Below are positions 1 through 64,000 of a stretch of DNA of 64,000 nucleotides, one piece after another; the stretch's first letter is position 1, and every line of letters begins with the position of its first letter. The notes below the pieces were generated by a model. The model saw only the letters and a list, made by a program, of their open reading frames with translations. It did not search any database and was not told the DNA's origin. Position numbers and translations under genes: made by a program. Source of the stretch: Acidimicrobiia bacterium. Its GTDB lineage: Bacteria; Actinomycetota; Acidimicrobiia; Acidimicrobiales; MedAcidi-G1. The stretch covers positions 1 to 64,000 of the forward strand of contig DUCC01000002.1 in NCBI GenBank assembly GCA_012959995.1, written 5' to 3'.

Positions 1-28
1 ATAAATTCATTGCAAGGGGTAGTTGAGT

Positions 29-151
29 ATGACACCAGTTAAAAACTTACAGCGAAAGTCGCGGAAATCGAGCCTTCGAAAAGGTTCGTCAAAGCGCGCT
101 TTATGGGCTACCGAAGAAAATCCTTCCGAGGAAAACAATGAAAGTGAATAA
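29..151 (+). CDS. Small hypothetical protein upstream of the giant surface protein
   Basis: A 40-codon ATG frame, preceded by AAGGGG about ten bases upstream. It ends two bases before the next start (TAACAATG), so the two could be translationally coupled. The peptide has a basic, Lys/Arg/Ser-rich first half and an acidic Glu/Asn/Ser-rich tail. It has no membrane segment and no family I recognise. It may be a leader peptide or small gene of the same transcript, or a chance frame. The AAGGGG site and the tight spacing are the only support. Confidence 0.4.
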   Translation: MTPVKNLQRKSRKSSLRKGSSKRALWATEENPSEENNESE

Positions 152-153
152 CA

Positions 154-3100
154 ATGTTGAAAGTTAGTAAGTTTTTACAATTCCAAAGAAACATATTTTT
201 TGGGATTCTCGCTGTCGCGGTCGCGGCCACACTTCTCGTTGTTGTTCCTCAAACAACTCGTACCGCGGGTGCATCTGTTGAAGATTTACCTTCCGATACT
301 GGGTTTACTTGTTCTTCTGAAGGGCGTGGTGGCTTCCCGTATCAAATGATGTGGGCGAACTCTACGAAACAATCAAAGAACTTGTTTAATGGTAATGGGG
401 CAGTTCCTTCAGAGGTAACAGCACTGAACATTAACCCAGAGAGCCATATTCATTTACAACTAGCGAGATATAACGCTGCCACCGAAAAATATGATGTTGT
501 GGGTACTTGGGCTCCAGCTCTTAATGGAGGATTAAAGAATGATAATGGGGAAACATTACTTTCTGCTAACACATTTTTAAAGAATAACTTTGAGCAGGTA
601 AATGGACTTGCTATGGATCCTTATGGAAACGCGTATGTTGCGATTCAACCTGTAGATGGAAAGGGATCCGCATATTATGTTCAATTAATTCCCCCCGCGG
701 AGGGTGAGCTTGGAACGATGCGAGCAATCGCAGAGTTGGCTGGTAACCCAACGAATATTAATGCCGCTACTTATTATGAGACCGCTCTCCTCGGCCTGCC
801 AAAAGTAGTGATGGGTGGAAACTTTTTTAAATCTGCGCCTTATAACGTTCTTCTCTATAGGGCAGAAGGGGCTGCGGTCCCGCTTGTTCAAAAAGAAGAA
901 ACTCGAACGGGTAATGATCGTGGTGGGCCAAAAGATTTCTCTTGGATAAGGGAAGGGATTTCTTGGACTGGTTCTTATAGCCCTGGTGCTGGGCAAAGTG
1001 ATGTAAATGGAACCCAAATTTATGACCTGATCGCTCTTCATCCGGATAGTTCTGGAACAACGGGAACAGTATTTTTAGGTCAAGCTGCTGGTCCGAGTAC
1101 CGCCAAAATTTCTGGTGTATCTATACCTGCAGAAGCAGAAGCTAAAAAAGACACGTTTGGTGCGTCATATAACTTCAAATTGGGTGACGATAAAACTTAC
1201 ATATATTTCACGGCGAATAAGTCTGGTCAAATGATTCAGGTTGAACTGCCAGATCCGAACAGTGATGGAAATATTACTATTACGGGTGGAAACAGTTTTG
1301 ATGTAACTCATGTTGGTAAGACTGCAGCAACTTCTGAGAACGATGGAGCAGGATGTCCTAATGACCCGCCACCTCGTTTAGGTTCTCTTGTTGCATCAAC
1401 GTGGCCGCCGGACTGTAACCTCGCTGACCCGGACGGTAAGGGTTCTACTTTCCCGATTTCGATCTTTAATAGCGAAGACAACCCTCAAAATGTTTTTATT
1501 ACTGTAAAAGTAAACAATGTAGTTGTTACTGGAGGTCAATATTTCAGTAGTGGTTCTGCCTATAACCCAACGTTAGACGGAACTCACAAGATGTCTGTTC
1601 CAGGTAAGAAAAATGGTTCTCAGGGAGAGTTGATTCTCACTGTTGATATCGAAAAAGATCAAACATGGTCTGTCGAAGTTAAAAATCCTAACGATGGCAA
1701 CAAAATTTTAGAGCTGATTCCAAGCGGCGGCACACTCAATACAGCAGCCTGTGATGGGGATTTTTCTGAAGAAACTATTTTTAACGCAAACCATACCGTT
1801 GGTACCTGTAACTCCGTAGGAGACAAATACGAAATCGGTGTTGCGATAAATAACAGTATGTCAAATGTTGACGCAAGTTTCAGAGCAATCGTTGATGGTT
1901 TTACTCAAAGTTTCATCACAACGATTCCTCATGGGACAGATTCTCCAGAAAATGACTCTATAAAAAACATTACTTTGGACGTCAGCCCAAATGATCAGAT
2001 CGTACTTGAGATTGGTGAAAAAGGAGAAGTACCTACCGCCACTACTTACTATGCAACTGATTGTGTAGTCATTGAAGAAGCATCGATAGATCCGTTTCCT
2101 TGTAGCTCACCTGACGTAAACGGCCAGATACAAGTACGGCTCAATGAAGACAGTACGGCCTATGCGGTAGTTGTGTTAGATCCATCAGCAGGTGGGTTTA
2201 ATACTCTTTGGGAAATGCCTTTTACTTGGACGTCAAGTGATGGAAATGCTGCTAACAACTATGAATATTTAAATGGGACTGCTATTCATCCCACGACAGA
2301 TGAAGCATATGCCTTGCTCAGATTTGAAGACGATAGGTCATATCTAGTTCGTTTCGATGACGAAAAATTTGAATACGTCTTCAAGCTACCTAACTACGGA
2401 ACTGCAGGTGGGTGGTCTAACAACGGTACTTTTGACGATGATGGAAACTTTTATTATTGGACATCGGGTGGCGTTGTAGCAAAGATTACTGCAGCGCAAA
2501 TCAATGCGCAGGCGAATCTAAATCACTGGGACATAACCGACGCAAACATACCGACCCTTACCCCTTCTCTCGGAGCCTCATCTATGAGAGGAGCAGACCT
2601 GATTGCGGTGACGGATGATTTCGGTTCGGGAGAAAAAACCTATTTAATAGGAATACAGTCAGTAAGCGGAGGAGCAGGAGGTGTCTATGTTTATGACGTC
2701 GCCGGTAACATCATTACGCAATTCGCTAGTTTTGGATTTTCTGACGGCAAACCCATGCCTGATGAGGGATACGGGGCGGCTTACAAAGTTACAGACAACA
2801 ACGGTGCTCCTGGAGTTTTCTTTTCCAGTAATGGTGGAGATACGGGAACAGTAGTCACATTAAACCTTGACTCTATTGATATCACTGATAACTCTCAAAA
2901 AGTTACTTTTTCTAAAGCGGGAGGTCTTCCAGCAACAAACCAGAACGATGGTATGGGATGTGCGGTTTCGATTCTTAGCGTCCCTCTTGAATTTGGTGAT
3001 GTTTATGGATACATGTGGGTTGATTTCAACAAAGACGGCAACCGGACTGCGGTAGAAGCTGGAACGGAACCACATGTAACCGGGTATGACGTTACGTTCA

Positions 3101-5409
3101 CGAACGTAACTCCCTACTTGGATTCAGCTGGCAATGTCGTTCATTTGCCAGGTGCAATGAGATTTGAGGATCATGCCGTAATGGGCGGCACGAATGACAC
3201 GAATTATAAGTGGGAAGCCAACCTTCCTTGTAAAGACAACAGTGGTGGCATAATTACGTGGCAAGCCGAGTTTGATTATTCAGATGCAACTTGGCCGACT
3301 GGTTTCACCCCTGCTGGATACACCGTTCAAAATAATCCTGACAGTGTGAATACAGCAGTATTGGATTCGGATACAGAAATATCAGCTGCAGTCAACTCCA
3401 TGTCGTCACCCTTTACTGTGAGTTGTGACAGCAGTGTTCATCGAGCCGATGCAGGAGTGGTTGGAGACTATGTATTTACCCCGACCGCTACTATCGATAT
3501 TGATTGTGCGGCCGGAACCATTGTTGTAAATCTAGATAACAGTGCCTCAGATATTGATTCGAATTTTGTTGTTGGTGTTTACACTGTTGATTCGTTAGGA
3601 ACAGTCACTCAGATAACAGCAGAGTCAGCATCACAGGTAGTTGCAGCTGGAGTTGGACCTACCGCGTATGCAACCGGAATCACGATCCCTGCGGCAGATA
3701 CGTTGCTTTATCTTGTAATTGAGGGACAAGGCTCTTTAAATAGTGTTGTCAATTCAACTGATTACAGCGAAGTGGTTTTGAATCAGTCTGCTAATGACGC
3801 GATCAACGTTTTGTGTGTCCAAGTCCAAGCAGAAACCGATTGTGCAGGTGACGGCGTCTCGGTAGTTCTGGATAACACTGAATCAAATCAGATAGCGAAT
3901 TTCACTATTACACCAATTATGAATGGCGTGAACCAAACATCAATCACTCAAGCTGTTCCAGCAGCTGGAACTGTTACGTTAACCAACGCGGATTTAAATA
4001 TTCCAGAGGATTCTACGTGGGGTATTCAATGGGAAGTCGCTGGCGCTACTGCTGGAAGCTTCGGACCTTATCGGATTCCAGAATCGGCCACAGACGATAT
4101 GACATTGGACTGTGTGGAACCTGTTTTCGCACCAACAATTAGTGGAACTATTGCCTGCGCATCAAACGATGCAGTCACCGTTACCTTCACAGTAGATAAC
4201 TCTAATTCCACGCTTACAACTAATAACTCTGATCCAGTGACCGATGGGAACACGGTACAAATCACCAGTGTCGCCGGAGGCGTGGACGTATTCAATCTGA
4301 ATCGAACCAATGTTGTTCCGGGTGCCACGTATACCGAAACTCTTACCCTGGCTGAAAATGAACCGATCGCGATCAGCGTTTATTCTCTAAACGATGTTTT
4401 TGGAGCTGCACTCGTGTTTCCGGTAACAACATGTCCGGATTTTTCTCCTTCAACTTCTATGACCTTTGCATGTGGTGTAGATAATGATGCCTTTGTAAGT
4501 TTCACAGTAAATAACAGTGATTCTGAAGTGGATGTTCGATACAAGCTTGTAGCGATTGATTTTGAAAAGAATGAAACAACAGTTATAGATTGGGAAACTC
4601 TCCCCGCCGGTTTCGATAAAGAAGTCTTCATCACAGAGACTGGCGAAAAACGAATGGAATATGAGGTGCGGATCAAATCCCTTCATGCCGATCAATCTGG
4701 CTGGAGTGCCGTAACTGAATCCGTGTATACAGATTGTGAGGGTGAACCTACGACCTTTGATCCAACAGTGACTCTGGTTGCACAATGTGGTGCTGATCCG
4801 AAAATTGTTGAATTAACTCTTGATAATTCTCGGTCAGATTTCCATGCGAGTTTCCAGGTAGATGTTTTTGATGGTTCAACTACATCAGCTGCGAAACTTG
4901 ATGCACTTTCTACTACACAGGAAGTAGGAGAAGGGTCTCTCGATGCTTACCGCATAGATATTCCTGTCCCAGATCCTGGCAAAATGATCAGTGTTGAAAT
5001 ACTCGCAACCGCATTAAGCACCGGTGGTAAATCAATCACTGCATCCATAGTAATTGAATCTACAATGGCAATTAGTTGCCCTTACGAACTCAATTTTGGT
5101 TTAACAACTGCTCCAAACTGTGGTTCAGAATCCATAAACATGGTTCTAAATAACGAAAAATCTGGTTGGAATGCCTTGGCAACACTAGTGCTCTTTATTG
5201 ATGGAGAACCATCCAATACCAAAGAAGTTCTCATTGATGCTGGTGAACAAAAGGCAGTAAATTTCCAAGTCAGCAACGGTCAAGAATGGTATGTAGCTTG
5301 GTCTCTTTCCGTATCAGGAACCACCTACTATTCAGCAGAAACTGAGCCAAGAGTATTTGCTCCTTCTCCTGCTTCTTCCTGTCCAGAAATGCCATTACCT
5401 ACCGGCTAA
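154..5409 (+). CDS. Giant exported modular surface protein (two propeller-like halves, SdrD B-like domain, Cys/Ig-like repeats)
   Basis: 1751 residues. Residues about 1-40 form a Sec-type signal: basic start, hydrophobic stretch FFGILAVAVAATLLVVV, then a possible cleavage site near Ala-Gly-Ala. Residues about 50-400 and 650-935 look like two related beta-propeller-like (DUF6923-like) modules, each closing with an N/E-N-D-G-x-G-C motif. Two Cys-containing modules lie between them (about 415-645). An SdrD B-like domain follows near 945-1110 (GDVYGYMWVDFNKDGN), then six more repeat modules to the end. No LPXTG motif, C-terminal membrane helix or S-layer homology domain is visible, so secretion or non-covalent attachment is likely. 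The function could be adhesion, surface coat or display, by inference only. The gene is distinctly AT-richer than the core genes to its right, which suggests acquired DNA. Translation may be coupled to the small frame just upstream. Confidence 0.8.
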   Translation: MLKVSKFLQFQRNIFFGILAVAVAATLLVVVPQTTRTAGASVEDLPSDTGFTCSSEGRGGFPYQMMWANSTKQSKNLFNGNGAVPSEVTALNINPESHIHLQLARYNAATEKYDVVGTWAPALNGGLKNDNGETLLSANTFLKNNFEQVNGLAMDPYGNAYVAIQPVDGKGSAYYVQLIPPAEGELGTMRAIAELAGNPTNINAATYYETALLGLPKVVMGGNFFKSAPYNVLLYRAEGAAVPLVQKEETRTGNDRGGPKDFSWIREGISWTGSYSPGAGQSDVNGTQIYDLIALHPDSSGTTGTVFLGQAAGPSTAKISGVSIPAEAEAKKDTFGASYNFKLGDDKTYIYFTANKSGQMIQVELPDPNSDGNITITGGNSFDVTHVGKTAATSENDGAGCPNDPPPRLGSLVASTWPPDCNLADPDGKGSTFPISIFNSEDNPQNVFITVKVNNVVVTGGQYFSSGSAYNPTLDGTHKMSVPGKKNGSQGELILTVDIEKDQTWSVEVKNPNDGNKILELIPSGGTLNTAACDGDFSEETIFNANHTVGTCNSVGDKYEIGVAINNSMSNVDASFRAIVDGFTQSFITTIPHGTDSPENDSIKNITLDVSPNDQIVLEIGEKGEVPTATTYYATDCVVIEEASIDPFPCSSPDVNGQIQVRLNEDSTAYAVVVLDPSAGGFNTLWEMPFTWTSSDGNAANNYEYLNGTAIHPTTDEAYALLRFEDDRSYLVRFDDEKFEYVFKLPNYGTAGGWSNNGTFDDDGNFYYWTSGGVVAKITAAQINAQANLNHWDITDANIPTLTPSLGASSMRGADLIAVTDDFGSGEKTYLIGIQSVSGGAGGVYVYDVAGNIITQFASFGFSDGKPMPDEGYGAAYKVTDNNGAPGVFFSSNGGDTGTVVTLNLDSIDITDNSQKVTFSKAGGLPATNQNDGMGCAVSILSVPLEFGDVYGYMWVDFNKDGNRTAVEAGTEPHVTGYDVTFTNVTPYLDSAGNVVHLPGAMRFEDHAVMGGTNDTNYKWEANLPCKDNSGGIITWQAEFDYSDATWPTGFTPAGYTVQNNPDSVNTAVLDSDTEISAAVNSMSSPFTVSCDSSVHRADAGVVGDYVFTPTATIDIDCAAGTIVVNLDNSASDIDSNFVVGVYTVDSLGTVTQITAESASQVVAAGVGPTAYATGITIPAADTLLYLVIEGQGSLNSVVNSTDYSEVVLNQSANDAINVLCVQVQAETDCAGDGVSVVLDNTESNQIANFTITPIMNGVNQTSITQAVPAAGTVTLTNADLNIPEDSTWGIQWEVAGATAGSFGPYRIPESATDDMTLDCVEPVFAPTISGTIACASNDAVTVTFTVDNSNSTLTTNNSDPVTDGNTVQITSVAGGVDVFNLNRTNVVPGATYTETLTLAENEPIAISVYSLNDVFGAALVFPVTTCPDFSPSTSMTFACGVDNDAFVSFTVNNSDSEVDVRYKLVAIDFEKNETTVIDWETLPAGFDKEVFITETGEKRMEYEVRIKSLHADQSGWSAVTESVYTDCEGEPTTFDPTVTLVAQCGADPKIVELTLDNSRSDFHASFQVDVFDGSTTSAAKLDALSTTQEVGEGSLDAYRIDIPVPDPGKMISVEILATALSTGGKSITASIVIESTMAISCPYELNFGLTTAPNCGSESINMVLNNEKSGWNALATLVLFIDGEPSNTKEVLIDAGEQKAVNFQVSNGQEWYVAWSLSVSGTTYYSAETEPRVFAPSPASSCPEMPLPTG
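3484..5391 (+). repeat. Six divergent tandem Cys/Asn-Ser modules within the surface protein
   Basis: Six successive modules of about 100-120 residues, starting near protein residues 1111, 1227, 1330, 1436, 1539 and 1651. Each opens with a Cys followed by a short Gly/Asp/Asn-rich turn. A strand of the form V-x-[LFV]-x-[LV]-[DN]-N-[ST]-x-S comes next, as in VVNLDNSASD, VVLDNTESN and ELTLDNSRSD, and the module ends with alternating beta-like segments. Two further copies lie earlier, near residues 422 and 548. DNA identity between copies looks low, so this is an old protein-level repeat rather than a recent DNA duplication. An Ig-like beta-sandwich is inferred. Confidence 0.65.
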
Positions 5410-5421
5410 TTAAGTCATTTT

Positions 5422-5463
5422 GGTTGCTGGCTTCTTCCATAACCTAGGTGGAAGCCAGTAACC
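5422..5463. terminator. Hairpin after the surface-protein gene
   Basis: GGTTGCTGGCTTC at 5422-5434 pairs with GAAGCCAGTAACC at 5451-5463, giving a 13-bp stem (one G-U if transcribed from the plus strand) with a 16-base loop. It begins 12 bases after the surface-protein stop. No clear T-run follows, so it may be a weak or factor-assisted terminator. Confidence 0.6.
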
Positions 5464-5545
5464 AAACATGTAAGCCCGGCAATCAAATTTTCTCGTCTTT
5501 GACCTAAACTGAAATTAAGAACGCTTAATTTAGTTGGGAGTGCAA

Positions 5546-5638
5546 ATGACTGACCTAGTTGAACCTCCAAGAGCTTCCTTTACTTCTTTTGAAGAGTCAA
5601 CCAAAGATGACCGGTCGTTGATTATGCCCCAACGCTAA
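5546..5638 (+). pseudogene. N-terminal fragment of an HD-domain-type protein
   Basis: An ATG frame with a GGGAG ribosome site seven bases upstream encodes only 30 residues, beginning MTDLVEPPRASFTSFEES and going on with TKDDRSLIM. I recognise this as like the first residues of HD-domain phosphohydrolases (an aromatic/Thr stretch, then an E-x-S/G-T-K-x-D segment before the first helix). The homology stops abruptly where a tRNA-like segment starts on the other strand. It therefore looks like a gene start cut off by rearrangement. The family assignment rests on memory of the N-terminal pattern only. Confidence 0.45.
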
Positions 5639-5663
5639 GGTTCTACCATTGAACTACATCCAC
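5634..5663 (-). pseudogene. tRNA 5'-half remnant (tRNA-Gly-like)
   Basis: Read on the minus strand, the 30 bases follow the order of a tRNA start: a 7-base acceptor strand (GTGGATG), TA, a D-arm GTTC-AATGGTA-GAAC with a perfect 4-bp stem, one base, and the 5' anticodon stem TTAGC. The sequence then departs from any cloverleaf. No 3' anticodon stem, T-arm or acceptor partner is present, so it cannot make a tRNA. It resembles tRNA-Gly genes most. It sits exactly where the HD-like gene start breaks off. Confidence 0.55.
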
Positions 5664-5691
5664 ATAAAATTAGGGATAATTTTTAATTGCT

Positions 5692-6612
5692 ATGAGGCTC
5701 AAATACCGTAAATTTCTTTCATTCTTTTTTCTTTCCTTACTTATTTTTGGGTTCTCTTCTTGCAGCAAGCCCGAAAGACCGATATTAGTTACTGGTGAGA
5801 ATTTAATTGAAGAGATAGTCGCTACCAGTTCCTTGCCTTTAATAACTACTCCTTCTGAAATTCAGCAACAAAGTGAATCACCAGTCGAAGATACAGAAAT
5901 AAATAGTCAAATTTCGTTAACTATCCCGACGGTTTCTGGATACGCAATAGTCAAAGAAAAGATTCCGGTTCTAGATTTTTATTTTTCCCCTGATCCTGAC
6001 GCTATATATTCAGAAGGATTAACTAACCCCGGGCCGTTTGAAGGGTTTCGTACGCTGCAAACAACTGGCGAGGTAAAGGGCAAATATTTAGAAGTAATAC
6101 TTCCTCGTTTACCAAATGGGTCAAAGGCATGGATTTTATCTAAAGACGTAGACATTTTTTATAGTGATAAGAAAATAGTCATTGATTTATCCGAGCGGAC
6201 AGCAAAAGTAATTACGTCAAAAGAGTGTTCTGTTTTTGGTTTATCTGAAGTGCCTTTAATGGCATGTAAGAATTTAAACAATAAGGTTCTGGCTGAAGCT
6301 CCGGTAGCGATCGGGAAAGACTCCTCTCCAACTCCTCTAATTGATGCGGTCATTGATTATCTTTGGGAACGGTCAACCTCTTCTGTTTACTTCAGTCAAG
6401 GTTATGGTGACCGTATCTTTGGGCTAAATCAACACTCAGAAGTTTTAGACAATTTTGGAGGCAAGAGGCCAGCAATTGCTATACATAGCACTTCGTCTCC
6501 CGAATTAATAGGAGGAAAAGTTTCAAATGGCTGCGTCCGCATGAAACCAGAAGATATTGAAATTTTTTTAGAGCATGTCACTTTAGGAATGAAGGTACAA
6601 ATAGTTGATTAG
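5692..6612 (+). CDS. Lipoprotein L,D-transpeptidase (YkuD domain)
   Basis: 306 residues. A basic start and a hydrophobic run lead to a lipobox ending FSSC at Cys24, so the protein is probably lipid-anchored outside the membrane. A Ser/Thr/Glu-rich linker follows. The YkuD catalytic signature lies near residues 262-285: H-S-T-S-S-P, then I-G-G-K-V-S-N-G-C-V-R-M with the nucleophilic Cys near 281. Such enzymes form 3-3 peptidoglycan cross-links or attach proteins to the wall. The gene is AT-rich like the surface-protein gene, and its ribosome site is weak (AGGGA, farther upstream than usual). It could help modify the wall for the neighbouring surface protein, but this is only inferred from adjacency. 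Confidence 0.85.
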   Translation: MRLKYRKFLSFFFLSLLIFGFSSCSKPERPILVTGENLIEEIVATSSLPLITTPSEIQQQSESPVEDTEINSQISLTIPTVSGYAIVKEKIPVLDFYFSPDPDAIYSEGLTNPGPFEGFRTLQTTGEVKGKYLEVILPRLPNGSKAWILSKDVDIFYSDKKIVIDLSERTAKVITSKECSVFGLSEVPLMACKNLNNKVLAEAPVAIGKDSSPTPLIDAVIDYLWERSTSSVYFSQGYGDRIFGLNQHSEVLDNFGGKRPAIAIHSTSSPELIGGKVSNGCVRMKPEDIEIFLEHVTLGMKVQIVD

Positions 6613-6624
6613 TAAAATAAATCA

Positions 6625-6788
6625 CTAAGGACCCTCATAGGGAAATCCGAGATCAATAGCAGTAACGAGCGGCCGAAATTCAATATTTTCTGCTGCTGCC
6701 AATGAACCACAAGTCCCTCCTCGGTCAACCACTGGCAGAATCATTACTGGATCAGCACCTAAGTCACGAACAACTTGTGCTGCCTCCA
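6625..6788 (-). pseudogene. 3' fragment of a pyrE-like gene (orotate phosphoribosyltransferase)
   Basis: A minus-strand frame ending at the TAG at 6625-6627 reads TTVALEAAQVVRDLGADPV, then M-I-L-P-V-V-D-R-G-G and a tail ending in DLGFPYEGP. This matches the last ~55 residues of PyrE: the Thr-Thr phosphoribosyl loop edge, the Ala-x-x-V-V-R-D-L-G helix, the V-x-x-V-V-D-R strand and the C-terminal D-L. Upstream of the Thr-Thr the homology vanishes, and the frame reaches a stop near 6828, inside the antisense of the next fragment. There is no start codon region and no catalytic core, so it is a broken remnant. Confidence 0.5.
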
Positions 6789-6790
6789 AA

Positions 6791-7021
6791 GCCACAGTCG
6801 TTACTTTTGGCTTCGAAGACGGGTACTCCTTCTACACCAACGATAACCGGGATGCTTTCACCACGGCCCTTCACGCCTGGGCCGACGAGCACCCAGACGC
6901 AGTTCAAACTCTTCAACACAAACTGGGCACCTCTGTAGCTTTGGATTCCTTGCTGGTCGGCTCTACGAAAGAACTCGACCTCGACGCAACTTTGCATGCT
7001 CGCTGGGGGTTTACCGCATGA
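6791..7021 (+). pseudogene. Headless C-terminal fragment of a pilus-operon gene
   Basis: A plus-strand frame reading ATVVTFGFEDGYSFYTND and so on ends with GFTA and a TGA overlapping the next gene's ATG (ATGA, 7018-7021), the usual spacing of a real operon gene. About 76 residues remain. Upstream the same frame stays open but runs antisense through the pyrE remnant, with no credible start. GC content is like the core genome. I read it as the 3' end of a pilus or pilus-assembly gene whose 5' part was lost in the rearrangement. I do not recognise the family. Confidence 0.55.
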
Positions 7022-7473
7022 AAACACGTAACCGTGGTTTTGCTCTCATGGAAGCAGTCGTTGTTTTTCTCCTCATGGGCATCGTCTCAGGGATACTCTG
7101 GGGACGCATCAACACTGACGACGTACTGCATCGCTCTGCTGTCTCCAAAGTAGATCTACAAACTGTGGCGTTAGCTGAACACGATTACGCTCTCAGCAAC
7201 CGTAGTGGCTTCACTAGCGACTTGACTGTGTTACCTGGTTTACTCAACATCGACCTCGCAACGGTCACAGCGTACTCTTCGGTAAACGCCGCCTCCCCTG
7301 TCCTGGTTGTCTCTGCTCTGGCCGACGGCACTTGCGTCTACATCGAAACCTCTAATCCGTGGAATCCGTCTAGCACCCAAAAAGGCATAGCGGAAGCTCA
7401 AGTAGTAACACCCACGCCAACAATCTGCACAGCGGCTGCGTTGTACTCCACGGACACTGGGGAACTGTCATGA
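7018..7473 (+). CDS. Type IV pilin-like protein 1
   Basis: 151 residues. The N-terminus has a class III prepilin signal: a short basic leader (MKTRNRG), the G|F cleavage junction, Glu at +5 (FALME) and a ~20-residue hydrophobic helix (VVVFLLMGIVSGILW). A peptidase of the PilD type would cut and methylate it. The rest is a small, mostly beta, Cys-containing head. It overlaps the genes on both sides by four bases (ATGA), so it is in one operon with them. It is probably a minor pilin or pseudopilin of a pilus or DNA-uptake machine; the assembly ATPase and prepilin peptidase are not in this window. Confidence 0.75.
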   Translation: MKTRNRGFALMEAVVVFLLMGIVSGILWGRINTDDVLHRSAVSKVDLQTVALAEHDYALSNRSGFTSDLTVLPGLLNIDLATVTAYSSVNAASPVLVVSALADGTCVYIETSNPWNPSSTQKGIAEAQVVTPTPTICTAAALYSTDTGELS

Positions 7474-7904
7474 TGCGCCGCAGAGGTGTTGGCATGTTAG
7501 AAGCCGCCGCATCGATTGTGATCTTTTCGATTGTCGCCGCGATGGTTTTGGTAACCGCTGCTCGCCTGTCCCTGGCGGCTGCTGATTCAGAAATGCGTTC
7601 CGAAGCTCTGGCTGCCCTAGATGGTCAGGTAGCTCAAATCGCAACCAACTCGTGGGCAGACCTCGTTGACGGCCTCTCGTCAAGCGACCTCCCCAACAAC
7701 TATTCTTTAGACGCAAACCAGTCAGCGATCTTCGTAGGGCCACTCCTCATCGAAACCCCTGTCGCCTGGACCATCGACACATCAAACTCAGATACCTGGG
7801 TCATTGTCACAGCAACCGTCGCTCTCCCCGACCGGTCAGGGGATGTAACTCTGTCAGCGACGAACCATATTTGGTCACCAACATCGTCAATAATTGTTGA
7901 ATAA
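7470..7904 (+). CDS. Type IV pilin-like protein 2
   Basis: 144 residues with a prepilin signal: basic leader MMRRRG, cleavage before V, Glu at +5 (VGMLE) and a hydrophobic helix (AAASIVIFSIVAAMVLVTAA). The following globular part is short, without cysteines. The start overlaps the upstream pilin stop by four bases. It is the last gene of the operon; 146 bases without a recognisable gene follow before the tRNA gene. Likely a minor pilin; a general secretion pseudopilin is the alternative. Confidence 0.72.
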   Translation: MMRRRGVGMLEAAASIVIFSIVAAMVLVTAARLSLAAADSEMRSEALAALDGQVAQIATNSWADLVDGLSSSDLPNNYSLDANQSAIFVGPLLIETPVAWTIDTSNSDTWVIVTATVALPDRSGDVTLSATNHIWSPTSSIIVE

Positions 7905-8050
7905 ATAAATAAAAACTTTCGTCCCTGGCCGTTAAAAAGAGGCAGAAGAAACGATTTGGCCTTTACTTTGTGCAACAAAATGCATAAACTACACGCATGT
8001 AATCTACAGCCTTTACAGGTCAAATGCCCTGCTCAGACTATGTTTTCATA

Positions 8051-8126
8051 TGGAGCGGACGACGAGATTCGAACCCGCGACCCTCACCTTGGCAAGGTGA
8101 TGCTCTACCAGCTGAGCTACGTCCGC
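8051..8126 (-). tRNA. tRNA-Gly (anticodon GCC), CCA encoded
   Basis: The minus strand folds as a full cloverleaf: acceptor GCGGACG/CGTCCGC, D-arm GCTC-AGCTGGTA-GAGC, anticodon stem CACCT/AGGTG with loop TTGCCAA (anticodon GCC), and a T-arm with GGTTCGAAT. Discriminator T at 8054, then an encoded CCA at 8053-8051. It lies just right of the rearranged region, which fits tRNA genes as common integration sites. Confidence 0.97.
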
Positions 8127-8168
8127 ATTGCGTCGTTACCTTATCGGCCTAAAAGCCGATTCGGCCGC

Positions 8169-8402
8169 TTACGACGTTGAGTCGACTGACGGCCTTAAAT
8201 CAATACGCAAGGTCAACACGCCATCTTCAAAAGTCGACTGGGCATCGCCGATAATGGCAAAATCTTGAAAATCATTTTGCGCTTGTTCAATAAACATTTT
8301 TCGCTCATCCCCACCAATTGGGGGCAGGTTCCGGTTCCGTACCGCCGCCGAGCGTTCACGAAAACGCTCCAACATGGCCTCAACATCTAACTCCTCAGAC
8401 AT
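8169..8402 (-). CDS. Small hypothetical protein
   Basis: 77 residues from the ATG at 8402, chosen because AAGGAG lies eight bases upstream; an upstream ATG at 8444 would overlap the preceding gene by 50 bases. The start overlaps the 3' end of the upstream membrane-protein gene by eight bases. The N-terminal half is charged and likely helical (EAMLERFRERSAAVRNRN); the C-terminal part (AIIGDAQSTFEDGVLTLRID) is strand-like. No family is recognised. Its position as last gene of the metX operon suggests co-expression only. Confidence 0.65.
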   Translation of the reverse strand: MSEELDVEAMLERFRERSAAVRNRNLPPIGGDERKMFIEQAQNDFQDFAIIGDAQSTFEDGVLTLRIDLRPSVDSTS

Positions 8403-8844
8403 GATTAGTTGCTCCTTCATCGGCATCGTTACCAGGTACTTCACGGCTCATAGAATTTGACAGAAGCTCTCTCGAAGATTTCGCCTCGCTCCGGGGCCTC
8501 GGTTCAGTATTACTTTCTCGCAATAACGGTTTTTTCTGTTTCGGCGCCGAAACGGTACCGTCTACCTCGCCTCGGTCAACCGCCGCTTGCCATCGCTGCG
8601 TGGGGCGAGTGTGCCACCAAAACCCGACCGCACCCATAGCCACTCCCCCAGCAATTAGGCGCAAGGTCAGCACAATTTCATTCACCCGATCGTTGGCCGT
8701 TTTTCCCTCTGCATCTACCGCAGAAGGAATCGTCTCTACGGTGGTTACCTGCGCGCCAACCGAAGGAACCAAAAACAAACCGGTAAAAAGCAAAGCTGTA
8801 GCAAACCTAAGCCCGCCTGATTTTCGTTTTGCCCCAAGGCTCAT
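8395..8844 (-). CDS. Small membrane protein of unknown function
   Basis: 149 residues from the ATG at 8844, which has a GGGAG ribosome site; the longer frame from 8919 would run into mutM. An N-terminal signal or first membrane helix (FATALLFTGLFLVPSVGA) is followed by a ~35-residue segment, a second helix (IVLTLRLIAGGVAMGAVGFWW) and a polar, Arg/Ser/Glu-rich tail that should face the cytoplasm. The next gene starts inside its 3' end. Family not recognised. Confidence 0.65.
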   Translation of the reverse strand: MSLGAKRKSGGLRFATALLFTGLFLVPSVGAQVTTVETIPSAVDAEGKTANDRVNEIVLTLRLIAGGVAMGAVGFWWHTRPTQRWQAAVDRGEVDGTVSAPKQKKPLLRESNTEPRPRSEAKSSRELLSNSMSREVPGNDADEGATNHV

Positions 8845-8891
8845 AGTGACTTGCTCCCTCTCCGAATCTTCAGGATAGTCCCACAAACCCG

Positions 8892-9671
8892 TTACTGCTG
8901 ATGCTGCGGGCACCACCAAGTAGTTCGCCCACCAATAGTGGCCTTTACCAACGGCTCACCCTCTTGAGGGCAACAAGCACCAGGATGGCGGTGTTCGAAC
9001 AATTCTCCCATGTGCGAACCCCCACGCTTATCCAACTGGTTGAGCACTTGGCGCATTACCCGAGCCAGCACTTTGCTCTCTTGATCGCTCAACAAACCGG
9101 CCGGCCGACGGGGGTCTAAACCAGCTCGCCAACACATTTCATCAACCAACAAATTGCCCAACCCGGCGATGCGAGATTGATCCAACAACCGTGCTTTTAA
9201 CGGACCTCGGCCACCCGACAAAGCCAGGCGTAAACCCCCAACCCCCAGAGTCCACGCATCGGGACCTAAGGCTGCTTCATCAGGAGCTATTTCTACCCCA
9301 CCAAAACGTCGAGGATCATCCATAATCAACTGGCCGCCCCCCGTAAACGTTAAACCAAAACGATGCCACGCCGGGTTAAACCTTCGGCTTCCCCATTCCA
9401 AATGCTCAATGGCTGCCTGACCATCCACCAACAAACGACCCGTCATGCCAAAACGTAGACCTAACGTAGGCCCGCCAGAATCCAGCAACAACAACTTGCC
9501 AATACGCCGAGCCTCAGTAAATCGTCGGCCCACCAGAGCAGCAGACACCGACTCCGGGGTGGCCCCGCCTTTAATAAACCAAGTGTCCGGGGCCTGCACC
9601 GAATGCACGGTACGACCCACCACTTGCTCGGCTAACCGGCGGTAGACCTCAATTTCTAAAATCTCTGGCAT
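8892..9671 (-). CDS. mutM: Formamidopyrimidine-DNA glycosylase / endonuclease VIII family
   Basis: 259 residues. It starts MPE, giving the catalytic N-terminal Pro2 and Glu3 of the Fpg/Nei family, and keeps the Lys in RRIGKLLLLD. The helix-two-turn-helix region is recognisable around LDQSRIAGLGNLLVDEMCWRAGLDP. These enzymes cut out oxidised bases such as 8-oxoguanine and nick the strand. The C-terminal zinc finger is unusual: it begins G-A-C-C-P and ends C-P-Q-H instead of two CxxC pairs, so metal binding may use a different ligand set. It lies five bases after the PLP gene in the riboswitch-led met operon. Fpg versus Nei specificity cannot be decided here. Confidence 0.85.
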   Translation of the reverse strand: MPEILEIEVYRRLAEQVVGRTVHSVQAPDTWFIKGGATPESVSAALVGRRFTEARRIGKLLLLDSGGPTLGLRFGMTGRLLVDGQAAIEHLEWGSRRFNPAWHRFGLTFTGGGQLIMDDPRRFGGVEIAPDEAALGPDAWTLGVGGLRLALSGGRGPLKARLLDQSRIAGLGNLLVDEMCWRAGLDPRRPAGLLSDQESKVLARVMRQVLNQLDKRGGSHMGELFEHRHPGACCPQEGEPLVKATIGGRTTWWCPQHQQ

Positions 9672-9676
9672 GGGGC

Positions 9677-10861
9677 TTACCCCTCTGTTGCAGCCAACGC
9701 TTGAACAAAGTCGGCTTGCAAATCGTTGACCTGCTCAAGACCACACGACACCCGCACCGTGCCCGGACCAATACCCGAAAGCGCAAGCTCCTCAGGGGTC
9801 AAGCTGACATGGGTGGTACTCGCCGGGTGGGTCACCAACGTCTCTGGCCCTCCCAACGAAGTGGCTTGCCAAGCTATTTTCGTAGCCTCCACAAACTTTT
9901 GGCCAGCCTCTGCCCCGCCCACCAAATCAAAAGTCAACAACGAACCGTTTGAATTCATTTGGCGCTTAGCCAACGCTCGTTGCGGGTGAGAATCTAAACC
10001 GGGATACCGCACCTCGCAGGCCCCTGGGTTGCTTTCTAAAAACTGCGCCAAATGCAGCGCCGTAGCTGCTTGCTGATCAAGACGCACCCCCAAGGTACGC
10101 AAACCACGAAGCGCATTCAAAGCATCGAACGGCGAAGCATTACCCCCGTGCAACACGGCAAAACTCCACAACCAAGCCAACAACTCTTGGCTGCCGGCCA
10201 CCACCCCAATGGTGGCGTCGTTATGACCCGCGATGCCTTTGGTGGCCGAATGCAAAACTAAATCCACCCCAAAAGCCAACGGGTTTTGACCCAACGGGGT
10301 AGCAAAAGTAGAATCCACCACGGTCATAGGGCCACTCAGCGCCCCCAGCGCTTCAAGGTCCACCAAATCTAGGCGTGGGTTAGCCGGTGTTTCGGCAATA
10401 ACCAGCATCGTTTTACCGGGGATAACCGCATCGGCAAAAGCACCTTCTGCGGTGCCGTCCACAAACGTCACGTCAATGCCCATACGGGGGCACACCGATT
10501 GCAACAACAGCTGTGTCCCGGCATAGATTTGGCGCTGAGCCACAATATGGTCGCCCGAAGAACACAGCCCCATCACCACCGTGCTCATGGCCCCCATGCC
10601 CGACGAAAACGCTCGAGCCGCTTCGGCCCCTTCGAGGTCGGCCACCGCTTCTTCAAACGCATTAATGGTGGGGTTCCCGTAACGCGTGTAAAAGCGTTCC
10701 GGAGCCAACGAGGTAGCAAGTTTTTGTCCTTCTTCTACGGAGTCATAGGTAAAGACCGACGACGGGTAGAGCACCGGAGCCAATGAGTTTTCGCCCTCTG
10801 CCCGACCCGCCATAACCGCACGGGTCCGCAAATCAAGTGGTTGTTCATTGTTTTCTGCCAT
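9677..10861 (-). CDS. Cys/Met metabolism PLP enzyme (O-acetylhomoserine sulfhydrylase or cystathionine gamma-synthase type)
   Basis: 394 residues, usual for the family. The substrate-loop motif YTRYGNPT is near 58-65, the cofactor-stacking SSGMGAM near 86-92, the Asp of VVDSTFATP near 183, and the Schiff-base Lys near 208 in LHSATKGIAGHND. Its ATG overlaps the metX stop by one base (TAATG), so it is translated with metX, which makes O-acetylhomoserine. The partner logic favours an enzyme that uses O-acetylhomoserine with sulfide (MetZ/MetY-like) or cysteine (MetB-like); sequence alone does not separate these or methionine gamma-lyase. Control by the upstream SAM riboswitch is likely. Confidence 0.88.
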   Translation of the reverse strand: MAENNEQPLDLRTRAVMAGRAEGENSLAPVLYPSSVFTYDSVEEGQKLATSLAPERFYTRYGNPTINAFEEAVADLEGAEAARAFSSGMGAMSTVVMGLCSSGDHIVAQRQIYAGTQLLLQSVCPRMGIDVTFVDGTAEGAFADAVIPGKTMLVIAETPANPRLDLVDLEALGALSGPMTVVDSTFATPLGQNPLAFGVDLVLHSATKGIAGHNDATIGVVAGSQELLAWLWSFAVLHGGNASPFDALNALRGLRTLGVRLDQQAATALHLAQFLESNPGACEVRYPGLDSHPQRALAKRQMNSNGSLLTFDLVGGAEAGQKFVEATKIAWQATSLGGPETLVTHPASTTHVSLTPEELALSGIGPGTVRVSCGLEQVNDLQADFVQALAATEG

Positions 10862-12090
10862 TAGGAAATCTCCTCTAAAAAATGCTTTATATGCGTTGAT
10901 ACTTCGTGGGTGGCCGTTAAAAACCCGTCATGTCCGTCATCGTTTTCGACCACATACTGCGTGCATTGGCCACCTATTGCTTGCACCGCTTCGTAAATTT
11001 CTTTTTGCTGTTCTACCGGATACAAAAAGTCAGAGCTAATGCTGAGGGTCATTACCGGTACCCGAGCCACCCTTGAGACGGCTTCGTGCACGCTTCCTCG
11101 TTGGCGAGCCACATCATGAAGATCCATGGCCCGGTTAAGCACCAAGTAACTGTTGGCATCAAAACGGCGTACCAGTTTTTCGCCGTGGTAATCCAAATAA
11201 GACTCCACCTGAAACTGGTCCCACAAGCCGTAGATGCTGCGAGGGTTCGCTACCTCCCGGCCAAAACGTTCAGAAAAAGACCCCGCACTACGGTAATGAA
11301 TCTGAGCGATAGAACGAGCTACCGCCAACCCGTTATGTGGGCCTTGACCAAGTTCCTGTTGGTAATAGTCGCCGCCAAGAAACTGAGGGTCCAAAACCAA
11401 AGCGTTGCGGCCGGCGGCGCTCCAACCGATTTGCCAAGGACTGGCCGCCAAAGCAGTAGCTAGCGGAGCCAGCGCCCCCACCCGGTCGGGGTACATGATC
11501 CCCCATTCCAAAACTTGCATTCCGCCCATTGAGCCGCCGATAACTAACTTCCATTGGTCGATACCCAAATGGTCGGCTACCCCAACTTGAGCCCGGACCA
11601 TGTCTCGGGTTGTGACCACCGGAAAAGCCGAGCCATAAGGCAACTCGGTTATTGGGTTAGGCGAAGCCGGGCCGGTTGACCCTTGGCAACCCCCCAACAC
11701 GTTGATACAAACAATGAAATGCTTAGCGGGGTCCAAAGCTTGCCCTGGGCCGACCACGCCGTTCCACCAGCCAGGGGTTTTGTGTCCTTTACCGGCTTCA
11801 CCAAAGACATGAGCATCGCCAGTCAGAGCGTGGCACACCAATACCGCATTGTCGGCTTGCGGCGACAAAGTGCCCCAGGTTTCGTAGGCCATGGTGACTT
11901 CGTCGAGGGTTCCGCCGCCTTCTAAAGCAAACGGGCGCCCTTCGTTAATTACCACAAACTGGCGGTCGCCCACCGGGTCACCCTTTTGCCATGCACCAGT
12001 AACCGGCAGGTCGACGCTACGCAGACGCCGACTGCTGGCTGGTTTAGTCGAGTCAGGCTCGGAAGAAATGCCGTGGGTGGGGTCAGTCAT
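10861..12090 (-). CDS. metX: Homoserine O-acetyltransferase
   Basis: 409 residues from the ATG at 12090. The longer frame from 12177 is rejected because it would lie inside the riboswitch and its Gly/Ser-rich N-terminus is not protein-like. It is an alpha/beta hydrolase with the nucleophile elbow GGSMGG (Ser near 187), the ALTGDAHV oxyanion region, and a C-terminal Asp (SSDFLYP) and His (DDGHDGFL) completing the triad. It transfers acetyl from acetyl-CoA to homoserine, the first step to methionine; succinyl transfer is possible in the family. No good Shine-Dalgarno is visible. The small hairpin CCCGG-TCG-CCGGG at 12117-12129 may form part of the switch. Confidence 0.9.
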   Translation of the reverse strand: MTDPTHGISSEPDSTKPASSRRLRSVDLPVTGAWQKGDPVGDRQFVVINEGRPFALEGGGTLDEVTMAYETWGTLSPQADNAVLVCHALTGDAHVFGEAGKGHKTPGWWNGVVGPGQALDPAKHFIVCINVLGGCQGSTGPASPNPITELPYGSAFPVVTTRDMVRAQVGVADHLGIDQWKLVIGGSMGGMQVLEWGIMYPDRVGALAPLATALAASPWQIGWSAAGRNALVLDPQFLGGDYYQQELGQGPHNGLAVARSIAQIHYRSAGSFSERFGREVANPRSIYGLWDQFQVESYLDYHGEKLVRRFDANSYLVLNRAMDLHDVARQRGSVHEAVSRVARVPVMTLSISSDFLYPVEQQKEIYEAVQAIGGQCTQYVVENDDGHDGFLTATHEVSTHIKHFLEEIS

Positions 12091-12173
12091 GTTTTGGTGA
12101 GACGAACCACCGGAACCCGGCGACCGGGAGCCTGCATTTGCTGACCCCGGACACTTTGTTGTTCTTACGAACC

Positions 12174-12258
12174 ACATCCTTGCCTAGAAGGCAAGCGGGC
12201 ACCTTGGGTGTCCGTCCCAGGTTGCCGGATCCAGCCGAAACTGGACCTCTCATAATGT
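12174..12258 (-). promoter_or_regulatory. SAM riboswitch, SAM-IV-like, upstream of metX
   Basis: On the minus strand the element has a short closing stem (ACAT/ATGT), a P2 stem-loop GGTCCAG...CTGGATCC, the SAM-I/IV core CCGGCAACC, a P3 stem TGGG/CCCA, the core AAGGTGCC, and a stem CTTGCC-TTCTA-GGCAAG. The order and core bases match S-adenosylmethionine riboswitches; actinobacteria use the SAM-IV class before metX-type genes. SAM binding should switch off metX and the genes behind it. Confidence 0.8.
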
Positions 12259-12324
12259 CTTGGCCAAAGTGTAGGCCATTTAGTCTCCAGATGGGCAGAC
12301 AATTACTCTGCCGTCATGCTGGGG

Positions 12325-13494
12325 TTAAGCGGCATCCTCAGCGGGATCCCAAGCAGCTAAGTCTTTTAGCCGCTCATCATTAGAAAATATTTCCACGAAG
12401 GGGTACTTCATACCTAAGCGGCGCATCAACTTCCGGACTTCCATTTCTTCGTTCCAGAGAACCAAACTGACCACCACACCAGATTCGCCGGCTCGAGCGG
12501 TACGGCCCGAACGGTGCACATAAGTTTTTGCGTCAGAAGGTGGGTCGTAGTGAATTACCACGTCAACGTCATCAATATGGATACCGCGGGCCGCTACATC
12601 GGTAGCCACCAAGGCTTGCACCTTGTCGCTGGCAAAATCTTTCAAAGATTTCTCGCGTTGCGACTGACGTAGATCTCCATGAATGGGAGCGGCAGAAACA
12701 CCGGCATCGTTTAGTTTGGCGGCCAACTTATCAGCCCCCCATTTGGTGCGAGAAAAAACAATGGTGCGGTTAGAAGCGTTGATGATGGTGGCCGCCACTT
12801 TGATCCGGTCCATTTCGTGCACAGTCAAAAAGCGGTGCTGCATTTCTTTAACTGATACCTCTTCATAGGCCACCTCATGCATGGCCGGGTCAGTTTGATA
12901 CCGGCTAATGAGGCTGCCCACCATGCCGTCGAGGGTGGCTGAGAACAACATGGTCTGGTGTTTTCCTTCTACCCCACGGAGAACCCATTCAACCTGCGGC
13001 ATAAAGCCCATATCGGCCATTCGATCTGCTTCGTCAACGATGACCAACTCTAAAGCAGCAACAGAAACTTCTTTTCGCTCTATCAGGTCGATCAAACGAC
13101 CGGGGGTGGCCACAATAAACTCCACCCCTTTGTTTAAGGCAGCGATTTGTTTCTCAATGGGGGCGCCGCCGTAGATAGCTTGTACCCGAAGGCCACGAAC
13201 TGCAGCCAAAGGTTCGAGTTCGGCACAAACTTGCACAGCCAACTCGCGGGTCGGCACCAAAGCAAGGGCAGTGGGGCGCCCAGGTTGGGCTTTAGACATA
13301 AGTTGCACACAGGGAATGCCAAAGGCCAAGGTTTTTCCAGAGCCGGTTTTGGCTTTCCCGCAGACATCTCGCCGCGACAAACTGTCAGGGATAGTCATGG
13401 TTTGAATATCGAACGGCGAGGTGATTCCCCGCTCTGAAAGGGCCTCGACAATATCGGGATCTACTCCGAGGGCCGCGAACTCATTGGTGGACAT
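12325..13494 (-). CDS. DEAD-box ATP-dependent RNA helicase
   Basis: 389 residues from the ATG at 13494 (start MSTNEFAALG); a longer frame from 13560 is possible but its first 22 residues do not look conserved. All helicase motifs are present: Q-motif (SPFDIQ), I AKTGSGKT, Ia PTREL, GG, TPGR, II DEAD, III SAT, IV IVFSRTK, V ATDVAARGIHI, VI HRSGRTARAG. Residues Phe upstream of the Q-motif are also kept. It likely remodels rRNA or mRNA. The long leader back to 13692 contains a potential stem (GAGGTC/GACCTC near 13585-13627), which could regulate it as in cold-induced helicases, but this is inference. Confidence 0.92.
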   Translation of the reverse strand: MSTNEFAALGVDPDIVEALSERGITSPFDIQTMTIPDSLSRRDVCGKAKTGSGKTLAFGIPCVQLMSKAQPGRPTALALVPTRELAVQVCAELEPLAAVRGLRVQAIYGGAPIEKQIAALNKGVEFIVATPGRLIDLIERKEVSVAALELVIVDEADRMADMGFMPQVEWVLRGVEGKHQTMLFSATLDGMVGSLISRYQTDPAMHEVAYEEVSVKEMQHRFLTVHEMDRIKVAATIINASNRTIVFSRTKWGADKLAAKLNDAGVSAAPIHGDLRQSQREKSLKDFASDKVQALVATDVAARGIHIDDVDVVIHYDPPSDAKTYVHRSGRTARAGESGVVVSLVLWNEEMEVRKLMRRLGMKYPFVEIFSNDERLKDLAAWDPAEDAA

Positions 13495-13669
13495 GCTTCC
13501 TAATTTCTCGGTAGCCAGGCCACCGGGTTCGTCACCCGCCACTCTGACAGGTACCGCCACCGCTCTTCATGGGTGACGAACCTATTGAGGTCGAACAATC
13601 CAGCAGTCGACACTTCTCAATAGACCTCTTTACTCTACCTCAAGGCCACCTTGACCCGGCTTCTTACCC

Positions 13670-13696
13670 GTGACGTGGGGTCTGACTCCACGTCAC
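13670..13696. terminator. Hairpin at the end of the lgt-cyclase-ATL operon
   Basis: GTGACGTGG (13670-13678) pairs perfectly with CCACGTCAC (13688-13696), with a nine-base loop. It overlaps the stop codon of the alkyltransferase-like gene and would end the minus-strand transcript ahead of the helicase gene. There is no strong T-run. Confidence 0.6.
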
Positions 13697-13965
13697 GAAC
13701 TTGTGGGGGCGACGCGGCCGTTGGTGATGGTTACTCCTTCGGCACACAAAAGACGGGTTTGTTCGTTTTCTAAACCCGGCACCAACCGGCCAGAAGCAGT
13801 GACGACCCGCCACCAAGTAAACCCTGGATTGGTTTTTAAAAAACGCCCTACTGCACGATGCGCCCCCGGGAAACCTGCTTCTGCCGCTACCTCACCGTAA
13901 GCCAACACCTCGCCCGGTTGCAGCCCCTCCAGCACCCGAGCAACTTCTTTTTCAAACGGGGTCAC
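13693..13965 (-). CDS. Alkyltransferase-like protein (ATL, MGMT DNA-binding domain without the catalytic Cys)
   Basis: 90 residues, the length of a lone MGMT C-terminal DNA-binding domain. The conserved start TPFEKEVARVLEGLQPGEVLAYGEVA and the Arg-finger region HRAVGRFLKTNP are present. The active-site stretch P-C-H-R-V is replaced by T-W-W-R-V-V, so the alkyl acceptor Cys is Trp. ATL proteins bind O6-alkylguanine, flip it and hand it to nucleotide excision repair. The start overlaps the cyclase-like gene by four bases. Confident in family; repair role is by family knowledge. Confidence 0.88.
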   Translation of the reverse strand: MTPFEKEVARVLEGLQPGEVLAYGEVAAEAGFPGAHRAVGRFLKTNPGFTWWRVVTASGRLVPGLENEQTRLLCAEGVTITNGRVAPTSS

Positions 13966-14504
13966 TGTTCACCAGGGTTTTTAAACTTTTCAAGCGAAGA
14001 CAACTGCACTACCTCAATCGGATCGCTAAAACCATCAAGAGACCGCAACCCGATTTTGCGAGCAGCAGTATTTACCATCAATTTAATTACCAAATCAGCG
14101 GGAGCCAGCACTTGGTGCGGTTCTGCAAGGTCACAAAGCCTTGAGGCCAGAATGACTGGAGCCCCCACATGATCATCCCCATCAATCAACAACACGTAGC
14201 CCTCGGCAATGCCAGCGCGCATAGGCAACGGTGACTGAGAGAAGTCAACAAGCCCCTCCATAGCGATCACTGCCTCTACCGTTTCTTCGGCCTCTACCCC
14301 CACCAACATGGCTCCATCGCCCAACCATTTGGCTATACGGACCCCCCGCAAAGAAGCCACCCGCCGCACCGACTCGCGAAAACCAATAAGCAACTCCATG
14401 GCTGCCTCATCGCCTTCCGTGTTGGTGAAATGCGTAAATCCTGAAAGGTCAAGAAAAGCAAACGTACGTTTGATACGCCGATTAGGTGAGCTATTTTCAT
14501 CCAT
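13962..14504 (-). CDS. Class III adenylate/guanylate cyclase homology domain protein, possibly inactive
   Basis: 180 residues, a single cyclase homology domain with no sensor or membrane part. The metal-binding Asp motifs are present: F-A-F-L-D-L-S-G-F-T near residue 20 and K-W-L-G-D-G-A-M near 65. The late motif normally G-x-x-V-N-x-A-x-R reads GAPVILASR, keeping the Arg but replacing the transition-state Asn with Ile. It could therefore be weakly active or a regulatory nucleotide binder. It follows lgt by two bases and overlaps the ATL gene. Confidence 0.8.
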   Translation of the reverse strand: MDENSSPNRRIKRTFAFLDLSGFTHFTNTEGDEAAMELLIGFRESVRRVASLRGVRIAKWLGDGAMLVGVEAEETVEAVIAMEGLVDFSQSPLPMRAGIAEGYVLLIDGDDHVGAPVILASRLCDLAEPHQVLAPADLVIKLMVNTAARKIGLRSLDGFSDPIEVVQLSSLEKFKNPGEQ

Positions 14505-14506
14505 AG

Positions 14507-15307
14507 CTACTTACCAGAACCTAATTTTTGACGGCCCTTTAGGGTGATAAAAGCCCCGACTGCTAAAGCAATCATGCTCAACCATATGTTGACCCGAACC
14601 CCAGCAATGAGCGATGCGTGGTCGATACGCAAAGCCTCCACCCACAGACGACCAAGGCCATAACCGAAAATCCAGAGCCCCAAGAGGTGACCTGGTTTGA
14701 GCATCCGCCGAGCATCGACCCGCATCAAAAACCAAGCCAAGGCGAGGTTCCAGAGGCCTTCATAAAGAAACGTCGGGTGAAAAGTAGCCACATCAACAAA
14801 CTCTGTTGGTCGATGCGCCGCATCAATTTTTAAACCCCACGGCAAATCGGTGGGGCCGCCAAAAAGTTCTTGATTAAACCAGTTTCCTAAACGACCGATG
14901 GCTTGCGCTATCGGCAAACTCGGAATTACCGCATCCAGAATCCCCGACGGAGAAATACCCCGTTGGCGAGCCACCAACACGCCGACAATTATCCCGGCCG
15001 CCAAACCGCCCGGAATACCCAAGCCGCCTTCCCAAATCTTTACCGCATCTCCCCAACTGCCTTGATAACGCTTCCAATCGGTAGCCACGTGATAGACCCG
15101 GGCGCCAATTAACCCGGCTGGTACAGCCCACGATGCGATAGCCGTAATGTCATCTTGGTGGCCGCCTTTGGCCACCCAACGTTTCTGCGCCACCCACACC
15201 GCAGCCACCACCCCGAGAGCGATCATCATCCCGTAGGCCCGCAACTCTAAAAAGCCAAGATCAATTGAACCGCGGCTCGGGCTCGGCAAAAAAGCGAGGA
15301 AGCCCAT
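14507..15307 (-). CDS. lgt: Prolipoprotein diacylglyceryl transferase
   Basis: 266 residues with about seven membrane helices. The Lgt signature GRLGNWFNQELFGGPTD lies near residue 140, with the essential Arg/Asn/Glu. It transfers diacylglycerol from phosphatidylglycerol to the lipobox Cys of prolipoproteins, such as the L,D-transpeptidase in this window. The gene starts on the last base of the acyl-CoA dehydrogenase stop (TAATG overlap) and is followed two bases later by the cyclase-like gene. Confidence 0.95.
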   Translation of the reverse strand: MGFLAFLPSPSRGSIDLGFLELRAYGMMIALGVVAAVWVAQKRWVAKGGHQDDITAIASWAVPAGLIGARVYHVATDWKRYQGSWGDAVKIWEGGLGIPGGLAAGIIVGVLVARQRGISPSGILDAVIPSLPIAQAIGRLGNWFNQELFGGPTDLPWGLKIDAAHRPTEFVDVATFHPTFLYEGLWNLALAWFLMRVDARRMLKPGHLLGLWIFGYGLGRLWVEALRIDHASLIAGVRVNIWLSMIALAVGAFITLKGRQKLGSGK

Positions 15308-17115
15308 TAGTTGGCGAACCCATCAGCAGCCATCGCATAAAGATCGCTGGCCCCGGCGGTAACCGACGAAAGTTGCGCCCGCACCACCGGCAAGAGTTGT
15401 TGCGCATAAAAACGCGCCAAAACAATTTTGCTCGCCAAATGGTCATCCTCTGAACCTCCGGCGCCATCGGCCAACTTTTCTTGGGCAAAAAGCGCTTGAC
15501 GCACCACCAGCCAACCGCCGACTAGTTGACCGAACATGCGCAAATAAGGGGTAGCGCCAGCAATTACCTCGTTCGGGCGATCCGTACCCTGGTCAGTAAT
15601 CCACTGGTTAGCTTCTCGCGTGGCAGCCAAAGCATCGGTTAGGCCAACAACCATGGCAACAAAATCTGGGCCTGCCTGGTCGGCCTCTTTAATAGTTGCT
15701 TCAATATCGGCCAGCAGATCGTTCATTACCTGCCCCCCGTTCATGGGGAGTTTACGGCCGATGAGATCCAAGGCTTGAATGCCATTGGTGCCCTCGTAAA
15801 TCGGAGAAATTCGCGCATCACGGAAATGCTGTGCGGCACCAGTTTCTTCGATATACCCGTAGCCACCATGAACTTGGATACCCAACGAGGTCATCTCACA
15901 ACCCACATCGGTACACCAAGCTTTGGAGATCGGGGTAAGGAGTTCCGCCCGGTCGGAAGCCTTTTGCGCCGCAGTCGGGTCGTCGTGGCGAGCCGCTATG
16001 TCAAGGCACGCTGCGTTGAGGTACAGCAAACTACGCATGGCGTCGGTGTAAGAGCGCATGGTGAGCAACATGCGTCGCACATCAGCATGGTCCACAATGG
16101 GCGACGGTTGCCCGGCCGGGCTACCCACCGCTCGGCCTTGAACTCGTTCCTGAGCGTAATCAGCAGCCAACTGCAAGGCGCGCTCGGTTACCGCTAAACC
16201 CTCTACCCCCACGCCCAGGCGAGCGTTGTTCATCATTTTGAACATGTAACGCATTCCTTGATGTTCTTCACCTAAAAGGTAACCCACTGCGCCTTGACCT
16301 GATTCCCCATAAGACATCACACAAGTAGGGCTGCCATGCAAGCCAAGTTTGTGTTCAAGCGAAAGACACTGATAATCGTTGCGCTCTCCCAAACTGCCGT
16401 CTTCGTTGACCAGATATTTAGGGACGATAAACAGCGAGATGCCTTTGGTTCCCGGGGGGCTATTTGGGGTACGGGCCAGCACCGTTTGAATAATGTTTTC
16501 GGCGAGTTCATGTTCGCCGAAAGTAATGAAAATCTTGGTGCCAAAAATACGCCAAGTGCCGTCTTGTTGCGGTTCTGCTTTGGTCGTCAAAGCCCCCACG
16601 TCAGAGCCCGCCTGGGGTTCGGTCAAGTTCATGGTGCCCGACCACTCTGCGGTAATCATTTTCGGAAGAAACACTTCTTTTTGTTCTTCGGTGGCAAAGG
16701 CATGCAAAGCCTCCACCGCCCCCACCGTCAACATGGGGCCCATAGACCATGCCCGGTTAGCGGAGCCCAACATTTCTGTCACCACGGTTTGCACCGCTTT
16801 TGGAAAACCGCCGCCCCCGTATTCGGGGTCTTGGGAAAGGGTGGCCCACCCGGCGGCCACAAACTGATCCCAAGCGGTCTGGAACTCTTGGGGCAAAGTG
16901 ACCACCCCGTCTTTTACCGAACAACCTTCAAGGTCTCCCACCCGATCAGTGGGGGCAACAACCTCAGCCACAAAACGGCCAAACTCATCAAGCAACCCGT
17001 CGATTGTTTCGGGGTCTACATGGTCAAAGCCGGGTAGTTCGCAAATGCTTTCTAAATCACTAATGGATTGCAAAGCCAGCCGAATGTCAGCAAGAGGAGG
17101 TCGGTAGTCGCTCAT
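15307..17115 (-). CDS. Acyl-CoA dehydrogenase (long, ~600-residue type)
   Basis: 602 residues. Helical N-terminus (~1-160), a beta domain with the FAD/substrate motif TEPQAGSDVGAL near 165-175 and IFGTKIFITFGEHE, then the helical C-terminal domain with the catalytic Glu in ISPIYEGTNGIQALDL near 435-450 and an extra C-terminal helical domain to 602. It matches the long bacterial type often annotated FadE5/AcdC-like and oxidises acyl-CoA to trans-enoyl-CoA. It is first gene of the operon with lgt. Seventy-four bases separate its start from the divergent gene at 17190, so the promoters share this gap. Confidence 0.92.
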   Translation of the reverse strand: MSDYRPPLADIRLALQSISDLESICELPGFDHVDPETIDGLLDEFGRFVAEVVAPTDRVGDLEGCSVKDGVVTLPQEFQTAWDQFVAAGWATLSQDPEYGGGGFPKAVQTVVTEMLGSANRAWSMGPMLTVGAVEALHAFATEEQKEVFLPKMITAEWSGTMNLTEPQAGSDVGALTTKAEPQQDGTWRIFGTKIFITFGEHELAENIIQTVLARTPNSPPGTKGISLFIVPKYLVNEDGSLGERNDYQCLSLEHKLGLHGSPTCVMSYGESGQGAVGYLLGEEHQGMRYMFKMMNNARLGVGVEGLAVTERALQLAADYAQERVQGRAVGSPAGQPSPIVDHADVRRMLLTMRSYTDAMRSLLYLNAACLDIAARHDDPTAAQKASDRAELLTPISKAWCTDVGCEMTSLGIQVHGGYGYIEETGAAQHFRDARISPIYEGTNGIQALDLIGRKLPMNGGQVMNDLLADIEATIKEADQAGPDFVAMVVGLTDALAATREANQWITDQGTDRPNEVIAGATPYLRMFGQLVGGWLVVRQALFAQEKLADGAGGSEDDHLASKIVLARFYAQQLLPVVRAQLSSVTAGASDLYAMAADGFAN

Positions 17116-17189
17116 ATATGCAGGGTACCTCGCTTAGCGGTGCGGCTTCCGAGCGGGACAAGAGAATGTTTATCAACTAGATTCTGACC

Positions 17190-18899
17190 GTGACCGCCAC
17201 CCCGCTTCTCAACGAGTTATTGCAGCAAACAGCTGGTGATTTACGCCCTGCGAAACAAGTAGCGTCCCCCCAATGGTTAGGGGCTACTCGGCAAACCCGA
17301 CTGAGTTTTAGCCGCTCAATGCTGCGACGAGCCCAAGACCACCATTGGCAAGGTGAACAGATAACGAGCGACCTTGACCAGCAAGGCCGCGGTCATCTCG
17401 TTTATCGCATAGAAGCCGAAGGGTACCTTTTTCATTTCGTGGCCTTCACCACCACCTTGGACGAATCCCAACACACCGACCGGGTAATCGCTGATGCTTG
17501 GGAGATTTCTGCAGCGCTTATTGAAGGGCCGCTTACCGACGACCTTTTTACATTGCTGTCCACCGAGGTTCCTGCTCAAGAAGACGGCCGATTCGACCCA
17601 CGGGTACTGGTGTTGGCTCGCGGTAACCGCAGCGTGCGCTTTTACGATCTAATCGTTGGACACCTCGCCGCCGGTCGTCAGCCACCAGTTGACCAAGCGG
17701 CAGACGCTGGATACCTGCTGCGTAGCACGGCGTTTTATGGAAACGGCAAATTTGGCTTACGGTCGTTTTTGAGTTTCGAAAAAAACCACCCGCTTGCTGC
17801 CCCCTATCGAGCGCAGTTTCTCGCCGCCTGGCTATTTCGCGAGGTCGGGTATGACACCGTTGAACACTGCGCTCAAGTCAAAAGCCCAGAAACCGCGGTG
17901 GCCTTTGACTCACAGTGGCGCTGCTTCTTTGGGGTAGGCAACGCCACCGGTTTAGGGCTAGTTCCTTGGGCAGTCCGCCACCCCAAAATCATGAACGCTT
18001 GGGTCGGAGTGCGTGAATTAGCGCTGGCCAAAGTCCGCAGCAAAACGGGGTCGTCACCAGACAACTTGACCCTAGAAAAATGTTTCAACCGGGCTGCGCA
18101 GCATTTTTCTTCGCTAGGCGGCGAAGACCGCCACCCTTGGCGCGGCCCAGGTTGGCTCGCCCAAAGAGTTCAAGAGGTTGCCGGCGTATGGGAAGAACTA
18201 AAAGCTGAACCACTCCCCTACGACGCTCTTTACCGCTGGGCCGAACAACAACCCCCAGAAGCCACCGAACTCGTCGTGTCTTTGCTTTTAGAACTCGACC
18301 AAACCCCCGACGAACTCATCGACCAATTGCTACTCACCGAAGAATCTTCCCCACCGCCCACGGCCCTTACCGTCGGCGAAGCTTGCGCCCTTCTTGAGCA
18401 AAAATATTCTTGGCTAGAAGAAACCGGGGTCAAAAACGCTCATGCCGACCATTATTGGTGGGCGGTTTCTGACAACACCGCCGAACCACGACGAGCCAAC
18501 CGTCGCTTCGTAGACCCCGAACACCGTGAAGTACCCATTGACCTTCTCCTGCGTTTACACCGATTAGAACAAGACCTTACGACGGCCGACCCGGCGCTGG
18601 CCCTCGACACCTTTCGCCAAGAATTTCCTCACCATGGGCTAGCCATTGACCGATTGGTCGACGACCTCGGCCCTTACGGCGAAGCCCGCGACAACGTTTG
18701 CGCTCAAGACCATTTGCCGTTAAACCTGCAACGCTTTCAACTCGCTATGTACGGCATGGACAACTTCACCCCACAGTCCACCGACTGGCTGCGCGTTACC
18801 TTGTTCCAGGGGGCTCCACGCCTCACCGACCTTTCAACCGGGCTAACCGACCAATGGGTCTGGCCCCCTTGCCCCTCAGGAGAAACCAATGATCATTGA
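17190..18899 (+). CDS. Unrecognised 569-residue protein, first gene of a four-gene module
   Basis: Starts with GTG at 17190 and has no clear ribosome site; the frame is otherwise unambiguous and overlaps the next gene by 11 bases. The protein is soluble, has no signal or membrane helix, and is Trp/His/Arg-rich. Two stretches stand out: STAFYGNGKFGLRSF near 175-190 and a helical FLAAWLFREVGYDTVEH near 210-226, followed by FFGVGNATGLGLVPWAVRHP. The second half is mostly helical and acidic. I recognise no fold or catalytic motif. Its tie to a dipeptidase and an Ldh-type dehydrogenase suggests a small-molecule enzyme or scaffold of the same pathway. Confidence 0.75.
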   Translation: MTATPLLNELLQQTAGDLRPAKQVASPQWLGATRQTRLSFSRSMLRRAQDHHWQGEQITSDLDQQGRGHLVYRIEAEGYLFHFVAFTTTLDESQHTDRVIADAWEISAALIEGPLTDDLFTLLSTEVPAQEDGRFDPRVLVLARGNRSVRFYDLIVGHLAAGRQPPVDQAADAGYLLRSTAFYGNGKFGLRSFLSFEKNHPLAAPYRAQFLAAWLFREVGYDTVEHCAQVKSPETAVAFDSQWRCFFGVGNATGLGLVPWAVRHPKIMNAWVGVRELALAKVRSKTGSSPDNLTLEKCFNRAAQHFSSLGGEDRHPWRGPGWLAQRVQEVAGVWEELKAEPLPYDALYRWAEQQPPEATELVVSLLLELDQTPDELIDQLLLTEESSPPPTALTVGEACALLEQKYSWLEETGVKNAHADHYWWAVSDNTAEPRRANRRFVDPEHREVPIDLLLRLHRLEQDLTTADPALALDTFRQEFPHHGLAIDRLVDDLGPYGEARDNVCAQDHLPLNLQRFQLAMYGMDNFTPQSTDWLRVTLFQGAPRLTDLSTGLTDQWVWPPCPSGETNDH

Positions 18900-19839
18900 C
18901 GGCTTAGAAATAAACAATTGGGACCGTTCGGTTGTTGAACAAGTCCGCTCGGGGGGCATAAACATTGTGCACGCCACCTGCGGCGTTTGGGAAGACACCG
19001 CCGGAGCGATGACCCGCATCGCTGATTGGCGTCATTTTGCTCGGCAAAACGCTGACCTAGTGCGCATCGTGGGCAGCATCGAAGAAATGCAAACCGCCAA
19101 AGCAGACAACGTGCTGGGCATCCTTTTAGGTTTTCAAAATAGTTCCATGTTGGGCGACGACCCCGAAATGGCCGGCATTTTTGCGGACGTCGGCATCCGA
19201 GTAGTACAACTCACCTACAACGTGGCCAACCATTTAGGGTCAAGTTGTTGGGAACCTGAAGACGGCGGCCTCACCCGGGTAGGCCAACGCATGGTTACTG
19301 CTCTTAACCAGGCTGGGGTGCTCATTGACCTCTCCCACGTAGGAAACCGCACCGGCCTTGAGGCCATTACCGCTTCGTCTAAACCAGTGGCCGTAACTCA
19401 CGGAAACCCGTTTAGTTTTTGCGACTCCCCACGCAACAAGCCAGACGACTTGTTAAAAGTCCTCGCTGAGCATCACGGGGTTATTGGCTGCACCCTCTAC
19501 CCGCTTTTCTTGGGCGGAGCCGATGTGCCTCGCCAAACATGGGGGCAAATGATGGCCGACCTTGTTGAACTCATCGGCATCGACCACGTGGCTATTGGGA
19601 GCGACGCCGTAGTGGGGTGGGAACCCAATGCTTTGGGCTGGATGCGCAACGGTCGCTGGGACCGCCCAGAAAACCCTGATGCCGTACCGGCTTTTCCTCC
19701 ATGGCCCGACTGGTTTCAAGGACCCGAAGACTTTGGATCGCTCGGGGTAGGCCTTGAAGACGCCGGGTTTTTACCGGCGGAACGCCACGCCGTGTTAGGC
19801 GGCAACTGGATGCGAATATTTGCAGAGGTCATGGCATGA
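18889..19839 (+). CDS. Membrane dipeptidase family protein (peptidase M19), atypical subgroup
   Basis: 316 residues in an amidohydrolase-like barrel. It keeps the Asp-Leu-Ser-His (IDLSHVG) and T-H-G-N metal His motifs and the Asp of AIGSDAVVG. The N-terminal H-x-D metal pair of classic M19 enzymes is missing: the place reads DGLEINNWDR. The bridging Glu region reads GFQNSS. This belongs to a known bacterial subgroup beginning DGLxIxNWDR, whose substrates I do not know; classic dipeptidase activity should not be assumed. It starts 11 bases inside the previous gene behind an AGGAGA site and overlaps the next by four bases. Confidence 0.82.
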   Translation: MIIDGLEINNWDRSVVEQVRSGGINIVHATCGVWEDTAGAMTRIADWRHFARQNADLVRIVGSIEEMQTAKADNVLGILLGFQNSSMLGDDPEMAGIFADVGIRVVQLTYNVANHLGSSCWEPEDGGLTRVGQRMVTALNQAGVLIDLSHVGNRTGLEAITASSKPVAVTHGNPFSFCDSPRNKPDDLLKVLAEHHGVIGCTLYPLFLGGADVPRQTWGQMMADLVELIGIDHVAIGSDAVVGWEPNALGWMRNGRWDRPENPDAVPAFPPWPDWFQGPEDFGSLGVGLEDAGFLPAERHAVLGGNWMRIFAEVMA

Positions 19840-20369
19840 CCACAGACCTAGTGCTGGTGGCCCCTCGTGAAATCGTTGACGTGGTTGCTCAAGCCAGCCA
19901 AGTGTTGTCGTGCGAAGCCAGTTTGGCCAGCAGCCTCGCTCAAGACATCACTTACTGCCAGGTCCACCACGGAAACGGGGTAAAAGCTTTTCTTCAACTG
20001 GCCGCCCAGGGCCCGGAAGTTTTTGTATCCACCCTAAAAACAGCGCAAGAACTTCAGGTGGCGAACCGCTACCAATTCTCTTGGGCCAACCCAATCCTCT
20101 TTGCTTTGCTGGCCCGACTCCTCAACGAACGAGGAAACCAAGGGTTTATTTGGGAAAACCAGAATGCCGCAGCAACCGGCACCGACTTAGTCCCGGGCCT
20201 TGAGTTAGTGGCTGGCTCCACCCCTTCCGCCACCCCAAACGTGATGCAACAGGCGTTAGCCCAAGGGGTTTCTTTAGATAAAAAAACTTGGGTTTCATTA
20301 ACGGAGATCGCTCGATCTTTTCTTACCGCAGAAGCAACCCTCGACGCCAACCAACCGGTGGAGGCTTAA
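19836..20369 (+). CDS. Hypothetical protein, possibly DUF3726-like
   Basis: 177 residues, ATG overlapping the upstream stop (ATGA). The N-terminal half is helical with a regular Ala/Leu pattern (REIVDVVAQASQVLSCEASLASSLAQDI), then a Gly-rich turn and G-V-K-A-F-L-Q-L. This resembles the pattern of DUF3726, a family found beside Ldh-type dehydrogenases, but I am unsure. No catalytic motif is visible. It may be a subunit of the dehydrogenase that follows two bases later. Confidence 0.6.
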   Translation: MTTDLVLVAPREIVDVVAQASQVLSCEASLASSLAQDITYCQVHHGNGVKAFLQLAAQGPEVFVSTLKTAQELQVANRYQFSWANPILFALLARLLNERGNQGFIWENQNAAATGTDLVPGLELVAGSTPSATPNVMQQALAQGVSLDKKTWVSLTEIARSFLTAEATLDANQPVEA

Positions 20370-20371
20370 CC

Positions 20372-21355
20372 ATGTTGACCGTTTCGCTTAACGAGATAGA
20401 ACAAACCACCCAACAAGCGTTGCTGGCCCACGGCGCCAGCAACCAAGTAGCTGCTCAAGTGGCTCGTGCGGTGCGGGTGGCCGAAGGAAACGGCAACCGT
20501 ATTTGTGGCCTTTACTACGTTGAGAGTTACTGTCAGCAACTCCGCAGCGGAAGAGTCGACGGCACGGTCACTCCTTTAGTTTCTCATGACCGGCCAGGAG
20601 CAGTAAGAGTAGACGGGCGTCTTGGTTTTGCCCAAGCAGCTTTCGCCGCTGGCCTGCCCACTGCCATAAAAGCCGCCAAACAAAATGGTATTTGCGGTTT
20701 TTCGGTGGAACACACCCACACCTGTACATCGCTGGGTTACTTCACTGAACAACTTGCCCAGCAAGGGTTCTTGGCTATCGGGGCCACCAATGCGTCGGCC
20801 CGAGTAGCACCCCCCGGGGGTTCGGTTCCTGTGTTAGGCACTAACCCCATTGCCATGGCGGCACCTGATGGGTCCGGCGGGGTGGCTTTTCAATTTGATT
20901 TCAGCACCAGCGCCGTGGCCTTAGGAAAAATAACCATGGCGGCAGCCGCTGGAGAAGACATCCCTTTGGGCTGGGCCCTTGATGCCCAAGGAAAACCAAC
21001 CACCGACCCCCAAGAAGCATTGGCCGGGTCGCTCGTCTCTGCCGGCCACTACAAGGGTTACGGCATTGGTTTAATGGTTGAGGTTTTAGCCAGCGCTTTA
21101 ACCGGCTCTCGGCTCAGCACCGACGTCCCTCCACTAAAAACCCCTGAAGGGTTGCCTCATAATCTTGGGCAATTTTATATTATTATCGACCCTGCCGGTT
21201 TTCACGAAAACTTTGCTCAGCAACTCAGCGCATTGGCCCAATCAATTACCGACCAAGAGGGAGCCCGTTTGCCGGGCGCAAACCGAGTAGCCCCCGCCGA
21301 TGTTTCGTTAGAGGACACGGTTTGGGCAACCGTGCAATCATTAGCCAAGGGGTAA
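20372..21355 (+). CDS. Ldh family (malate/L-lactate/sulfolactate-type) NAD(P)H oxidoreductase
   Basis: 327 residues from the ATG at 20372, which has GGTGGAGG eight bases upstream; the frame's earlier start at 20288 lies in the previous gene. Hallmarks are the family His in FSVEHTHT, PVLGTNPIAMAAP near 160, QFDFSTS, and GHYKGYGIGLMVEVLASALTG near 230. Family members reduce 2-oxo acids or cyclic imino acids (lactate, malate, sulfolactate, ureidoglycolate, piperideine-2-carboxylate), so the substrate is open. The genomic neighbours suggest an amino-acid-derived compound. Confidence 0.88.
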   Translation: MLTVSLNEIEQTTQQALLAHGASNQVAAQVARAVRVAEGNGNRICGLYYVESYCQQLRSGRVDGTVTPLVSHDRPGAVRVDGRLGFAQAAFAAGLPTAIKAAKQNGICGFSVEHTHTCTSLGYFTEQLAQQGFLAIGATNASARVAPPGGSVPVLGTNPIAMAAPDGSGGVAFQFDFSTSAVALGKITMAAAAGEDIPLGWALDAQGKPTTDPQEALAGSLVSAGHYKGYGIGLMVEVLASALTGSRLSTDVPPLKTPEGLPHNLGQFYIIIDPAGFHENFAQQLSALAQSITDQEGARLPGANRVAPADVSLEDTVWATVQSLAKG

Positions 21356-21367
21356 AGACAACGCCCT

Positions 21368-21388
21368 CAAGCAAAAACGCTTTGCTTG
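21368..21388. terminator. Bidirectional hairpin between convergent genes
   Basis: CAAGCAAA (21368-21375) pairs perfectly with TTTGCTTG (21381-21388) around a five-base loop, right between the stops of the Ldh gene (plus) and tdk (minus). It suits both transcripts. Confidence 0.65.
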
Positions 21389-22024
21389 CTAATTGACAAT
21401 GACCTTGACATGCGCAGTCACCACTCGGGTGCTTTGGGAGCCGCTATCACCGGCTAACCAGTGGCGTCGACACCGCAACTCATACGTCACTTGCTGATTA
21501 TCGGGTTTGTCGACCACCATCAACGTGCCATCGTAAACCTGCACCCCATCTACCAATCGAGCGTTATGGGTAGCGCGGGTCCCGCACCAGCAACGGGCCT
21601 CAACTTGTACCTCTACCGATTCATCAGCCAATTCAAGCAAACGCTGGGTTCCTTCAAAAAGCACCCCTTGAAAAGAAGTCAACAAACCGAAGGCGTACAC
21701 ATCTGTATTGAGTTCATCAACCACGCGGGCCAATTGCTCAATTTGTTCCGGCCGGTAAAACTGCGCTTCGTCGCAGATCACATAGTCCAAACCGGCAGCA
21801 CGGTCGCTCATGGCTACCGCGAGTTCAAAAAGGTTGAGCAGCGGCCCCACCTCTACCGCATCGGCCGAAACCCCAAGGGCACTTGACACTTTTCCGTCCG
21901 CTCGATCCAACTGACTGCACAGCAAGCCTTGAAGCCCCCGAGAAGCCAAATTGTGGTGGATTTGCAAAGCCAGAGTGGACTTACCAGACCCCATGGTTCC
22001 AAAAGAAAACCGCAGAACAGCCAT
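21389..22024 (-). CDS. tdk: Thymidine kinase
   Basis: 211 residues from the ATG at 22024, overlapping the nrdJ stop by one base (TAATG); the longer frame from 22108 lies inside nrdJ. Walker A GTMGSGKST near 8-16, the Asp-Glu-Ala-Gln-Phe (DEAQF) Walker-B/lasso segment near 85, and zinc Cys pairs CWCG and CRRH in the C-terminal part. It phosphorylates thymidine for salvage. The coupling to a ribonucleotide reductase makes one dNTP-supply operon. Confidence 0.93.
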   Translation of the reverse strand: MAVLRFSFGTMGSGKSTLALQIHHNLASRGLQGLLCSQLDRADGKVSSALGVSADAVEVGPLLNLFELAVAMSDRAAGLDYVICDEAQFYRPEQIEQLARVVDELNTDVYAFGLLTSFQGVLFEGTQRLLELADESVEVQVEARCWCGTRATHNARLVDGVQVYDGTLMVVDKPDNQQVTYELRCRRHWLAGDSGSQSTRVVTAHVKVIVN

Positions 22025-24789
22025 TAAGAGCACCCACTGGTGGAGCCACAATCGATACACACGTAGCACGACCCAGCGCGTTGCATCGCTACCCCGCATT
22101 GCATGCACATGGGGGCATCTTGCGAGGGACGCATGCTCATTTCGGCCGCCAACTGCGAAGCCGAGGGCACGCTTGGCGGGTCGGCCGGTACTTCAGAGCC
22201 TTGGAGGGTGGCCGTGGCGGATTCCATCACTCCCGGCAAGGTTTGCTGGGTACGTTCACCAACCGTCAAAATGTTGAGTTCGGCACGTTCTTCAGCGCTG
22301 AGGTACTCCACGGCCAAACGGCGGAAAAGATAATCAATGATGCTTGAAGCGATACGCAAATCTGGGTCGTCGGTCATCCCCGCCGGTTCAAAACGCATAC
22401 CGGTAAAGGCCTCAACATAGGCCCGCAACGGCACGCCGTATTGCAAGCCGTGACTCAATGAGATGGCAAAAGCATCCATGATGCCGGCCATGGTGGAGCC
22501 CTGTTTAGAGACACGGAGAAAAATCTCGCCCGGTCGGCCATCTTCGTACTCACCAATGGTGGCCCACCCTTTGCAATCCGCTACCCGAAACTCGAAGGTA
22601 CGAGAAACCCGAGTACGAGGCAGTTTGCGCCGGACCGGTTCAGCCAGTGCAGCGGCAAGGTTTTCGGCCACCGTGGCTGGGGTTGATGCATCTTTACCGG
22701 TAGAAAGCGGCTGGCCCAGCTTGCAGTTATCACGATAAATAGCTACTGCTTTTAGCCCGAGTTTCCATGACTCAAGGTAGAGCTCTTCTACTTCGTCAAC
22801 GGTTACTCCTTCGGGCATGTTGCAGGTTTTAGAAATAGCGCCCGACAAAAACGGCTGCACCGCTCCCATCATGCGTACATGACCCAGGTGGTGAATGAAG
22901 TTGTCGCCCATTGAGGTAGCGAACACTGCTTGGTGGTCTGCGGAGAGTTCCGGGCAACCGGTCACCGTTTGGTTTTCATCGACAAACGCCGTGATGGCTT
23001 TTACCTGATCTTCGTCGTACCCCAAGTGGGTAAGAGCTCGCGGAATTGTTTGGTTGATGATGGACATGGTTCCGCCGCCTACCAAGCGCTTCATTTTGAC
23101 CAAACTAAAATCTGGTTCGATTCCGGTGGTGTCGCAATCCATGAGCAAACCGATAGTGCCGGTGGGGGCCAGCACCGTGGCCTGGCTGTTTCGTACTCCC
23201 ACTCGTTGCGCCAAAGCGCAGGCCTCGAACCAGTCTTCTCGACCGGCCGCAACCAAATCTTCAGCAACCCCGTCGTCAAGCAACTCGGCGGCTTCACGAT
23301 GCTGATCAAGAACCTTCAACGTGGGCTCTCGGTTGGTTTCAAAACCTGCAAATGGTTCTAAACGGTCGGCGATGCGAGCCGAAGTACGGTAAGCGTGGCC
23401 GGTCATAAGCGAGGTCAGCGAAGCCGCTACTGCACGGCCTTCGTCGCTGTCATAAGGCAAGCCCAAAGCCATAAGCAAAGCGCCAAGGTTGGCGTAACCC
23501 ATGCCCAACTGGCGGAAGTCTCGGGTGGTTTCGCCAATGGCTTCGGTCGGGTAGTCAGCGTTAGAAACCAAAATGTCTTGAGCGGTGAACACCAGTTCTA
23601 TGGCGTGGCGAAAGCCCTCAATGTCAAATGCTTCGATGCCGGCTTCGAGGTCAGAATCGTCGAGAAAAGTCATGAGGTTCAGGCTGGCCAAATTGCACGC
23701 CGAGTTATCTAAATGAACATATTCGCTGCATGGGTTGCTGGCCGTAATGGGGCCGGTGTTAGAAGCGGTGTGCCAATGGTTAATGGCGGTATCGAATTGC
23801 AAACCAGGGTCGGCGCATTCCCAAGCGGCTTCAGACATTTGGCGAAAGAGCTGGCGGGCTTTAACGGTTTCGATTACCGAGCCGTCGGTGCGAGCGGTGA
23901 GGTCCCAGTCGCCGTCGGCTTCTACGGCTTCCATGAAAGCATCGGTTACCCGCACGGAGTTGTTGGCGTTTTGAAACTGGGCCGAGTGAATGTCTTTGCC
24001 GTTCAGGCTCATGTCAAAGCCTGCGGCCTCCAAGGCTTTGATCTTGTGTTCTTCTTTGGCTTTGCACCAAATGAACTCTTCAATGTCAGGGTGTTCGGCA
24101 TCCAAAATAACCATTTTGGCGGCCCGACGGGTTTTACCTCCGCTTTTGATGGTGCCAGCCGAGGCATCGGCACCCCGCATAAAGCTGACCGGACCGCTGG
24201 CTTCTCCTCCACCTTTAAGAATCTCTCGTGAGGAACGAATACGGCTGAGGTTTACCCCCGCACCGGAGCCACCTTTAAAGATGGTTCCTTCTTCGACATA
24301 CCAGTTCAAGATGGAACTCATTTGGTCATCAACCGACAAAATGAAACAAGCCGAAGCTTGCTGAGGAACGCCTGCTACCCCGATGTTGAACCAGACCGGC
24401 GAGTTGAAAGCCGCCCGCTGGTTGATGATGAGGTACTTGAGTTCCTCAGAGAAAACAGTTGCTTCTTCTTGATCTTCGAAATAACCGTCTTTGAACCCCC
24501 ATGCGGTGATGGTGTCAACCACCCGATCGGCTACCTGGCGAAGCGAAGATTCTCTTTCTTCGGTGCCTACCGTGCCCCGAAAATATTTCTGAACCAAAAT
24601 ATTGGTGGCGTTTACCGACCAATCAGAAGGCACTTCAATACCGAGTTGTTCAAAGGCCACCGAACCATCACGGTGATCGACAAGCCGTGCGTCTCGGGTG
24701 TCCCATTCGATGGAATCGTAGGGGTGGGTATCGGGTGAGGTGAAATGCCGCTTGAAGCCCAACACTCCTCGGTCTGTTCCTACTGTCAT
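22024..24789 (-). CDS. nrdJ: Adenosylcobalamin-dependent (class II) ribonucleotide reductase
   Basis: 921 residues. N-terminal part with the substrate-binding FNSPVWFNIG near 130, allosteric/active-site segments with Cys in ASACFILSVDD, and the long fingerprint EGTIFKGGSGAGVNLSRIR near 170. The radical Cys region is NPCSEYVHLDNSACNLASLNL, and the C-terminus has a zinc-ribbon-like tail CMQCGVAMQ...CYVCIDCGS carrying the redox cysteines. It makes deoxyribonucleotides without oxygen, using B12. Start ATG at 24789 with TAGGAA five bases upstream. No nrdR, nrdAB or nrdDG is in the window. Confidence 0.96.
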   Translation of the reverse strand: MTVGTDRGVLGFKRHFTSPDTHPYDSIEWDTRDARLVDHRDGSVAFEQLGIEVPSDWSVNATNILVQKYFRGTVGTEERESSLRQVADRVVDTITAWGFKDGYFEDQEEATVFSEELKYLIINQRAAFNSPVWFNIGVAGVPQQASACFILSVDDQMSSILNWYVEEGTIFKGGSGAGVNLSRIRSSREILKGGGEASGPVSFMRGADASAGTIKSGGKTRRAAKMVILDAEHPDIEEFIWCKAKEEHKIKALEAAGFDMSLNGKDIHSAQFQNANNSVRVTDAFMEAVEADGDWDLTARTDGSVIETVKARQLFRQMSEAAWECADPGLQFDTAINHWHTASNTGPITASNPCSEYVHLDNSACNLASLNLMTFLDDSDLEAGIEAFDIEGFRHAIELVFTAQDILVSNADYPTEAIGETTRDFRQLGMGYANLGALLMALGLPYDSDEGRAVAASLTSLMTGHAYRTSARIADRLEPFAGFETNREPTLKVLDQHREAAELLDDGVAEDLVAAGREDWFEACALAQRVGVRNSQATVLAPTGTIGLLMDCDTTGIEPDFSLVKMKRLVGGGTMSIINQTIPRALTHLGYDEDQVKAITAFVDENQTVTGCPELSADHQAVFATSMGDNFIHHLGHVRMMGAVQPFLSGAISKTCNMPEGVTVDEVEELYLESWKLGLKAVAIYRDNCKLGQPLSTGKDASTPATVAENLAAALAEPVRRKLPRTRVSRTFEFRVADCKGWATIGEYEDGRPGEIFLRVSKQGSTMAGIMDAFAISLSHGLQYGVPLRAYVEAFTGMRFEPAGMTDDPDLRIASSIIDYLFRRLAVEYLSAEERAELNILTVGERTQQTLPGVMESATATLQGSEVPADPPSVPSASQLAAEMSMRPSQDAPMCMQCGVAMQRAGSCYVCIDCGSTSGCS

Positions 24790-24911
24790 AGTGTTCCTAT
24801 TCTTTCAAAAAGTTTTATTGTTATTTCTCTGTTGCTCGCCGCGACCAGAGGGGATCTTCACCTTAGAGCCAATACCCCTACTTGTCGGCCATACCAAAAA
24901 AGATGCGGTCG

Positions 24912-25031
24912 GCGACGGGAGACCCAGGTCAAAGACTGTTCTTAAGGCTCCTTTAAGGGCCCCCATCCGAGCCTTAACATCAGCTCGGTTCGAAGAACCC
25001 GCCGATGCGTCATGCCGGAATCTCCCGTCGC
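24912..25031 (-). promoter_or_regulatory. Structured leader RNA of nrdJ (candidate nrdJ-motif element)
   Basis: On the minus strand three nested elements fold. A closing stem of 11 perfect pairs, GCGACGGGAGA (25031-25021) with TCTCCCGTCGC (24922-24912). Inside, P2 pairs CATCGGC (25007-25001) with GCTGATG (24984-24978), including one G-U that would be an A-C mismatch on the plus strand. P2 caps in GGTTC-TTC-GAACC (24999-24987). P3 pairs TTAAGGCTC (24977-24969) with GAGCCTTAA (24950-24942). P2 and P3 abut, giving a three-way junction. A T6 run lies about 12 bases after the closing stem, and nrdJ starts 122 bases downstream. I recall a published cis-regulatory nrdJ RNA motif; identity with it is unverified. 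Confidence 0.75.
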
Positions 25032-25136
25032 TGATCGCTACCCCTACAGTACGGAACTTCCCCTGTGGATTGAAAGAGGTAAATCTTGTGGAAATCGGAG
25101 AAGTTCTCCACAGCCTTAACAAGATACGGTTTAGGC

Positions 25137-25883
25137 ATGCGACAGCTCCTTCCGCCCGGCGAAGACCAAAACCCGCTTGACGTCTACGACCAACCCCGCC
25201 CAACCCCCAATAACCGGCCCTGGGTAATGGCCAACATGATTTCTTCTTTGGATGGGGCAATTAGTGTGCGCGGCACCTCGGGTGGTTTGGGGAACCCTGC
25301 GGATCAAAAAGTTTTGGGCATCTTGCGCTCGCTGGCCGACATCATTTTGGTGGGCGCCGGCACGGTGCGTGCCGAGGGGTACCGACCACCTCGCACCCCG
25401 CACCCCGAAGCAGCCCAACGGCGAGTAGCCCGCCATCAAGCGCCCCGAGCCCGTTTGGCCGTGGTGACCGGCCGTGGCGACCTGGACTCGCAGGCCGCGC
25501 TTTTTGCCGACCACCCACCTGAAGACCCGTTGCCGCTTATTTTTACCACGAGCCATGGGGCGGCCGCTCTGGGTGAATCTTTTGTTGGGCGGGCAGAGGT
25601 AGTGGCTTTGGCTGGCCCACGGGTTGACCCAGATTTGGTCATGGAAGACTTGCACCAACGAGGGGCCGGCATTGTTTTGAGCGAAGGAGGACCCTCGCTT
25701 AACCATCAGTTGGTGGCCGCTGGGTTGGTTGATGAACTTTGCTTGACCGTGGCCCCGTTGCTGGTTGGCGGCGAGGGGCCGGGCCTTATCAACGGGCCGA
25801 TACTGGAAAGCTTGGAAGAGTTTGAACTGGCGGGATTGACCACCGAAGCCGGTTTGCTGTTCTGTCGTTACCTTTCGGCCTGA
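25137..25883 (+). CDS. RibD C-terminal reductase domain protein
   Basis: 248 residues from the ATG at 25137. It has the RibD C-terminal (dihydrofolate-reductase-like) fold: VMANMISSLDGAIS near 35-48, the Gly-rich cofactor loop IILVGAGTVRAEGY near 75, and LSEGGPSLNHQLVAAGLVDELCLTVAP in the C-terminal half. No deaminase domain is present. In riboflavin synthesis such a domain reduces the ribosylamino-pyrimidine; many actinobacteria have extra copies of other function. The rib genes of this window lie far away and contain no ribD, so a riboflavin role is possible but not shown. Divergent from nrdJ, with the leader RNA between them. Confidence 0.85.
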   Translation: MRQLLPPGEDQNPLDVYDQPRPTPNNRPWVMANMISSLDGAISVRGTSGGLGNPADQKVLGILRSLADIILVGAGTVRAEGYRPPRTPHPEAAQRRVARHQAPRARLAVVTGRGDLDSQAALFADHPPEDPLPLIFTTSHGAAALGESFVGRAEVVALAGPRVDPDLVMEDLHQRGAGIVLSEGGPSLNHQLVAAGLVDELCLTVAPLLVGGEGPGLINGPILESLEEFELAGLTTEAGLLFCRYLSA

Positions 25884-25910
25884 GCGTTCAGCAAACAAAC
25901 GAACCCTTTC

Positions 25911-26276
25911 TTACCAGCCGGAAGGAAGCACCAAGCGCTGCCCCGGGAGCAACAAAGAACCCCCGTTAACTGCTTCAAGGTGATCTACCATAAAACGGAT
26001 GTCTCGCCCGGGAGGAGAAATTCGTTCAGCGATCGCCCACAGCGTGTCCCCCGGTTGCACCACATAAACCACTGGTTCCGCAGCAGCACCGGCGGGCGTT
26101 GACCCAGGGACACCGGTTACTCGACCCAACAGCTCGCCGCCCATCATTGACACGGCAAACACCGTGACGGCCAATAAGACAGAAACCATCAACCGGCGGC
26201 GGCGATACACCTCGGGAGAAAGAGACAGCCCAGAGGCCACCAGCGGGGAAGAAGGAAGGTGAGTAATAGCGGTCAT
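25911..26276 (-). CDS. LysM-domain membrane protein, YneA-like SOS cell-division inhibitor candidate
   Basis: 121 residues. The ATG at 26276 is chosen because AAAGGA lies eight bases upstream; other in-frame ATGs are at 26306 and 26285. One membrane helix (MVSVLLAVTVFAVSMMGGELL), a short linker, then a LysM domain (VYVVQPGDTLWAIAE...VNGGSLLLPGQRLVLP) to the end. The pairing with divergent lexA across LexA operators, plus a single helix and LysM, is the arrangement of YneA-type proteins, which stop division during DNA damage. Function is inferred by position and architecture; sequence similarity outside LysM is low. Confidence 0.8.
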   Translation of the reverse strand: MTAITHLPSSPLVASGLSLSPEVYRRRRLMVSVLLAVTVFAVSMMGGELLGRVTGVPGSTPAGAAAEPVVYVVQPGDTLWAIAERISPPGRDIRFMVDHLEAVNGGSLLLPGQRLVLPSGW

Positions 26277-26361
26277 GGCGTACATCCTTTCAGAGGGGTG
26301 TGACATTCTCGCGAGGACCCCAAAGCCAAAAAGGCCTTTTTTTCAAGAGGGTCCTTGACAT

Positions 26362-26438
26362 GGAACGCTTGTTCGGCGAACATATGTGCGGAGAACAGGC
26401 GTTCGGTCATAGGCTATACCTTACCGAACATATGTTCG
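26362..26438. promoter_or_regulatory. Four LexA operators between lexA and the LysM gene
   Basis: Matches to the actinobacterial SOS box CGAAC-N4-GTTCG: GGAACGCTTGTTCG (26362-26375), CGAACATATGTGCG (26377-26390), AGAACAGGCGTTCG (26392-26405) and the perfect palindrome CGAACATATGTTCG (26425-26438). The first three repeat every 15 bases. The perfect site lies closest to lexA, ending 26 bases before its ATG. Confidence 0.9.
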
Positions 26439-26464
26439 TTGTCAACCCCTAAAGGAAAAACCCT

Positions 26465-27094
26465 ATGAATACAGACCTAACAGACCGTCAAAAACAGATT
26501 TTGGAGTTCATTGACTCCCAAACACGCCAAAAAGGCTTCCCGCCGACCGTACGTGAAATTGGTGCCGCCGTGGGTTTGACCTCCCCCTCAACGGTCCATG
26601 CCCATCTTTCTACGCTGCAAGAGAAAAGTTATTTACAACGTGACCCCAGCCGGCCACGAGCTTTAAAAGTTTGCCGCGACCCCTACAGCGGTGCCCCCAT
26701 GGCCGAAGGCACCGTGCAACATGTGCCCCTAGTGGGTGACGTGGCGGCCGGCACCGACGTGCTGGCCCACGAAAATATCGAAGAATCCATCGCCCTCCCC
26801 TCAGAGTTCACCGGCGACGGCGAACTCTTTATGCTGCGAGTACGCGGAGAATCCATGATCGAAGCCGGGATATTCGACGGCGACTTCGTGGTGGTCAACG
26901 TCCAAAAAACCGCCAACAACGGCGACCTGGTGGTGGCCGGTATTCCCGGCGATGAATCCACCATCAAACATTTTCGTTTAGAAGGCGACCAGGTGGTGCT
27001 TATTCCGTCAAACCCAGCCTTTGAAGAAATGCGGTACCCCGCTCACCAAGTAAACATCTTTGGCCGAGTCGTTACGGTCATGCGCAAGGTTTAA
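26465..27094 (+). CDS. lexA: LexA SOS repressor
   Basis: 209 residues. N-terminal winged helix (DRQKQILEFIDSQTRQKGFPPTVREIGAAVGLTS...) binds the SOS box. The self-cleavage bond is Ala95-Gly96 in GDVAAGTD. Catalytic Ser130 (RGESMIEAGIFDGD) and Lys168 (STIKHF) complete the Ser-Lys dyad of the peptidase domain. RecA filaments trigger cleavage, freeing lexA, the LysM gene and recA. Its stop and that of convergent dapE share the palindrome TTTAAA. Four operators lie upstream. Confidence 0.97.
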   Translation: MNTDLTDRQKQILEFIDSQTRQKGFPPTVREIGAAVGLTSPSTVHAHLSTLQEKSYLQRDPSRPRALKVCRDPYSGAPMAEGTVQHVPLVGDVAAGTDVLAHENIEESIALPSEFTGDGELFMLRVRGESMIEAGIFDGDFVVVNVQKTANNGDLVVAGIPGDESTIKHFRLEGDQVVLIPSNPAFEEMRYPAHQVNIFGRVVTVMRKV

Positions 27095-28149
27095 ACCCCT
27101 TGAGTAAGCAGATCCACCAAAGCGGCAAAGGTCGCTTCTAACGGTGCTCGCTCCACCCGCTCATCTGCGGTGTGAGCCAGCGTGGCATCCCCCGGGCCAA
27201 AATTAACCGCCGGCACCCCGTGGCCAGAAAAAAAAGCCACATCAGTCCACCCCAATTTGGCTTCAACGGGCAAATCGTTGCGATCAATCAACGTACTGAG
27301 CAAAGGATGATTTAACCCGGGGGCGGCGGCCGGCGAATGATCCACCAACCTCACCTGGTCACCGTCTTCTAAAAACGGGGCCAGCACCGAATGCACATGC
27401 GCTTCGGCTTGTTCGCCCGTTCGGTCAGGGGCATAGCGATGATTAATCAACAAAGTCACCGCATCGGGCACCACGTTGCCGGCCACCCCACCCGAAATAT
27501 TTACCACCTGCAAAGCCTCTCGATAAGTGCAGCCATCCACTACAGGTTCCCGGTGCTGATAACCGGCCACTGCGTCCAACAACGGCCCGGCCCGATGAAT
27601 AGCATTACGCCCCATCCACGGGCGAGCAGAATGCGACCGCACGCCAGCCAGCGTTACTTCAAGACGCATGGTGCCCTGGCAGCCCGCCTCAATAATTCCG
27701 TCGGTGGGTTCGCCCAAGATCGCTACATCGCCCGCCAACAACTCGGGGGCCTCCGAGAAAAGTTGACGCAAACCGTTGTGTTCGCTGGCCACTTCTTCGC
27801 AGGCATAAAACACGTAGGTGACATCTACCGTTGGTTCGGTCAAGGTGCGGGCCAGTTCCAACATGACCGCCAACCCGCTTTTCATATCGGTGCTTCCCAA
27901 ACCCCACAAAGTGTCGCCCTCTCGGCGCGACCCCTGCTGGCCCGGCACGGTGTCGGTGTGGCCGGCCAAAATCAAACGATGCTGGTGCCCCAACGTGGTG
28001 CGGGCCACCAAGTTGTCCCCCACCCGGTCAACGGTAAGACCGTCAATGGCACGAAGCTCAGCTTCCAAAAAAGCCACCAAAGCCTCTTCGTCGAAACTAA
28101 CCGAAGGGATGTCCACCAGCTGCGCGGTAAGCGCTAAAAGATCAGCCAT
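27091..28149 (-). CDS. dapE: Succinyl-diaminopimelate desuccinylase
   Basis: 352 residues, M20-family metallopeptidase fold of the actinobacterial DapE type. Metal-binding motifs: AGHTDTVP near 65, GLGSTDMKSGLAV near 90, ACEEVASEHNG near 130, and ILGEPTDG near 160. It removes succinate from N-succinyl-LL-diaminopimelate to give LL-DAP for lysine and peptidoglycan. It lies in the same strand and order as dapD and dapC (gaps of 4 and 45 bases). Its 3' end overlaps the lexA end by four bases on the other strand. Confidence 0.93.
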   Translation of the reverse strand: MADLLALTAQLVDIPSVSFDEEALVAFLEAELRAIDGLTVDRVGDNLVARTTLGHQHRLILAGHTDTVPGQQGSRREGDTLWGLGSTDMKSGLAVMLELARTLTEPTVDVTYVFYACEEVASEHNGLRQLFSEAPELLAGDVAILGEPTDGIIEAGCQGTMRLEVTLAGVRSHSARPWMGRNAIHRAGPLLDAVAGYQHREPVVDGCTYREALQVVNISGGVAGNVVPDAVTLLINHRYAPDRTGEQAEAHVHSVLAPFLEDGDQVRLVDHSPAAAPGLNHPLLSTLIDRNDLPVEAKLGWTDVAFFSGHGVPAVNFGPGDATLAHTADERVERAPLEATFAALVDLLTQGV

Positions 28150-28153
28150 CTGC

Positions 28154-28975
28154 TCAGGTGCTCACGCCATGGCTACGCAGCACATCGTTAAGAGCCGACT
28201 TGTTGTGGCGCTCCCCCTCGGTGAGGCGTTTAATGACCAACACGCAAGGCAGACCGAAGGTGCCGCCAGAAAACTCTCGTGACCGAGTGGACTGCACCGC
28301 CACACACCACGGCGGGATTTCCCCCCGGCTAATTTCTTCGCCGGTTTCGGCATCAATAACCGGGATAGAAGCGGTAAGCACCGCCCCTGCACCCAGCACC
28401 ACACCCTCGCCCACTCGGGCGCCTTCGGCAACAATGCACCGGCTACCAATTAAACACTCGTCGCCAATAACTACCGGCACTGCATTGGCGGGCTCTAACA
28501 CCCCACCGATACCTACCCCGCCAGAAAGGTGCACGTTGCGGCCAATTTGAGCGCACGACCCTACGGTGGCCCAGGTATCGACCATAGTGTTTTCACCCAC
28601 CCACGCCCCAATGTTGACAAAGCTGGGCATCATGATGACCCCCGGCGCCAAATAACTGCCCCAACGGGCCAGCGCCCCAGGAACCACTCGTACTCCCTGG
28701 GCCTCAAAATTAGACTTAAGAGGAATTTTGTCGGCGTACTCAAAAGGCGGCGTCTCAATGGTGGACATCTGCGCCTGTTTAAACAACAACAAGATGGCGT
28801 ATTTGAGCCACTGGTTGACCACCACCCCATCAGGTCCTGGCTCGGCTACCCGAGCGCCACCGGAATCCAGCAACCCCACGGCCTCATGGATAATCGCATT
28901 GGCATCGGCGTCCTGAGCCTCCAACGTTTCTCGATTAGCCCAGAGTTCTTCTATTTGTGCTTGGAGTTCTGCCAT
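28154..28975 (-). CDS. dapD: Tetrahydrodipicolinate N-succinyltransferase
   Basis: 273 residues. N-terminal helical part, then left-handed beta-helix repeats around GVIMMPSFVNIGAWVGENTMVDTWATVGSCAQIGRNVHLSGGVGIGG and a C-terminal tail. This is the standard DapD layout; the enzyme adds succinate from succinyl-CoA to tetrahydrodipicolinate. It is followed by dapE four bases later, so the succinylase branch is complete here with dapC. Several DapD-type proteins use acetyl groups, but the DapE partner supports succinyl. Confidence 0.92.
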   Translation of the reverse strand: MAELQAQIEELWANRETLEAQDADANAIIHEAVGLLDSGGARVAEPGPDGVVVNQWLKYAILLLFKQAQMSTIETPPFEYADKIPLKSNFEAQGVRVVPGALARWGSYLAPGVIMMPSFVNIGAWVGENTMVDTWATVGSCAQIGRNVHLSGGVGIGGVLEPANAVPVVIGDECLIGSRCIVAEGARVGEGVVLGAGAVLTASIPVIDAETGEEISRGEIPPWCVAVQSTRSREFSGGTFGLPCVLVIKRLTEGERHNKSALNDVLRSHGVST

Positions 28976-29020
28976 GGGCAGAGACTACTCCCCGGCCCCG
29001 CCGCCACGGGTTCAATTTGT

Positions 29021-30142
29021 TTAACTTAAGGCCGAGGCCCGCTGGGCCACCAAAGCTAAGCGCTCATCGGTGGCCACCGCAGCCAAGCGAACATAGCCCG
29101 CTCCACGCTCCCCGTAGATTTCACCCAAGGTGGCGACCACTCCGAGTTCTTGAGCCAACCGGCTAATTAGCCCCGCGGCGTCTCCTTGCGGGGCTGCCAC
29201 CCATAAATAAAACGATCCCCCCGGCAAGCAAGCCTCCACGCCCATCTGCCCCAACACCTCAATCAACAAGTTCAAACGGTTCAAATAACGCTGATGCTGC
29301 ACCGCCACGTGGTCTTGGTCGCCCAAAGCCACCACGGCCGCCGCTTGAGCAGGGCCCGGAACCATTAACCCCTGGTGACGGCGGGTCTCTCGCAAATAAC
29401 TCACCAGGTCTTGATCACCGGCGTAAAACCCAAAACGCAAACCCGCCAAATTGGAGCGCTTAGATAACGAATGCACCGCCACCACCCCTTGATGGCCATA
29501 ATGCAAAATTGAACGAGCAGGGCCATTCCAAGTGAACTCCACGTAGCACTCGTCGCTAAACACCGGCACCCCGTTGCTGCGGCCCCATTCGGCAACTTCT
29601 TCAAGATCGTCAAGGCCGCCAGCCGGATTACCCGGGGTATTTACCCACAAAGCCAGTGCCCGTTGGGCATCTTGCGGGTCAATGCTCGAAACATCTAGCC
29701 GCCACTGATCGTCCATAGCCACCGGCACGGCACGACACCCGGCTAGCGCTGCCCCCATGGCGTACGAAGGGTAAGCCACTTCGGGGTACAAAATAGTGTC
29801 CCGCGAAGGGTCACGGAGTTTCAACAGATGAGGCAACCCCGCCACTAACTCTTTGGTACCGATGCAGGTACCTATTTCGGCTGGGGTTACGGAAACATTT
29901 AGCCGGCTATCCAACCAAGAGACAATGGCGTTTTCAATAATGCGTCGGCCAGCCAACGTGGGGTAAGGCCGGGCCGGGTCTGGGTCGGCCAGCACCGCAG
30001 CGATGAGGTCCGGTACGGGGTCTACCGGCGTACCGATAGACAAATCTACGGCCCCACCGGGCAACAGTTCTGCCTGTTGACGTAAAGCGCTCTGCCCATC
30101 AAAGGGCATGGGGGGCGGCACAAATCCCGATGACTGGTTCAT
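29021..30142 (-). CDS. dapC: Succinyldiaminopimelate aminotransferase
   Basis: 373 residues, fold-type I PLP aminotransferase. Features: ALWVNTPGNPAGG near 165, DECYVEFTW near 195, and the PLP Lys in VHSLSKRSNLAGLRFGFYAGD near 225. It makes N-succinyl-LL-DAP from the keto form. Placement between dapD and hflX, next to dapE and dapF, favours this DAP role over a general aminotransferase. Starts at the ATG overlapping the hflX stop by four bases. Confidence 0.88.
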   Translation of the reverse strand: MNQSSGFVPPPMPFDGQSALRQQAELLPGGAVDLSIGTPVDPVPDLIAAVLADPDPARPYPTLAGRRIIENAIVSWLDSRLNVSVTPAEIGTCIGTKELVAGLPHLLKLRDPSRDTILYPEVAYPSYAMGAALAGCRAVPVAMDDQWRLDVSSIDPQDAQRALALWVNTPGNPAGGLDDLEEVAEWGRSNGVPVFSDECYVEFTWNGPARSILHYGHQGVVAVHSLSKRSNLAGLRFGFYAGDQDLVSYLRETRRHQGLMVPGPAQAAAVVALGDQDHVAVQHQRYLNRLNLLIEVLGQMGVEACLPGGSFYLWVAAPQGDAAGLISRLAQELGVVATLGEIYGERGAGYVRLAAVATDERLALVAQRASALS

Positions 30143-31512
30143 GAGTTTGTCTTGGCTTCTGGGTCAATGAACTCTTCTAATCGGCCTACCGAAGCTTCTT
30201 CAAAACGAGCCCGTATTAGCCAACCTTGGCTGCCACTGGTCTCGTTGACTACCTCGCCTTCCCGATGCACTTGAGCCAAGATGTCTCCACGGTCAAAAGG
30301 GATCAACAGATCAACGGTGCGGGTCAAACGCCGAAGGTGCGAACCCACTACTTCTAAGAGATCTTCAAGGCCTTCGCCGGTGGTGGCCGAACACACCACC
30401 GAACCCGGTTCGCGGGCCTTCAACTGTTGAGCAGCCACTGGGTCAAGGTCAGCCTTATTAAAGACGAAAACTTCCGGCACGGTGTCGGCACCAATTTCTT
30501 TTAACACCGTGCGCACGGCGTTAATGCTGCCGGAGGGGTCGGGGTCTGAGGCATCCACGAGATGCAACAAAAGGTCCGCATCGATCACCACATCAAGCGT
30601 TGAGGTGAAGGCTTCCACCAGTTGATGGGGAAGTTTGCGCACAAAACCCACCGTGTCGGTCAAAAACACGGCCTCGCCACCGGCCAAGGCAAGACGCCGG
30701 GTGGTGGCGTCCAAGGTGGCAAACAAGCGGTCCTCTACCAACACCCCGGCATCGGTGAGCGCATTCAACAAGGTGGATTTTCCGGCGTTGGTGTAACCCA
30801 CGATGGCCACCGCACGGTTGCTGGTTCGTTTGCGAGACTTCGATTGGGTGGCCCGGTTTTTGCGCAACTGTTTTAAGTTGCCTTCCAATTTAGTGATACG
30901 ACGCATAAGCCGTCGACGGTCTACCTCGAGTTGCGTTTCACCCGGGCCACGGGTGCCGATACCGCCCGCTTGCTGAGAAAAAGTACGCCCCGAACGACGC
31001 AATCGCGGCAACCGGTAACGCAACTGAGCAAGTTCGACTTGCGCTTTACCTTCCGGGCTCGAAGCGTTCTGCGCAAAAATATCCAAGATGACCGCTGTGC
31101 GATCCAGGGCACTGCGTTTCAATATTTTTTCTAAATTACCTTGTTGAGCCGGAGACAACTCGTTATCAAAAACCACGGTGTCGGCGTCCAGAGACTCAGA
31201 TATTTGACGAATCTCTTCGGCTTTACCGCTGCCCACATAGGTTGCTCGGTCGGGCGATAAACGGTTTTGCTGTACCCGAGCCACCGGGTCGGCCCCCGCC
31301 GTGTCAACCAGTCGAGCCAGTTCATCTAAAGACGCTTCGGCTTCTTCAATGTTGTCGCCCGGCAAAGTTACCGAAGCCAACACAATGCGCTCACGAAAAG
31401 CCCGGTCAATAAAACCGCTGCTTTCGCCACCGAACTCGCCAAACGCCCCCCGGTGGTCGCCTTCGAACGCTTCATCAAGTTCTTCGGTTTCTTCTGCTGG
31501 CTGGTCACCCAT
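30139..31512 (-). CDS. hflX: GTPase HflX, ribosome-associated
   Basis: 457 residues. An acidic N-terminal extension precedes the HflX N-domain (ATYVGSGKAEEIRQI, FDNELSPAQQGNLEK), a Arg/Lys linker, and the GTPase domain with G1 GYTNAGKSTLLN, DTVGFVRKLPHQLVEAF, NKAD, and SATTGEG motifs. It releases stalled or stressed ribosomes. The start ATG overlaps the dapF stop by eight bases; dapF is upstream. Location between DAP genes is coincidental by function, but the gene order miaA/dapF/hflX occurs in other actinobacteria. Confidence 0.94.
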   Translation of the reverse strand: MGDQPAEETEELDEAFEGDHRGAFGEFGGESSGFIDRAFRERIVLASVTLPGDNIEEAEASLDELARLVDTAGADPVARVQQNRLSPDRATYVGSGKAEEIRQISESLDADTVVFDNELSPAQQGNLEKILKRSALDRTAVILDIFAQNASSPEGKAQVELAQLRYRLPRLRRSGRTFSQQAGGIGTRGPGETQLEVDRRRLMRRITKLEGNLKQLRKNRATQSKSRKRTSNRAVAIVGYTNAGKSTLLNALTDAGVLVEDRLFATLDATTRRLALAGGEAVFLTDTVGFVRKLPHQLVEAFTSTLDVVIDADLLLHLVDASDPDPSGSINAVRTVLKEIGADTVPEVFVFNKADLDPVAAQQLKAREPGSVVCSATTGEGLEDLLEVVGSHLRRLTRTVDLLIPFDRGDILAQVHREGEVVNETSGSQGWLIRARFEEASVGRLEEFIDPEAKTNS

Positions 31513-32302
31513 CAGTTACCTCAAAAGTTGTTTCAAAAGTAGACCGGCAACGGTAGGTCGGTTCGCCTTCTACAGTGATGTTGGCCACCCCGCCAGGCAT
31601 AGACACCGCTACCTCGCCGCCCACCAGTCCCCAACGGTGCGCCACCAAAGCAGTGGCAGTGGCCCCGGTGCCACAGGCCTCGGTCAGCCCTACACCACGC
31701 TCCCAGGGGCGCATGGTCAGAGCGTTAGCGTCTTGGGCTTGCACGATGTGCACGTTGCAACCGGTGGGCATAAAGAAGGCCTCTACGGCGGGGCCCACCT
31801 GCGCAAGATCAACCGAATCTATGTTGTCGACTTCGATCACCAAATGCGGATTGCCTAAATCTATGGAATCCATACGGCCTCCACCGAGGCCCGCGAGGTC
31901 AAGGTTTAACCCCGCAAAATCCGGGCCCTTTTGAGGCTTACCCATACCCACGGTGGCCATTACCTGATCTTGGTTCGCGGCGCCATCTACCTTTATGGAG
32001 CGCGGCCCGGCTGTGGTGTCAACTTCAAGAGAAAGGTCATCAACGGAAAGCTTTTTCGCCAAAGCATGACCAAAGCACGCCAAACCGTTTCCGCTTACTT
32101 CGGCCCGACCGCCATCGGCATTAAATAACGAAAACATGTATTGGTTTTGGGTACCGGGGGTACCGAACACCAGGCCGTCGGCTCCCCACGGGCTGGAGCG
32201 ATCACAAAAGCGGCGCGCCAAGGCGGGCGCCTGACTGGGGATCGTTTCGGCAAAGGCAATCAAGAAGTCGTTGCCTAACCCGTGGTAGCGGCTGATCTGC
32301 AT
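31505..32302 (-). CDS. dapF: Diaminopimelate epimerase
   Basis: 265 residues. The two catalytic Cys motifs of PLP-independent epimerases are present: SGNGLACFGHAL (near residue 80) and EACGTGATATALVAH (near 215), with GNDFLI at the start. Converts LL-DAP to meso-DAP, the peptidoglycan cross-linker and lysine precursor. Starts from an ATG after a 42-base gap behind miaA. Confidence 0.95.
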   Translation of the reverse strand: MQISRYHGLGNDFLIAFAETIPSQAPALARRFCDRSSPWGADGLVFGTPGTQNQYMFSLFNADGGRAEVSGNGLACFGHALAKKLSVDDLSLEVDTTAGPRSIKVDGAANQDQVMATVGMGKPQKGPDFAGLNLDLAGLGGGRMDSIDLGNPHLVIEVDNIDSVDLAQVGPAVEAFFMPTGCNVHIVQAQDANALTMRPWERGVGLTEACGTGATATALVAHRWGLVGGEVAVSMPGGVANITVEGEPTYRCRSTFETTFEVTDG

Positions 32303-32344
32303 AGTTAACAGTCTGGCCTCTGGGCGAGCCTCTGGGGTGGTTGA

Positions 32345-33265
32345 TTAATGATTTGCCAACTCGTCAAAACGCAAGAGCACTTTTTCCAGCACTTCTTGCG
32401 AACTTTCTTGCACATCAAGCCATTCGATTCTTGGGTCGCGGCGAAACCAGCGTTCTTGACGGCGAGCAAAGCGGCGGGTATCACGCACCGCTTCGGCCAC
32501 CGCATCTTCGAGCGTGCAGAGGCCATCAAGGTGTGCCGCAAGCTGGCCATAGCCCAACGCTCGCTTAGCGGTTCGAGAAGGCTCCAAAGCCATGACCTCA
32601 GCCACTTCGTCGAGAAAACCTTCATCGAGCTGCTTTTGATAGCGCTCGGCAATGCGCCGGTCTACTAACTCTCGGCTAAGCCTCAGCCCAACCTGGGTAA
32701 AGGGGGTCGGCGGGTAAGCATCTATGCCGGGGCCAAAGGCAGAAAAAGGCCGTCCAGCCCCCACCGTGACCTCCAAGGCCCGCAATATCCGGCGCCGGTT
32801 AGAGGGCTCCATACGGCCGGCCGCCAGCGGGTCAAGGGTCAACAAGCGTTGATACAACACCTCGATGTCGCTTTCGGTTTCTAACTCGGCTCGTGTTTCA
32901 GGAAACTGCCCCGGGATGTCGAGGTCGTCGACCACTGAGCGAACGTGCAGGCCGGTGCCGCCCACCAACACTGCTCGCTTACCCCGTGTTTCTATATCAG
33001 CAATGGCCTGTTGGGCAGCCCTTTGAAATTGCGACACCGTGAACTCCTCTGTGGGAGCCGCTAAATCGATCAAATGGTGCGGCACCGCCGCTTGTTCCTC
33101 TGCTGTTGGAGTAGCGGTGCCAATATTCATGTGCCGATAAAGCGCCATGGAATCCATGGAAACCAACTCAACGTTTGGGCGCAGTTGAGCCAAAGCAAAA
33201 GCTAACGAAGACTTCCCCGAAGCAGTGGTACCCAGAATTACTAAATGGCCGTTGGCAACAACCAT
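32345..33265 (-). CDS. miaA: tRNA dimethylallyltransferase
   Basis: 306 residues. P-loop GTTASGKSSLAFALAQL near 10-26, the substrate motif MDSMALYRHMNIGTATPT near 38-56, HHLIDLAAPTEEFTV near 64, and a C-terminal region for tRNA binding (RRFARRQERWFRRDP). It prenylates A37 of UNN-reading tRNAs, and MiaB, encoded two bases upstream, then adds the methylthio group. The two enzymes are thus in one operon in reverse pathway order. Confidence 0.94.
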   Translation of the reverse strand: MVVANGHLVILGTTASGKSSLAFALAQLRPNVELVSMDSMALYRHMNIGTATPTAEEQAAVPHHLIDLAAPTEEFTVSQFQRAAQQAIADIETRGKRAVLVGGTGLHVRSVVDDLDIPGQFPETRAELETESDIEVLYQRLLTLDPLAAGRMEPSNRRRILRALEVTVGAGRPFSAFGPGIDAYPPTPFTQVGLRLSRELVDRRIAERYQKQLDEGFLDEVAEVMALEPSRTAKRALGYGQLAAHLDGLCTLEDAVAEAVRDTRRFARRQERWFRRDPRIEWLDVQESSQEVLEKVLLRFDELANH

Positions 33266-33267
33266 GA

Positions 33268-34755
33268 TTAAGCAGCGGCCACCGGAATACGACGGCGGTG
33301 GCGAGGGTCGGCGGTTACTTCTTTCAACTCGCCTATTAAGTAAAAGTTGCCCGCATCAATAATCTCAACGTCGGCATAAGCACCCACCCGCAAGCCAGGG
33401 GCCGCCGGCAAGTTAACCATCTTGTTTTGACGGGTACGTCCCGTTACTTGATTCGGTTCACGCTTAGCCGGGCCTCCGATGATCACCGACTCCACCCGGC
33501 CCACCCGGGCCGCATGGGTAAGGGCCGACGATCGACTCAAGACCGTTCGCAACCGTTCGTAACGGTCCACGCTCACCGCATGGTCAACAAACTGGTCGGT
33601 CATTTCTGCCGCCTCGGTACCCGGTCGAGGCGAAAAAATATAGGTGTAGGCAGCGTCAAAACCGACTTCGGCTATTAGCGCCAAGGTTTCTACAAAATCG
33701 TCTTCAGTTTCGCCTGGGAAACCCACAATCAAGTCGGTGCTAACGGCCAAGTCTTCAATGGTGGCCCGGGCTTCGTTTAGCCGTTCTAAATAACGTTCAG
33801 CGGTGTAACCGCGATGCATGGCCGCCAACACCCGGTCGCTCCCCGACTGCAAAGGCAAGTGCAGGTGTTCGCAGACCTCGGGCACTTCGGCCATGGCGGC
33901 AATGGTCTCCGGGCGTAAATCTTTGGGATGAGGACTGACAAAGCGCACCCGTTCGATGCCCTCAACTTGGCCGGCGGCCCGTAAGAGATCAGCAAACAAC
34001 GGGCGCGGGCGGCGGGTCTGATCTTGAGCCCATAGTTGGCCTGCTTCAGTTTGGTCGGTGTCGCTCGGAGCCTCGGGCCGTAAACGTAAAGTGAGGTCAC
34101 GGCCATAAGAGTTTACGTTTTGCCCCAACAAGGTTATTTCGGTTACCCCGTCGCCAGATAGGTCTTCCATCTCAGACACCAGTTGACCAAAGGGACGACT
34201 GATCTCTGGGCCCCGCACCGAAGGGACGATGCAAAAAGCACAGGAATTGTCGCAACCTATTTGCAAAGTCACCCAAGCACTGTGGTCTTCGTCGCGCCGG
34301 GTGGGTAAGGCCGACGGAAATAACTCAGCATCGCCACGCACTACTTCTTCAAGAATCTCTATGACCGAACCATTTTGCCGTGCTTCATCTAAGAGTTCGA
34401 CCGCTCGATGAACATTGTGGGTACCAAAAACCACGTCTACGTGGCCGGCCCGTTGTTGGATTAAATCTCGGTCTTTTTGCGCCAAACAGCCGCCTACCGC
34501 TACTTGCACGTGGGGACGTTTTTCTTTGAGCACCTTGAGGTTGCCCAGCGCTCCGTAGAGCTTGTTGTCGGCGTTTTCACGGATGCAACAGGTGTTGAGC
34601 ACAATAATGTCGGCCTCGTCTTCAGAGACCGCCCGGGTAAGCCCATCGGCTTCGAGCAAACCAGCGATGCGTTCGCTGTCGTGTTCGTTCATCTGACACC
34701 CGTAGGTACGCACGGAGTAAGTGCGTGGTGCAGGAAGTTCAGGGGTTTCGCTCAC
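33268..34755 (-). CDS. miaB: tRNA-2-methylthio-N6-dimethylallyladenosine synthase
   Basis: 495 residues. N-terminal MTTase domain with the first Fe-S Cys residues (YGCQMNEHDSE, NTCCIRENA, GGCLAQKD), the radical-SAM core with CDNSCAFC motif near 165, and a C-terminal TRAM domain (GRTRQNKMVNLP...). It methylthiolates i6A37 of tRNAs. A 495-residue length is at the long end for MiaB because of a ~25-residue insert after the radical-SAM core (LTLRLRPEAPSDTDQTEAGQ). The stop is two bases before the miaA start. Confidence 0.94.
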   Translation of the reverse strand: MSETPELPAPRTYSVRTYGCQMNEHDSERIAGLLEADGLTRAVSEDEADIIVLNTCCIRENADNKLYGALGNLKVLKEKRPHVQVAVGGCLAQKDRDLIQQRAGHVDVVFGTHNVHRAVELLDEARQNGSVIEILEEVVRGDAELFPSALPTRRDEDHSAWVTLQIGCDNSCAFCIVPSVRGPEISRPFGQLVSEMEDLSGDGVTEITLLGQNVNSYGRDLTLRLRPEAPSDTDQTEAGQLWAQDQTRRPRPLFADLLRAAGQVEGIERVRFVSPHPKDLRPETIAAMAEVPEVCEHLHLPLQSGSDRVLAAMHRGYTAERYLERLNEARATIEDLAVSTDLIVGFPGETEDDFVETLALIAEVGFDAAYTYIFSPRPGTEAAEMTDQFVDHAVSVDRYERLRTVLSRSSALTHAARVGRVESVIIGGPAKREPNQVTGRTRQNKMVNLPAAPGLRVGAYADVEIIDAGNFYLIGELKEVTADPRHRRRIPVAAA

Positions 34756-34794
34756 CCCACTAGGTTATGGGGCGCTCACCCAGCGGCCACCACG

Positions 34795-34824
34795 TTGGCC
34801 TAACCGCTCTCACGGTTAGGCCAA
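34795..34824. terminator. Perfect hairpin after recA
   Basis: TTGGCCTAACCG (34795-34806) pairs perfectly with CGGTTAGGCCAA (34813-34824), a 12-bp stem with a six-base loop, immediately after the recA stop in the minus direction. There is no T-run, so termination may be factor-aided. It likely separates recA from miaB. Confidence 0.65.
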
Positions 34825-34834
34825 CCGGCCAGCG

Positions 34835-35968
34835 TTAGTCCTGAATAGCGATGGGCACATCGTCAGCAGCGGTGAACTCATCGGTTGCCGCTCCATCCTC
34901 TGCTTCCATAACCGGTTCTTCTTCTTCAACTTCAGGAGTCACCTCACGCCACACCCGGTCAGTGATTTCCATCATCACCTCAGGGTTATCAAAGAGGAAC
35001 TTCTTAGCGTTTTCTCGACCCTGGCCAAGTTGCTCGCCTTCGTAGGTGTACCAAGCACCAGACTTCTTGACGATGTCGAGGTCGACCCCAAGGTCAATAA
35101 CCGAACCTTCTCGGCTAATACCCTGGCCGTACATGATGTCGAACTCGGCTTGCTTAAAGGGCGGAGCTACCTTGTTCTTTACCACCTTGACTCGGGTGCG
35201 GTTACCCACAATGTCTAAGCCATCTTTCAATGCTTCGATGCGGCGGATGTCTAGGCGAACCGAAGCGTAAAACTTCAGCGCACGTCCGCCTGGGGTGGTC
35301 TCTGGCGAACCGAACATGACACCAATTTTTTCACGCAACTGGTTGATGAAAATACAAATGGTGTTGGACTTGTTTAGGTTGGCGGCCAACTTGCGCAAAG
35401 CCTGCGACATCAAACGAGCTTGGAGGCCTACGTGGGTGTCGCCCATGTCGCCTTCAATCTCTGCCCGAGGAGTCAAAGCAGCCACCGAGTCAACAACAAT
35501 CACATCTAACGCACCGGAACGAACCAGCATGTCAACAATTTCTAATGCCTGTTCACCAGTGTCGGGTTGCGAGATAAGCAAGGAGTCAACGTCGACCCCG
35601 ATGGCTGCCGCATAGACCGGGTCCATGGCGTGTTCTGCATCGATGTAGGCACAGACGCCACCGTTGCGTTGGGCCTCGGCCACCACGTGGGTGGCGAGGG
35701 TGGTTTTACCTGAACCTTCTGGGCCAAAGATTTCTACCACACGGCCCCGAGGCAACCCACCGACACCCAAAGCCAGGTCGAGGGCCAAAGCGCCAGTGGG
35801 GACGGTCTCGATAGCCATGGAGGCTTTATCACCCATCTTCATGACGGCACCGGTACCGAACTGCTTTTCAATCTGACTCAACGCCAGGTCAAGAGCTTTA
35901 CTTCGACCTACGGCATCTGCGCCGATTTCTGGAACTGTCTTAAGTGGTTTGTTCATTTTCTTTGCCAT
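34835..35968 (-). CDS. recA: Recombinase RecA
   Basis: 377 residues. Walker [11 protein letters not shown] near 81-90, [25 protein letters not shown] near 205-220, [19 protein letters not shown], plus an acidic C-terminal tail ([12 protein letters not shown]). Start ATG at 35968 with GGAG eight bases upstream. It catalyses strand exchange and activates LexA cleavage. A LexA box lies 105 bases upstream, so recA is part of the same regulon as lexA. No recX follows; miaB is next. Confidence 0.98.
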
Positions 35969-36073
35969 GATTAACTCCGTTATTTTTGTAGAGGGGTAAG
36001 AGAAGTTGTTACGTAGAGAAACTTAGTAGAGGGGTGTGACAATGTGCCCTTGCGAATAACAACAGCGTAATTG

Positions 36074-36087
36074 CGAACAGGTGTTCG
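36074..36087. promoter_or_regulatory. LexA operator of recA
   Basis: CGAACAGGTGTTCG, a perfect match to CGAAC-N4-GTTCG, between recA (minus) and msrB (plus). It lies 106 bases upstream of the recA start and 58 before msrB, so msrB might also feel LexA. Confidence 0.9.
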
Positions 36088-36144
36088 TTGCAAGCATTTC
36101 GCCAAATTCTTTTCTTTACTCCTTAAAACAGGTAGGTTTTGGTC

Positions 36145-36552
36145 ATGAACGAAATCCCAAAATCTCAAGAAACTGACCAACAACTGCGCTCACGGCTAAC
36201 CAGCCAACAATATGACTGCACCCAAGAGGCGGGCACCGAAGCTCCCTTCACCGGCATTTATTGGGACGAAAACCGGGCTGGCACCTACCGTTGCATCGTG
36301 TGCGATGAGGCCCTCTTTGCCAGCGCCACCAAGTTTGACGCCGGGTGCGGATGGCCCAGTTTTGACGCCCCGCTCAGCCCCGACATCATCGACACATCCG
36401 AAGACCGCAGCACCGGATACCTGCGCACCGAAACCCTGTGCCACAACTGCGGCGCCCACCTGGGCCACGTATTCCCCGACGGCCCCACTCCCACCGGCGA
36501 CCGCTTCTGCATCAACTCGGCTTCCATTCGTCTCGAAACCAACGACGAATAA
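36145..36552 (+). CDS. msrB: Peptide-methionine (R)-S-oxide reductase
   Basis: 135 residues from ATG 36145 (an upstream TTG at 36139 is not needed). Zinc Cys pairs CIVC...C and CHNC, the motif FDAGCGWPSF near 60-70, GAHLGHVFPDG near 102-112, and the catalytic RFCINSASIRL near 118-128. It reduces methionine-R-sulfoxide in damaged proteins. Divergent from recA and convergent with cinA. Its repair role fits an oxidative/DNA-stress neighbourhood. Confidence 0.94.
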   Translation: MNEIPKSQETDQQLRSRLTSQQYDCTQEAGTEAPFTGIYWDENRAGTYRCIVCDEALFASATKFDAGCGWPSFDAPLSPDIIDTSEDRSTGYLRTETLCHNCGAHLGHVFPDGPTPTGDRFCINSASIRLETNDE

Positions 36553-36562
36553 AATCTAACCC

Positions 36563-37801
36563 TTAACCCCGGTCGATTAAACGGCGGCGCAGCATGTTGA
36601 GCGCCGAAATAACCGTAAGTTGCCTGGTCATGGTGCGGCCATACGGAAAACGCACTTCCACCGCATCGGTCACCCCATCAACGCTGGTGGCTATCCACAC
36701 CACACCCGGCTCCACACCCTCTTGAGGCTCTGGGCCTGCCACCCCGGTAACCGCCACCGACACATTTGCCCCCGTCACTCGGCACACCCCGGCCGCCATA
36801 GCCCGCACCGCCGCCTCACTAACCACCGGCCCCTCGGGCACCCCCAATAAATCATGTTTCACGCTATTGGCATACGACACCACCGAACCCACAAAAGCTC
36901 GGCTGGCTCCCGGCACCTCGGTCAGGCGCGCCCCAATCATGCCGCCGGTCATGGACTCCGCCGTGGCCATGGTTAAACCCTGAGCCACCAAAAGGTCCAG
37001 CACCACCGACTCCATATTTTGCTCATCCACCCCAAAAACCACCGACCCGATAATGGCTCGCACCCGAACTTCTTCCTCGGCCAACATGGCCAAAGCGTCC
37101 TCCTCGGTGTCGCCCTTAGCGGTGATGCGCACCTTCAACCCCTCCATACCGCTGGCCAAAAAAGCCAACGTAGGGCCGCCCGTCGCATCGAGGCGCTCAA
37201 TTTCTTCGGCCAGCAACTCGGCCAAACCCGACTCTGACTCACCCCAAGTACGCAACACCCGAGACCGGATAACCGACGTAGAACCCGAACGCAAAATCAA
37301 ATCAGGTAACACCGTGCCGTTCACCATGTCACGCATTTCGCTGGGCACCCCCGGCACGGCATAAATAACCTTGTCGCCTACCGGGCACACCAACCCCGGA
37401 GCGGTCCCCGGCATTTGCTCGATGGTCACCGCCCCCACCGGTACATCCGCCTGACGCAAATTGTTCTCCGGCATACGGCGGCCTCGACCAGCAAACTTTT
37501 GCTCAATCCGCTCCACCAAAAAATCTTGACGCTCCAACCCCACCCCCATCACCTCAGCAATTACCTCACGGGTGATGTCATCTTGAGTAGGGCCCAAACC
37601 TCCGGTAACGATCACCGCATCGGCTCGACCAAGCGCCTCAGAAACAGCATCATTGATGCGCTGAGCATTATCGCCCACCGCCGCATGGCGCAAACAATCA
37701 ATACCCGCCAACGCCAGCTGCTCACCAATCCACGCCGAGTTGGTGTCCACGATTTGCCCCAGCAACAACTCCGTGCCCACCGCCACAATCTCGCAGCGCA
37801 C
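36563..37801 (-). CDS. cinA: CinA-family protein (competence/damage-inducible; NMN deamidase domain)
   Basis: 412 residues, start GTG at 37801. N-terminal MoCF-type domain (GTELLLGQIVDTNSAWIGEQLALAGID, VIVTGGLGPTQDDITREV) and C-terminal CinA domain (ATAESMTGGMIGARLTEVPGASRAFVGSVVSY). The family splits pyridine nucleotide pyrophosphates and deamidates nicotinamide mononucleotide, and is linked to competence by name. It is six bases after pgsA, in the common actinobacterial order rimO-pgsA-cinA(-recA). Confidence 0.92.
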   Translation of the reverse strand: MRCEIVAVGTELLLGQIVDTNSAWIGEQLALAGIDCLRHAAVGDNAQRINDAVSEALGRADAVIVTGGLGPTQDDITREVIAEVMGVGLERQDFLVERIEQKFAGRGRRMPENNLRQADVPVGAVTIEQMPGTAPGLVCPVGDKVIYAVPGVPSEMRDMVNGTVLPDLILRSGSTSVIRSRVLRTWGESESGLAELLAEEIERLDATGGPTLAFLASGMEGLKVRITAKGDTEEDALAMLAEEEVRVRAIIGSVVFGVDEQNMESVVLDLLVAQGLTMATAESMTGGMIGARLTEVPGASRAFVGSVVSYANSVKHDLLGVPEGPVVSEAAVRAMAAGVCRVTGANVSVAVTGVAGPEPQEGVEPGVVWIATSVDGVTDAVEVRFPYGRTMTRQLTVISALNMLRRRLIDRG

Positions 37802-37807
37802 CGTGAC

Positions 37808-38380
37808 CTACTCCCCTGTGGTGTTGGTGGCTTTACGGCCATCGAGCAAATACTGCAGCCCCGTGACCACCGTCAACACCACCGCCGCCCACAAGGTGGC
37901 CTCCACCAGCCAATCAAAGTTTTCAAACAACGGAATAACCGCTACCAACAGCGCCAAACCCTGCACCGTAGTTTTTGCTTTAGCCGACTTGCGGGCCGGC
38001 ACCGCCAACCCTTGACGAGCAAACCACAAACGATAAAAAGTAATCAGCACCTCTCGCACGGCCAACAAAATCACCGGCAACCAGGTGTAGCGACCTACCG
38101 CCACCAAACAAACCGCCGCCCCAATGACCGCCACCTTGTCGGCCAAGGGATCTAAAAAAGCCCCCCAACGGCTGACCTTGCCCGCCCGACGAGCCAACGA
38201 ACCATCCATGTAATCAGTGAGCCCAAGAATAAAGCCCAACAAAAAAGCACCCCACGACACGCCGCGTCGATCCTGAGCTTCCAAAATAATGACAAACAAC
38301 ACCGGCGAAAGCGCCAACCGCGACAAGGTCACCAAATTTGGCGGGCTCACCACCGTGCCAAAATGTTTAAAAAGGTTCAT
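37808..38380 (-). CDS. pgsA: CDP-diacylglycerol-glycerol-3-phosphate 3-phosphatidyltransferase
   Basis: 190 residues with several membrane helices. The CDP-alcohol phosphotransferase signature D-G-x2-A-R-x8-G-x3-D-x3-D is exact in DYMDGSLARRAG...WGAFLDPLADK near residues 58-80. It starts phosphatidylglycerol synthesis, which supplies the diacylglycerol used by Lgt. The start overlaps the rimO stop by four bases. Confidence 0.92.
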   Translation of the reverse strand: MNLFKHFGTVVSPPNLVTLSRLALSPVLFVIILEAQDRRGVSWGAFLLGFILGLTDYMDGSLARRAGKVSRWGAFLDPLADKVAVIGAAVCLVAVGRYTWLPVILLAVREVLITFYRLWFARQGLAVPARKSAKAKTTVQGLALLVAVIPLFENFDWLVEATLWAAVVLTVVTGLQYLLDGRKATNTTGE

Positions 38381-39621
38381 GCTGTCTCCAAGTCGGGACC
38401 CAACGCACCAGTAACCGTAACCGTTGCCACCGCACCCACGGGGAGATCCTCGCTTATCTGCACGATCCCGTCAATTTCTGGCGCCTCACGCCAGGTGCGT
38501 CCCACCCCAGGTTCATCCACCAAAACCTCCACCGACTGGCCTATCAACGCATCTCGTCGCTGAGCCGTAATGGCATCTTGTACCTCAGAGAGTTCACGCA
38601 AACGCTCGGCCACCAAGCCCGCCTCAGGCGCTCCGTCAAGACCCGCAGCGTAAGTGCCTTCCTCTGGCGAATACGAGAAAAACCCGCACCAATCCAGTTG
38701 GGCCTCTTCGATGAAAGCCAACAAAGCATCTTGGTCTTCTTCGGTTTCGCCGGGATAACCCACAATAAAGTTTGAGCGAAACACCGCAGCCGGCTCACGC
38801 TGGCGAATAACCTTCATGCGCTGAGTGAACTTCTCGCCGCTCCCCCAACGCTTCATAGCCCGCAACAAAGGCGGCGACACATGCTGCAACGAGAGATCAA
38901 AATAAGGCACCCCGGTGGCACAAATAGTGTCAATCAACTCATCGCTAAGGTCCGACGGATAGAGATACAACAAACGCACCCGCTGCGCTACCGTAGACAC
39001 CGCTTTAACCAACGGCACGATGGCCCGCTCCCCCACTCCTTGATCTCGGCCAAAAGCCGCCAGGTCTTGAGCCACCAACACCACCTCATGTACTTGCAAA
39101 GCCTGCGTTTCAGCCACAATGTCAGCAATGGTTCGACTGCGTTGCGGCCCCCGAAAACTCGGAATAGCGCAAAACCCGCAAGCCCGGTCACAACCCTCAG
39201 CGATTTTTACGTAAGCCCACGGGCGCTGCGAAGCCGGCCGAGGCAAGTTCAACAAGTCAAACGAAGGTAACGCCTGCTCTGCCGCTCGCTGGCCCAAAGT
39301 AACCGGCACCCCAAACCCCGCTACCCGATCCACCTCAGGCAAAGAGGTCGCCAAGTCATCGCCATAGCGTTCAGCCAAGCACCCGGTAACCACCAACTTG
39401 GCTCCGGTTCGCCGCAAATCATCAAGGGCCAACACCGTGTCAATGGACTCCTGACGGGCCTCTTCAATAAAAGCACAGGTATTCACCACAATCAGGTCCG
39501 CGTCCTCAGGGCGATCCGTGGGCTGCATCCCATCTTGGGTCAACAAGCCCACCAACTTGTCGGAATCCACCTCATTTTTTGGGCAACCCAAAGTCACCAA
39601 ATGATAAGTAGAAGCAGTCAT
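38377..39621 (-). CDS. rimO: Ribosomal protein uS12 methylthiotransferase
   Basis: 414 residues. N-terminal TLGCPKNEVDSDKL, NTCAFIEEARQES and GCLAERYGDD supply the Cys of the auxiliary cluster; the radical-SAM motif CDRACGFC lies near 145; C-terminal TRAM domain. RimO adds a methylthio group to Asp89 of ribosomal protein S12. It is distinguished from MiaB by the PKNEVDS stretch. The window so carries both methylthiotransferases. Confidence 0.93.
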   Translation of the reverse strand: MTASTYHLVTLGCPKNEVDSDKLVGLLTQDGMQPTDRPEDADLIVVNTCAFIEEARQESIDTVLALDDLRRTGAKLVVTGCLAERYGDDLATSLPEVDRVAGFGVPVTLGQRAAEQALPSFDLLNLPRPASQRPWAYVKIAEGCDRACGFCAIPSFRGPQRSRTIADIVAETQALQVHEVVLVAQDLAAFGRDQGVGERAIVPLVKAVSTVAQRVRLLYLYPSDLSDELIDTICATGVPYFDLSLQHVSPPLLRAMKRWGSGEKFTQRMKVIRQREPAAVFRSNFIVGYPGETEEDQDALLAFIEEAQLDWCGFFSYSPEEGTYAAGLDGAPEAGLVAERLRELSEVQDAITAQRRDALIGQSVEVLVDEPGVGRTWREAPEIDGIVQISEDLPVGAVATVTVTGALGPDLETA

Positions 39622-39661
39622 GACTCTTTAGGTTACGGCCCAACTGGCCTCGACCCCCGGA

Positions 39662-40612
39662 TTACGTCAAAGCAGCGTTAAAGCCCAAGTAAGCCAGTAC
39701 GCCCAAATAAGTCAGCACCAAAACTGCCCCCTCACGGCGACCCACCACCCGTCCCGTCGCCATCAACGCCAAAGCCAAAACCGCTACCGCCACCATGGCC
39801 AACACTCCTCTGGTTTGCATAAATACATCGCTGAGCGTTCCCGGCCCAGCCAAAAACAACCCAGCACCTACCGCCAGGCTGTTAAACAAGTTCGAGCCCA
39901 ACAAGTTGCCCAAAATCAAACCCGTCTCATTGCGCCGAGCCGCAGCCCCCACGGTGACCAGTTCAGGCAAAGAAGTACCCAAAGCCACCATAGAAAACCC
40001 CACAAACCCACCCGAGAGGTTGAGTGTTTCAATCAGGTCCGTAGAAGCACCGACCACCACTTGGGCAGCCGCCATAGTGCCCAACAAACCGGCCCCGGCC
40101 CGCAACCAAGGGCTAATGGAACGCTTACTTTCCGGAATAGCCGGCGGCGGGGTTTCCTCAGCAGTGTGCAAACGCACCATCAACACCATGGACATTACAA
40201 ACACCGCTAACAACACTAAGCCTTGCCCGTTGGTCATTTCGTTTTGCACCAAAGCAGCGAAAATGAGCACCCCACCCAATGACAAAAACCCTCGGGACAA
40301 GGTGCCGGTGGGCACGGTAATAGGGCGGATAAACGCCGCTACCCCCAAAACAAAAGTCAAGTTAGCCACGTTTGAGCCCACAATGTTGCCCAAACCGAGG
40401 TTAACTTCGCCTTGCCGAGCTGCCCAAGTGGACACCACAAACTCTGGGGCGCTGGTTCCGAAACCCAGAATTAACGCCCCCATAACCACGGTGGGCACAT
40501 TCATTTGGTGCGCTAAGCGTGACGCCCCCAACACAAACTGGTCAGCCGCCAACGCCAACACCGCCAAACCCACCACCAAACCCACCACCAAAAAAATAAC
40601 TGAGCCCCCCAT
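39662..40612 (-). CDS. Calcium/sodium antiporter, CaCA family (YrbG-like)
   Basis: 316 residues, about ten membrane helices in two inverted halves. Each half has the alpha-repeat GTSxPE: LGFGTSAPEFVVS near residue 50 and VALGTSLPELVTVG near 210, with GNIVGSN and GNLLGSN following. It exchanges cations, commonly Ca2+ for Na+ or H+, at the inner membrane. It lies between rimO and ftsK with gaps of 40 and 12 bases. The substrate is inferred from family only. Confidence 0.9.
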   Translation of the reverse strand: MGGSVIFLVVGLVVGLAVLALAADQFVLGASRLAHQMNVPTVVMGALILGFGTSAPEFVVSTWAARQGEVNLGLGNIVGSNVANLTFVLGVAAFIRPITVPTGTLSRGFLSLGGVLIFAALVQNEMTNGQGLVLLAVFVMSMVLMVRLHTAEETPPPAIPESKRSISPWLRAGAGLLGTMAAAQVVVGASTDLIETLNLSGGFVGFSMVALGTSLPELVTVGAAARRNETGLILGNLLGSNLFNSLAVGAGLFLAGPGTLSDVFMQTRGVLAMVAVAVLALALMATGRVVGRREGAVLVLTYLGVLAYLGFNAALT

Positions 40613-40624
40613 TGCGTCGTAGCC

Positions 40625-43009
40625 TTACAGGCCCTGGGCCATCAGGTTTTCGAGCTCTTCTTCAGAAATCAGCACCTCTCGAGCCTTGGAACCCGTGGAA
40701 GGGCCCACCACCCCGGACTCTTCCATCAAATCCATCAAGCGGCCTGCCCGAGCGAACCCCACCCGCAACTTTCGCTGCAACATAGAGGTAGAACCCAACT
40801 GGGTAGCCACCACCAACACGCGGGCTTGGTCAAAAAGCTCATCGTCGCTGTTGCCACCCGAAGGCGGGCTCGCAGTGATGCTGTCAGTAATGGTGTCCCT
40901 ACCCGACGAAGCGGCCCCGCCCCCAGCAGATTGTTTGCCGATTACTTCGGCCTCATCGTCACTCGGTGCATCGTCACCCAAAGCCTTGACCTGTTTAACC
41001 CAAACCGCCACCACCTGGCGTACCTCTTCTTCGTCAACCCAAGCCCCTTGAATACGTTGCGGCGTGCCCGAGCTGGGGCCCAGCAACAACATGTCGCCCT
41101 GGCCTACCAAACGCTCGGCACCCGGCTGATCCAAAATAACCCGACTATCGGCCAAGCTAGAAACAGCAAAAGCCAAACGAGCCGGGATGTTGGCTTTAAT
41201 AACCCCAGTAATCACGTTGACCGACGGGCGCTGAGTCGCCACCACCAAGTGGATGCCCACCGCACGAGCCATTTGAGCCAGGCGGCAAATGGAATCTTCA
41301 ACATCGCGAGCCGCCACCATCATGAGGTCAGCAAGTTCGTCAACCACCACCAAAATAAATGGCAGCCGCTGATAAACCACCGGTTCGTCATCGTCATCGG
41401 TCAAACCCAACGGGGCTTTCAAATCGCCCCGATCATAAGACGCGTTATAACCAGTTATGTCACGGAAACCCGTAGCCGACAACAAGCCGTAACGGCGTTC
41501 CATTTCTTTTACCGCCCAACTCAAAGCGTTGGCTGCTTTACGGGGATCGGTCACCGGAGCAGTCAGCAAATGCGGCACCCCTTCGTACTGACCCATCTCT
41601 ACCCGCTTTGGATCAATAAGAATCATTCGCACCTGATCGGGGGTGGTGCGCATCAAAATTGAAGTCACCAGCGAGTTGATACACGAAGACTTTCCGGCCC
41701 CGGTGGCCCCAGCAATAAGCATGTGAGGCATGGTGGCTAGGTTCATCATGACCGACTGGCCCTTGATGTCTCGCCCAACCCCAACTTCTAAGGGATGGCG
41801 GGCTTTGGCTGCTTCGTTCGAGATCAAAATATCGCCGAGAGCCACGATCTCGCGGTCATCGTTCGGTACCTCAATACCGATGGCCTGCTGACCAGGAATA
41901 GGAGCCAAAATACGCACATCAGCAGTCGCCAAAGCGTAAGCAATATCTTTGTTCAGACTGGTAATACGGGCCACCTTGACCCCCTCACCCAACTGCAAGG
42001 CGTAGCGGGTTACCGTCGGGCCGACCGTCATGTCGGTAAGACGGGTTTCTACCCCATGGGCGGTCAATGCTTCTTGCAAACGGACACCGCGTGCTTCCAC
42101 CGCTTTGGCATCTATGTCATGAACCACGCTTCGCGACAAGAGTTTGGTAGACGGCAAGCGCCAAGGGGAATCCGCCACCGCAGGGCCCAACTCAATGGTG
42201 AGTTGTTCGCCGCCCACTATGGGTGCCACCTTGCCTTTGCGTTTCTTAGCTTTCGGAGCGGGCTCTGGTTCAGGCTCGGGCGGAACGGGCCGCGGATCAG
42301 CCGATTCAGGCGAGTTGATGGTGGGCGTTGGTTCATCGGGGGCCGTAAAAATATCTTTAAAACCGTCGAGAATAACCCGCCCCATGGGGCGCAAAACCTT
42401 CATGACCCCCGAAGCCGCTTCGCGCACCGTGACCCCAGTAACAATAGCCACCCCCACAAAACCCAACGCCAATAAAATAGGAACCGCTCCCCAAGGGCTC
42501 ACCGCAGCCTCTAACGACCCACCAGCCACCAGACCCAGCAAGCCACCCGCTTTACCTAACACAGCGCTGCCATCGTTTAAACCGGGGCGACCCTGGGTCA
42601 TATGTAACAACCCGGTAACGCCAATAAGCGCCAGGCCAAGCCCGACCGGAATGCGTTTAGAGAGCTCGTCAACTTCGTGGCGTTCTTGAAACATGGCGAA
42701 ACCCAGACCCACCATGGCTACCGGAAGCACCATTTTGGTCAACCCGATAGACCACCCCAGGCCGCTTTCTAGCCCCCGACCCACTACCCCAGCTTTGTCG
42801 AAATACAAAGAAAGTACGCCCAACAAACCCACCAAAATCAAGAACAAGCCCATCATCTCGTCGCCTCGGCCCCCAAAAGCGGCCTGCAACATGCGACGAG
42901 ATAACGGGTTTCGGTTGGGCTGCGCAGCGATGCTGCTTTTGGTCGACCGAGACCCGGTTTTACCTGATTTTTTTGACCCCTCGGGGCGCGAAGATTTAGC
43001 GTTTACCAC
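40625..43009 (-). CDS. ftsK: DNA translocase FtsK/SpoIIIE
   Basis: 794 residues, start GTG at 43009. N-terminal membrane domain (about 35-210, four helices), acidic/Pro linker (about 225-265), then the alpha-beta motor with Walker A AGATGAGKSSCINS near 440 and MILIDPKRVEMGQYEGVPHLL, and the C-terminal gamma domain (ARVLVVATQLGSTSMLQRKLRVGFARAGRLMDLMEESGVVG) that reads KOPS-type sites. Moves chromosomal DNA through the closing septum. It lies with rnj in minus order. Confidence 0.95.
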   Translation of the reverse strand: MVNAKSSRPEGSKKSGKTGSRSTKSSIAAQPNRNPLSRRMLQAAFGGRGDEMMGLFLILVGLLGVLSLYFDKAGVVGRGLESGLGWSIGLTKMVLPVAMVGLGFAMFQERHEVDELSKRIPVGLGLALIGVTGLLHMTQGRPGLNDGSAVLGKAGGLLGLVAGGSLEAAVSPWGAVPILLALGFVGVAIVTGVTVREAASGVMKVLRPMGRVILDGFKDIFTAPDEPTPTINSPESADPRPVPPEPEPEPAPKAKKRKGKVAPIVGGEQLTIELGPAVADSPWRLPSTKLLSRSVVHDIDAKAVEARGVRLQEALTAHGVETRLTDMTVGPTVTRYALQLGEGVKVARITSLNKDIAYALATADVRILAPIPGQQAIGIEVPNDDREIVALGDILISNEAAKARHPLEVGVGRDIKGQSVMMNLATMPHMLIAGATGAGKSSCINSLVTSILMRTTPDQVRMILIDPKRVEMGQYEGVPHLLTAPVTDPRKAANALSWAVKEMERRYGLLSATGFRDITGYNASYDRGDLKAPLGLTDDDDEPVVYQRLPFILVVVDELADLMMVAARDVEDSICRLAQMARAVGIHLVVATQRPSVNVITGVIKANIPARLAFAVSSLADSRVILDQPGAERLVGQGDMLLLGPSSGTPQRIQGAWVDEEEVRQVVAVWVKQVKALGDDAPSDDEAEVIGKQSAGGGAASSGRDTITDSITASPPSGGNSDDELFDQARVLVVATQLGSTSMLQRKLRVGFARAGRLMDLMEESGVVGPSTGSKAREVLISEEELENLMAQGL

Positions 43010-43036
43010 GGTTTAAAGGTACCACTAGCGTGTGAC

Positions 43037-43057
43037 AACGGCGGGATGCCCACCGTT
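43037..43057. terminator. Hairpin between rnj and ftsK
   Basis: AACGGCGGG (43037-43045) pairs with CCCACCGTT (43049-43057) apart from one internal C/A mismatch, loop ATG. It follows the rnj stop in the minus direction and lies just before the ftsK start. It may be a weak terminator. Confidence 0.45.
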
Positions 43058-43072
43058 TATTGTCTAAAACGG

Positions 43073-44728
43073 TCAGCGTACTTCTACTACGGGCACCAGC
43101 GAAGGCCGCCGGCCGGTACGTTGCCCCACCAACTGGCCCGCTGCTCGACGGGCTTTGCGCCCCAACTTGTGGGCATCGCGTTCGCCGTCTTCAAGCGCCT
43201 CCGTAACCGCCGCCGCTACCTCTTGGGCTACTTCATGCGACCAATCGTCACGTTCCCCAGGCTCTACCCAACCTCGCGAAGTCACAAACGGCGGCTCAAC
43301 CAGCACACCCTTCTCGCCATCGACCACCACGCGGATCAACACAAACCCTTGACCCGAAACAGCACGACGCTCCTCCACCAACTCGTCGCTTAAGGCCGTA
43401 CCTCGTTCATCCATCATGATCCACTGATCAGACACCTGGCCGACTTTTTTAAGACCACCATCGCTTAGTCGCACCTGGTCGCCATCTACACAACGCAACA
43501 CCCGATCCGGGTTCATGCCGAGCTCTAACGCCAACTCATGATGCGACACCAAATGGGCGTACTCCCCATGCACCGGAATAAACAAGTCAGCATCTACCGC
43601 CAGATGCAATTCCGCCAACTCTTCACGCTTGCCATGGCCACTGGTATGCACATTGAGTTGCCCGCTATGCACCAACCGGGCACCCCGCCGAGCCAGGTCG
43701 TTTTGCAAACGCGAAACCGCGGCCTCGTTGCCAGGAATAGGGTGCGAAGAAAACACCACGGTGTCCTGGTCAGTAATTTTTAAATAACGATGCCGCCCCT
43801 CAGCCATTAACGCCAACGCAGCCCGCGGCTCCCCCTGCGAACCAGTGCACACCACACAAGTAGTCGCCGGGTCGAGATCATCAAGGTCTTCTGCCGTAGC
43901 GATCATTTTGTCCGACACCCGCAACAAGCCCAACTCACGAGCCAAAGTGACATTGCGCACCATCGACGCCCCCATCACCACCAAAGTGCGGCCCGTTTCT
44001 TTAGCCGCATCAGCGATCTGTTGAACACGATGGATATGGCTCGAAAACGCCGCCACGATGATGCGCTTACCATGGTTATCGGCAAAAATTTGGTCCATTA
44101 CCGGGCCGATTTCTGACTCGCTACCCGAAGCCCCCGCCGCCCCCGCATTAGTAGAATCAGCCAACAACAGACGAATGCCCGGATCGGCAGAAAGCTCCCG
44201 CAAGCGAGGCAAATCAGTCAACCGGCCATCTACCGGAGTGGGGTCCAACTTAAAATCGCTGGAATGCACAATAAGACCCTGGTCGGTAGTGAACACGGTC
44301 ATCAAACCACTCGGGGTTGAATGCGTCACGGGCAGAAACTCGCAATCAAAGGGTCCGACCTTGTGGTGTTCATGGTCCTTGATTTCAATCATTTTGGTGC
44401 CAGTAATGTTGGCAAACTTAAGCTTGCCTTTAATCATGCCCAGGGTGAACTTCGAACCATAAATCGGCACATCCATATCTCGCAAAAGATACGGAAGACC
44501 CCCAATATGGTCTTCGTGCGCATGGGTAACGATGCAGCCGTCAATGCGGTCGGCCCGTTCAATAAGCCAAGAAAAATCTGGCAACACCGCATCAACACCC
44601 GGCAAGTCGTCGGGAAACAACTGGCCACAATCCAAAATGACTATGCGCCCATTGCTTTCTAAAGCAGCGCAGTTGCGGCCAATTTGTCCTAAGCCACCTA
44701 AAAAGGTGATCGTTACCTCGTTGGTCAT
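43073..44728 (-). CDS. rnj: Ribonuclease J
   Basis: 551 residues, beta-lactamase/beta-CASP fold. Starts MTNEVTITFLGGLGQIGRNC; metal motif THAHEDHIGGLP near 70-81; SSDFKLDPTPVDG; beta-CASP region with VVCTGSQGEP near 300; HTSGHGKREELAE and PVHGEYAHL near 360-390; C-terminal RNase J domain. It has 5'-3' exo and endo activity in mRNA decay and rRNA maturation. Gene order dapB/.../dapA/rnj/ftsK is common in actinobacteria. Confidence 0.95.
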   Translation of the reverse strand: MTNEVTITFLGGLGQIGRNCAALESNGRIVILDCGQLFPDDLPGVDAVLPDFSWLIERADRIDGCIVTHAHEDHIGGLPYLLRDMDVPIYGSKFTLGMIKGKLKFANITGTKMIEIKDHEHHKVGPFDCEFLPVTHSTPSGLMTVFTTDQGLIVHSSDFKLDPTPVDGRLTDLPRLRELSADPGIRLLLADSTNAGAAGASGSESEIGPVMDQIFADNHGKRIIVAAFSSHIHRVQQIADAAKETGRTLVVMGASMVRNVTLARELGLLRVSDKMIATAEDLDDLDPATTCVVCTGSQGEPRAALALMAEGRHRYLKITDQDTVVFSSHPIPGNEAAVSRLQNDLARRGARLVHSGQLNVHTSGHGKREELAELHLAVDADLFIPVHGEYAHLVSHHELALELGMNPDRVLRCVDGDQVRLSDGGLKKVGQVSDQWIMMDERGTALSDELVEERRAVSGQGFVLIRVVVDGEKGVLVEPPFVTSRGWVEPGERDDWSHEVAQEVAAAVTEALEDGERDAHKLGRKARRAAGQLVGQRTGRRPSLVPVVEVR

Positions 44729-44733
44729 TAAAA

Positions 44734-45621
44734 CTACGGTCTTCCGAGGCCGGCCAAAATGGTTCGCGCTTTATCGGCCAACCAATCAGGCTCGGGACCC
44801 ATTGGCAAACGGCAATCCCCGCCCGGCAAACCCAATACTTTCAACATGGCTTTGCTGGGAATGGGGTTCGGGGTCAAGTCACCCGATTCAAAATCATACG
44901 ACGGGATCATCCGCTGATTGGTGGCCCGAGCCGTAGCCATATCTCCAGAGAAAAACGCATCCATCATGACGACCATCTCGGGAGTAGCCCAATGCGACGC
45001 CACGCTTACCGTACCTACCGCACCAACGGCCAGCAGGGACAACGTCAAACAATCCTCGCCGCTATACACCTCAAAGCCCTCGGGGGCCGCTGCTATTAAA
45101 CGCGCCGTGCTGGCCACATCGCCAGCCGCATCTTTAACCGCCACAATGTTTTCTACCTCATCAGCCAACTGCAAAATAGTGTCAGCGTCCAACGCACGAC
45201 CGGTACGAGCCGGGATGTCATAAAGCATGATGGGCAATTCGGTACTGGCTGCCACCTCTGCAAAGTGAGCCATCAAACCTGCTTGCGAAGGGCGATTGTA
45301 ATAAGGCGTCACGCTCAAAATGGCTTGAGCACCAGCATCTACACACCGCTGCGTGTTAGCGATAGCCGACCGAGTGTCGTTACTGCCCGCACCGGCAATA
45401 ATCGGCACGTCAACAGCATCTACTACCGCTTCGACCAGTTCAATTTGTTCATCCTGAGTAATAGTGGGCGACTCACCGGTAGTGCCGGCCAACACCAACG
45501 CCTCGTTGCCCTGTTCAACCAGCCACTTGGCCAACGAACGAGCACCCTCAACGTCTAGCGAGCCATCAGCAGCAAACGGGGTGATCATGGCGGTAATGAC
45601 CCGACCAAATTTTGGTTTCAT
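44734..45621 (-). CDS. dapA: 4-hydroxy-tetrahydrodipicolinate synthase
   Basis: 295 residues, TIM-barrel Schiff-base lyase. GTTGESPTIT near 45-54, VTPYYNRPSQ near 105-114, the Tyr in MLYDIPARTG near 133, and the Schiff-base Lys in ENIVAVKDAAGD near 160. It condenses pyruvate with aspartate semialdehyde, first step of DAP synthesis. The family also contains other aldolases, but dapB and rnj next to it support DapA. Confidence 0.95.
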   Translation of the reverse strand: MKPKFGRVITAMITPFAADGSLDVEGARSLAKWLVEQGNEALVLAGTTGESPTITQDEQIELVEAVVDAVDVPIIAGAGSNDTRSAIANTQRCVDAGAQAILSVTPYYNRPSQAGLMAHFAEVAASTELPIMLYDIPARTGRALDADTILQLADEVENIVAVKDAAGDVASTARLIAAAPEGFEVYSGEDCLTLSLLAVGAVGTVSVASHWATPEMVVMMDAFFSGDMATARATNQRMIPSYDFESGDLTPNPIPSKAMLKVLGLPGGDCRLPMGPEPDWLADKARTILAGLGRP

Positions 45622-45642
45622 AAAATTCTTCCTTCTTGGACG

Positions 45643-46278
45643 TTAGCCAGCAGATTCATTGGCTCGTTCAATACCAAGCGTAGCCAACAGGTTCTCATGA
45701 AGTTCGAACCACACCGTGTGATAAGACTCGATCATGGGTTTAGTGAACCAATCGTGGTCACCGTTACGTACCTTGGTCAGCGCTTCGCTAAACCGGTTTC
45801 CGTAGTCGCCAAAACGTTCAAAGGCTTCAGCCAAGGCAGCACAAACCGGTTGCACCATCGCATCGGCTTCGCCCAGGCGTTCAATGACTGCCGCATCGTG
45901 AGCCACATCGGCATGATCATTGACTACTTGTTCACCGTCTACCGTGCGCAACTGCCAGTCGGTACAAAGCGCCAAAAAGCCTTGGTTCACCGCTAAAAAA
46001 CTTTGATAAGCAGTCGCCACCTGGTCCCTATTTCCTGCTGTTTTGAGTTCCGCCGACACCATGGCCTGGCCCCGGGCTCGCCCCTGCGGGGTAAGCATCC
46101 AACCCGACATTTTCCCCTCACGGTGGCGCACCTCTTCGGACTCCTTAAAAGCCTGTAAAAACCCCAGCACCTCAGGCTCAAGTAGCCCCGTGACCTCAAC
46201 AATGGCCGGGGTGTCCACGAAGCCTTTTACCCGTAGGGCATGGATCACACAAAGTTCAGCTTCACTAGAAAACGCCAT
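45643..46278 (-). CDS. Hypothetical protein with winged-helix-like N-terminus
   Basis: 211 residues, no signal or membrane helix. Residues about 1-75 read like a winged helix: AIVEVTGLLEPEVLGFLQAFKESEEVRHREGKMSGWMLTPQGRARG. The rest is helical and His/Trp-bearing, with no known catalytic motif. It sits between SURF1 and dapA with gaps of 4 and 21 bases and is probably in one operon. A regulator or ligand-binding protein is plausible; the family is not recognised with certainty. Confidence 0.65.
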   Translation of the reverse strand: MAFSSEAELCVIHALRVKGFVDTPAIVEVTGLLEPEVLGFLQAFKESEEVRHREGKMSGWMLTPQGRARGQAMVSAELKTAGNRDQVATAYQSFLAVNQGFLALCTDWQLRTVDGEQVVNDHADVAHDAAVIERLGEADAMVQPVCAALAEAFERFGDYGNRFSEALTKVRNGDHDWFTKPMIESYHTVWFELHENLLATLGIERANESAG

Positions 46279-46282
46279 AGCC

Positions 46283-47005
46283 CTACGCTACCTCCTCGGT
46301 TCGGCGAGCCACATTGGCCATAGCCAGAGGGTAACCCACCACCCCTACCAACGTAAAAGCAAACCACTGCAAGGCGTAACCCAAATGCGGCCCATCAGAT
46401 AAATCTGGCTCCGGCAAGGGCGCCGGCAACCAATCCACATTGGCGCCATCGGTGGCCTGCAAAACAAACGGGGCCACCGAAACCCCCCAACGTTGACTTA
46501 ACGCGGCAAGGTCGATACCCATCACCTCATCGCCGAGGCCCCCGCTCCGTACCGTTTGTTCCACCAAAACACCCGAGATTTCCACCTCTCCTAGAGCCGC
46601 TGGCCAAAGCGTCGGGTCGTCTTCGAGATAAGTCAGGCGAGGCACAAATCCTCGATTAACCACCACATCGGGGCCATCAGTAACCCGCAGCAAAGTCACC
46701 ACGTGCAACCCCGGCGAATCATTTTGCGAACGATGGGCCACATAAACTTGCGCCGCCTCATCAAACTCTCCGGTCGCCGAAACCCGCCGGAAAAGCGCTT
46801 GGTCGGGTGGGCCCGCCAACGCTTCTTCAAGCGTTACCGGCGGCAACGCCCCCTGCAACTCAACCTGAGCGTTCCAAGTTTGTCGCGTCTCCAAGCGCCG
46901 CAATTGCCAAAAGCCAAGATTAAACGTGGTAATCAACAGCACCCCAATAAGCACATGCCAAACCAGCCACTTGGGGCGCAGCAAGCGGCGAAAACCCGGG
47001 CTCAT
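46283..47005 (-). CDS. SURF1-family cytochrome oxidase assembly protein
   Basis: 240 residues. Two membrane helices, near the N-terminus (VWHVLIGVLLITTFNLGFWQLRR) and the C-terminus (YALQWFAFTLVGVVGYPLAMA), enclose an extracytoplasmic domain with the conserved G-x-W-Q-x-x-R start, VVNRGFVP near 120 and the GPHLGYAxQWF end. SURF1 proteins help insert haem a or assemble terminal oxidases. It lies between dapB and the hypothetical gene. Oxidase genes are outside the window. Confidence 0.9.
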   Translation of the reverse strand: MSPGFRRLLRPKWLVWHVLIGVLLITTFNLGFWQLRRLETRQTWNAQVELQGALPPVTLEEALAGPPDQALFRRVSATGEFDEAAQVYVAHRSQNDSPGLHVVTLLRVTDGPDVVVNRGFVPRLTYLEDDPTLWPAALGEVEISGVLVEQTVRSGGLGDEVMGIDLAALSQRWGVSVAPFVLQATDGANVDWLPAPLPEPDLSDGPHLGYALQWFAFTLVGVVGYPLAMANVARRTEEVA

Positions 47006-47012
47006 GAGTTTG

Positions 47013-47792
47013 TTAAATGCCCAACAAAGCGTCGAGGCCCACCGTCAAACCGGTGCCTTCAACCTGTTGAGCAGCCAAAACCATGCCCGGCATAAACGAT
47101 GACCGGTCGGTTGTGTCGTGGCGAATGCTCAGCGATTGGCCCGTCGCCCCCAAAAGCACTTCTTGGTGGGCCACCATGCCCCGCATGCGCACCGCATGTA
47201 CACGAATATCAGCCGGACCTAACCCACCTCGAGCCCCCGGCAACACCTCGACCTCGGTGGGATCCTCTGCCCAATCAGCCGAAGCGGCGGCCATACGGTC
47301 AACGGTGGCCATCGCGGTCCCCGAAGGGGCATCAATTTTTGCGTCGTGATGAAACTCAATAATCTCCGCCGTGTCAAACCATGGTGCAGCCATTTCCGCA
47401 AAACGCATCATCAGCACCGCCCCTAAGGCAAAGTTTGGCACCACCAAACAAGCGCTTTGGTTAAAGGCTTCAGCGAGCGAAACAAAATCCTCGTCGCCAA
47501 GGCCGCTGGTGCCCACCACGGCATGCACCCCAGCATTGGCCAGCACCGGCAAATTGTTACGGGCCGCTTCGGCCACCGTAAAGTCAATAACTACCTGAGG
47601 AGAAGCCGCTAAAAGGCCTTCTACTCCGGACCCCATAGTCAAGCCATGAAGAGACTGCCCGACCGCTTGAGGGTCGGCCACCGCCACCAACTTGAGGCTT
47701 TCAGCGGCCTGTACCGCTTCGACTGCCGTGGCTCCCATGCGGCCTGCGGCACCCAAAACGGCTATTCGACGATTTTGTGTTTCCCTACTCAT
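47013..47792 (-). CDS. dapB: 4-hydroxy-tetrahydrodipicolinate reductase
   Basis: 259 residues from the ATG at 47792. A longer frame from 47825 adds eleven Ala/Gly residues; the chosen start gives the usual spacing to the NAD(P) motif GAAGRMG near residue 13. Catalytic His-His/Lys in EFHHDAKIDAPSGTA near 140-155. DapB reduces the DapA product. It is separated from dapA by SURF1 and one unknown gene in the same strand. Confidence 0.94.
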   Translation of the reverse strand: MSRETQNRRIAVLGAAGRMGATAVEAVQAAESLKLVAVADPQAVGQSLHGLTMGSGVEGLLAASPQVVIDFTVAEAARNNLPVLANAGVHAVVGTSGLGDEDFVSLAEAFNQSACLVVPNFALGAVLMMRFAEMAAPWFDTAEIIEFHHDAKIDAPSGTAMATVDRMAAASADWAEDPTEVEVLPGARGGLGPADIRVHAVRMRGMVAHQEVLLGATGQSLSIRHDTTDRSSFMPGMVLAAQQVEGTGLTVGLDALLGI

Positions 47793-47834
47793 ACCAGCGA
47801 GGCTAGCGGCACCGGCCCCCAGCATCGGGATGGT

Positions 47835-49079
47835 TTAACTGTTTGGGCCTACCTGGGTAGTTACCGCATCTACAGAAAACACTTCAGCCAAGGCTTGGTT
47901 TATCTCGGCCACCGTCACTGCCCGAAAAGCTTCAACCAATTCTTCAAGCGGCATCACCGTGCCGGTAAGCAATTGGTTGCTGCCCAAACGCCGCATGCGG
48001 CTCCCGGTATCTTCGAGACCCAACAACAATGATCCTTCAAAACCACTGCGTGCAATGGCCAACTCTTCTTCGGTAACCCCGTGGTCGGCGATCTCCGCCA
48101 CCTCTTGGGCTACCACCGCGGCAAGCTCCTCGGCCCGATCCGGCGCCGTGCCGGCATAAATGCTGACCACCCCGGCATCTTCGAAAACGCCACGAGTAGC
48201 AAACACGCTGTAAGTCAAACCACGCTCTTCGCGCACTTTTTGAAACAAGCGACTAGACATGCCGCCGCCCAAAATATGCACCCCTAACGTAAGGGCATAG
48301 CGGCGAGGGTCTAACCGTGAAGCACCCAACCAGCCCCAAGCCAAATGGGTGGCCTCAATGGGACGCTGCAAGGTAGCACCAACCACCGGAGCCAGCGTCG
48401 GCTGCGAACGCACCGGCGAAACCCCGCCTTGGCGCTCGGCAAAGACTTGACCAAAACGCTCCACCAGATACTGGTGATCTACCGCTCCAGCAGCCGCCAC
48501 CACCAGGTTTGGGGCTCGGTACCACTGGTCATGAAAATCCATTAACGCCGAACGATCAAGGCCCATCACCGAATTTTCGGTGCCAATAACCTCACGACTC
48601 AACGGGTGCTTCGGAAACAACCCCTCATGCAACAAGCCAAACAGCGCATCGGTGGGGTCATCAATAGCCAAATGGAGTTCTTCCAAAACGACTTGACGCT
48701 CAGTTTCTATGTCGGTGGCCCGTAGCGCTGGCCGGCATAACACATCACCCAACAAATCGATCGCTAAATCTAATTTGTTGGCCGGAAACCGTGCGTAGAA
48801 CGCCGTGTATTCCATAGTGGTAAAAGCATTCATTTCGCCGCCCGTGGCATCAGCCAGTTCAGCAATAGACCGAGCGGTACGCTCCTCGGTGCCTTTAAAC
48901 ACCAGGTGTTCTAAAAAATGTGAAATGCCCGCTTGATGTTCGCTTTCATCACGAGCACCTACCCCTACCCAAATGCCTACGGCAACCGAGTGGGCATCAG
49001 AGACTTGCTCTGACACCACACCCGGGCCGTTAGCGATTTGTGTAAATTCAACAGCCTGATCGGCGCTGAATGTGGTCAC
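47835..49079 (-). CDS. M16-family zinc peptidase
   Basis: 414 residues, start GTG at 49079. The inverted zinc motif HFLEH (H-x-x-E-H) lies near residue 51-55 with the third Glu about 75 residues further (near ETERQVVLEELH). A C-terminal inactive half follows (YSVFATRGVFEDAGVVSIYAG). This family processes signal or mature peptides outside the core; here it is next to pnp as in many actinobacteria. Substrate unknown. Confidence 0.92.
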   Translation of the reverse strand: MTTFSADQAVEFTQIANGPGVVSEQVSDAHSVAVGIWVGVGARDESEHQAGISHFLEHLVFKGTEERTARSIAELADATGGEMNAFTTMEYTAFYARFPANKLDLAIDLLGDVLCRPALRATDIETERQVVLEELHLAIDDPTDALFGLLHEGLFPKHPLSREVIGTENSVMGLDRSALMDFHDQWYRAPNLVVAAAGAVDHQYLVERFGQVFAERQGGVSPVRSQPTLAPVVGATLQRPIEATHLAWGWLGASRLDPRRYALTLGVHILGGGMSSRLFQKVREERGLTYSVFATRGVFEDAGVVSIYAGTAPDRAEELAAVVAQEVAEIADHGVTEEELAIARSGFEGSLLLGLEDTGSRMRRLGSNQLLTGTVMPLEELVEAFRAVTVAEINQALAEVFSVDAVTTQVGPNS

Positions 49080-49108
49080 CGCAAGCGGAGACCGTTTAGC
49101 CGAGGCGT

Positions 49109-51532
49109 TCAGCGGTCACGGCGACGTCGGCCGCCACCACCACCACGCTTGTTAGAAGATGCAGGACCAAGATCGCCATGCACGCCCTCTAACTCAGCGG
49201 TGAACGCATCTTCAAAACTGGCTTCAACTACCTGAGGAGCCGAGTCATCAGCAGTTGATTCGGCGGCGTCATCGCTGCCTGCCTCATCTGCTGCTTCTTC
49301 CGCTACTGGAGCATCTTCTGCCACTGGAGTTTCTTCTTGAGCGGGTTTCGCTTCTTTGACTGGCTCATCGCCGGCCAACTTCAACGAAATCTTGCCATTG
49401 GGATCGACGTCTTCGACGGCTACCTCAATGTCTTGACCCAACTCGAGCACGTCTTCTACTCGATCGATGCGCTTACCGCCACCGATTTTAGAGATGTGCA
49501 ACAAGCCGTCACGGCCCGGAAGGATGTTGATGAAAGCGCCGAACTTGGTGATGTTTACCACTTTGCCCGGGTACACCGCACCAACTTCAGCAGTTGGAGG
49601 ATCAACGATAAGCATGACCTGACGGACTGCTTCGTCTACCTTGGCTCGGTCGGAAGAGGCTACCGAAACAACCCCCACCATGCCGTCATCGTCCACGCTT
49701 ACTTCAGCGCCGGTTTCGGCTTGAATGGTGTTGATCATCTTACCCTTAGGGCCAATAACCTCACCGATCTTTTCTACCGGAATCTCGAAGCTAGTGATCT
49801 TCGGAGCATGCTCGCCTACGTCTTCACGAGGAGCACCAATGGCATCGGCCATCACGCTAAGAATCTTCAACCGGGCTTCTTTGGCCTGGTTCAAAGCGTC
49901 AGCCAATACTTCGGCAGGGATACCGTCGATCTTGGTGTCGAGTTGCAAAGCGGTTACGAACTCGGCGGTACCAGCCACCTTGAAGTCCATGTCGCCAAAG
50001 GCATCTTCTGCACCCAAAATGTCGGTCAAGGTGACGTACTCACCGTCATGGACAACCAAGCCCATGGCGATACCCGCTACCGGAGCCTTAATAGGTACAC
50101 CAGCATCCATCATGGACAACGTGCCGGAGCACACCGAACCCATAGAGCTCGAGCCGTTAGAGGCCAGAACTTCAGACACCAAACGCAAGGTGTAAGGGAA
50201 CTCGTCAAAGCTCGGGACGATTGGGAACAATGCCCGCTCGGCCAAGGCGCCGTGGCCGATTTCTCGACGCTTAGGGCCCCGCATGAAACCGGTTTCACCG
50301 GTACAGAACGGAGCAAAGTTGTAATGATGCATGAAGCGTTTACGTTCGGTGGGGTCAATGCCATCGATCATTTGGTCCATGCGACCGGTACCCAAGGTGG
50401 TGAAGTTCAATACCTGAGTTTCGCCACGCTGGAACAAACCAGAACCGTGTGAGGTAGCTACTACGCCAACCTCTGAAGCCAGTTCACGAATGTCACCGGG
50501 GCTCCGGCCATCGATACGGATTTTTTCATCTACGATGCGTTGACGCACCACGGCTTTGGTTACCGAGCGAATAGCGCCACCGATTTGGCGTTCTGCGCCA
50601 TCAACGTCGGCAAACTGTTCGGCCAATTCAGCAATCAATGCTGCTTTTACTTCTGATTCAGCAGCGCCTCGTTCGCCTTTGTCGGCCACCGTTTGGGTAG
50701 CAGCAATGCGTTCACGGCCTGCAGCATCAACTGCAGCAAAGATTTCTTCGGAGTAGTCGGTGGTTACCGAGAATTCCATTTTCTCTGCGCCGCCCACTGC
50801 TTCTACCAAAGCCAACTGAAGTTCAATAACTTCACGAATGTAAGTCTTAGAGAAGTTCAGGCCATCGGCCAAAACATCTTCGTCAACCTTGGCTGCGCCG
50901 CCTTCGTAGATTTCCCAGGTGGCTTCGGTGCCACCGGCTTCCACCATCATGACGGCAACATCGCCGTCATCAAGCAAACGACCAGCAACTACCATTTCGA
51001 ACGCCGAATCGGCGCCCTCTTCGTAGGTTGGGTGAGCAATCCATTCGCCAGCGGCTGACCAAGCGATGCGTACTGCACCAACGGGGCCGTCGAAGGGGAC
51101 GGGAGAGATCATCAAAGCGGCCGAAGCAGCGTTGAGAGCCAACACGTCGTAAGGGTTTTCCATATCGGCACCCATGACGGTGCCCACAATGTGAACCTCG
51201 TTACGGAAACCTTCCGGGAACATTGGACGCAATGGGCGGTCAATGAGGCGGCAGGTCAAGATGGCTGCTTCAGAAGCACGTGCTTCACGGCGGAAGAACG
51301 AGCCGGGGATTTTGCCTGCGGCATACATGCGTTCTTCAATGTCCACGGTAAGTGGGAAGAAGTCAGCGCCGGGGCGTGGTGACTTTGCACCAGTAGCGGT
51401 GACCAACACGGTTGAGTCACCAAGTTTGGCCAGAATTGACCCGCCAGCAAGGCGAGCCATTCGACCAGTCTCAAAAGAGATAGTTTTGTCGGTCTCGCTA
51501 AAGGTATGCGAGACGGTTTGGACAGTTGTCAT
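49109..51532 (-). CDS. pnp: Polyribonucleotide nucleotidyltransferase
   Basis: 807 residues from ATG 51532, with AAGGAAAATT as ribosome site; the frame to 51646 reads into the leader. Two RNase PH domains (first from near 10, second with SNGSSSMGSVCSGTLSMMDAGVPIKAP near 440), then KH (IGPKGKMINTIQAETGAEVSVDDDG) and S1 (YPGKVVNITKFGAFINILPGRDGLLHISK) domains. The C-terminus ends with an acidic extension, then RGGGGGRRRRDR. It degrades RNA 3'-5' with phosphate and makes heteropolymeric tails. Downstream of rpsO by 253 bases holding hairpins, possibly a processed leader. Confidence 0.96.
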   Translation of the reverse strand: MTTVQTVSHTFSETDKTISFETGRMARLAGGSILAKLGDSTVLVTATGAKSPRPGADFFPLTVDIEERMYAAGKIPGSFFRREARASEAAILTCRLIDRPLRPMFPEGFRNEVHIVGTVMGADMENPYDVLALNAASAALMISPVPFDGPVGAVRIAWSAAGEWIAHPTYEEGADSAFEMVVAGRLLDDGDVAVMMVEAGGTEATWEIYEGGAAKVDEDVLADGLNFSKTYIREVIELQLALVEAVGGAEKMEFSVTTDYSEEIFAAVDAAGRERIAATQTVADKGERGAAESEVKAALIAELAEQFADVDGAERQIGGAIRSVTKAVVRQRIVDEKIRIDGRSPGDIRELASEVGVVATSHGSGLFQRGETQVLNFTTLGTGRMDQMIDGIDPTERKRFMHHYNFAPFCTGETGFMRGPKRREIGHGALAERALFPIVPSFDEFPYTLRLVSEVLASNGSSSMGSVCSGTLSMMDAGVPIKAPVAGIAMGLVVHDGEYVTLTDILGAEDAFGDMDFKVAGTAEFVTALQLDTKIDGIPAEVLADALNQAKEARLKILSVMADAIGAPREDVGEHAPKITSFEIPVEKIGEVIGPKGKMINTIQAETGAEVSVDDDGMVGVVSVASSDRAKVDEAVRQVMLIVDPPTAEVGAVYPGKVVNITKFGAFINILPGRDGLLHISKIGGGKRIDRVEDVLELGQDIEVAVEDVDPNGKISLKLAGDEPVKEAKPAQEETPVAEDAPVAEEAADEAGSDDAAESTADDSAPQVVEASFEDAFTAELEGVHGDLGPASSNKRGGGGGRRRRDR

Positions 51533-51754
51533 AATTTTCCTTGTGTTTCGATTCTGCGCGAGACGTTCCCTCGCAGAGTTACGGTGGCGTTGAATAAAGC
51601 GAAGCCCCCAGTTTCCAGATGGATGCCTCTCGATGCGGCGAGCCAACAGGGTGGACCGCTACGCCGAGCTGCATGCAACTGGCACTGATGACCGCCGATC
51701 ATTCGGCGCCATCGTTTGAAGTTGTCAGTGCCCGTATAAGGCACCCGACGAAAA

Positions 51755-51769
51755 GGCAGCAAAGCCGCC
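51755..51769 (-). terminator. Hairpin with T-run between rpsO and pnp
   Basis: On the minus strand GGCGGC-TTT-GCTGCC (51769-51755) is followed by TTTT. The stem is short (6 bp, one G-U) but has the intrinsic-terminator shape just after rpsO. It may give rpsO transcript ends while leaving read-through for pnp. A second stem-loop (GTGCC-CGTATAA-GGCAC, 51728-51744) follows. Confidence 0.6.
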
Positions 51770-51785
51770 GATATCAGAGGTGGCG

Positions 51786-52055
51786 TTACCGCCGTAGCCC
51801 CAGGTCAGCAATAATCTTCCGGTAGCGCTCAACGTCGTTTTTCTTTACGTAGTCAAGCATCCGGCGACGACGGCCAACCAGCATTAACAAACCTCGACGG
51901 CTGTGATGGTCCTTTTTATGGTCCTTCAAGTGCTCGGTGAGATGGTTAATACGGTCGCTGAGCAAAGCAATTTGCACTTCAGGAGAACCGGTATCGGTCT
52001 CATGCAAGCGATGCTCGGCCATCGTGTTGGCCTTGGGGGGTAGGTTGGTCGGCAT
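51786..52055 (-). CDS. rpsO: Ribosomal protein uS15
   Basis: 89 residues, the full S15 length: [54 protein letters not shown] is close to all bacterial S15. It binds the 16S central domain. It is upstream of pnp as in most bacteria. Confidence 0.98.
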
Positions 52056-52147
52056 AGTTACCTCTGGGTGTCGGACCCGGCTTTATGGCGCGCTAGGCGT
52101 CACCAAAAGCTATACGGAGGGCCGGAGGTGTTGTAACCGACCCTAGA

Positions 52148-52164
52148 TAACCCACATTGGGTTA
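52148..52164. terminator. Short hairpin between ribH and rpsO
   Basis: TAACCCA-CAT-TGGGTTA at 52148-52164, a seven-bp perfect stem. It lies 67 bases after the ribH stop in the minus direction and before rpsO. It could end the rib operon. No other feature is visible in 52056-52230 besides a likely rpsO promoter. Confidence 0.45.
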
Positions 52165-52230
52165 CCCACAAAGAGTAACGCTATCAGCAACACAGCAAAT
52201 GCCACCTTTTGGCGTGTCTCTGGTTTTGAG

Positions 52231-52695
52231 TTAACCCATTTCGTTGAGCAGTTGAACCATTTCTATAGCCGCTTCTGCGCAATCAGCGCCTTTGTTGCCT
52301 TCAGCGACCCCCGCACGAGCAAAAGCTTGAGCAAAAGTATCGGTGGTGAGCACCCCAAAGACAACCGGCACCCCGGTGTCGAGGCCCACTCGCATCATTC
52401 CTAATGCTGCTTCGCCAGCCACAAAGTCAAAGTGTGCGGTTTCGCCGCGGATAACCGCACCAAGGCAAATCACTGCATCGAACTGGCCAGATTTTGCCAT
52501 GGCCTGAGCAGCCAACGGCATTTCGAAAGCACCAGCTACCCAAGCTAACGTCACCTTTTCGTCTTCGACAGCGAGAGAAGCCAAACGGTCCCTGGTTCCC
52601 TGGATTAATTCCTGTGAAATGGCATCGTTAAACCGGCCCGCTACCAAAGCAACACGAAGGCCGGCCCCGTTTAAGGGATTATTTAACTCTTTCAT
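52231..52695 (-). CDS. ribH: 6,7-dimethyl-8-ribityllumazine synthase
   Basis: 154 residues. Features of lumazine synthase: RVALVAGRFNDAISQELIQG near 16, WVAGAFEMPLAAQAMA near 55, and GAVIRGETAHFDFVAGEAA near 80-98. It condenses the pyrimidine with dihydroxybutanone phosphate. The start overlaps the ribBA stop by four bases. This is the last gene of the rib operon. Confidence 0.96.
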   Translation of the reverse strand: MKELNNPLNGAGLRVALVAGRFNDAISQELIQGTRDRLASLAVEDEKVTLAWVAGAFEMPLAAQAMAKSGQFDAVICLGAVIRGETAHFDFVAGEAALGMMRVGLDTGVPVVFGVLTTDTFAQAFARAGVAEGNKGADCAEAAIEMVQLLNEMG

Positions 52696-53918
52696 GCGCT
52701 CTCCGTTTCGTCCCCATCATTTTCAAGAAAATGACCGAGTCGTTCTCGTTTTGTTTTGAGATAGCGAATATTTTCGGGGTTGGGTTCGATCTGTAAAGGC
52801 ACGCGCCCCACCACGTCCAACCCGTAACCTTCAAGCCCACCGTATTTCACTGGGTTGTTTGTCATCAGACGCATTTTGTTTACCCCAAGGTCAGAGAGGA
52901 TTTGTGCCCCCACCCCGTATTCACGCGAATCCACAGGAAGGCCTTGTTGCAAGTTGGCATCGACCGTGTCGTATCCCTCGTCTTGAAGTTCGTAAGCCCG
53001 AAGCTTGTGACCTATGCCGATGCCACGCCCCTCGTGACCTCGGAGGTAAACCAGGACACCTACCCCTTCCTCGCCGATCCCTTCAAGTGCCGCATCAAGT
53101 TGCGAGCCACAGTCACAACGGATTGAACCCAAAAGATCACCCGTTAAACACTCGGAATGTACCCGCACCAAGGGGTCATCAACTGTGCTTAGATCTCCCA
53201 AAACGTATGCCACATGCTCGTCTTCGTCCAGTGTGGAGCGATAAGCGTGTGCGGTGAAATCGCCGTAACGAGTTGGGATACGGGCTGCCGCAAAATGTTC
53301 CACCAGTTTTTCATGACGGCGACGGTAGCGAATAAGGTCGGCGATGGTAATAAAAAGCAAGCCGTGTTCTTCGGCGAATACTTCAAGGTCCGGCACTCGA
53401 GCCATAGACCCATCGTCGTTCACAATTTCACAGAGCACGCCAACTGGCGCCCGGTCGGCCATAGCGCAGAGGTCAACAGCCGCCTCCGTATGACCCGCAC
53501 GTTTTAATACTCCACCGACTCGAGCCCGCAAAGGAAAAATATGTCCCGGGCGAGCGAACTCGGTACGCACCCGTGCAGAGTCCGCCAAGGCAACAACCGT
53601 CGCTGAACGGTCAGCAGCTGAAATACCAGTGCTGGTTCCGGCGACAAGGTCCACGGTCACCGTAAATGCCGTACGCATTGACTCGGTGTTATCAACCACC
53701 ATTAACGGAAGGTCAAGTTCGTCAGCACGGCCATCAGACATGGGGGCACAAATAACCCCGCTGGTATGACGAATCATGAACGTCATTTTTTCTGGAGTCA
53801 TAGCGTCAGCCGCAATAATAAGATCGCCTTCATTTTCGCGATCCTCGTCGTCCACCACTACTAAAAATTCACCTCGGGCATAAGCCTCGATGGCCTGAGA
53901 AATATCAGCTAACGGCAT
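52692..53918 (-). CDS. ribBA: Bifunctional 3,4-dihydroxy-2-butanone-4-phosphate synthase / GTP cyclohydrolase II
   Basis: 408 residues. RibB half (1-200) with DDEDRENEGDLIIAAD and TSGVICAPM; RibA half with VRVHSECLTGDLLGSIRCDCGSQLDAALE supplying the zinc Cys, and LRGHEGRGIGIG near 280. It makes both precursors of the riboflavin ring. The ATG overlaps the ribE stop by one base. Confidence 0.97.
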   Translation of the reverse strand: MPLADISQAIEAYARGEFLVVVDDEDRENEGDLIIAADAMTPEKMTFMIRHTSGVICAPMSDGRADELDLPLMVVDNTESMRTAFTVTVDLVAGTSTGISAADRSATVVALADSARVRTEFARPGHIFPLRARVGGVLKRAGHTEAAVDLCAMADRAPVGVLCEIVNDDGSMARVPDLEVFAEEHGLLFITIADLIRYRRRHEKLVEHFAAARIPTRYGDFTAHAYRSTLDEDEHVAYVLGDLSTVDDPLVRVHSECLTGDLLGSIRCDCGSQLDAALEGIGEEGVGVLVYLRGHEGRGIGIGHKLRAYELQDEGYDTVDANLQQGLPVDSREYGVGAQILSDLGVNKMRLMTNNPVKYGGLEGYGLDVVGRVPLQIEPNPENIRYLKTKRERLGHFLENDGDETESA

Positions 53919-54556
53919 TAGGCCTGCTCCTTGTTTTCTTGTACGAATTTTACTTTCAGTAGCCCTGCCACGTAGCGAGCGAACACGTCCGCCTCAACGT
54001 TGACCGAGTCTCCTCTTACTTTATGGCCAAGCGTGGTCACGGCGAGAGTATGCGGAACCACCGCGATATCAAAAGATGCTTCATCGTGGTTGACGCTGGC
54101 CACGGTCAGGCTGATGCCATCAAGCGCTACCGACCCTTTTTCGACAATTTGCCCAGCCAACATTTCTGGGAGATGAAAAGTCAGTCGTTGAGAACCATCG
54201 TCAAGGGACTCAACTTTTTTCAACTGCGTCACCACATCAACGTGGCCTTGAACGACGTGACCGCCGAAACGACCATTAGCGGGCATTGAGCGTTCAAGGT
54301 TGACCAGATCATCTACTGCGAGTTGACCCAAGATTGTCCGGTCAAGCGTTTCTGGCACGGCGTCTGCAGCAAACCATGGACCTTTTTCGTCTCCACCGAA
54401 GTCGACCGCGGTCAGGCAGCAGCCGCTTACCGAAATGGAATCACCAAGTTTTACTTCAGAAAGAACAAGTTCGGCATTCACGGTTAAGCGACAGCCTGCG
54501 CCTTGAGGCACCACTGATCGGACCGTGCCGAGTTCTTCTACAATGCCGGTAAACAT
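53918..54556 (-). CDS. ribE: Riboflavin synthase alpha chain
   Basis: 212 residues from the ATG at 54556, with AAGGAAG seven bases upstream; the extension to 54613 would run into the leader. Two Lum-binding repeats, each beginning MFTGIVEELG-like or RFGGHVVQGHVD-like, are visible, including SVSGCCLTAV near 46 and GSVALDGISLTV near 140. It dismutates lumazine to riboflavin. First gene behind the FMN riboswitch. Confidence 0.95.
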   Translation of the reverse strand: MFTGIVEELGTVRSVVPQGAGCRLTVNAELVLSEVKLGDSISVSGCCLTAVDFGGDEKGPWFAADAVPETLDRTILGQLAVDDLVNLERSMPANGRFGGHVVQGHVDVVTQLKKVESLDDGSQRLTFHLPEMLAGQIVEKGSVALDGISLTVASVNHDEASFDIAVVPHTLAVTTLGHKVRGDSVNVEADVFARYVAGLLKVKFVQENKEQA

Positions 54557-54616
54557 TCGGATTCTTCCTTCTTGGTTGTGTGTCCACAAGGAAGGAGAGG
54601 TCACAAAGTTCACCTA

Positions 54617-54637
54617 CCGGCAGCCCAAGGCTGTCGG
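54617..54637 (-). terminator. Hairpin of the FMN-riboswitch expression platform
   Basis: CCGGCAGCC (54617-54625) pairs with GGCTGTCGG (54629-54637), nine pairs with one G-U/A-C position and a three-base loop. It lies between the aptamer and the ribE ribosome site. It may act as terminator or as part of a ribosome-site switch. Confidence 0.6.
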
Positions 54638-54652
54638 CAAGTACTCGCTCTG

Positions 54653-54803
54653 TATCCTCTCCCATCCGGACTTTAACCGTCGGCTCAGGGCTCGCACCTG
54701 ATCAACCTTTCTCTGCATTAATGCTTCGAAAGGGTCGCGGGCTTGTGACATTAAGTCACTTACCGCCGGTAGGGATTTTCACCCAACCCCGAGGATTCTT
54801 TTG
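54653..54803 (-). promoter_or_regulatory. FMN riboswitch (RFN element)
   Basis: Read on the minus strand it has every conserved RFN block: CCTCGGGGTTGGGTGAAAAT near the 5' end, CCCTACCGGCGGTAAGTGA, AGCCCGCGA, GATCAGGTG, CCTGAGCCGACGGT and AAAGTCCGGATGGGAGAGGA at the 3' end. FMN binding should lower expression of ribE-ribBA-ribH. It fills most of the 336-base gap between ribE and the divergent aldolase gene. Confidence 0.97.
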
Positions 54804-54892
54804 TAAAGCCCATGTTAGCGGAGCCATCCCAGAAGACGCCAAATCATGTAGCCGGTATTCGTTGGTCTACGCCCAGAGAGTAAGGTCTGTTT

Positions 54893-55654
54893 ATGCCTTA
54901 CGACTCTTTTCCCCTCCCCTTCAACGCCGACCGAACCTCGCTTGGTTGTTGGATTAAAACCCCTTCTAGTATCGCCGTGGAACTTGCGGCCCGCACCGGT
55001 TTTGGCTATCTCTGTTTAGACATGCAACACGGTCTCGTCACCAAAGAAGACTTGGTTCCTTTGCTAACCGCTGCTCGACCAGAAGCTGCCCGCACTTTGG
55101 TTCGAGTGCCCAGCAACGAAACAGGAATCATCGGTTGGGCCTTAGATGCGGGAGCAACCGGAGTAATCGTTCCCATGGTCAACTCGGCTGCTGAGGCCCA
55201 AGCAGCAGTAGCGGCCTGCCGATATTCACCAGTAGGCATCCGCAGTGTCGGGCCGACTCGAGCGGCCACCATTTATGGTCCCGCCTATGTGGACCAAGTA
55301 ATTGAGCGAGTGCAGTGCCTGCCCATGATCGAAACTACTTCAGCACTTCATGCTTTAGACGACATTCTTAGCGTGGAAGGCGTTGACGCCATTTATGTCG
55401 GACCTTCAGACCTCTCAACAAGTTTGGGCCTCGGCCCCGGCAACCACGACGGTGAAGCACCCTTCGATGAAGCCCTGGCCACCATCGTGGCGGCCTGTCA
55501 ACGCCATGGCGTGGTGCCTGGCATTCACGCCAACACCGCTCTGGCTGTTCGCCGCTTTGAACAAGGTTTCAAGATTGTCACCATTGTGGAAGACCTTGGG
55601 TCGCTCAATACGAGTTTCGCCGGAGCCCTAAACGAATTCGCCGACCATCAATAA
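54893..55654 (+). CDS. HpcH/HpaI-family aldolase (class II, 2-keto-3-deoxy acid type)
   Basis: 253 residues, TIM barrel. DMQHGLV (the catalytic His segment) near 43, LVRVPSNETG near 75 with the Arg, the metal Glu in PMIETTSALHALDD near 145 and the Asp in IYVGPSDLSTSLG near 170. Family members split 4-hydroxy-2-oxo acids or citramalyl-type CoA compounds to pyruvate and an aldehyde. The substrate cannot be told. Divergent from ribE; its 3' end overlaps the TSUP gene by seven bases on the other strand. Confidence 0.9.
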   Translation: MPYDSFPLPFNADRTSLGCWIKTPSSIAVELAARTGFGYLCLDMQHGLVTKEDLVPLLTAARPEAARTLVRVPSNETGIIGWALDAGATGVIVPMVNSAAEAQAAVAACRYSPVGIRSVGPTRAATIYGPAYVDQVIERVQCLPMIETTSALHALDDILSVEGVDAIYVGPSDLSTSLGLGPGNHDGEAPFDEALATIVAACQRHGVVPGIHANTALAVRRFEQGFKIVTIVEDLGSLNTSFAGALNEFADHQ

Positions 55655-56376
55655 AGGCCAAGCAAGCGTCCCGAGAGAGCCAGCACCGCCAAGGTCAATA
55701 CTGGCCGAATCACTTTCTCTCCACCGGTCACGGTAAAATGAGCTCCTAAAGCACCTCCCACCGCAAAACCGGCTGCCAAAACCAAGGCCGGGCCCCAAGC
55801 GATTTTTCCATTCAAAATAAAAACTGGAAGTGCCGTTACGTTGATGGCCATAGCCACCAAAACTTTGACGTTGTTAGCCAACACGAGGTCCATCCCAGAA
55901 CGGGAGAGCGCTAAGACCAGCAACAAGCCGATCCCCACTTGAAAAGCCCCGCCGTAAAGGCCGATGCCGAAAAAGACCAGCACGGTGGCGGGCAAAGACC
56001 ACGCACCCAAAGCTACCTTGGGCGGGCGCAGAGCTAGTAACAACAATGGAACCATAAGAATCCCAAAAATTTTCTCAAAAAGCTCATCTGAGAGCAACGA
56101 AACACTAAACGAACCCAGCAAAGCCCCAGCCACTACCGGCAACAACACCGGGGTAACTCGTGAGAGCCCTTCTACCCCTAAACGGCGAAAAGCAGTAGCT
56201 GCTGTCGCCGTAGAGGCCAGAATCCCGACCCGGTTCGACCCGTTAGCAATGTTTCCGGGCACCCCGGCCATAACCAAAAGCGGCACCGTAAGCATTGAGC
56301 CGCCGCCCGCCATAGTGTTAATCCCCCCGGCAAAAAGCCCGCCCCCCAGCAACAGCAATACATTGGTAACCGACAT
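55648..56376 (-). CDS. TSUP-family membrane permease (TauE/SafE)
   Basis: 242 residues with about seven or eight hydrophobic helices. The TSUP motif GGINTMAGGGSMLTVPLL near residue 16-34 and its repeat GGALGAHFTVTGGEKVIRP near 205-225 are clear. It exports or imports small anions such as sulfite, sulfonates or organosulfur acids in family members. It ends one base before ribF. Substrate unknown. Confidence 0.88.
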   Translation of the reverse strand: MSVTNVLLLLGGGLFAGGINTMAGGGSMLTVPLLVMAGVPGNIANGSNRVGILASTATAATAFRRLGVEGLSRVTPVLLPVVAGALLGSFSVSLLSDELFEKIFGILMVPLLLLALRPPKVALGAWSLPATVLVFFGIGLYGGAFQVGIGLLLVLALSRSGMDLVLANNVKVLVAMAINVTALPVFILNGKIAWGPALVLAAGFAVGGALGAHFTVTGGEKVIRPVLTLAVLALSGRLLGLY

Positions 56377-57324
56377 TTACTGAAGCCACTGTGTTGCACT
56401 GACCACATCTTTTTCTAACTGTGCGACCAGCGCTTCGAGGTTTTCAAATTTTTGTTGTGGACGCAGATTTTTTTCAAAAGAAACATTTACTTCTTGGCCG
56501 TAAAGGTCGCCTGAAAAATCAATGAGATGCGCCTCTAATAAAAGGTCGCCATCGTTGAAAAAATGCGGGCGGGTACCTAACGAAAGAGCAGCGTCTCGTC
56601 TTTCGCCAGAAGGAAGCTCCACCCGTCCGGCATACACCCCATCAGCAGGCAACAAGATTGAACCGTCGACCCGTACGTTGGCCGTAGGAAAACCGAGCGT
56701 GCGGCCTCGTTGGTCCCCTTTGATTACTGTGCCCCGCACCTCGTAAGGTCGGCCCAGCATCGCGTTCGCTCGGTCAAGGTCGCCACGACCCAAAGCACGA
56801 CGAATAAAGGTTGACGAAACTTGTTCATGATCACGAGCCGGCTCTCCATCCATGCCCACCAGGCCAAGGTCCATAACGGTGAAACCCAACGCTTGGCCCA
56901 TTTCGCGCAGCAACGCCACGTTGCCCAAACGGCGAAAACCAAAATGAAAATCTTCACCCACCACAATGAGCTTTACCTTCAAGCAACCAACTAACACGTT
57001 GGTTACAAAATCCTCGGCGGTTTCGGCGGCGCGAGCCTCATCGAAAGGAACCACCAAGGTTTGGTCAACGCCAGTAGCAGCCAGCAACTCAAGTTTTTGT
57101 TCTAGGTCGGTGAGCAGCAAAGGCGCCGAATCAGGACGCACCACCGAGGCCGGGTGGCGATCAAAGGTCACTACTGCAGAATCCAGGCCCCGCTCCTCGG
57201 CCAGACGACATACCTCGGCAATAACTTTTCGGTGGCCACCATGCACCCCATCGTAGGCACCGATGGTCAACACGGTTCCAACAGAATCCGGTCGAGCCGG
57301 TTGCAATGTACGGCGAACTTCCAC
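56377..57324 (-). CDS. ribF: Bifunctional riboflavin kinase / FAD synthetase
   Basis: 315 residues. FAD synthetase half with GAYDGVHGGHRKVIAE near 22-37 and HFGFRRLGNVALL near 125; kinase half with RPYEVRGTVIKGDQRGRTLGFPTANV near 192-217. It makes FMN and FAD, the ligand of the riboswitch 2.7 kb upstream. It lies downstream of truB by 23 bases in the translation cluster, as in many bacteria. Confidence 0.95.
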   Translation of the reverse strand: MEVRRTLQPARPDSVGTVLTIGAYDGVHGGHRKVIAEVCRLAEERGLDSAVVTFDRHPASVVRPDSAPLLLTDLEQKLELLAATGVDQTLVVPFDEARAAETAEDFVTNVLVGCLKVKLIVVGEDFHFGFRRLGNVALLREMGQALGFTVMDLGLVGMDGEPARDHEQVSSTFIRRALGRGDLDRANAMLGRPYEVRGTVIKGDQRGRTLGFPTANVRVDGSILLPADGVYAGRVELPSGERRDAALSLGTRPHFFNDGDLLLEAHLIDFSGDLYGQEVNVSFEKNLRPQQKFENLEALVAQLEKDVVSATQWLQ

Positions 57325-57347
57325 GAGCGCAGACTATCCGAACCGCT

Positions 57348-58220
57348 CTAACCGACCAGCACCACAGAAGGTTTCGCCCGACCCTTGTGTGGTTCGTAAA
57401 CGGCAAGCAACTCGCCCTCGGTGTTGAGAACCCCCCATGGGCCATCTCCGTTTACCCCAAGAAGATCGAGGTCCAACACTTTGCCATGGGCTACCGCTTG
57501 AGCAATTTCTTCAGACACCGTGACCGAAGAAAAATCCCTTAACGCGGTGGCCGCAGAAAGCAGCACCGGTTTCTCTAATGGGTGGGCTTCGTCAATGGTA
57601 AACGAGCCCACCGCCAGGCGACGCAAGCCGGTGAGGTGAGCGCCGCCCCCTAAAGCCGTTCCTACATCTGCAGCCAAAGTACGAATATAGGTACCAGAGG
57701 AGCACGACACATCGCAAGAAAAAATCAGCGGATCTTCGGTTGCGGCGATTTCAAAATGGTAAACGGTGACTGGCCGGGGTGGCCGCTCTACCTCGCCCCC
57801 TTCACGGGCTATTTCATGAAGTCGCCGGCCCCCTATTTTGATAGCCGACACCATGGGAGGAATTTGTTCAATCGCTCCAATAAATTTCTGGGCCGCCGCC
57901 TCAACCTGTTCGAGGGTTATCCCCGCCATGTCATGCGTTGCCGTTACTTCTCCGGCCGCATCTAACGTTGAGGTTTCTACACCCAGCACAATTTGCCCGG
58001 TATAGCGTTTAGAAAGCCCGGTCAGGTACTTGAGTAACCGTGTTGACTTACCAACCCCCAGAACCAGGACTCCGGTGGCATCGGGGTCCAAAGTGCCGGA
58101 ATGGCCAACTTTGCGGGTGCCGAGAATGCCGCGAGATTTAGCCACCACATCGTGACTGGTCCAGCCCGCCGGTTTATCAATGATGGCGATGCCGTTGGGC
58201 GGCGGATCAGTCTTGTTCAT
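57348..58220 (-). CDS. truB: tRNA pseudouridine55 synthase
   Basis: 290 residues. DKPAGWTSHDVVAK near 15-28 and the catalytic Asp in KVGHSGTLDPDATGVLVLG near 38-56; also GTYIRTLAADVGTALGGGAHLTGLRR near 180. It modifies U55 in tRNA T-loops. The start overlaps the rbfA stop by 14 bases. Confidence 0.95.
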   Translation of the reverse strand: MNKTDPPPNGIAIIDKPAGWTSHDVVAKSRGILGTRKVGHSGTLDPDATGVLVLGVGKSTRLLKYLTGLSKRYTGQIVLGVETSTLDAAGEVTATHDMAGITLEQVEAAAQKFIGAIEQIPPMVSAIKIGGRRLHEIAREGGEVERPPRPVTVYHFEIAATEDPLIFSCDVSCSSGTYIRTLAADVGTALGGGAHLTGLRRLAVGSFTIDEAHPLEKPVLLSAATALRDFSSVTVSEEIAQAVAHGKVLDLDLLGVNGDGPWGVLNTEGELLAVYEPHKGRAKPSVVLVG

Positions 58221-58590
58221 CCGCAGCGTCGTTTATTTCACGCAAAATAGTTTCAATGCGACCAGCGGAACGGCTTACCTCATCAGTGGTAAAAAGCAAA
58301 GGGGGCACCCTGCGTAGACGAGTCTGCGTGCCAATCGCTCGCTGCAATTGTTTTCGATGATCTTCGAAAGCTTTCAACAAGTCGTCGTCTTCGACGTTTC
58401 CTAAAACGTAAACCTTGGCTTGGCTAAGGTCCCGGTCGGTCACCACCCCAGTGATGGTGGCCAGAATAAGGCGGTCGTCGTCTATGTGTTCTAGCTCCTC
58501 AGCGAGGATGCGGCGAAGCAACTCGTTGAGTCGGTCGGTGCGGTCATAGCCGCGGGTAGAACGACTAGAGCGGCGAGGTTGTCGAGCCAT
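58207..58590 (-). CDS. rbfA: Ribosome-binding factor A
   Basis: 127 residues, KH-like fold: RTDRLNELLRRILAEELEHI, DRDLSQAKVYVLGN and ALGTQ-type region IGTQTRLRRVPPLLFTTDE. It matures the 16S 5' end. It follows infB by five bases and is followed by truB with overlap. A bifunctional oligoribonuclease (nrnA), which often sits between rbfA and truB, is absent here. Confidence 0.93.
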   Translation of the reverse strand: MARQPRRSSRSTRGYDRTDRLNELLRRILAEELEHIDDDRLILATITGVVTDRDLSQAKVYVLGNVEDDDLLKAFEDHRKQLQRAIGTQTRLRRVPPLLFTTDEVSRSAGRIETILREINDAADEQD

Positions 58591-58595
58591 AAGAT

Positions 58596-61322
<2,727 letters not shown>

Positions 61323-61394
61323 GGTGATTCTAAGTCTTTCGGTAGAAAATGGCTAAACAGCCAATGCCTGACGTTATCGCAGAAGCGACCCTGT

Positions 61395-61679
61395 TCACCC
61401 GTTCTCGGCCGAGGAACCGTCACCTTTTACTAGCCAACTCTTCAACAAATCGGCGAATATTCCCTCAGGGAGTGTCGTTCGTAAGGCTCGACTCAGTGCA
61501 TCACGCTCTATGGCCTGTGCTAAACACGACTGTTGACGGCACAGATACGCTCCGCGGCCGCCGAAATTTGACCCCAGCAACAATTGTTGTTCTACGCTGT
61601 CCCAGGCCAAACGTTGAAGATCAACCGCCGGCTTTTTTAGCCGACACCCGACACAGGTTCGTTGTGGACCGACGGCTAT
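61395..61679 (-). CDS. ylxR: YlxR-family (DUF448) protein with a non-canonical start
   Basis: 94 residues if initiated at the ATA at 61679, which overlaps the nusA TAG (ATAG). The protein begins (M)[20 protein letters not shown], the typical YlxR N-terminus with the CxxC pair, followed by GGRGAYLCRQQSCLAQAIERDALSRAL. Between the upstream in-frame TGA and the CVGC motif no ATG, GTG, TTG or CTG exists; the first such codon, TTG at 61610, would cut off the CxxC motif. The nusA-ylxR-infB order is standard. YlxR is an RNA-binding protein linked to RNase P in some bacteria. A sequencing or assembly error at the start is an alternative. Confidence 0.85.
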   Translation of the reverse strand: MAVGPQRTCVGCRLKKPAVDLQRLAWDSVEQQLLLGSNFGGRGAYLCRQQSCLAQAIERDALSRALRTTLPEGIFADLLKSWLVKGDGSSAENG

Positions 61680-62929
61680 TGCTCTTCGGTTTCTTCAGTA
61701 GAAGTTTCTTCAGTGGAAACTTCTTCATCGGAGGCTTCGACAGCAACCTCGGTGTCGGATTCAACCTCTGCCTCAACTTCTGGTTCCGTTACCGCTTTGG
61801 TTTCCGCTTCTTCGCTTTGTTCCACTTCAGCGGCTCCACCGTAATCTCCAGCAAGCACGTCTTGGCCGCCGTCGGCAGCCTTCCAAACGTTTTCACCAGT
61901 TTCTTCGTCAAGAACCCATTCACCCTCAGCCCAGTCGGTGGCGGCAAATGCTGCTTCTTCGGCTACCTGGGTTTCGCTTTTAATGTCCACTCGCCACCCG
62001 GTCATGCGGGCCGCCAATCGAGCATTTTGCCCTTCTTTACCAATGGCCAGCGACAACTGGTAGTCGGGCACGATCACCGTGGCGGTACCAGTCTCTTCAT
62101 CGATCAATACTTCGTTGACTTTGGCTGGTGACAGCGCTTTCATAACGAAGTCTGCGGGGTCTTCCGAGAAAGGAACGATGTCAATTTTTTCGCCACGTAG
62201 CTCGTTAACCACCATGCGAACTCGAGCACCTCGGGCCCCCACACAAGCGCCCACAGGATCCACCTGAGGGTCGTTGGAGCCCACAGCGATCTTGGTGCGA
62301 TGCCCTGGTTCACGGGCACAAGAACGAATTTCCACTACCCCATCAGCGATTTCTGGAACCTCAAGTTCAAAGAGGCGTTTAATAAGCCCAGGGTGGGTAC
62401 GGCTCACCACAATTTGTGGACCCTTCGAGGTCTTACGAACCTCTACGATGTAAGCCTTCAAGCGGGTATTAGCTTCCGGGCGTTCAAAAGGAACCTGTTC
62501 GGCTTGGGGAAGCAATGCCTCAACCCGACCGAGGTCCAGCAGGGTGTAACGAGCATCCGTTTGTTGAATAAGACCGGTGACGATGTCGCCTTCGCGACCT
62601 GCATATTCTTCGTACTTGAGGTCCCGTTCGGCTTCGCGAATGCGTTGCCCCATGACTTGCCGGGCGGTGGTGGCCGCGATACGGCCAAAGTTGTCGGGAG
62701 TAACCTCGAACTCTTCGCCAATAACTTCACCCTCTTCGTCGAGTTTTTGCGCAAAGACCCGAATCTCCATCGTTTCAGAATCAATAGTCACCCAAGAGAA
62801 GTCTTCGGCTCCCGGCATGCGCTTATAAGCCGACTCTAAAGCGTCGGCCAAAGCAGCAAAAAGCGCTTCTGGAGAGATCCCTCTATCTACAGCGAGGGCT
62901 TGGAGTGCTTCCATCATTTCGGAGTTCAT
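61676..62929 (-). CDS. nusA: Transcription termination/antitermination factor NusA
   Basis: 417 residues. N-terminal RNA-polymerase-binding domain, S1 ([30 protein letters not shown]) near 113-142, KH1 ([29 protein letters not shown]) near 225-255, KH2 ([29 protein letters not shown]) near 295-322, then an acidic Glu/Thr tail of about 90 residues. It controls pausing and termination. The ATG overlaps the rimP stop by four bases. Confidence 0.97.
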
Positions 62930-63456
62930 TGCTTCACGTCGCTTTCCGTAGATGACCCGACACCAGTTGATGCAGGTCGTTCATCATTTCGTCGAGGCCC
63001 TTTTGGTTCAGGTGCCCAATCAAAAACAGTGCGTGCTTTTAAAATCTCGCTGAAAGCCACCGTGCGGGTAGCCCCATCTTCTAAACGTATGGTGGCCGAG
63101 TTGTCATCGCTGGACTCTAAAACGCCGCCGAAACGACGATCTCCCTCAACCCCTGGTTGGGTCTTTATGGTCACCGTTTCGCCCATAGCTCGAGCAAAAT
63201 GATCAGGCTTTTTTAAGGAACGTTCCAACCCCGGACTCGTCACCTCAAGGGTGTAGGTCCCATTAATAGGTTCTTCATGGTCAAAGGCCCGAGAAACTTC
63301 TCGCGTTAATTGAGCAATAGCGCCCATACCTACCCCGTCAGGGTGGTCAATAACCAAGCGAACAACGCCGCCTTCGTATTCCAGGTCGAAAAGCTCAACA
63401 CCTACCCGGTCACACAACGGAGTCACCAAGGTTTCGACTCGTTCAATTATTCCCAT
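62926..63456 (-). CDS. rimP: Ribosome maturation factor RimP
   Basis: 176 residues. N-terminal RimP domain (VGVELFDLEYEGGVVRLVIDHPDGVGMGAIAQLTREVSRAFD) with the typical YTLEVTSPGLERSLKKPDHF near 67-86; the C-terminal beta domain has VTIKTQPGVEGDRRFGGVLE. Needed for 30S assembly. First gene of the nusA-infB operon; the promoter should lie in 63457-63500. Confidence 0.92.
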   Translation of the reverse strand: MGIIERVETLVTPLCDRVGVELFDLEYEGGVVRLVIDHPDGVGMGAIAQLTREVSRAFDHEEPINGTYTLEVTSPGLERSLKKPDHFARAMGETVTIKTQPGVEGDRRFGGVLESSDDNSATIRLEDGATRTVAFSEILKARTVFDWAPEPKGPRRNDERPASTGVGSSTESDVKQ

Positions 63457-63503
63457 GGCACCTCCCTTGTTGTCCTTTTAGTCCTAAATGCAGCAAATGA
63501 GAA

Positions 63504-63526
63504 AGGCGTGGGCCAAGCCCACGCCT
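63504..63526. terminator. Strong hairpin after ispG
   Basis: AGGCGTGGGC (63504-63513) pairs perfectly with GCCCACGCCT (63517-63526), a 10-bp GC-rich stem with a three-base loop, followed on the minus strand by TTTCTCATTT. It ends the ispG transcript before the rimP operon. The rest of 63457-63639 holds no gene I can see. Confidence 0.8.
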
Positions 63527-63639
63527 CGTCAGAAACTGCACGATGTACGCAACAGAAGAGCATACCGGACTTCCCGCCCGTCCACAGAAAAACATCCCCT
63601 CCGTCTCGAGGACCGCCCCCATGACAGGGCCAGAAACGA

Positions 63640-64000
63640 TTAGGGCTCGGTGTGGCGGCGGATCATTTCAATACGGGTACCAGAATCATTAGCGTCCACC
63701 CCTTGGGAAGCCAACAAACGGTCACGATCTCGGGCTGCTTCCCTCTCCGCTCGATCTATATCCACTCGAGCGAGTGCCGCATCGGCACCGTGTTCCATAA
63801 TGAAATCTGCCCACTCCACCAAAGTCGAAACCATTTCATCTTCGGGAACCACCGCCGCATTACGGCCCTTGATAAACAAATGGCCCCGATGATTACCCGC
63901 CGCTATACCCAAATCGGCATCACGCGCCTCGCCGGGGCCATTGACCACGCACCCCATGATGGCTATTTGCAACGGAATCTCTCGATCAGCGAAAGCAGCT
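63640..64000 (-). CDS. ispG: 4-hydroxy-3-methylbut-2-enyl diphosphate synthase (partial; 5' end outside window)
   Basis: The window's last gene enters from the right edge on the minus strand; 119 codons are present to the stop at 63640. The reading begins within AAFADREIPLQIAIMGCVVNGPGE, whose MGCVVNGPGEARDADLGIAAG is the Fe-S cluster region of GcpE/IspG. The tail runs HGADAALARVDIDRAEREAARDRDR and on. It reduces methylerythritol cyclodiphosphate in the non-mevalonate isoprenoid pathway. Confidence 0.9.
   Translation of the reverse strand, partial: AAFADREIPLQIAIMGCVVNGPGEARDADLGIAAGNHRGHLFIKGRNAAVVPEDEMVSTLVEWADFIMEHGADAALARVDIDRAEREAARDRDRLLASQGVDANDSGTRIEMIRRHTEP

Follow-up and report, generated by a model that had tools for sequence, protein, structure and literature searches.

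A conserved leader RNA upstream of nrdJ in Acidimicrobiales: a candidate for a new gene-control switch

Gene organisation at the nrdJ locus

The window analysed here is a stretch of 64,000 nucleotides (positions 1 to 64,000 of contig DUCC01000002.1, assembly GCA_012959995.1) from a bacterium of the order Acidimicrobiales. It carries nrdJ and tdk on the minus strand; an intergenic region of 350 nt separates nrdJ (24789-22024) from a divergent ribD-like reductase gene (plus strand, ATG at 25137). The genes and promoter elements of the locus are as follows.

21389 to 22024, minus strand: tdk, thymidine kinase; its start codon shares one base with the nrdJ stop (TAATG)
22024 to 24789, minus strand: nrdJ, B12-dependent ribonucleotide reductase (NF005122, 1381 bits against a cut-off of 859); the gene presumed to be controlled
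25046 to 25051, minus strand: TACTGT, a TANNNT-type -10 element whose position is conserved across family and order
25064 to 25112, minus strand: conserved, DnaA-box-like TCCACA repeats (25112-25107, inverted; 25093-25087; 25069-25064)

Known feedback regulators of ribonucleotide reductase (RNR) are proteins (NrdR, ATP cones) and a few RNA elements. NrdR (TIGR00244) was not found in the window's own genome, which is 96.7% complete and encodes two RNRs, a class I enzyme (G000:C10:82976) and NrdJ. The same genome has a genuine RF00174 cobalamin riboswitch (G000:C26:166477-166622) ahead of a btuF/btuC-like uptake operon; the class I RNR locus has no RF00174 element.

Structure of the leader RNA

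A structured RNA lies in the intergenic region, upstream of nrdJ and on the same strand. Its parts, in the direction of nrdJ, are listed below.

24905 to 25038, minus strand: structured leader RNA, a three-way junction (fold z -5.4; covariation; 98.6 bits with model R2, which was trained on this RNA)
25015 to 25038, minus strand: P1, 5' strand, with a bulged C at 25017 (partner 24905-24927)
25007 to 25014, minus strand: J12, CAUGACGC, unpaired in the family-wide fold (comparative alignment)
24979 to 25006, minus strand: P2 stem-loop (25006-25001 / 24984-24979) with a nested hairpin (two-sided changes at 3 pairs)
24971 to 24978, minus strand: P3, 5' strand, GUUAAGGC (A-U to G-C double changes between genera at two pairs)
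24943 to 24976, minus strand: alternative hairpin UUAAGGCUC/GAGCCUUAA, genus-only and mutually exclusive with P3 (genus alignment)
24928 to 24936, minus strand: P3, 3' strand, GUCUUUGAC; a single U, at 24932 or next to it, is bulged (comparative alignment)
24905 to 24927, minus strand: P1, 3' strand, starting CUGGGUC (comparative alignment)
24896 to 24901, minus strand: six-T run 3' of P1, a possible terminator tail, in the window's genus only (sequence)

The helices described in an earlier note on this DNA are all present on the minus strand: an 11-bp stem (GCGACGGGAGA, 25031-25021, with UCUCCCGUCGC, 24922-24912), a 7-bp stem with G-U pairs (CAUCGGC/GCUGAUG), the 9-bp UUAAGGCUC/GAGCCUUAA stem abutting it, and a nested GGUUC/GAACC hairpin. 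Two of them have to be read differently. The 11 bp of the closing stem are confirmed, but the comparative fold extends P1 to about 23 pairs; the 9-bp inner stem is real in the sequence, but it is conserved in the window's genus only and competes with a family-wide P3.

The minimum free energy fold of a 151-nt minus-strand stretch reaches -73.2 kcal/mol (z = -5.4), and none of 200 shuffles was as good. The plus strand also folds well (z = -5.6); the strand is therefore undecidable from energy alone, and comparison between species is required.

Conservation in genus and family

Seven further species of the window's genus have the same gene order and leader, at 73-95% DNA identity; in all but the closest species, similarity ends at the end of the element. 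The 142 structured columns of the genus alignment contain no gaps, and RNAalifold finds two-sided changes at 8 pairs. The element thus occurs between the ribD-like gene and nrdJ in eight species of this genus and, in a diverged version, in 13 genomes of a second genus (g4), where the nrdJ leaders were spotted by eye and matched by the first-genus model.

The joint alignment of both genera (A2, 21 sequences) gives a common architecture, in which a P1 of about 23 pairs is followed by an 8-9 nt J12, by P2 and by a P3 (GUUAAGGC/GUC(U)UUGAC) that bulges a single U. P2 adjoins P3 and P3 adjoins P1; the 3' strand of P3 continues directly into a conserved GACCUGG. J12 reads CWGRAACC in g4 and AUGGUGGC in other families. 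The compensatory changes that the earlier note asked for in homologous leaders are found, with two-sided changes at 20 of 37 pairs (13 of 24 in P1) and in 98 cells, against 36.6 in shuffled alignments and 16-30 with the partner strand slid. The note's reading of the RNA in the nrdJ direction, drawn from a G-U pair that is A-C on the other strand, is likewise borne out, because G-U cells outnumber A-C cells on the nrdJ strand by 115 to 18 in the family; a further count gave 165 to 21.

That these repeats arose by chance, or act at the DNA level with no role as RNA, has a negligible probability. The plus strand does fold equally well by energy, but this reading is refuted by covariation, and the G-U bias to one strand, the slide control, the conserved single-stranded core and the order-wide occurrence described below all speak against it. 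Fold and covariation together support a structured three-way-junction RNA ahead of nrdJ-tdk, and a conserved RNA in the nrdJ orientation can hardly be doubted.

In the window's genus alone both folds of the P3 region are compatible with the alignment, and the 9-bp hairpin has the lower energy. In g4 the family-wide P3 is retained, with A-U pairs exchanged for G-C, and this hairpin is not. The 9-bp hairpin was accordingly rejected as the conserved P3 and kept as a genus-level alternative; only the other P3 covaries in g4. The two folds may form in turn as a switch.

In the two genera, 8/8 and 15/16 genomes respectively carry the element in a single copy, as found with model R2. All matched sequences that were checked lie before nrdJ; in the 16th genome the nrdJ match is cut by a contig end. 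Weak R2 matches elsewhere in the order (L069-L074) have no nrdJ nearby and were treated as chance. The carriers are Acidimicrobiales, mostly uncultured marine and groundwater actinobacteria ("marine" being taken from isolate names).

The element is absent from two genera of the family in which ribD, nrdJ and tdk are ordered in the same way, and nrdJ itself is missing from one genus. The suggestion that tdk is the partner of the RNA therefore does not hold, since nrdJ-tdk also occurs in those two genera, whose leaders lack it. Nine leaders of genera g3 and g6 (L016-L020, L025, L031, L033 and L034) have the same promoter and no RNA. A TGTCAC-N11-TANNNT element, present instead or in addition, is common to g4 and g6.

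Occurrence across the order

For other families of the order, 73 nrdJ leaders were read for their layout. Related elements stand before nrdJ in many of these families, which was confirmed with a second model, R3. The order-type layout begins with a promoter (TCCACA, about 15 nt, TANNNT), followed by CGG-A(A)UGGUGG, P2 (CGUC/GACG), CUCC-UUGGGGG, a variable P3, and then CYCYUGACCUG and P1; its conserved core is CGG-AUGGUGG / GACGACUCCUUGGGGG / ACCUG. The position of the element after the conserved promoter is constant in 27 leaders.

At E<=0.001, R3 matches 43 of the 248 genomes of the order, and nrdJ lies downstream on the same strand at all 30 order loci inspected. Outside the order R3 has no match at E<=0.001; weak ones (E 0.006-0.0075) have no nrdJ nearby, and R3 matches L200-L202 were treated as chance, like L069-L074. 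In the order alignment (A4) two-sided changes occur at 24 of 29 pairs; the 159 cells involved compare with 47 after shuffling and 29-49 after sliding. Fitting A4 to the model biases this count toward the structure, but the slide control is still exceeded by a wide margin.

The window shares with the order type a P1-closed junction (CGG.../...ACCUG), a bulged-U P3, TANNNT directly 5' and nrdJ downstream. It lacks the order-type J12 GGUGG / J23 CUCC core, having CAUGACGC and no J23. The window itself has no R3 match; a close relative (L002) scores 17.8 bits (E 0.17) at the correct place, and L119 bridges the window type to another family, with an R2 match before nrdJ (E 0.0013). Since J12 and J23 differ from the order type, the window type is called a divergent variant; the links that join it to the order-wide element are the common position, CGG/ACCUG, the bulged U, L119 and L002.

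In L055, L058, G026, G040 and G044 the nrdJ frame is interrupted by about 1 kb after residue 355-370 and stays open; these interruptions are likely to be inteins.

Promoter, linker and possible output

Transcription would start at the conserved TANNNT promoter, just 5' of P1 and a few bases before it. The TCCACA cluster occurs in all nrdJ leaders of the family, upstream of and overlapping this putative nrdJ promoter; replication-linked control via the cluster is possible. DnaA regulation through the repeats was set aside as mere resemblance.

At one locus (L154, genome G059) the RNA and nrdJ are separated by a perfect GC-rich terminator with a T6 tail (-34 kcal/mol), placed about 20 nt ahead of the start codon. 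As these 20 nt between terminator and SD/start leave no room for a promoter, nrdJ there needs read-through. This terminator, from one family, and the U run after P1 in the window's genus suggest regulation at the level of transcription termination. No terminator is seen in most lineages, and a terminator scan of the window was negative, the six-T run after P1 not being called. L154 has no convincing antiterminator, and competition between P1 and the terminator was not seen in folding. Sequestration of the SD by the 3' strand of P3 looked plausible by eye, but Shine-Dalgarno pairing ranks at chance level (median rank 0.22). The small upstream ORFs of the linker were also rejected; their peptides, read by eye, are not conserved.

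The linkers from RNA to nrdJ measure 70-435 nt, and in many families a second promoter, accompanied by NrdR-type boxes, follows the RNA. In the order-type leaders L105, L098 and L107 paired NrdR-type boxes, CACATCTTGTGG ... CCACAAGACCTAGTGG, come after this second nrdJ promoter (TTGACA..TGTAATT), whose -35 abuts the end of the RNA in some order-type leaders. NrdR-type boxes occur in 19 of 73 order leaders, at the second promoter 3' of the RNA in the examples read, and are absent from the nrdJ leaders of the window's family.

A stand-alone small RNA encoded beside nrdJ, and ended by P1 and the U run in the window's genus or by the L154 hairpin, would account for these terminators and for the second promoter between RNA and nrdJ in many families. 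It is nevertheless improbable: there is no confident match away from nrdJ, the L154 terminator sits so close to the SD/start (about 20 nt) that nrdJ must be read through, and several linkers are only 70-115 nt long. From its position the element is very probably a cis-acting leader, which is supported by its strict association with nrdJ, the fixed promoter spacing and the read-through terminator of L154.

The leader might instead be bound by a protein, NrdJ itself or an RNA-binding regulator, acting (autogenously) at the junction on translation or decay with no small-molecule ligand. The strict one-gene association, the conserved core and the want of a common terminator or SD platform agree with this; the long conserved unpaired strands and bulged U resemble a compact binding pocket instead, and no candidate binding protein was identified. 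Protein binding is rather unlikely.

Predicted function and ligand

The leader is probably a new cis-acting RNA, predicted to be a riboswitch-like sensor of RNR status. Two features expected of a riboswitch are found here, a conserved and covarying leader structure and a tie to a single regulated pathway. That it is a small-molecule riboswitch is predicted with reasonable though modest confidence. In the proposed mechanism, the first ~140 nt of the nrdJ(-tdk) mRNA would fold into a three-way junction with a long P1, a short P2 and a bulged-U P3. The helices follow from covariation; P3 would presumably stack directly on P1 around the unpaired, conserved J12. Because this unpaired core is conserved, its most likely role is to bind a small molecule indicative of RNR status, and binding would stabilise P1/P3 and change nrdJ expression.

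Taken as a whole (a cis-acting nrdJ(-tdk) leader, a core binding an RNR-status molecule and an output on nrdJ), this reading is judged slightly better than even. Three observations stand against it: no expression platform is common to the lineages; linkers of 70-435 nt and second promoters with NrdR-type boxes are unusual for a simple riboswitch; and nrdJ lacks the element in two genera of the same family.

NrdJ requires adenosylcobalamin, and since the gene is B12-dependent, the RNA could be a new type of adenosylcobalamin sensor that matches nrdJ expression to cofactor supply. This is quite doubtful, as there is no match to RF00174, RF01482 or RF01689 and the element is not found at B12 genes, where the genome uses RF00174. 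B12 is also the less likely ligand because a normal RF00174 element precedes the B12-uptake genes of this genome and none occurs at the class I RNR locus.

A deoxynucleotide is the first guess, made tentatively, because the element is confined to nrdJ, a separate cobalamin riboswitch serves B12 uptake in this genome, and NrdR was not found there. Such a signal is attractive given the NrdR-free genome and family leaders without NrdR-type boxes; NrdR is a dATP-sensing repressor. It is conceivable, if less than even in likelihood, that a new Acidimicrobiales riboswitch class senses a deoxynucleotide or other readout of RNR activity and controls the class II RNR. If true, an RNA would replace the dATP sensing of NrdR in lineages without NrdR.

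For marine actinobacteria that seem to have no NrdR in their genomes, the leader would offer a regulator. An uncatalogued conserved leader tied to nrdJ alone provides a defined RNA, with sequences from many families, for tests of dNTP or cofactor sensing.

Relation to catalogued RNA families

The window (E<=10), the g4 leaders and the order-type leaders are all without a match in Rfam 15. The proposal that this is the known nrdJ RNA motif fails: neither the nrdJ RNA model RF03034 (threshold 40.3 bits) nor the Cobalamin model matches in 24780-25150 at E<=10. The RF03034 model works on Streptomyces-type loci as a positive control, and the RF00174 model (threshold 31.5 bits), which leaves the window unmatched, has its positive control elsewhere in the same genome. 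The view that the leader is not a cobalamin riboswitch stands, as the window has no match to RF00174, RF01482 or RF01689. Membership in RF03034 or the cobalamin families is ruled out by the Rfam models and the layout of RF03034. No description of the leader was found in open-licence literature, which is weak evidence of absence.

RF03034 is listed in PMC8079986 as an RNA-seq-validated cis-regulatory element before nrdJ. The Streptomyces element and the leader are both structured RNAs upstream of nrdJ in Actinomycetota, with one copy per genome. In contrast to the closed three-way junction of the window, RF03034 spans 80 nt and consists of two tandem hairpins with an ACAGACA..ACACCG linker, absent here, and other conserved sequence; in the genomes searched it occurs almost only in one family of the Streptomyces type. 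We know of no proven ligand for it.

RF00174 and RF01482 are, like the leader, multi-helix leaders of a gene of B12 metabolism. They do not match it, and the true RF00174 copy lies elsewhere, before the btuF/btuC-like genes.

The 2'-deoxyguanosine riboswitch, a variant of the purine riboswitch, is a three-way junction associated with an RNR gene. Both it and the leader are three-way-junction leaders. A 2'-dG-sensing mRNA element is reportedly the subject of PMC12268651, which also refers to ribonucleotide reductase. Unlike that riboswitch, the leader has no Rfam purine match and has two abutting helices, one long J12, and other stems and conserved letters. Conserved through compensatory changes, always placed ahead of nrdJ and matching no catalogued family, the leader RNA is a good candidate for a new gene-control switch.
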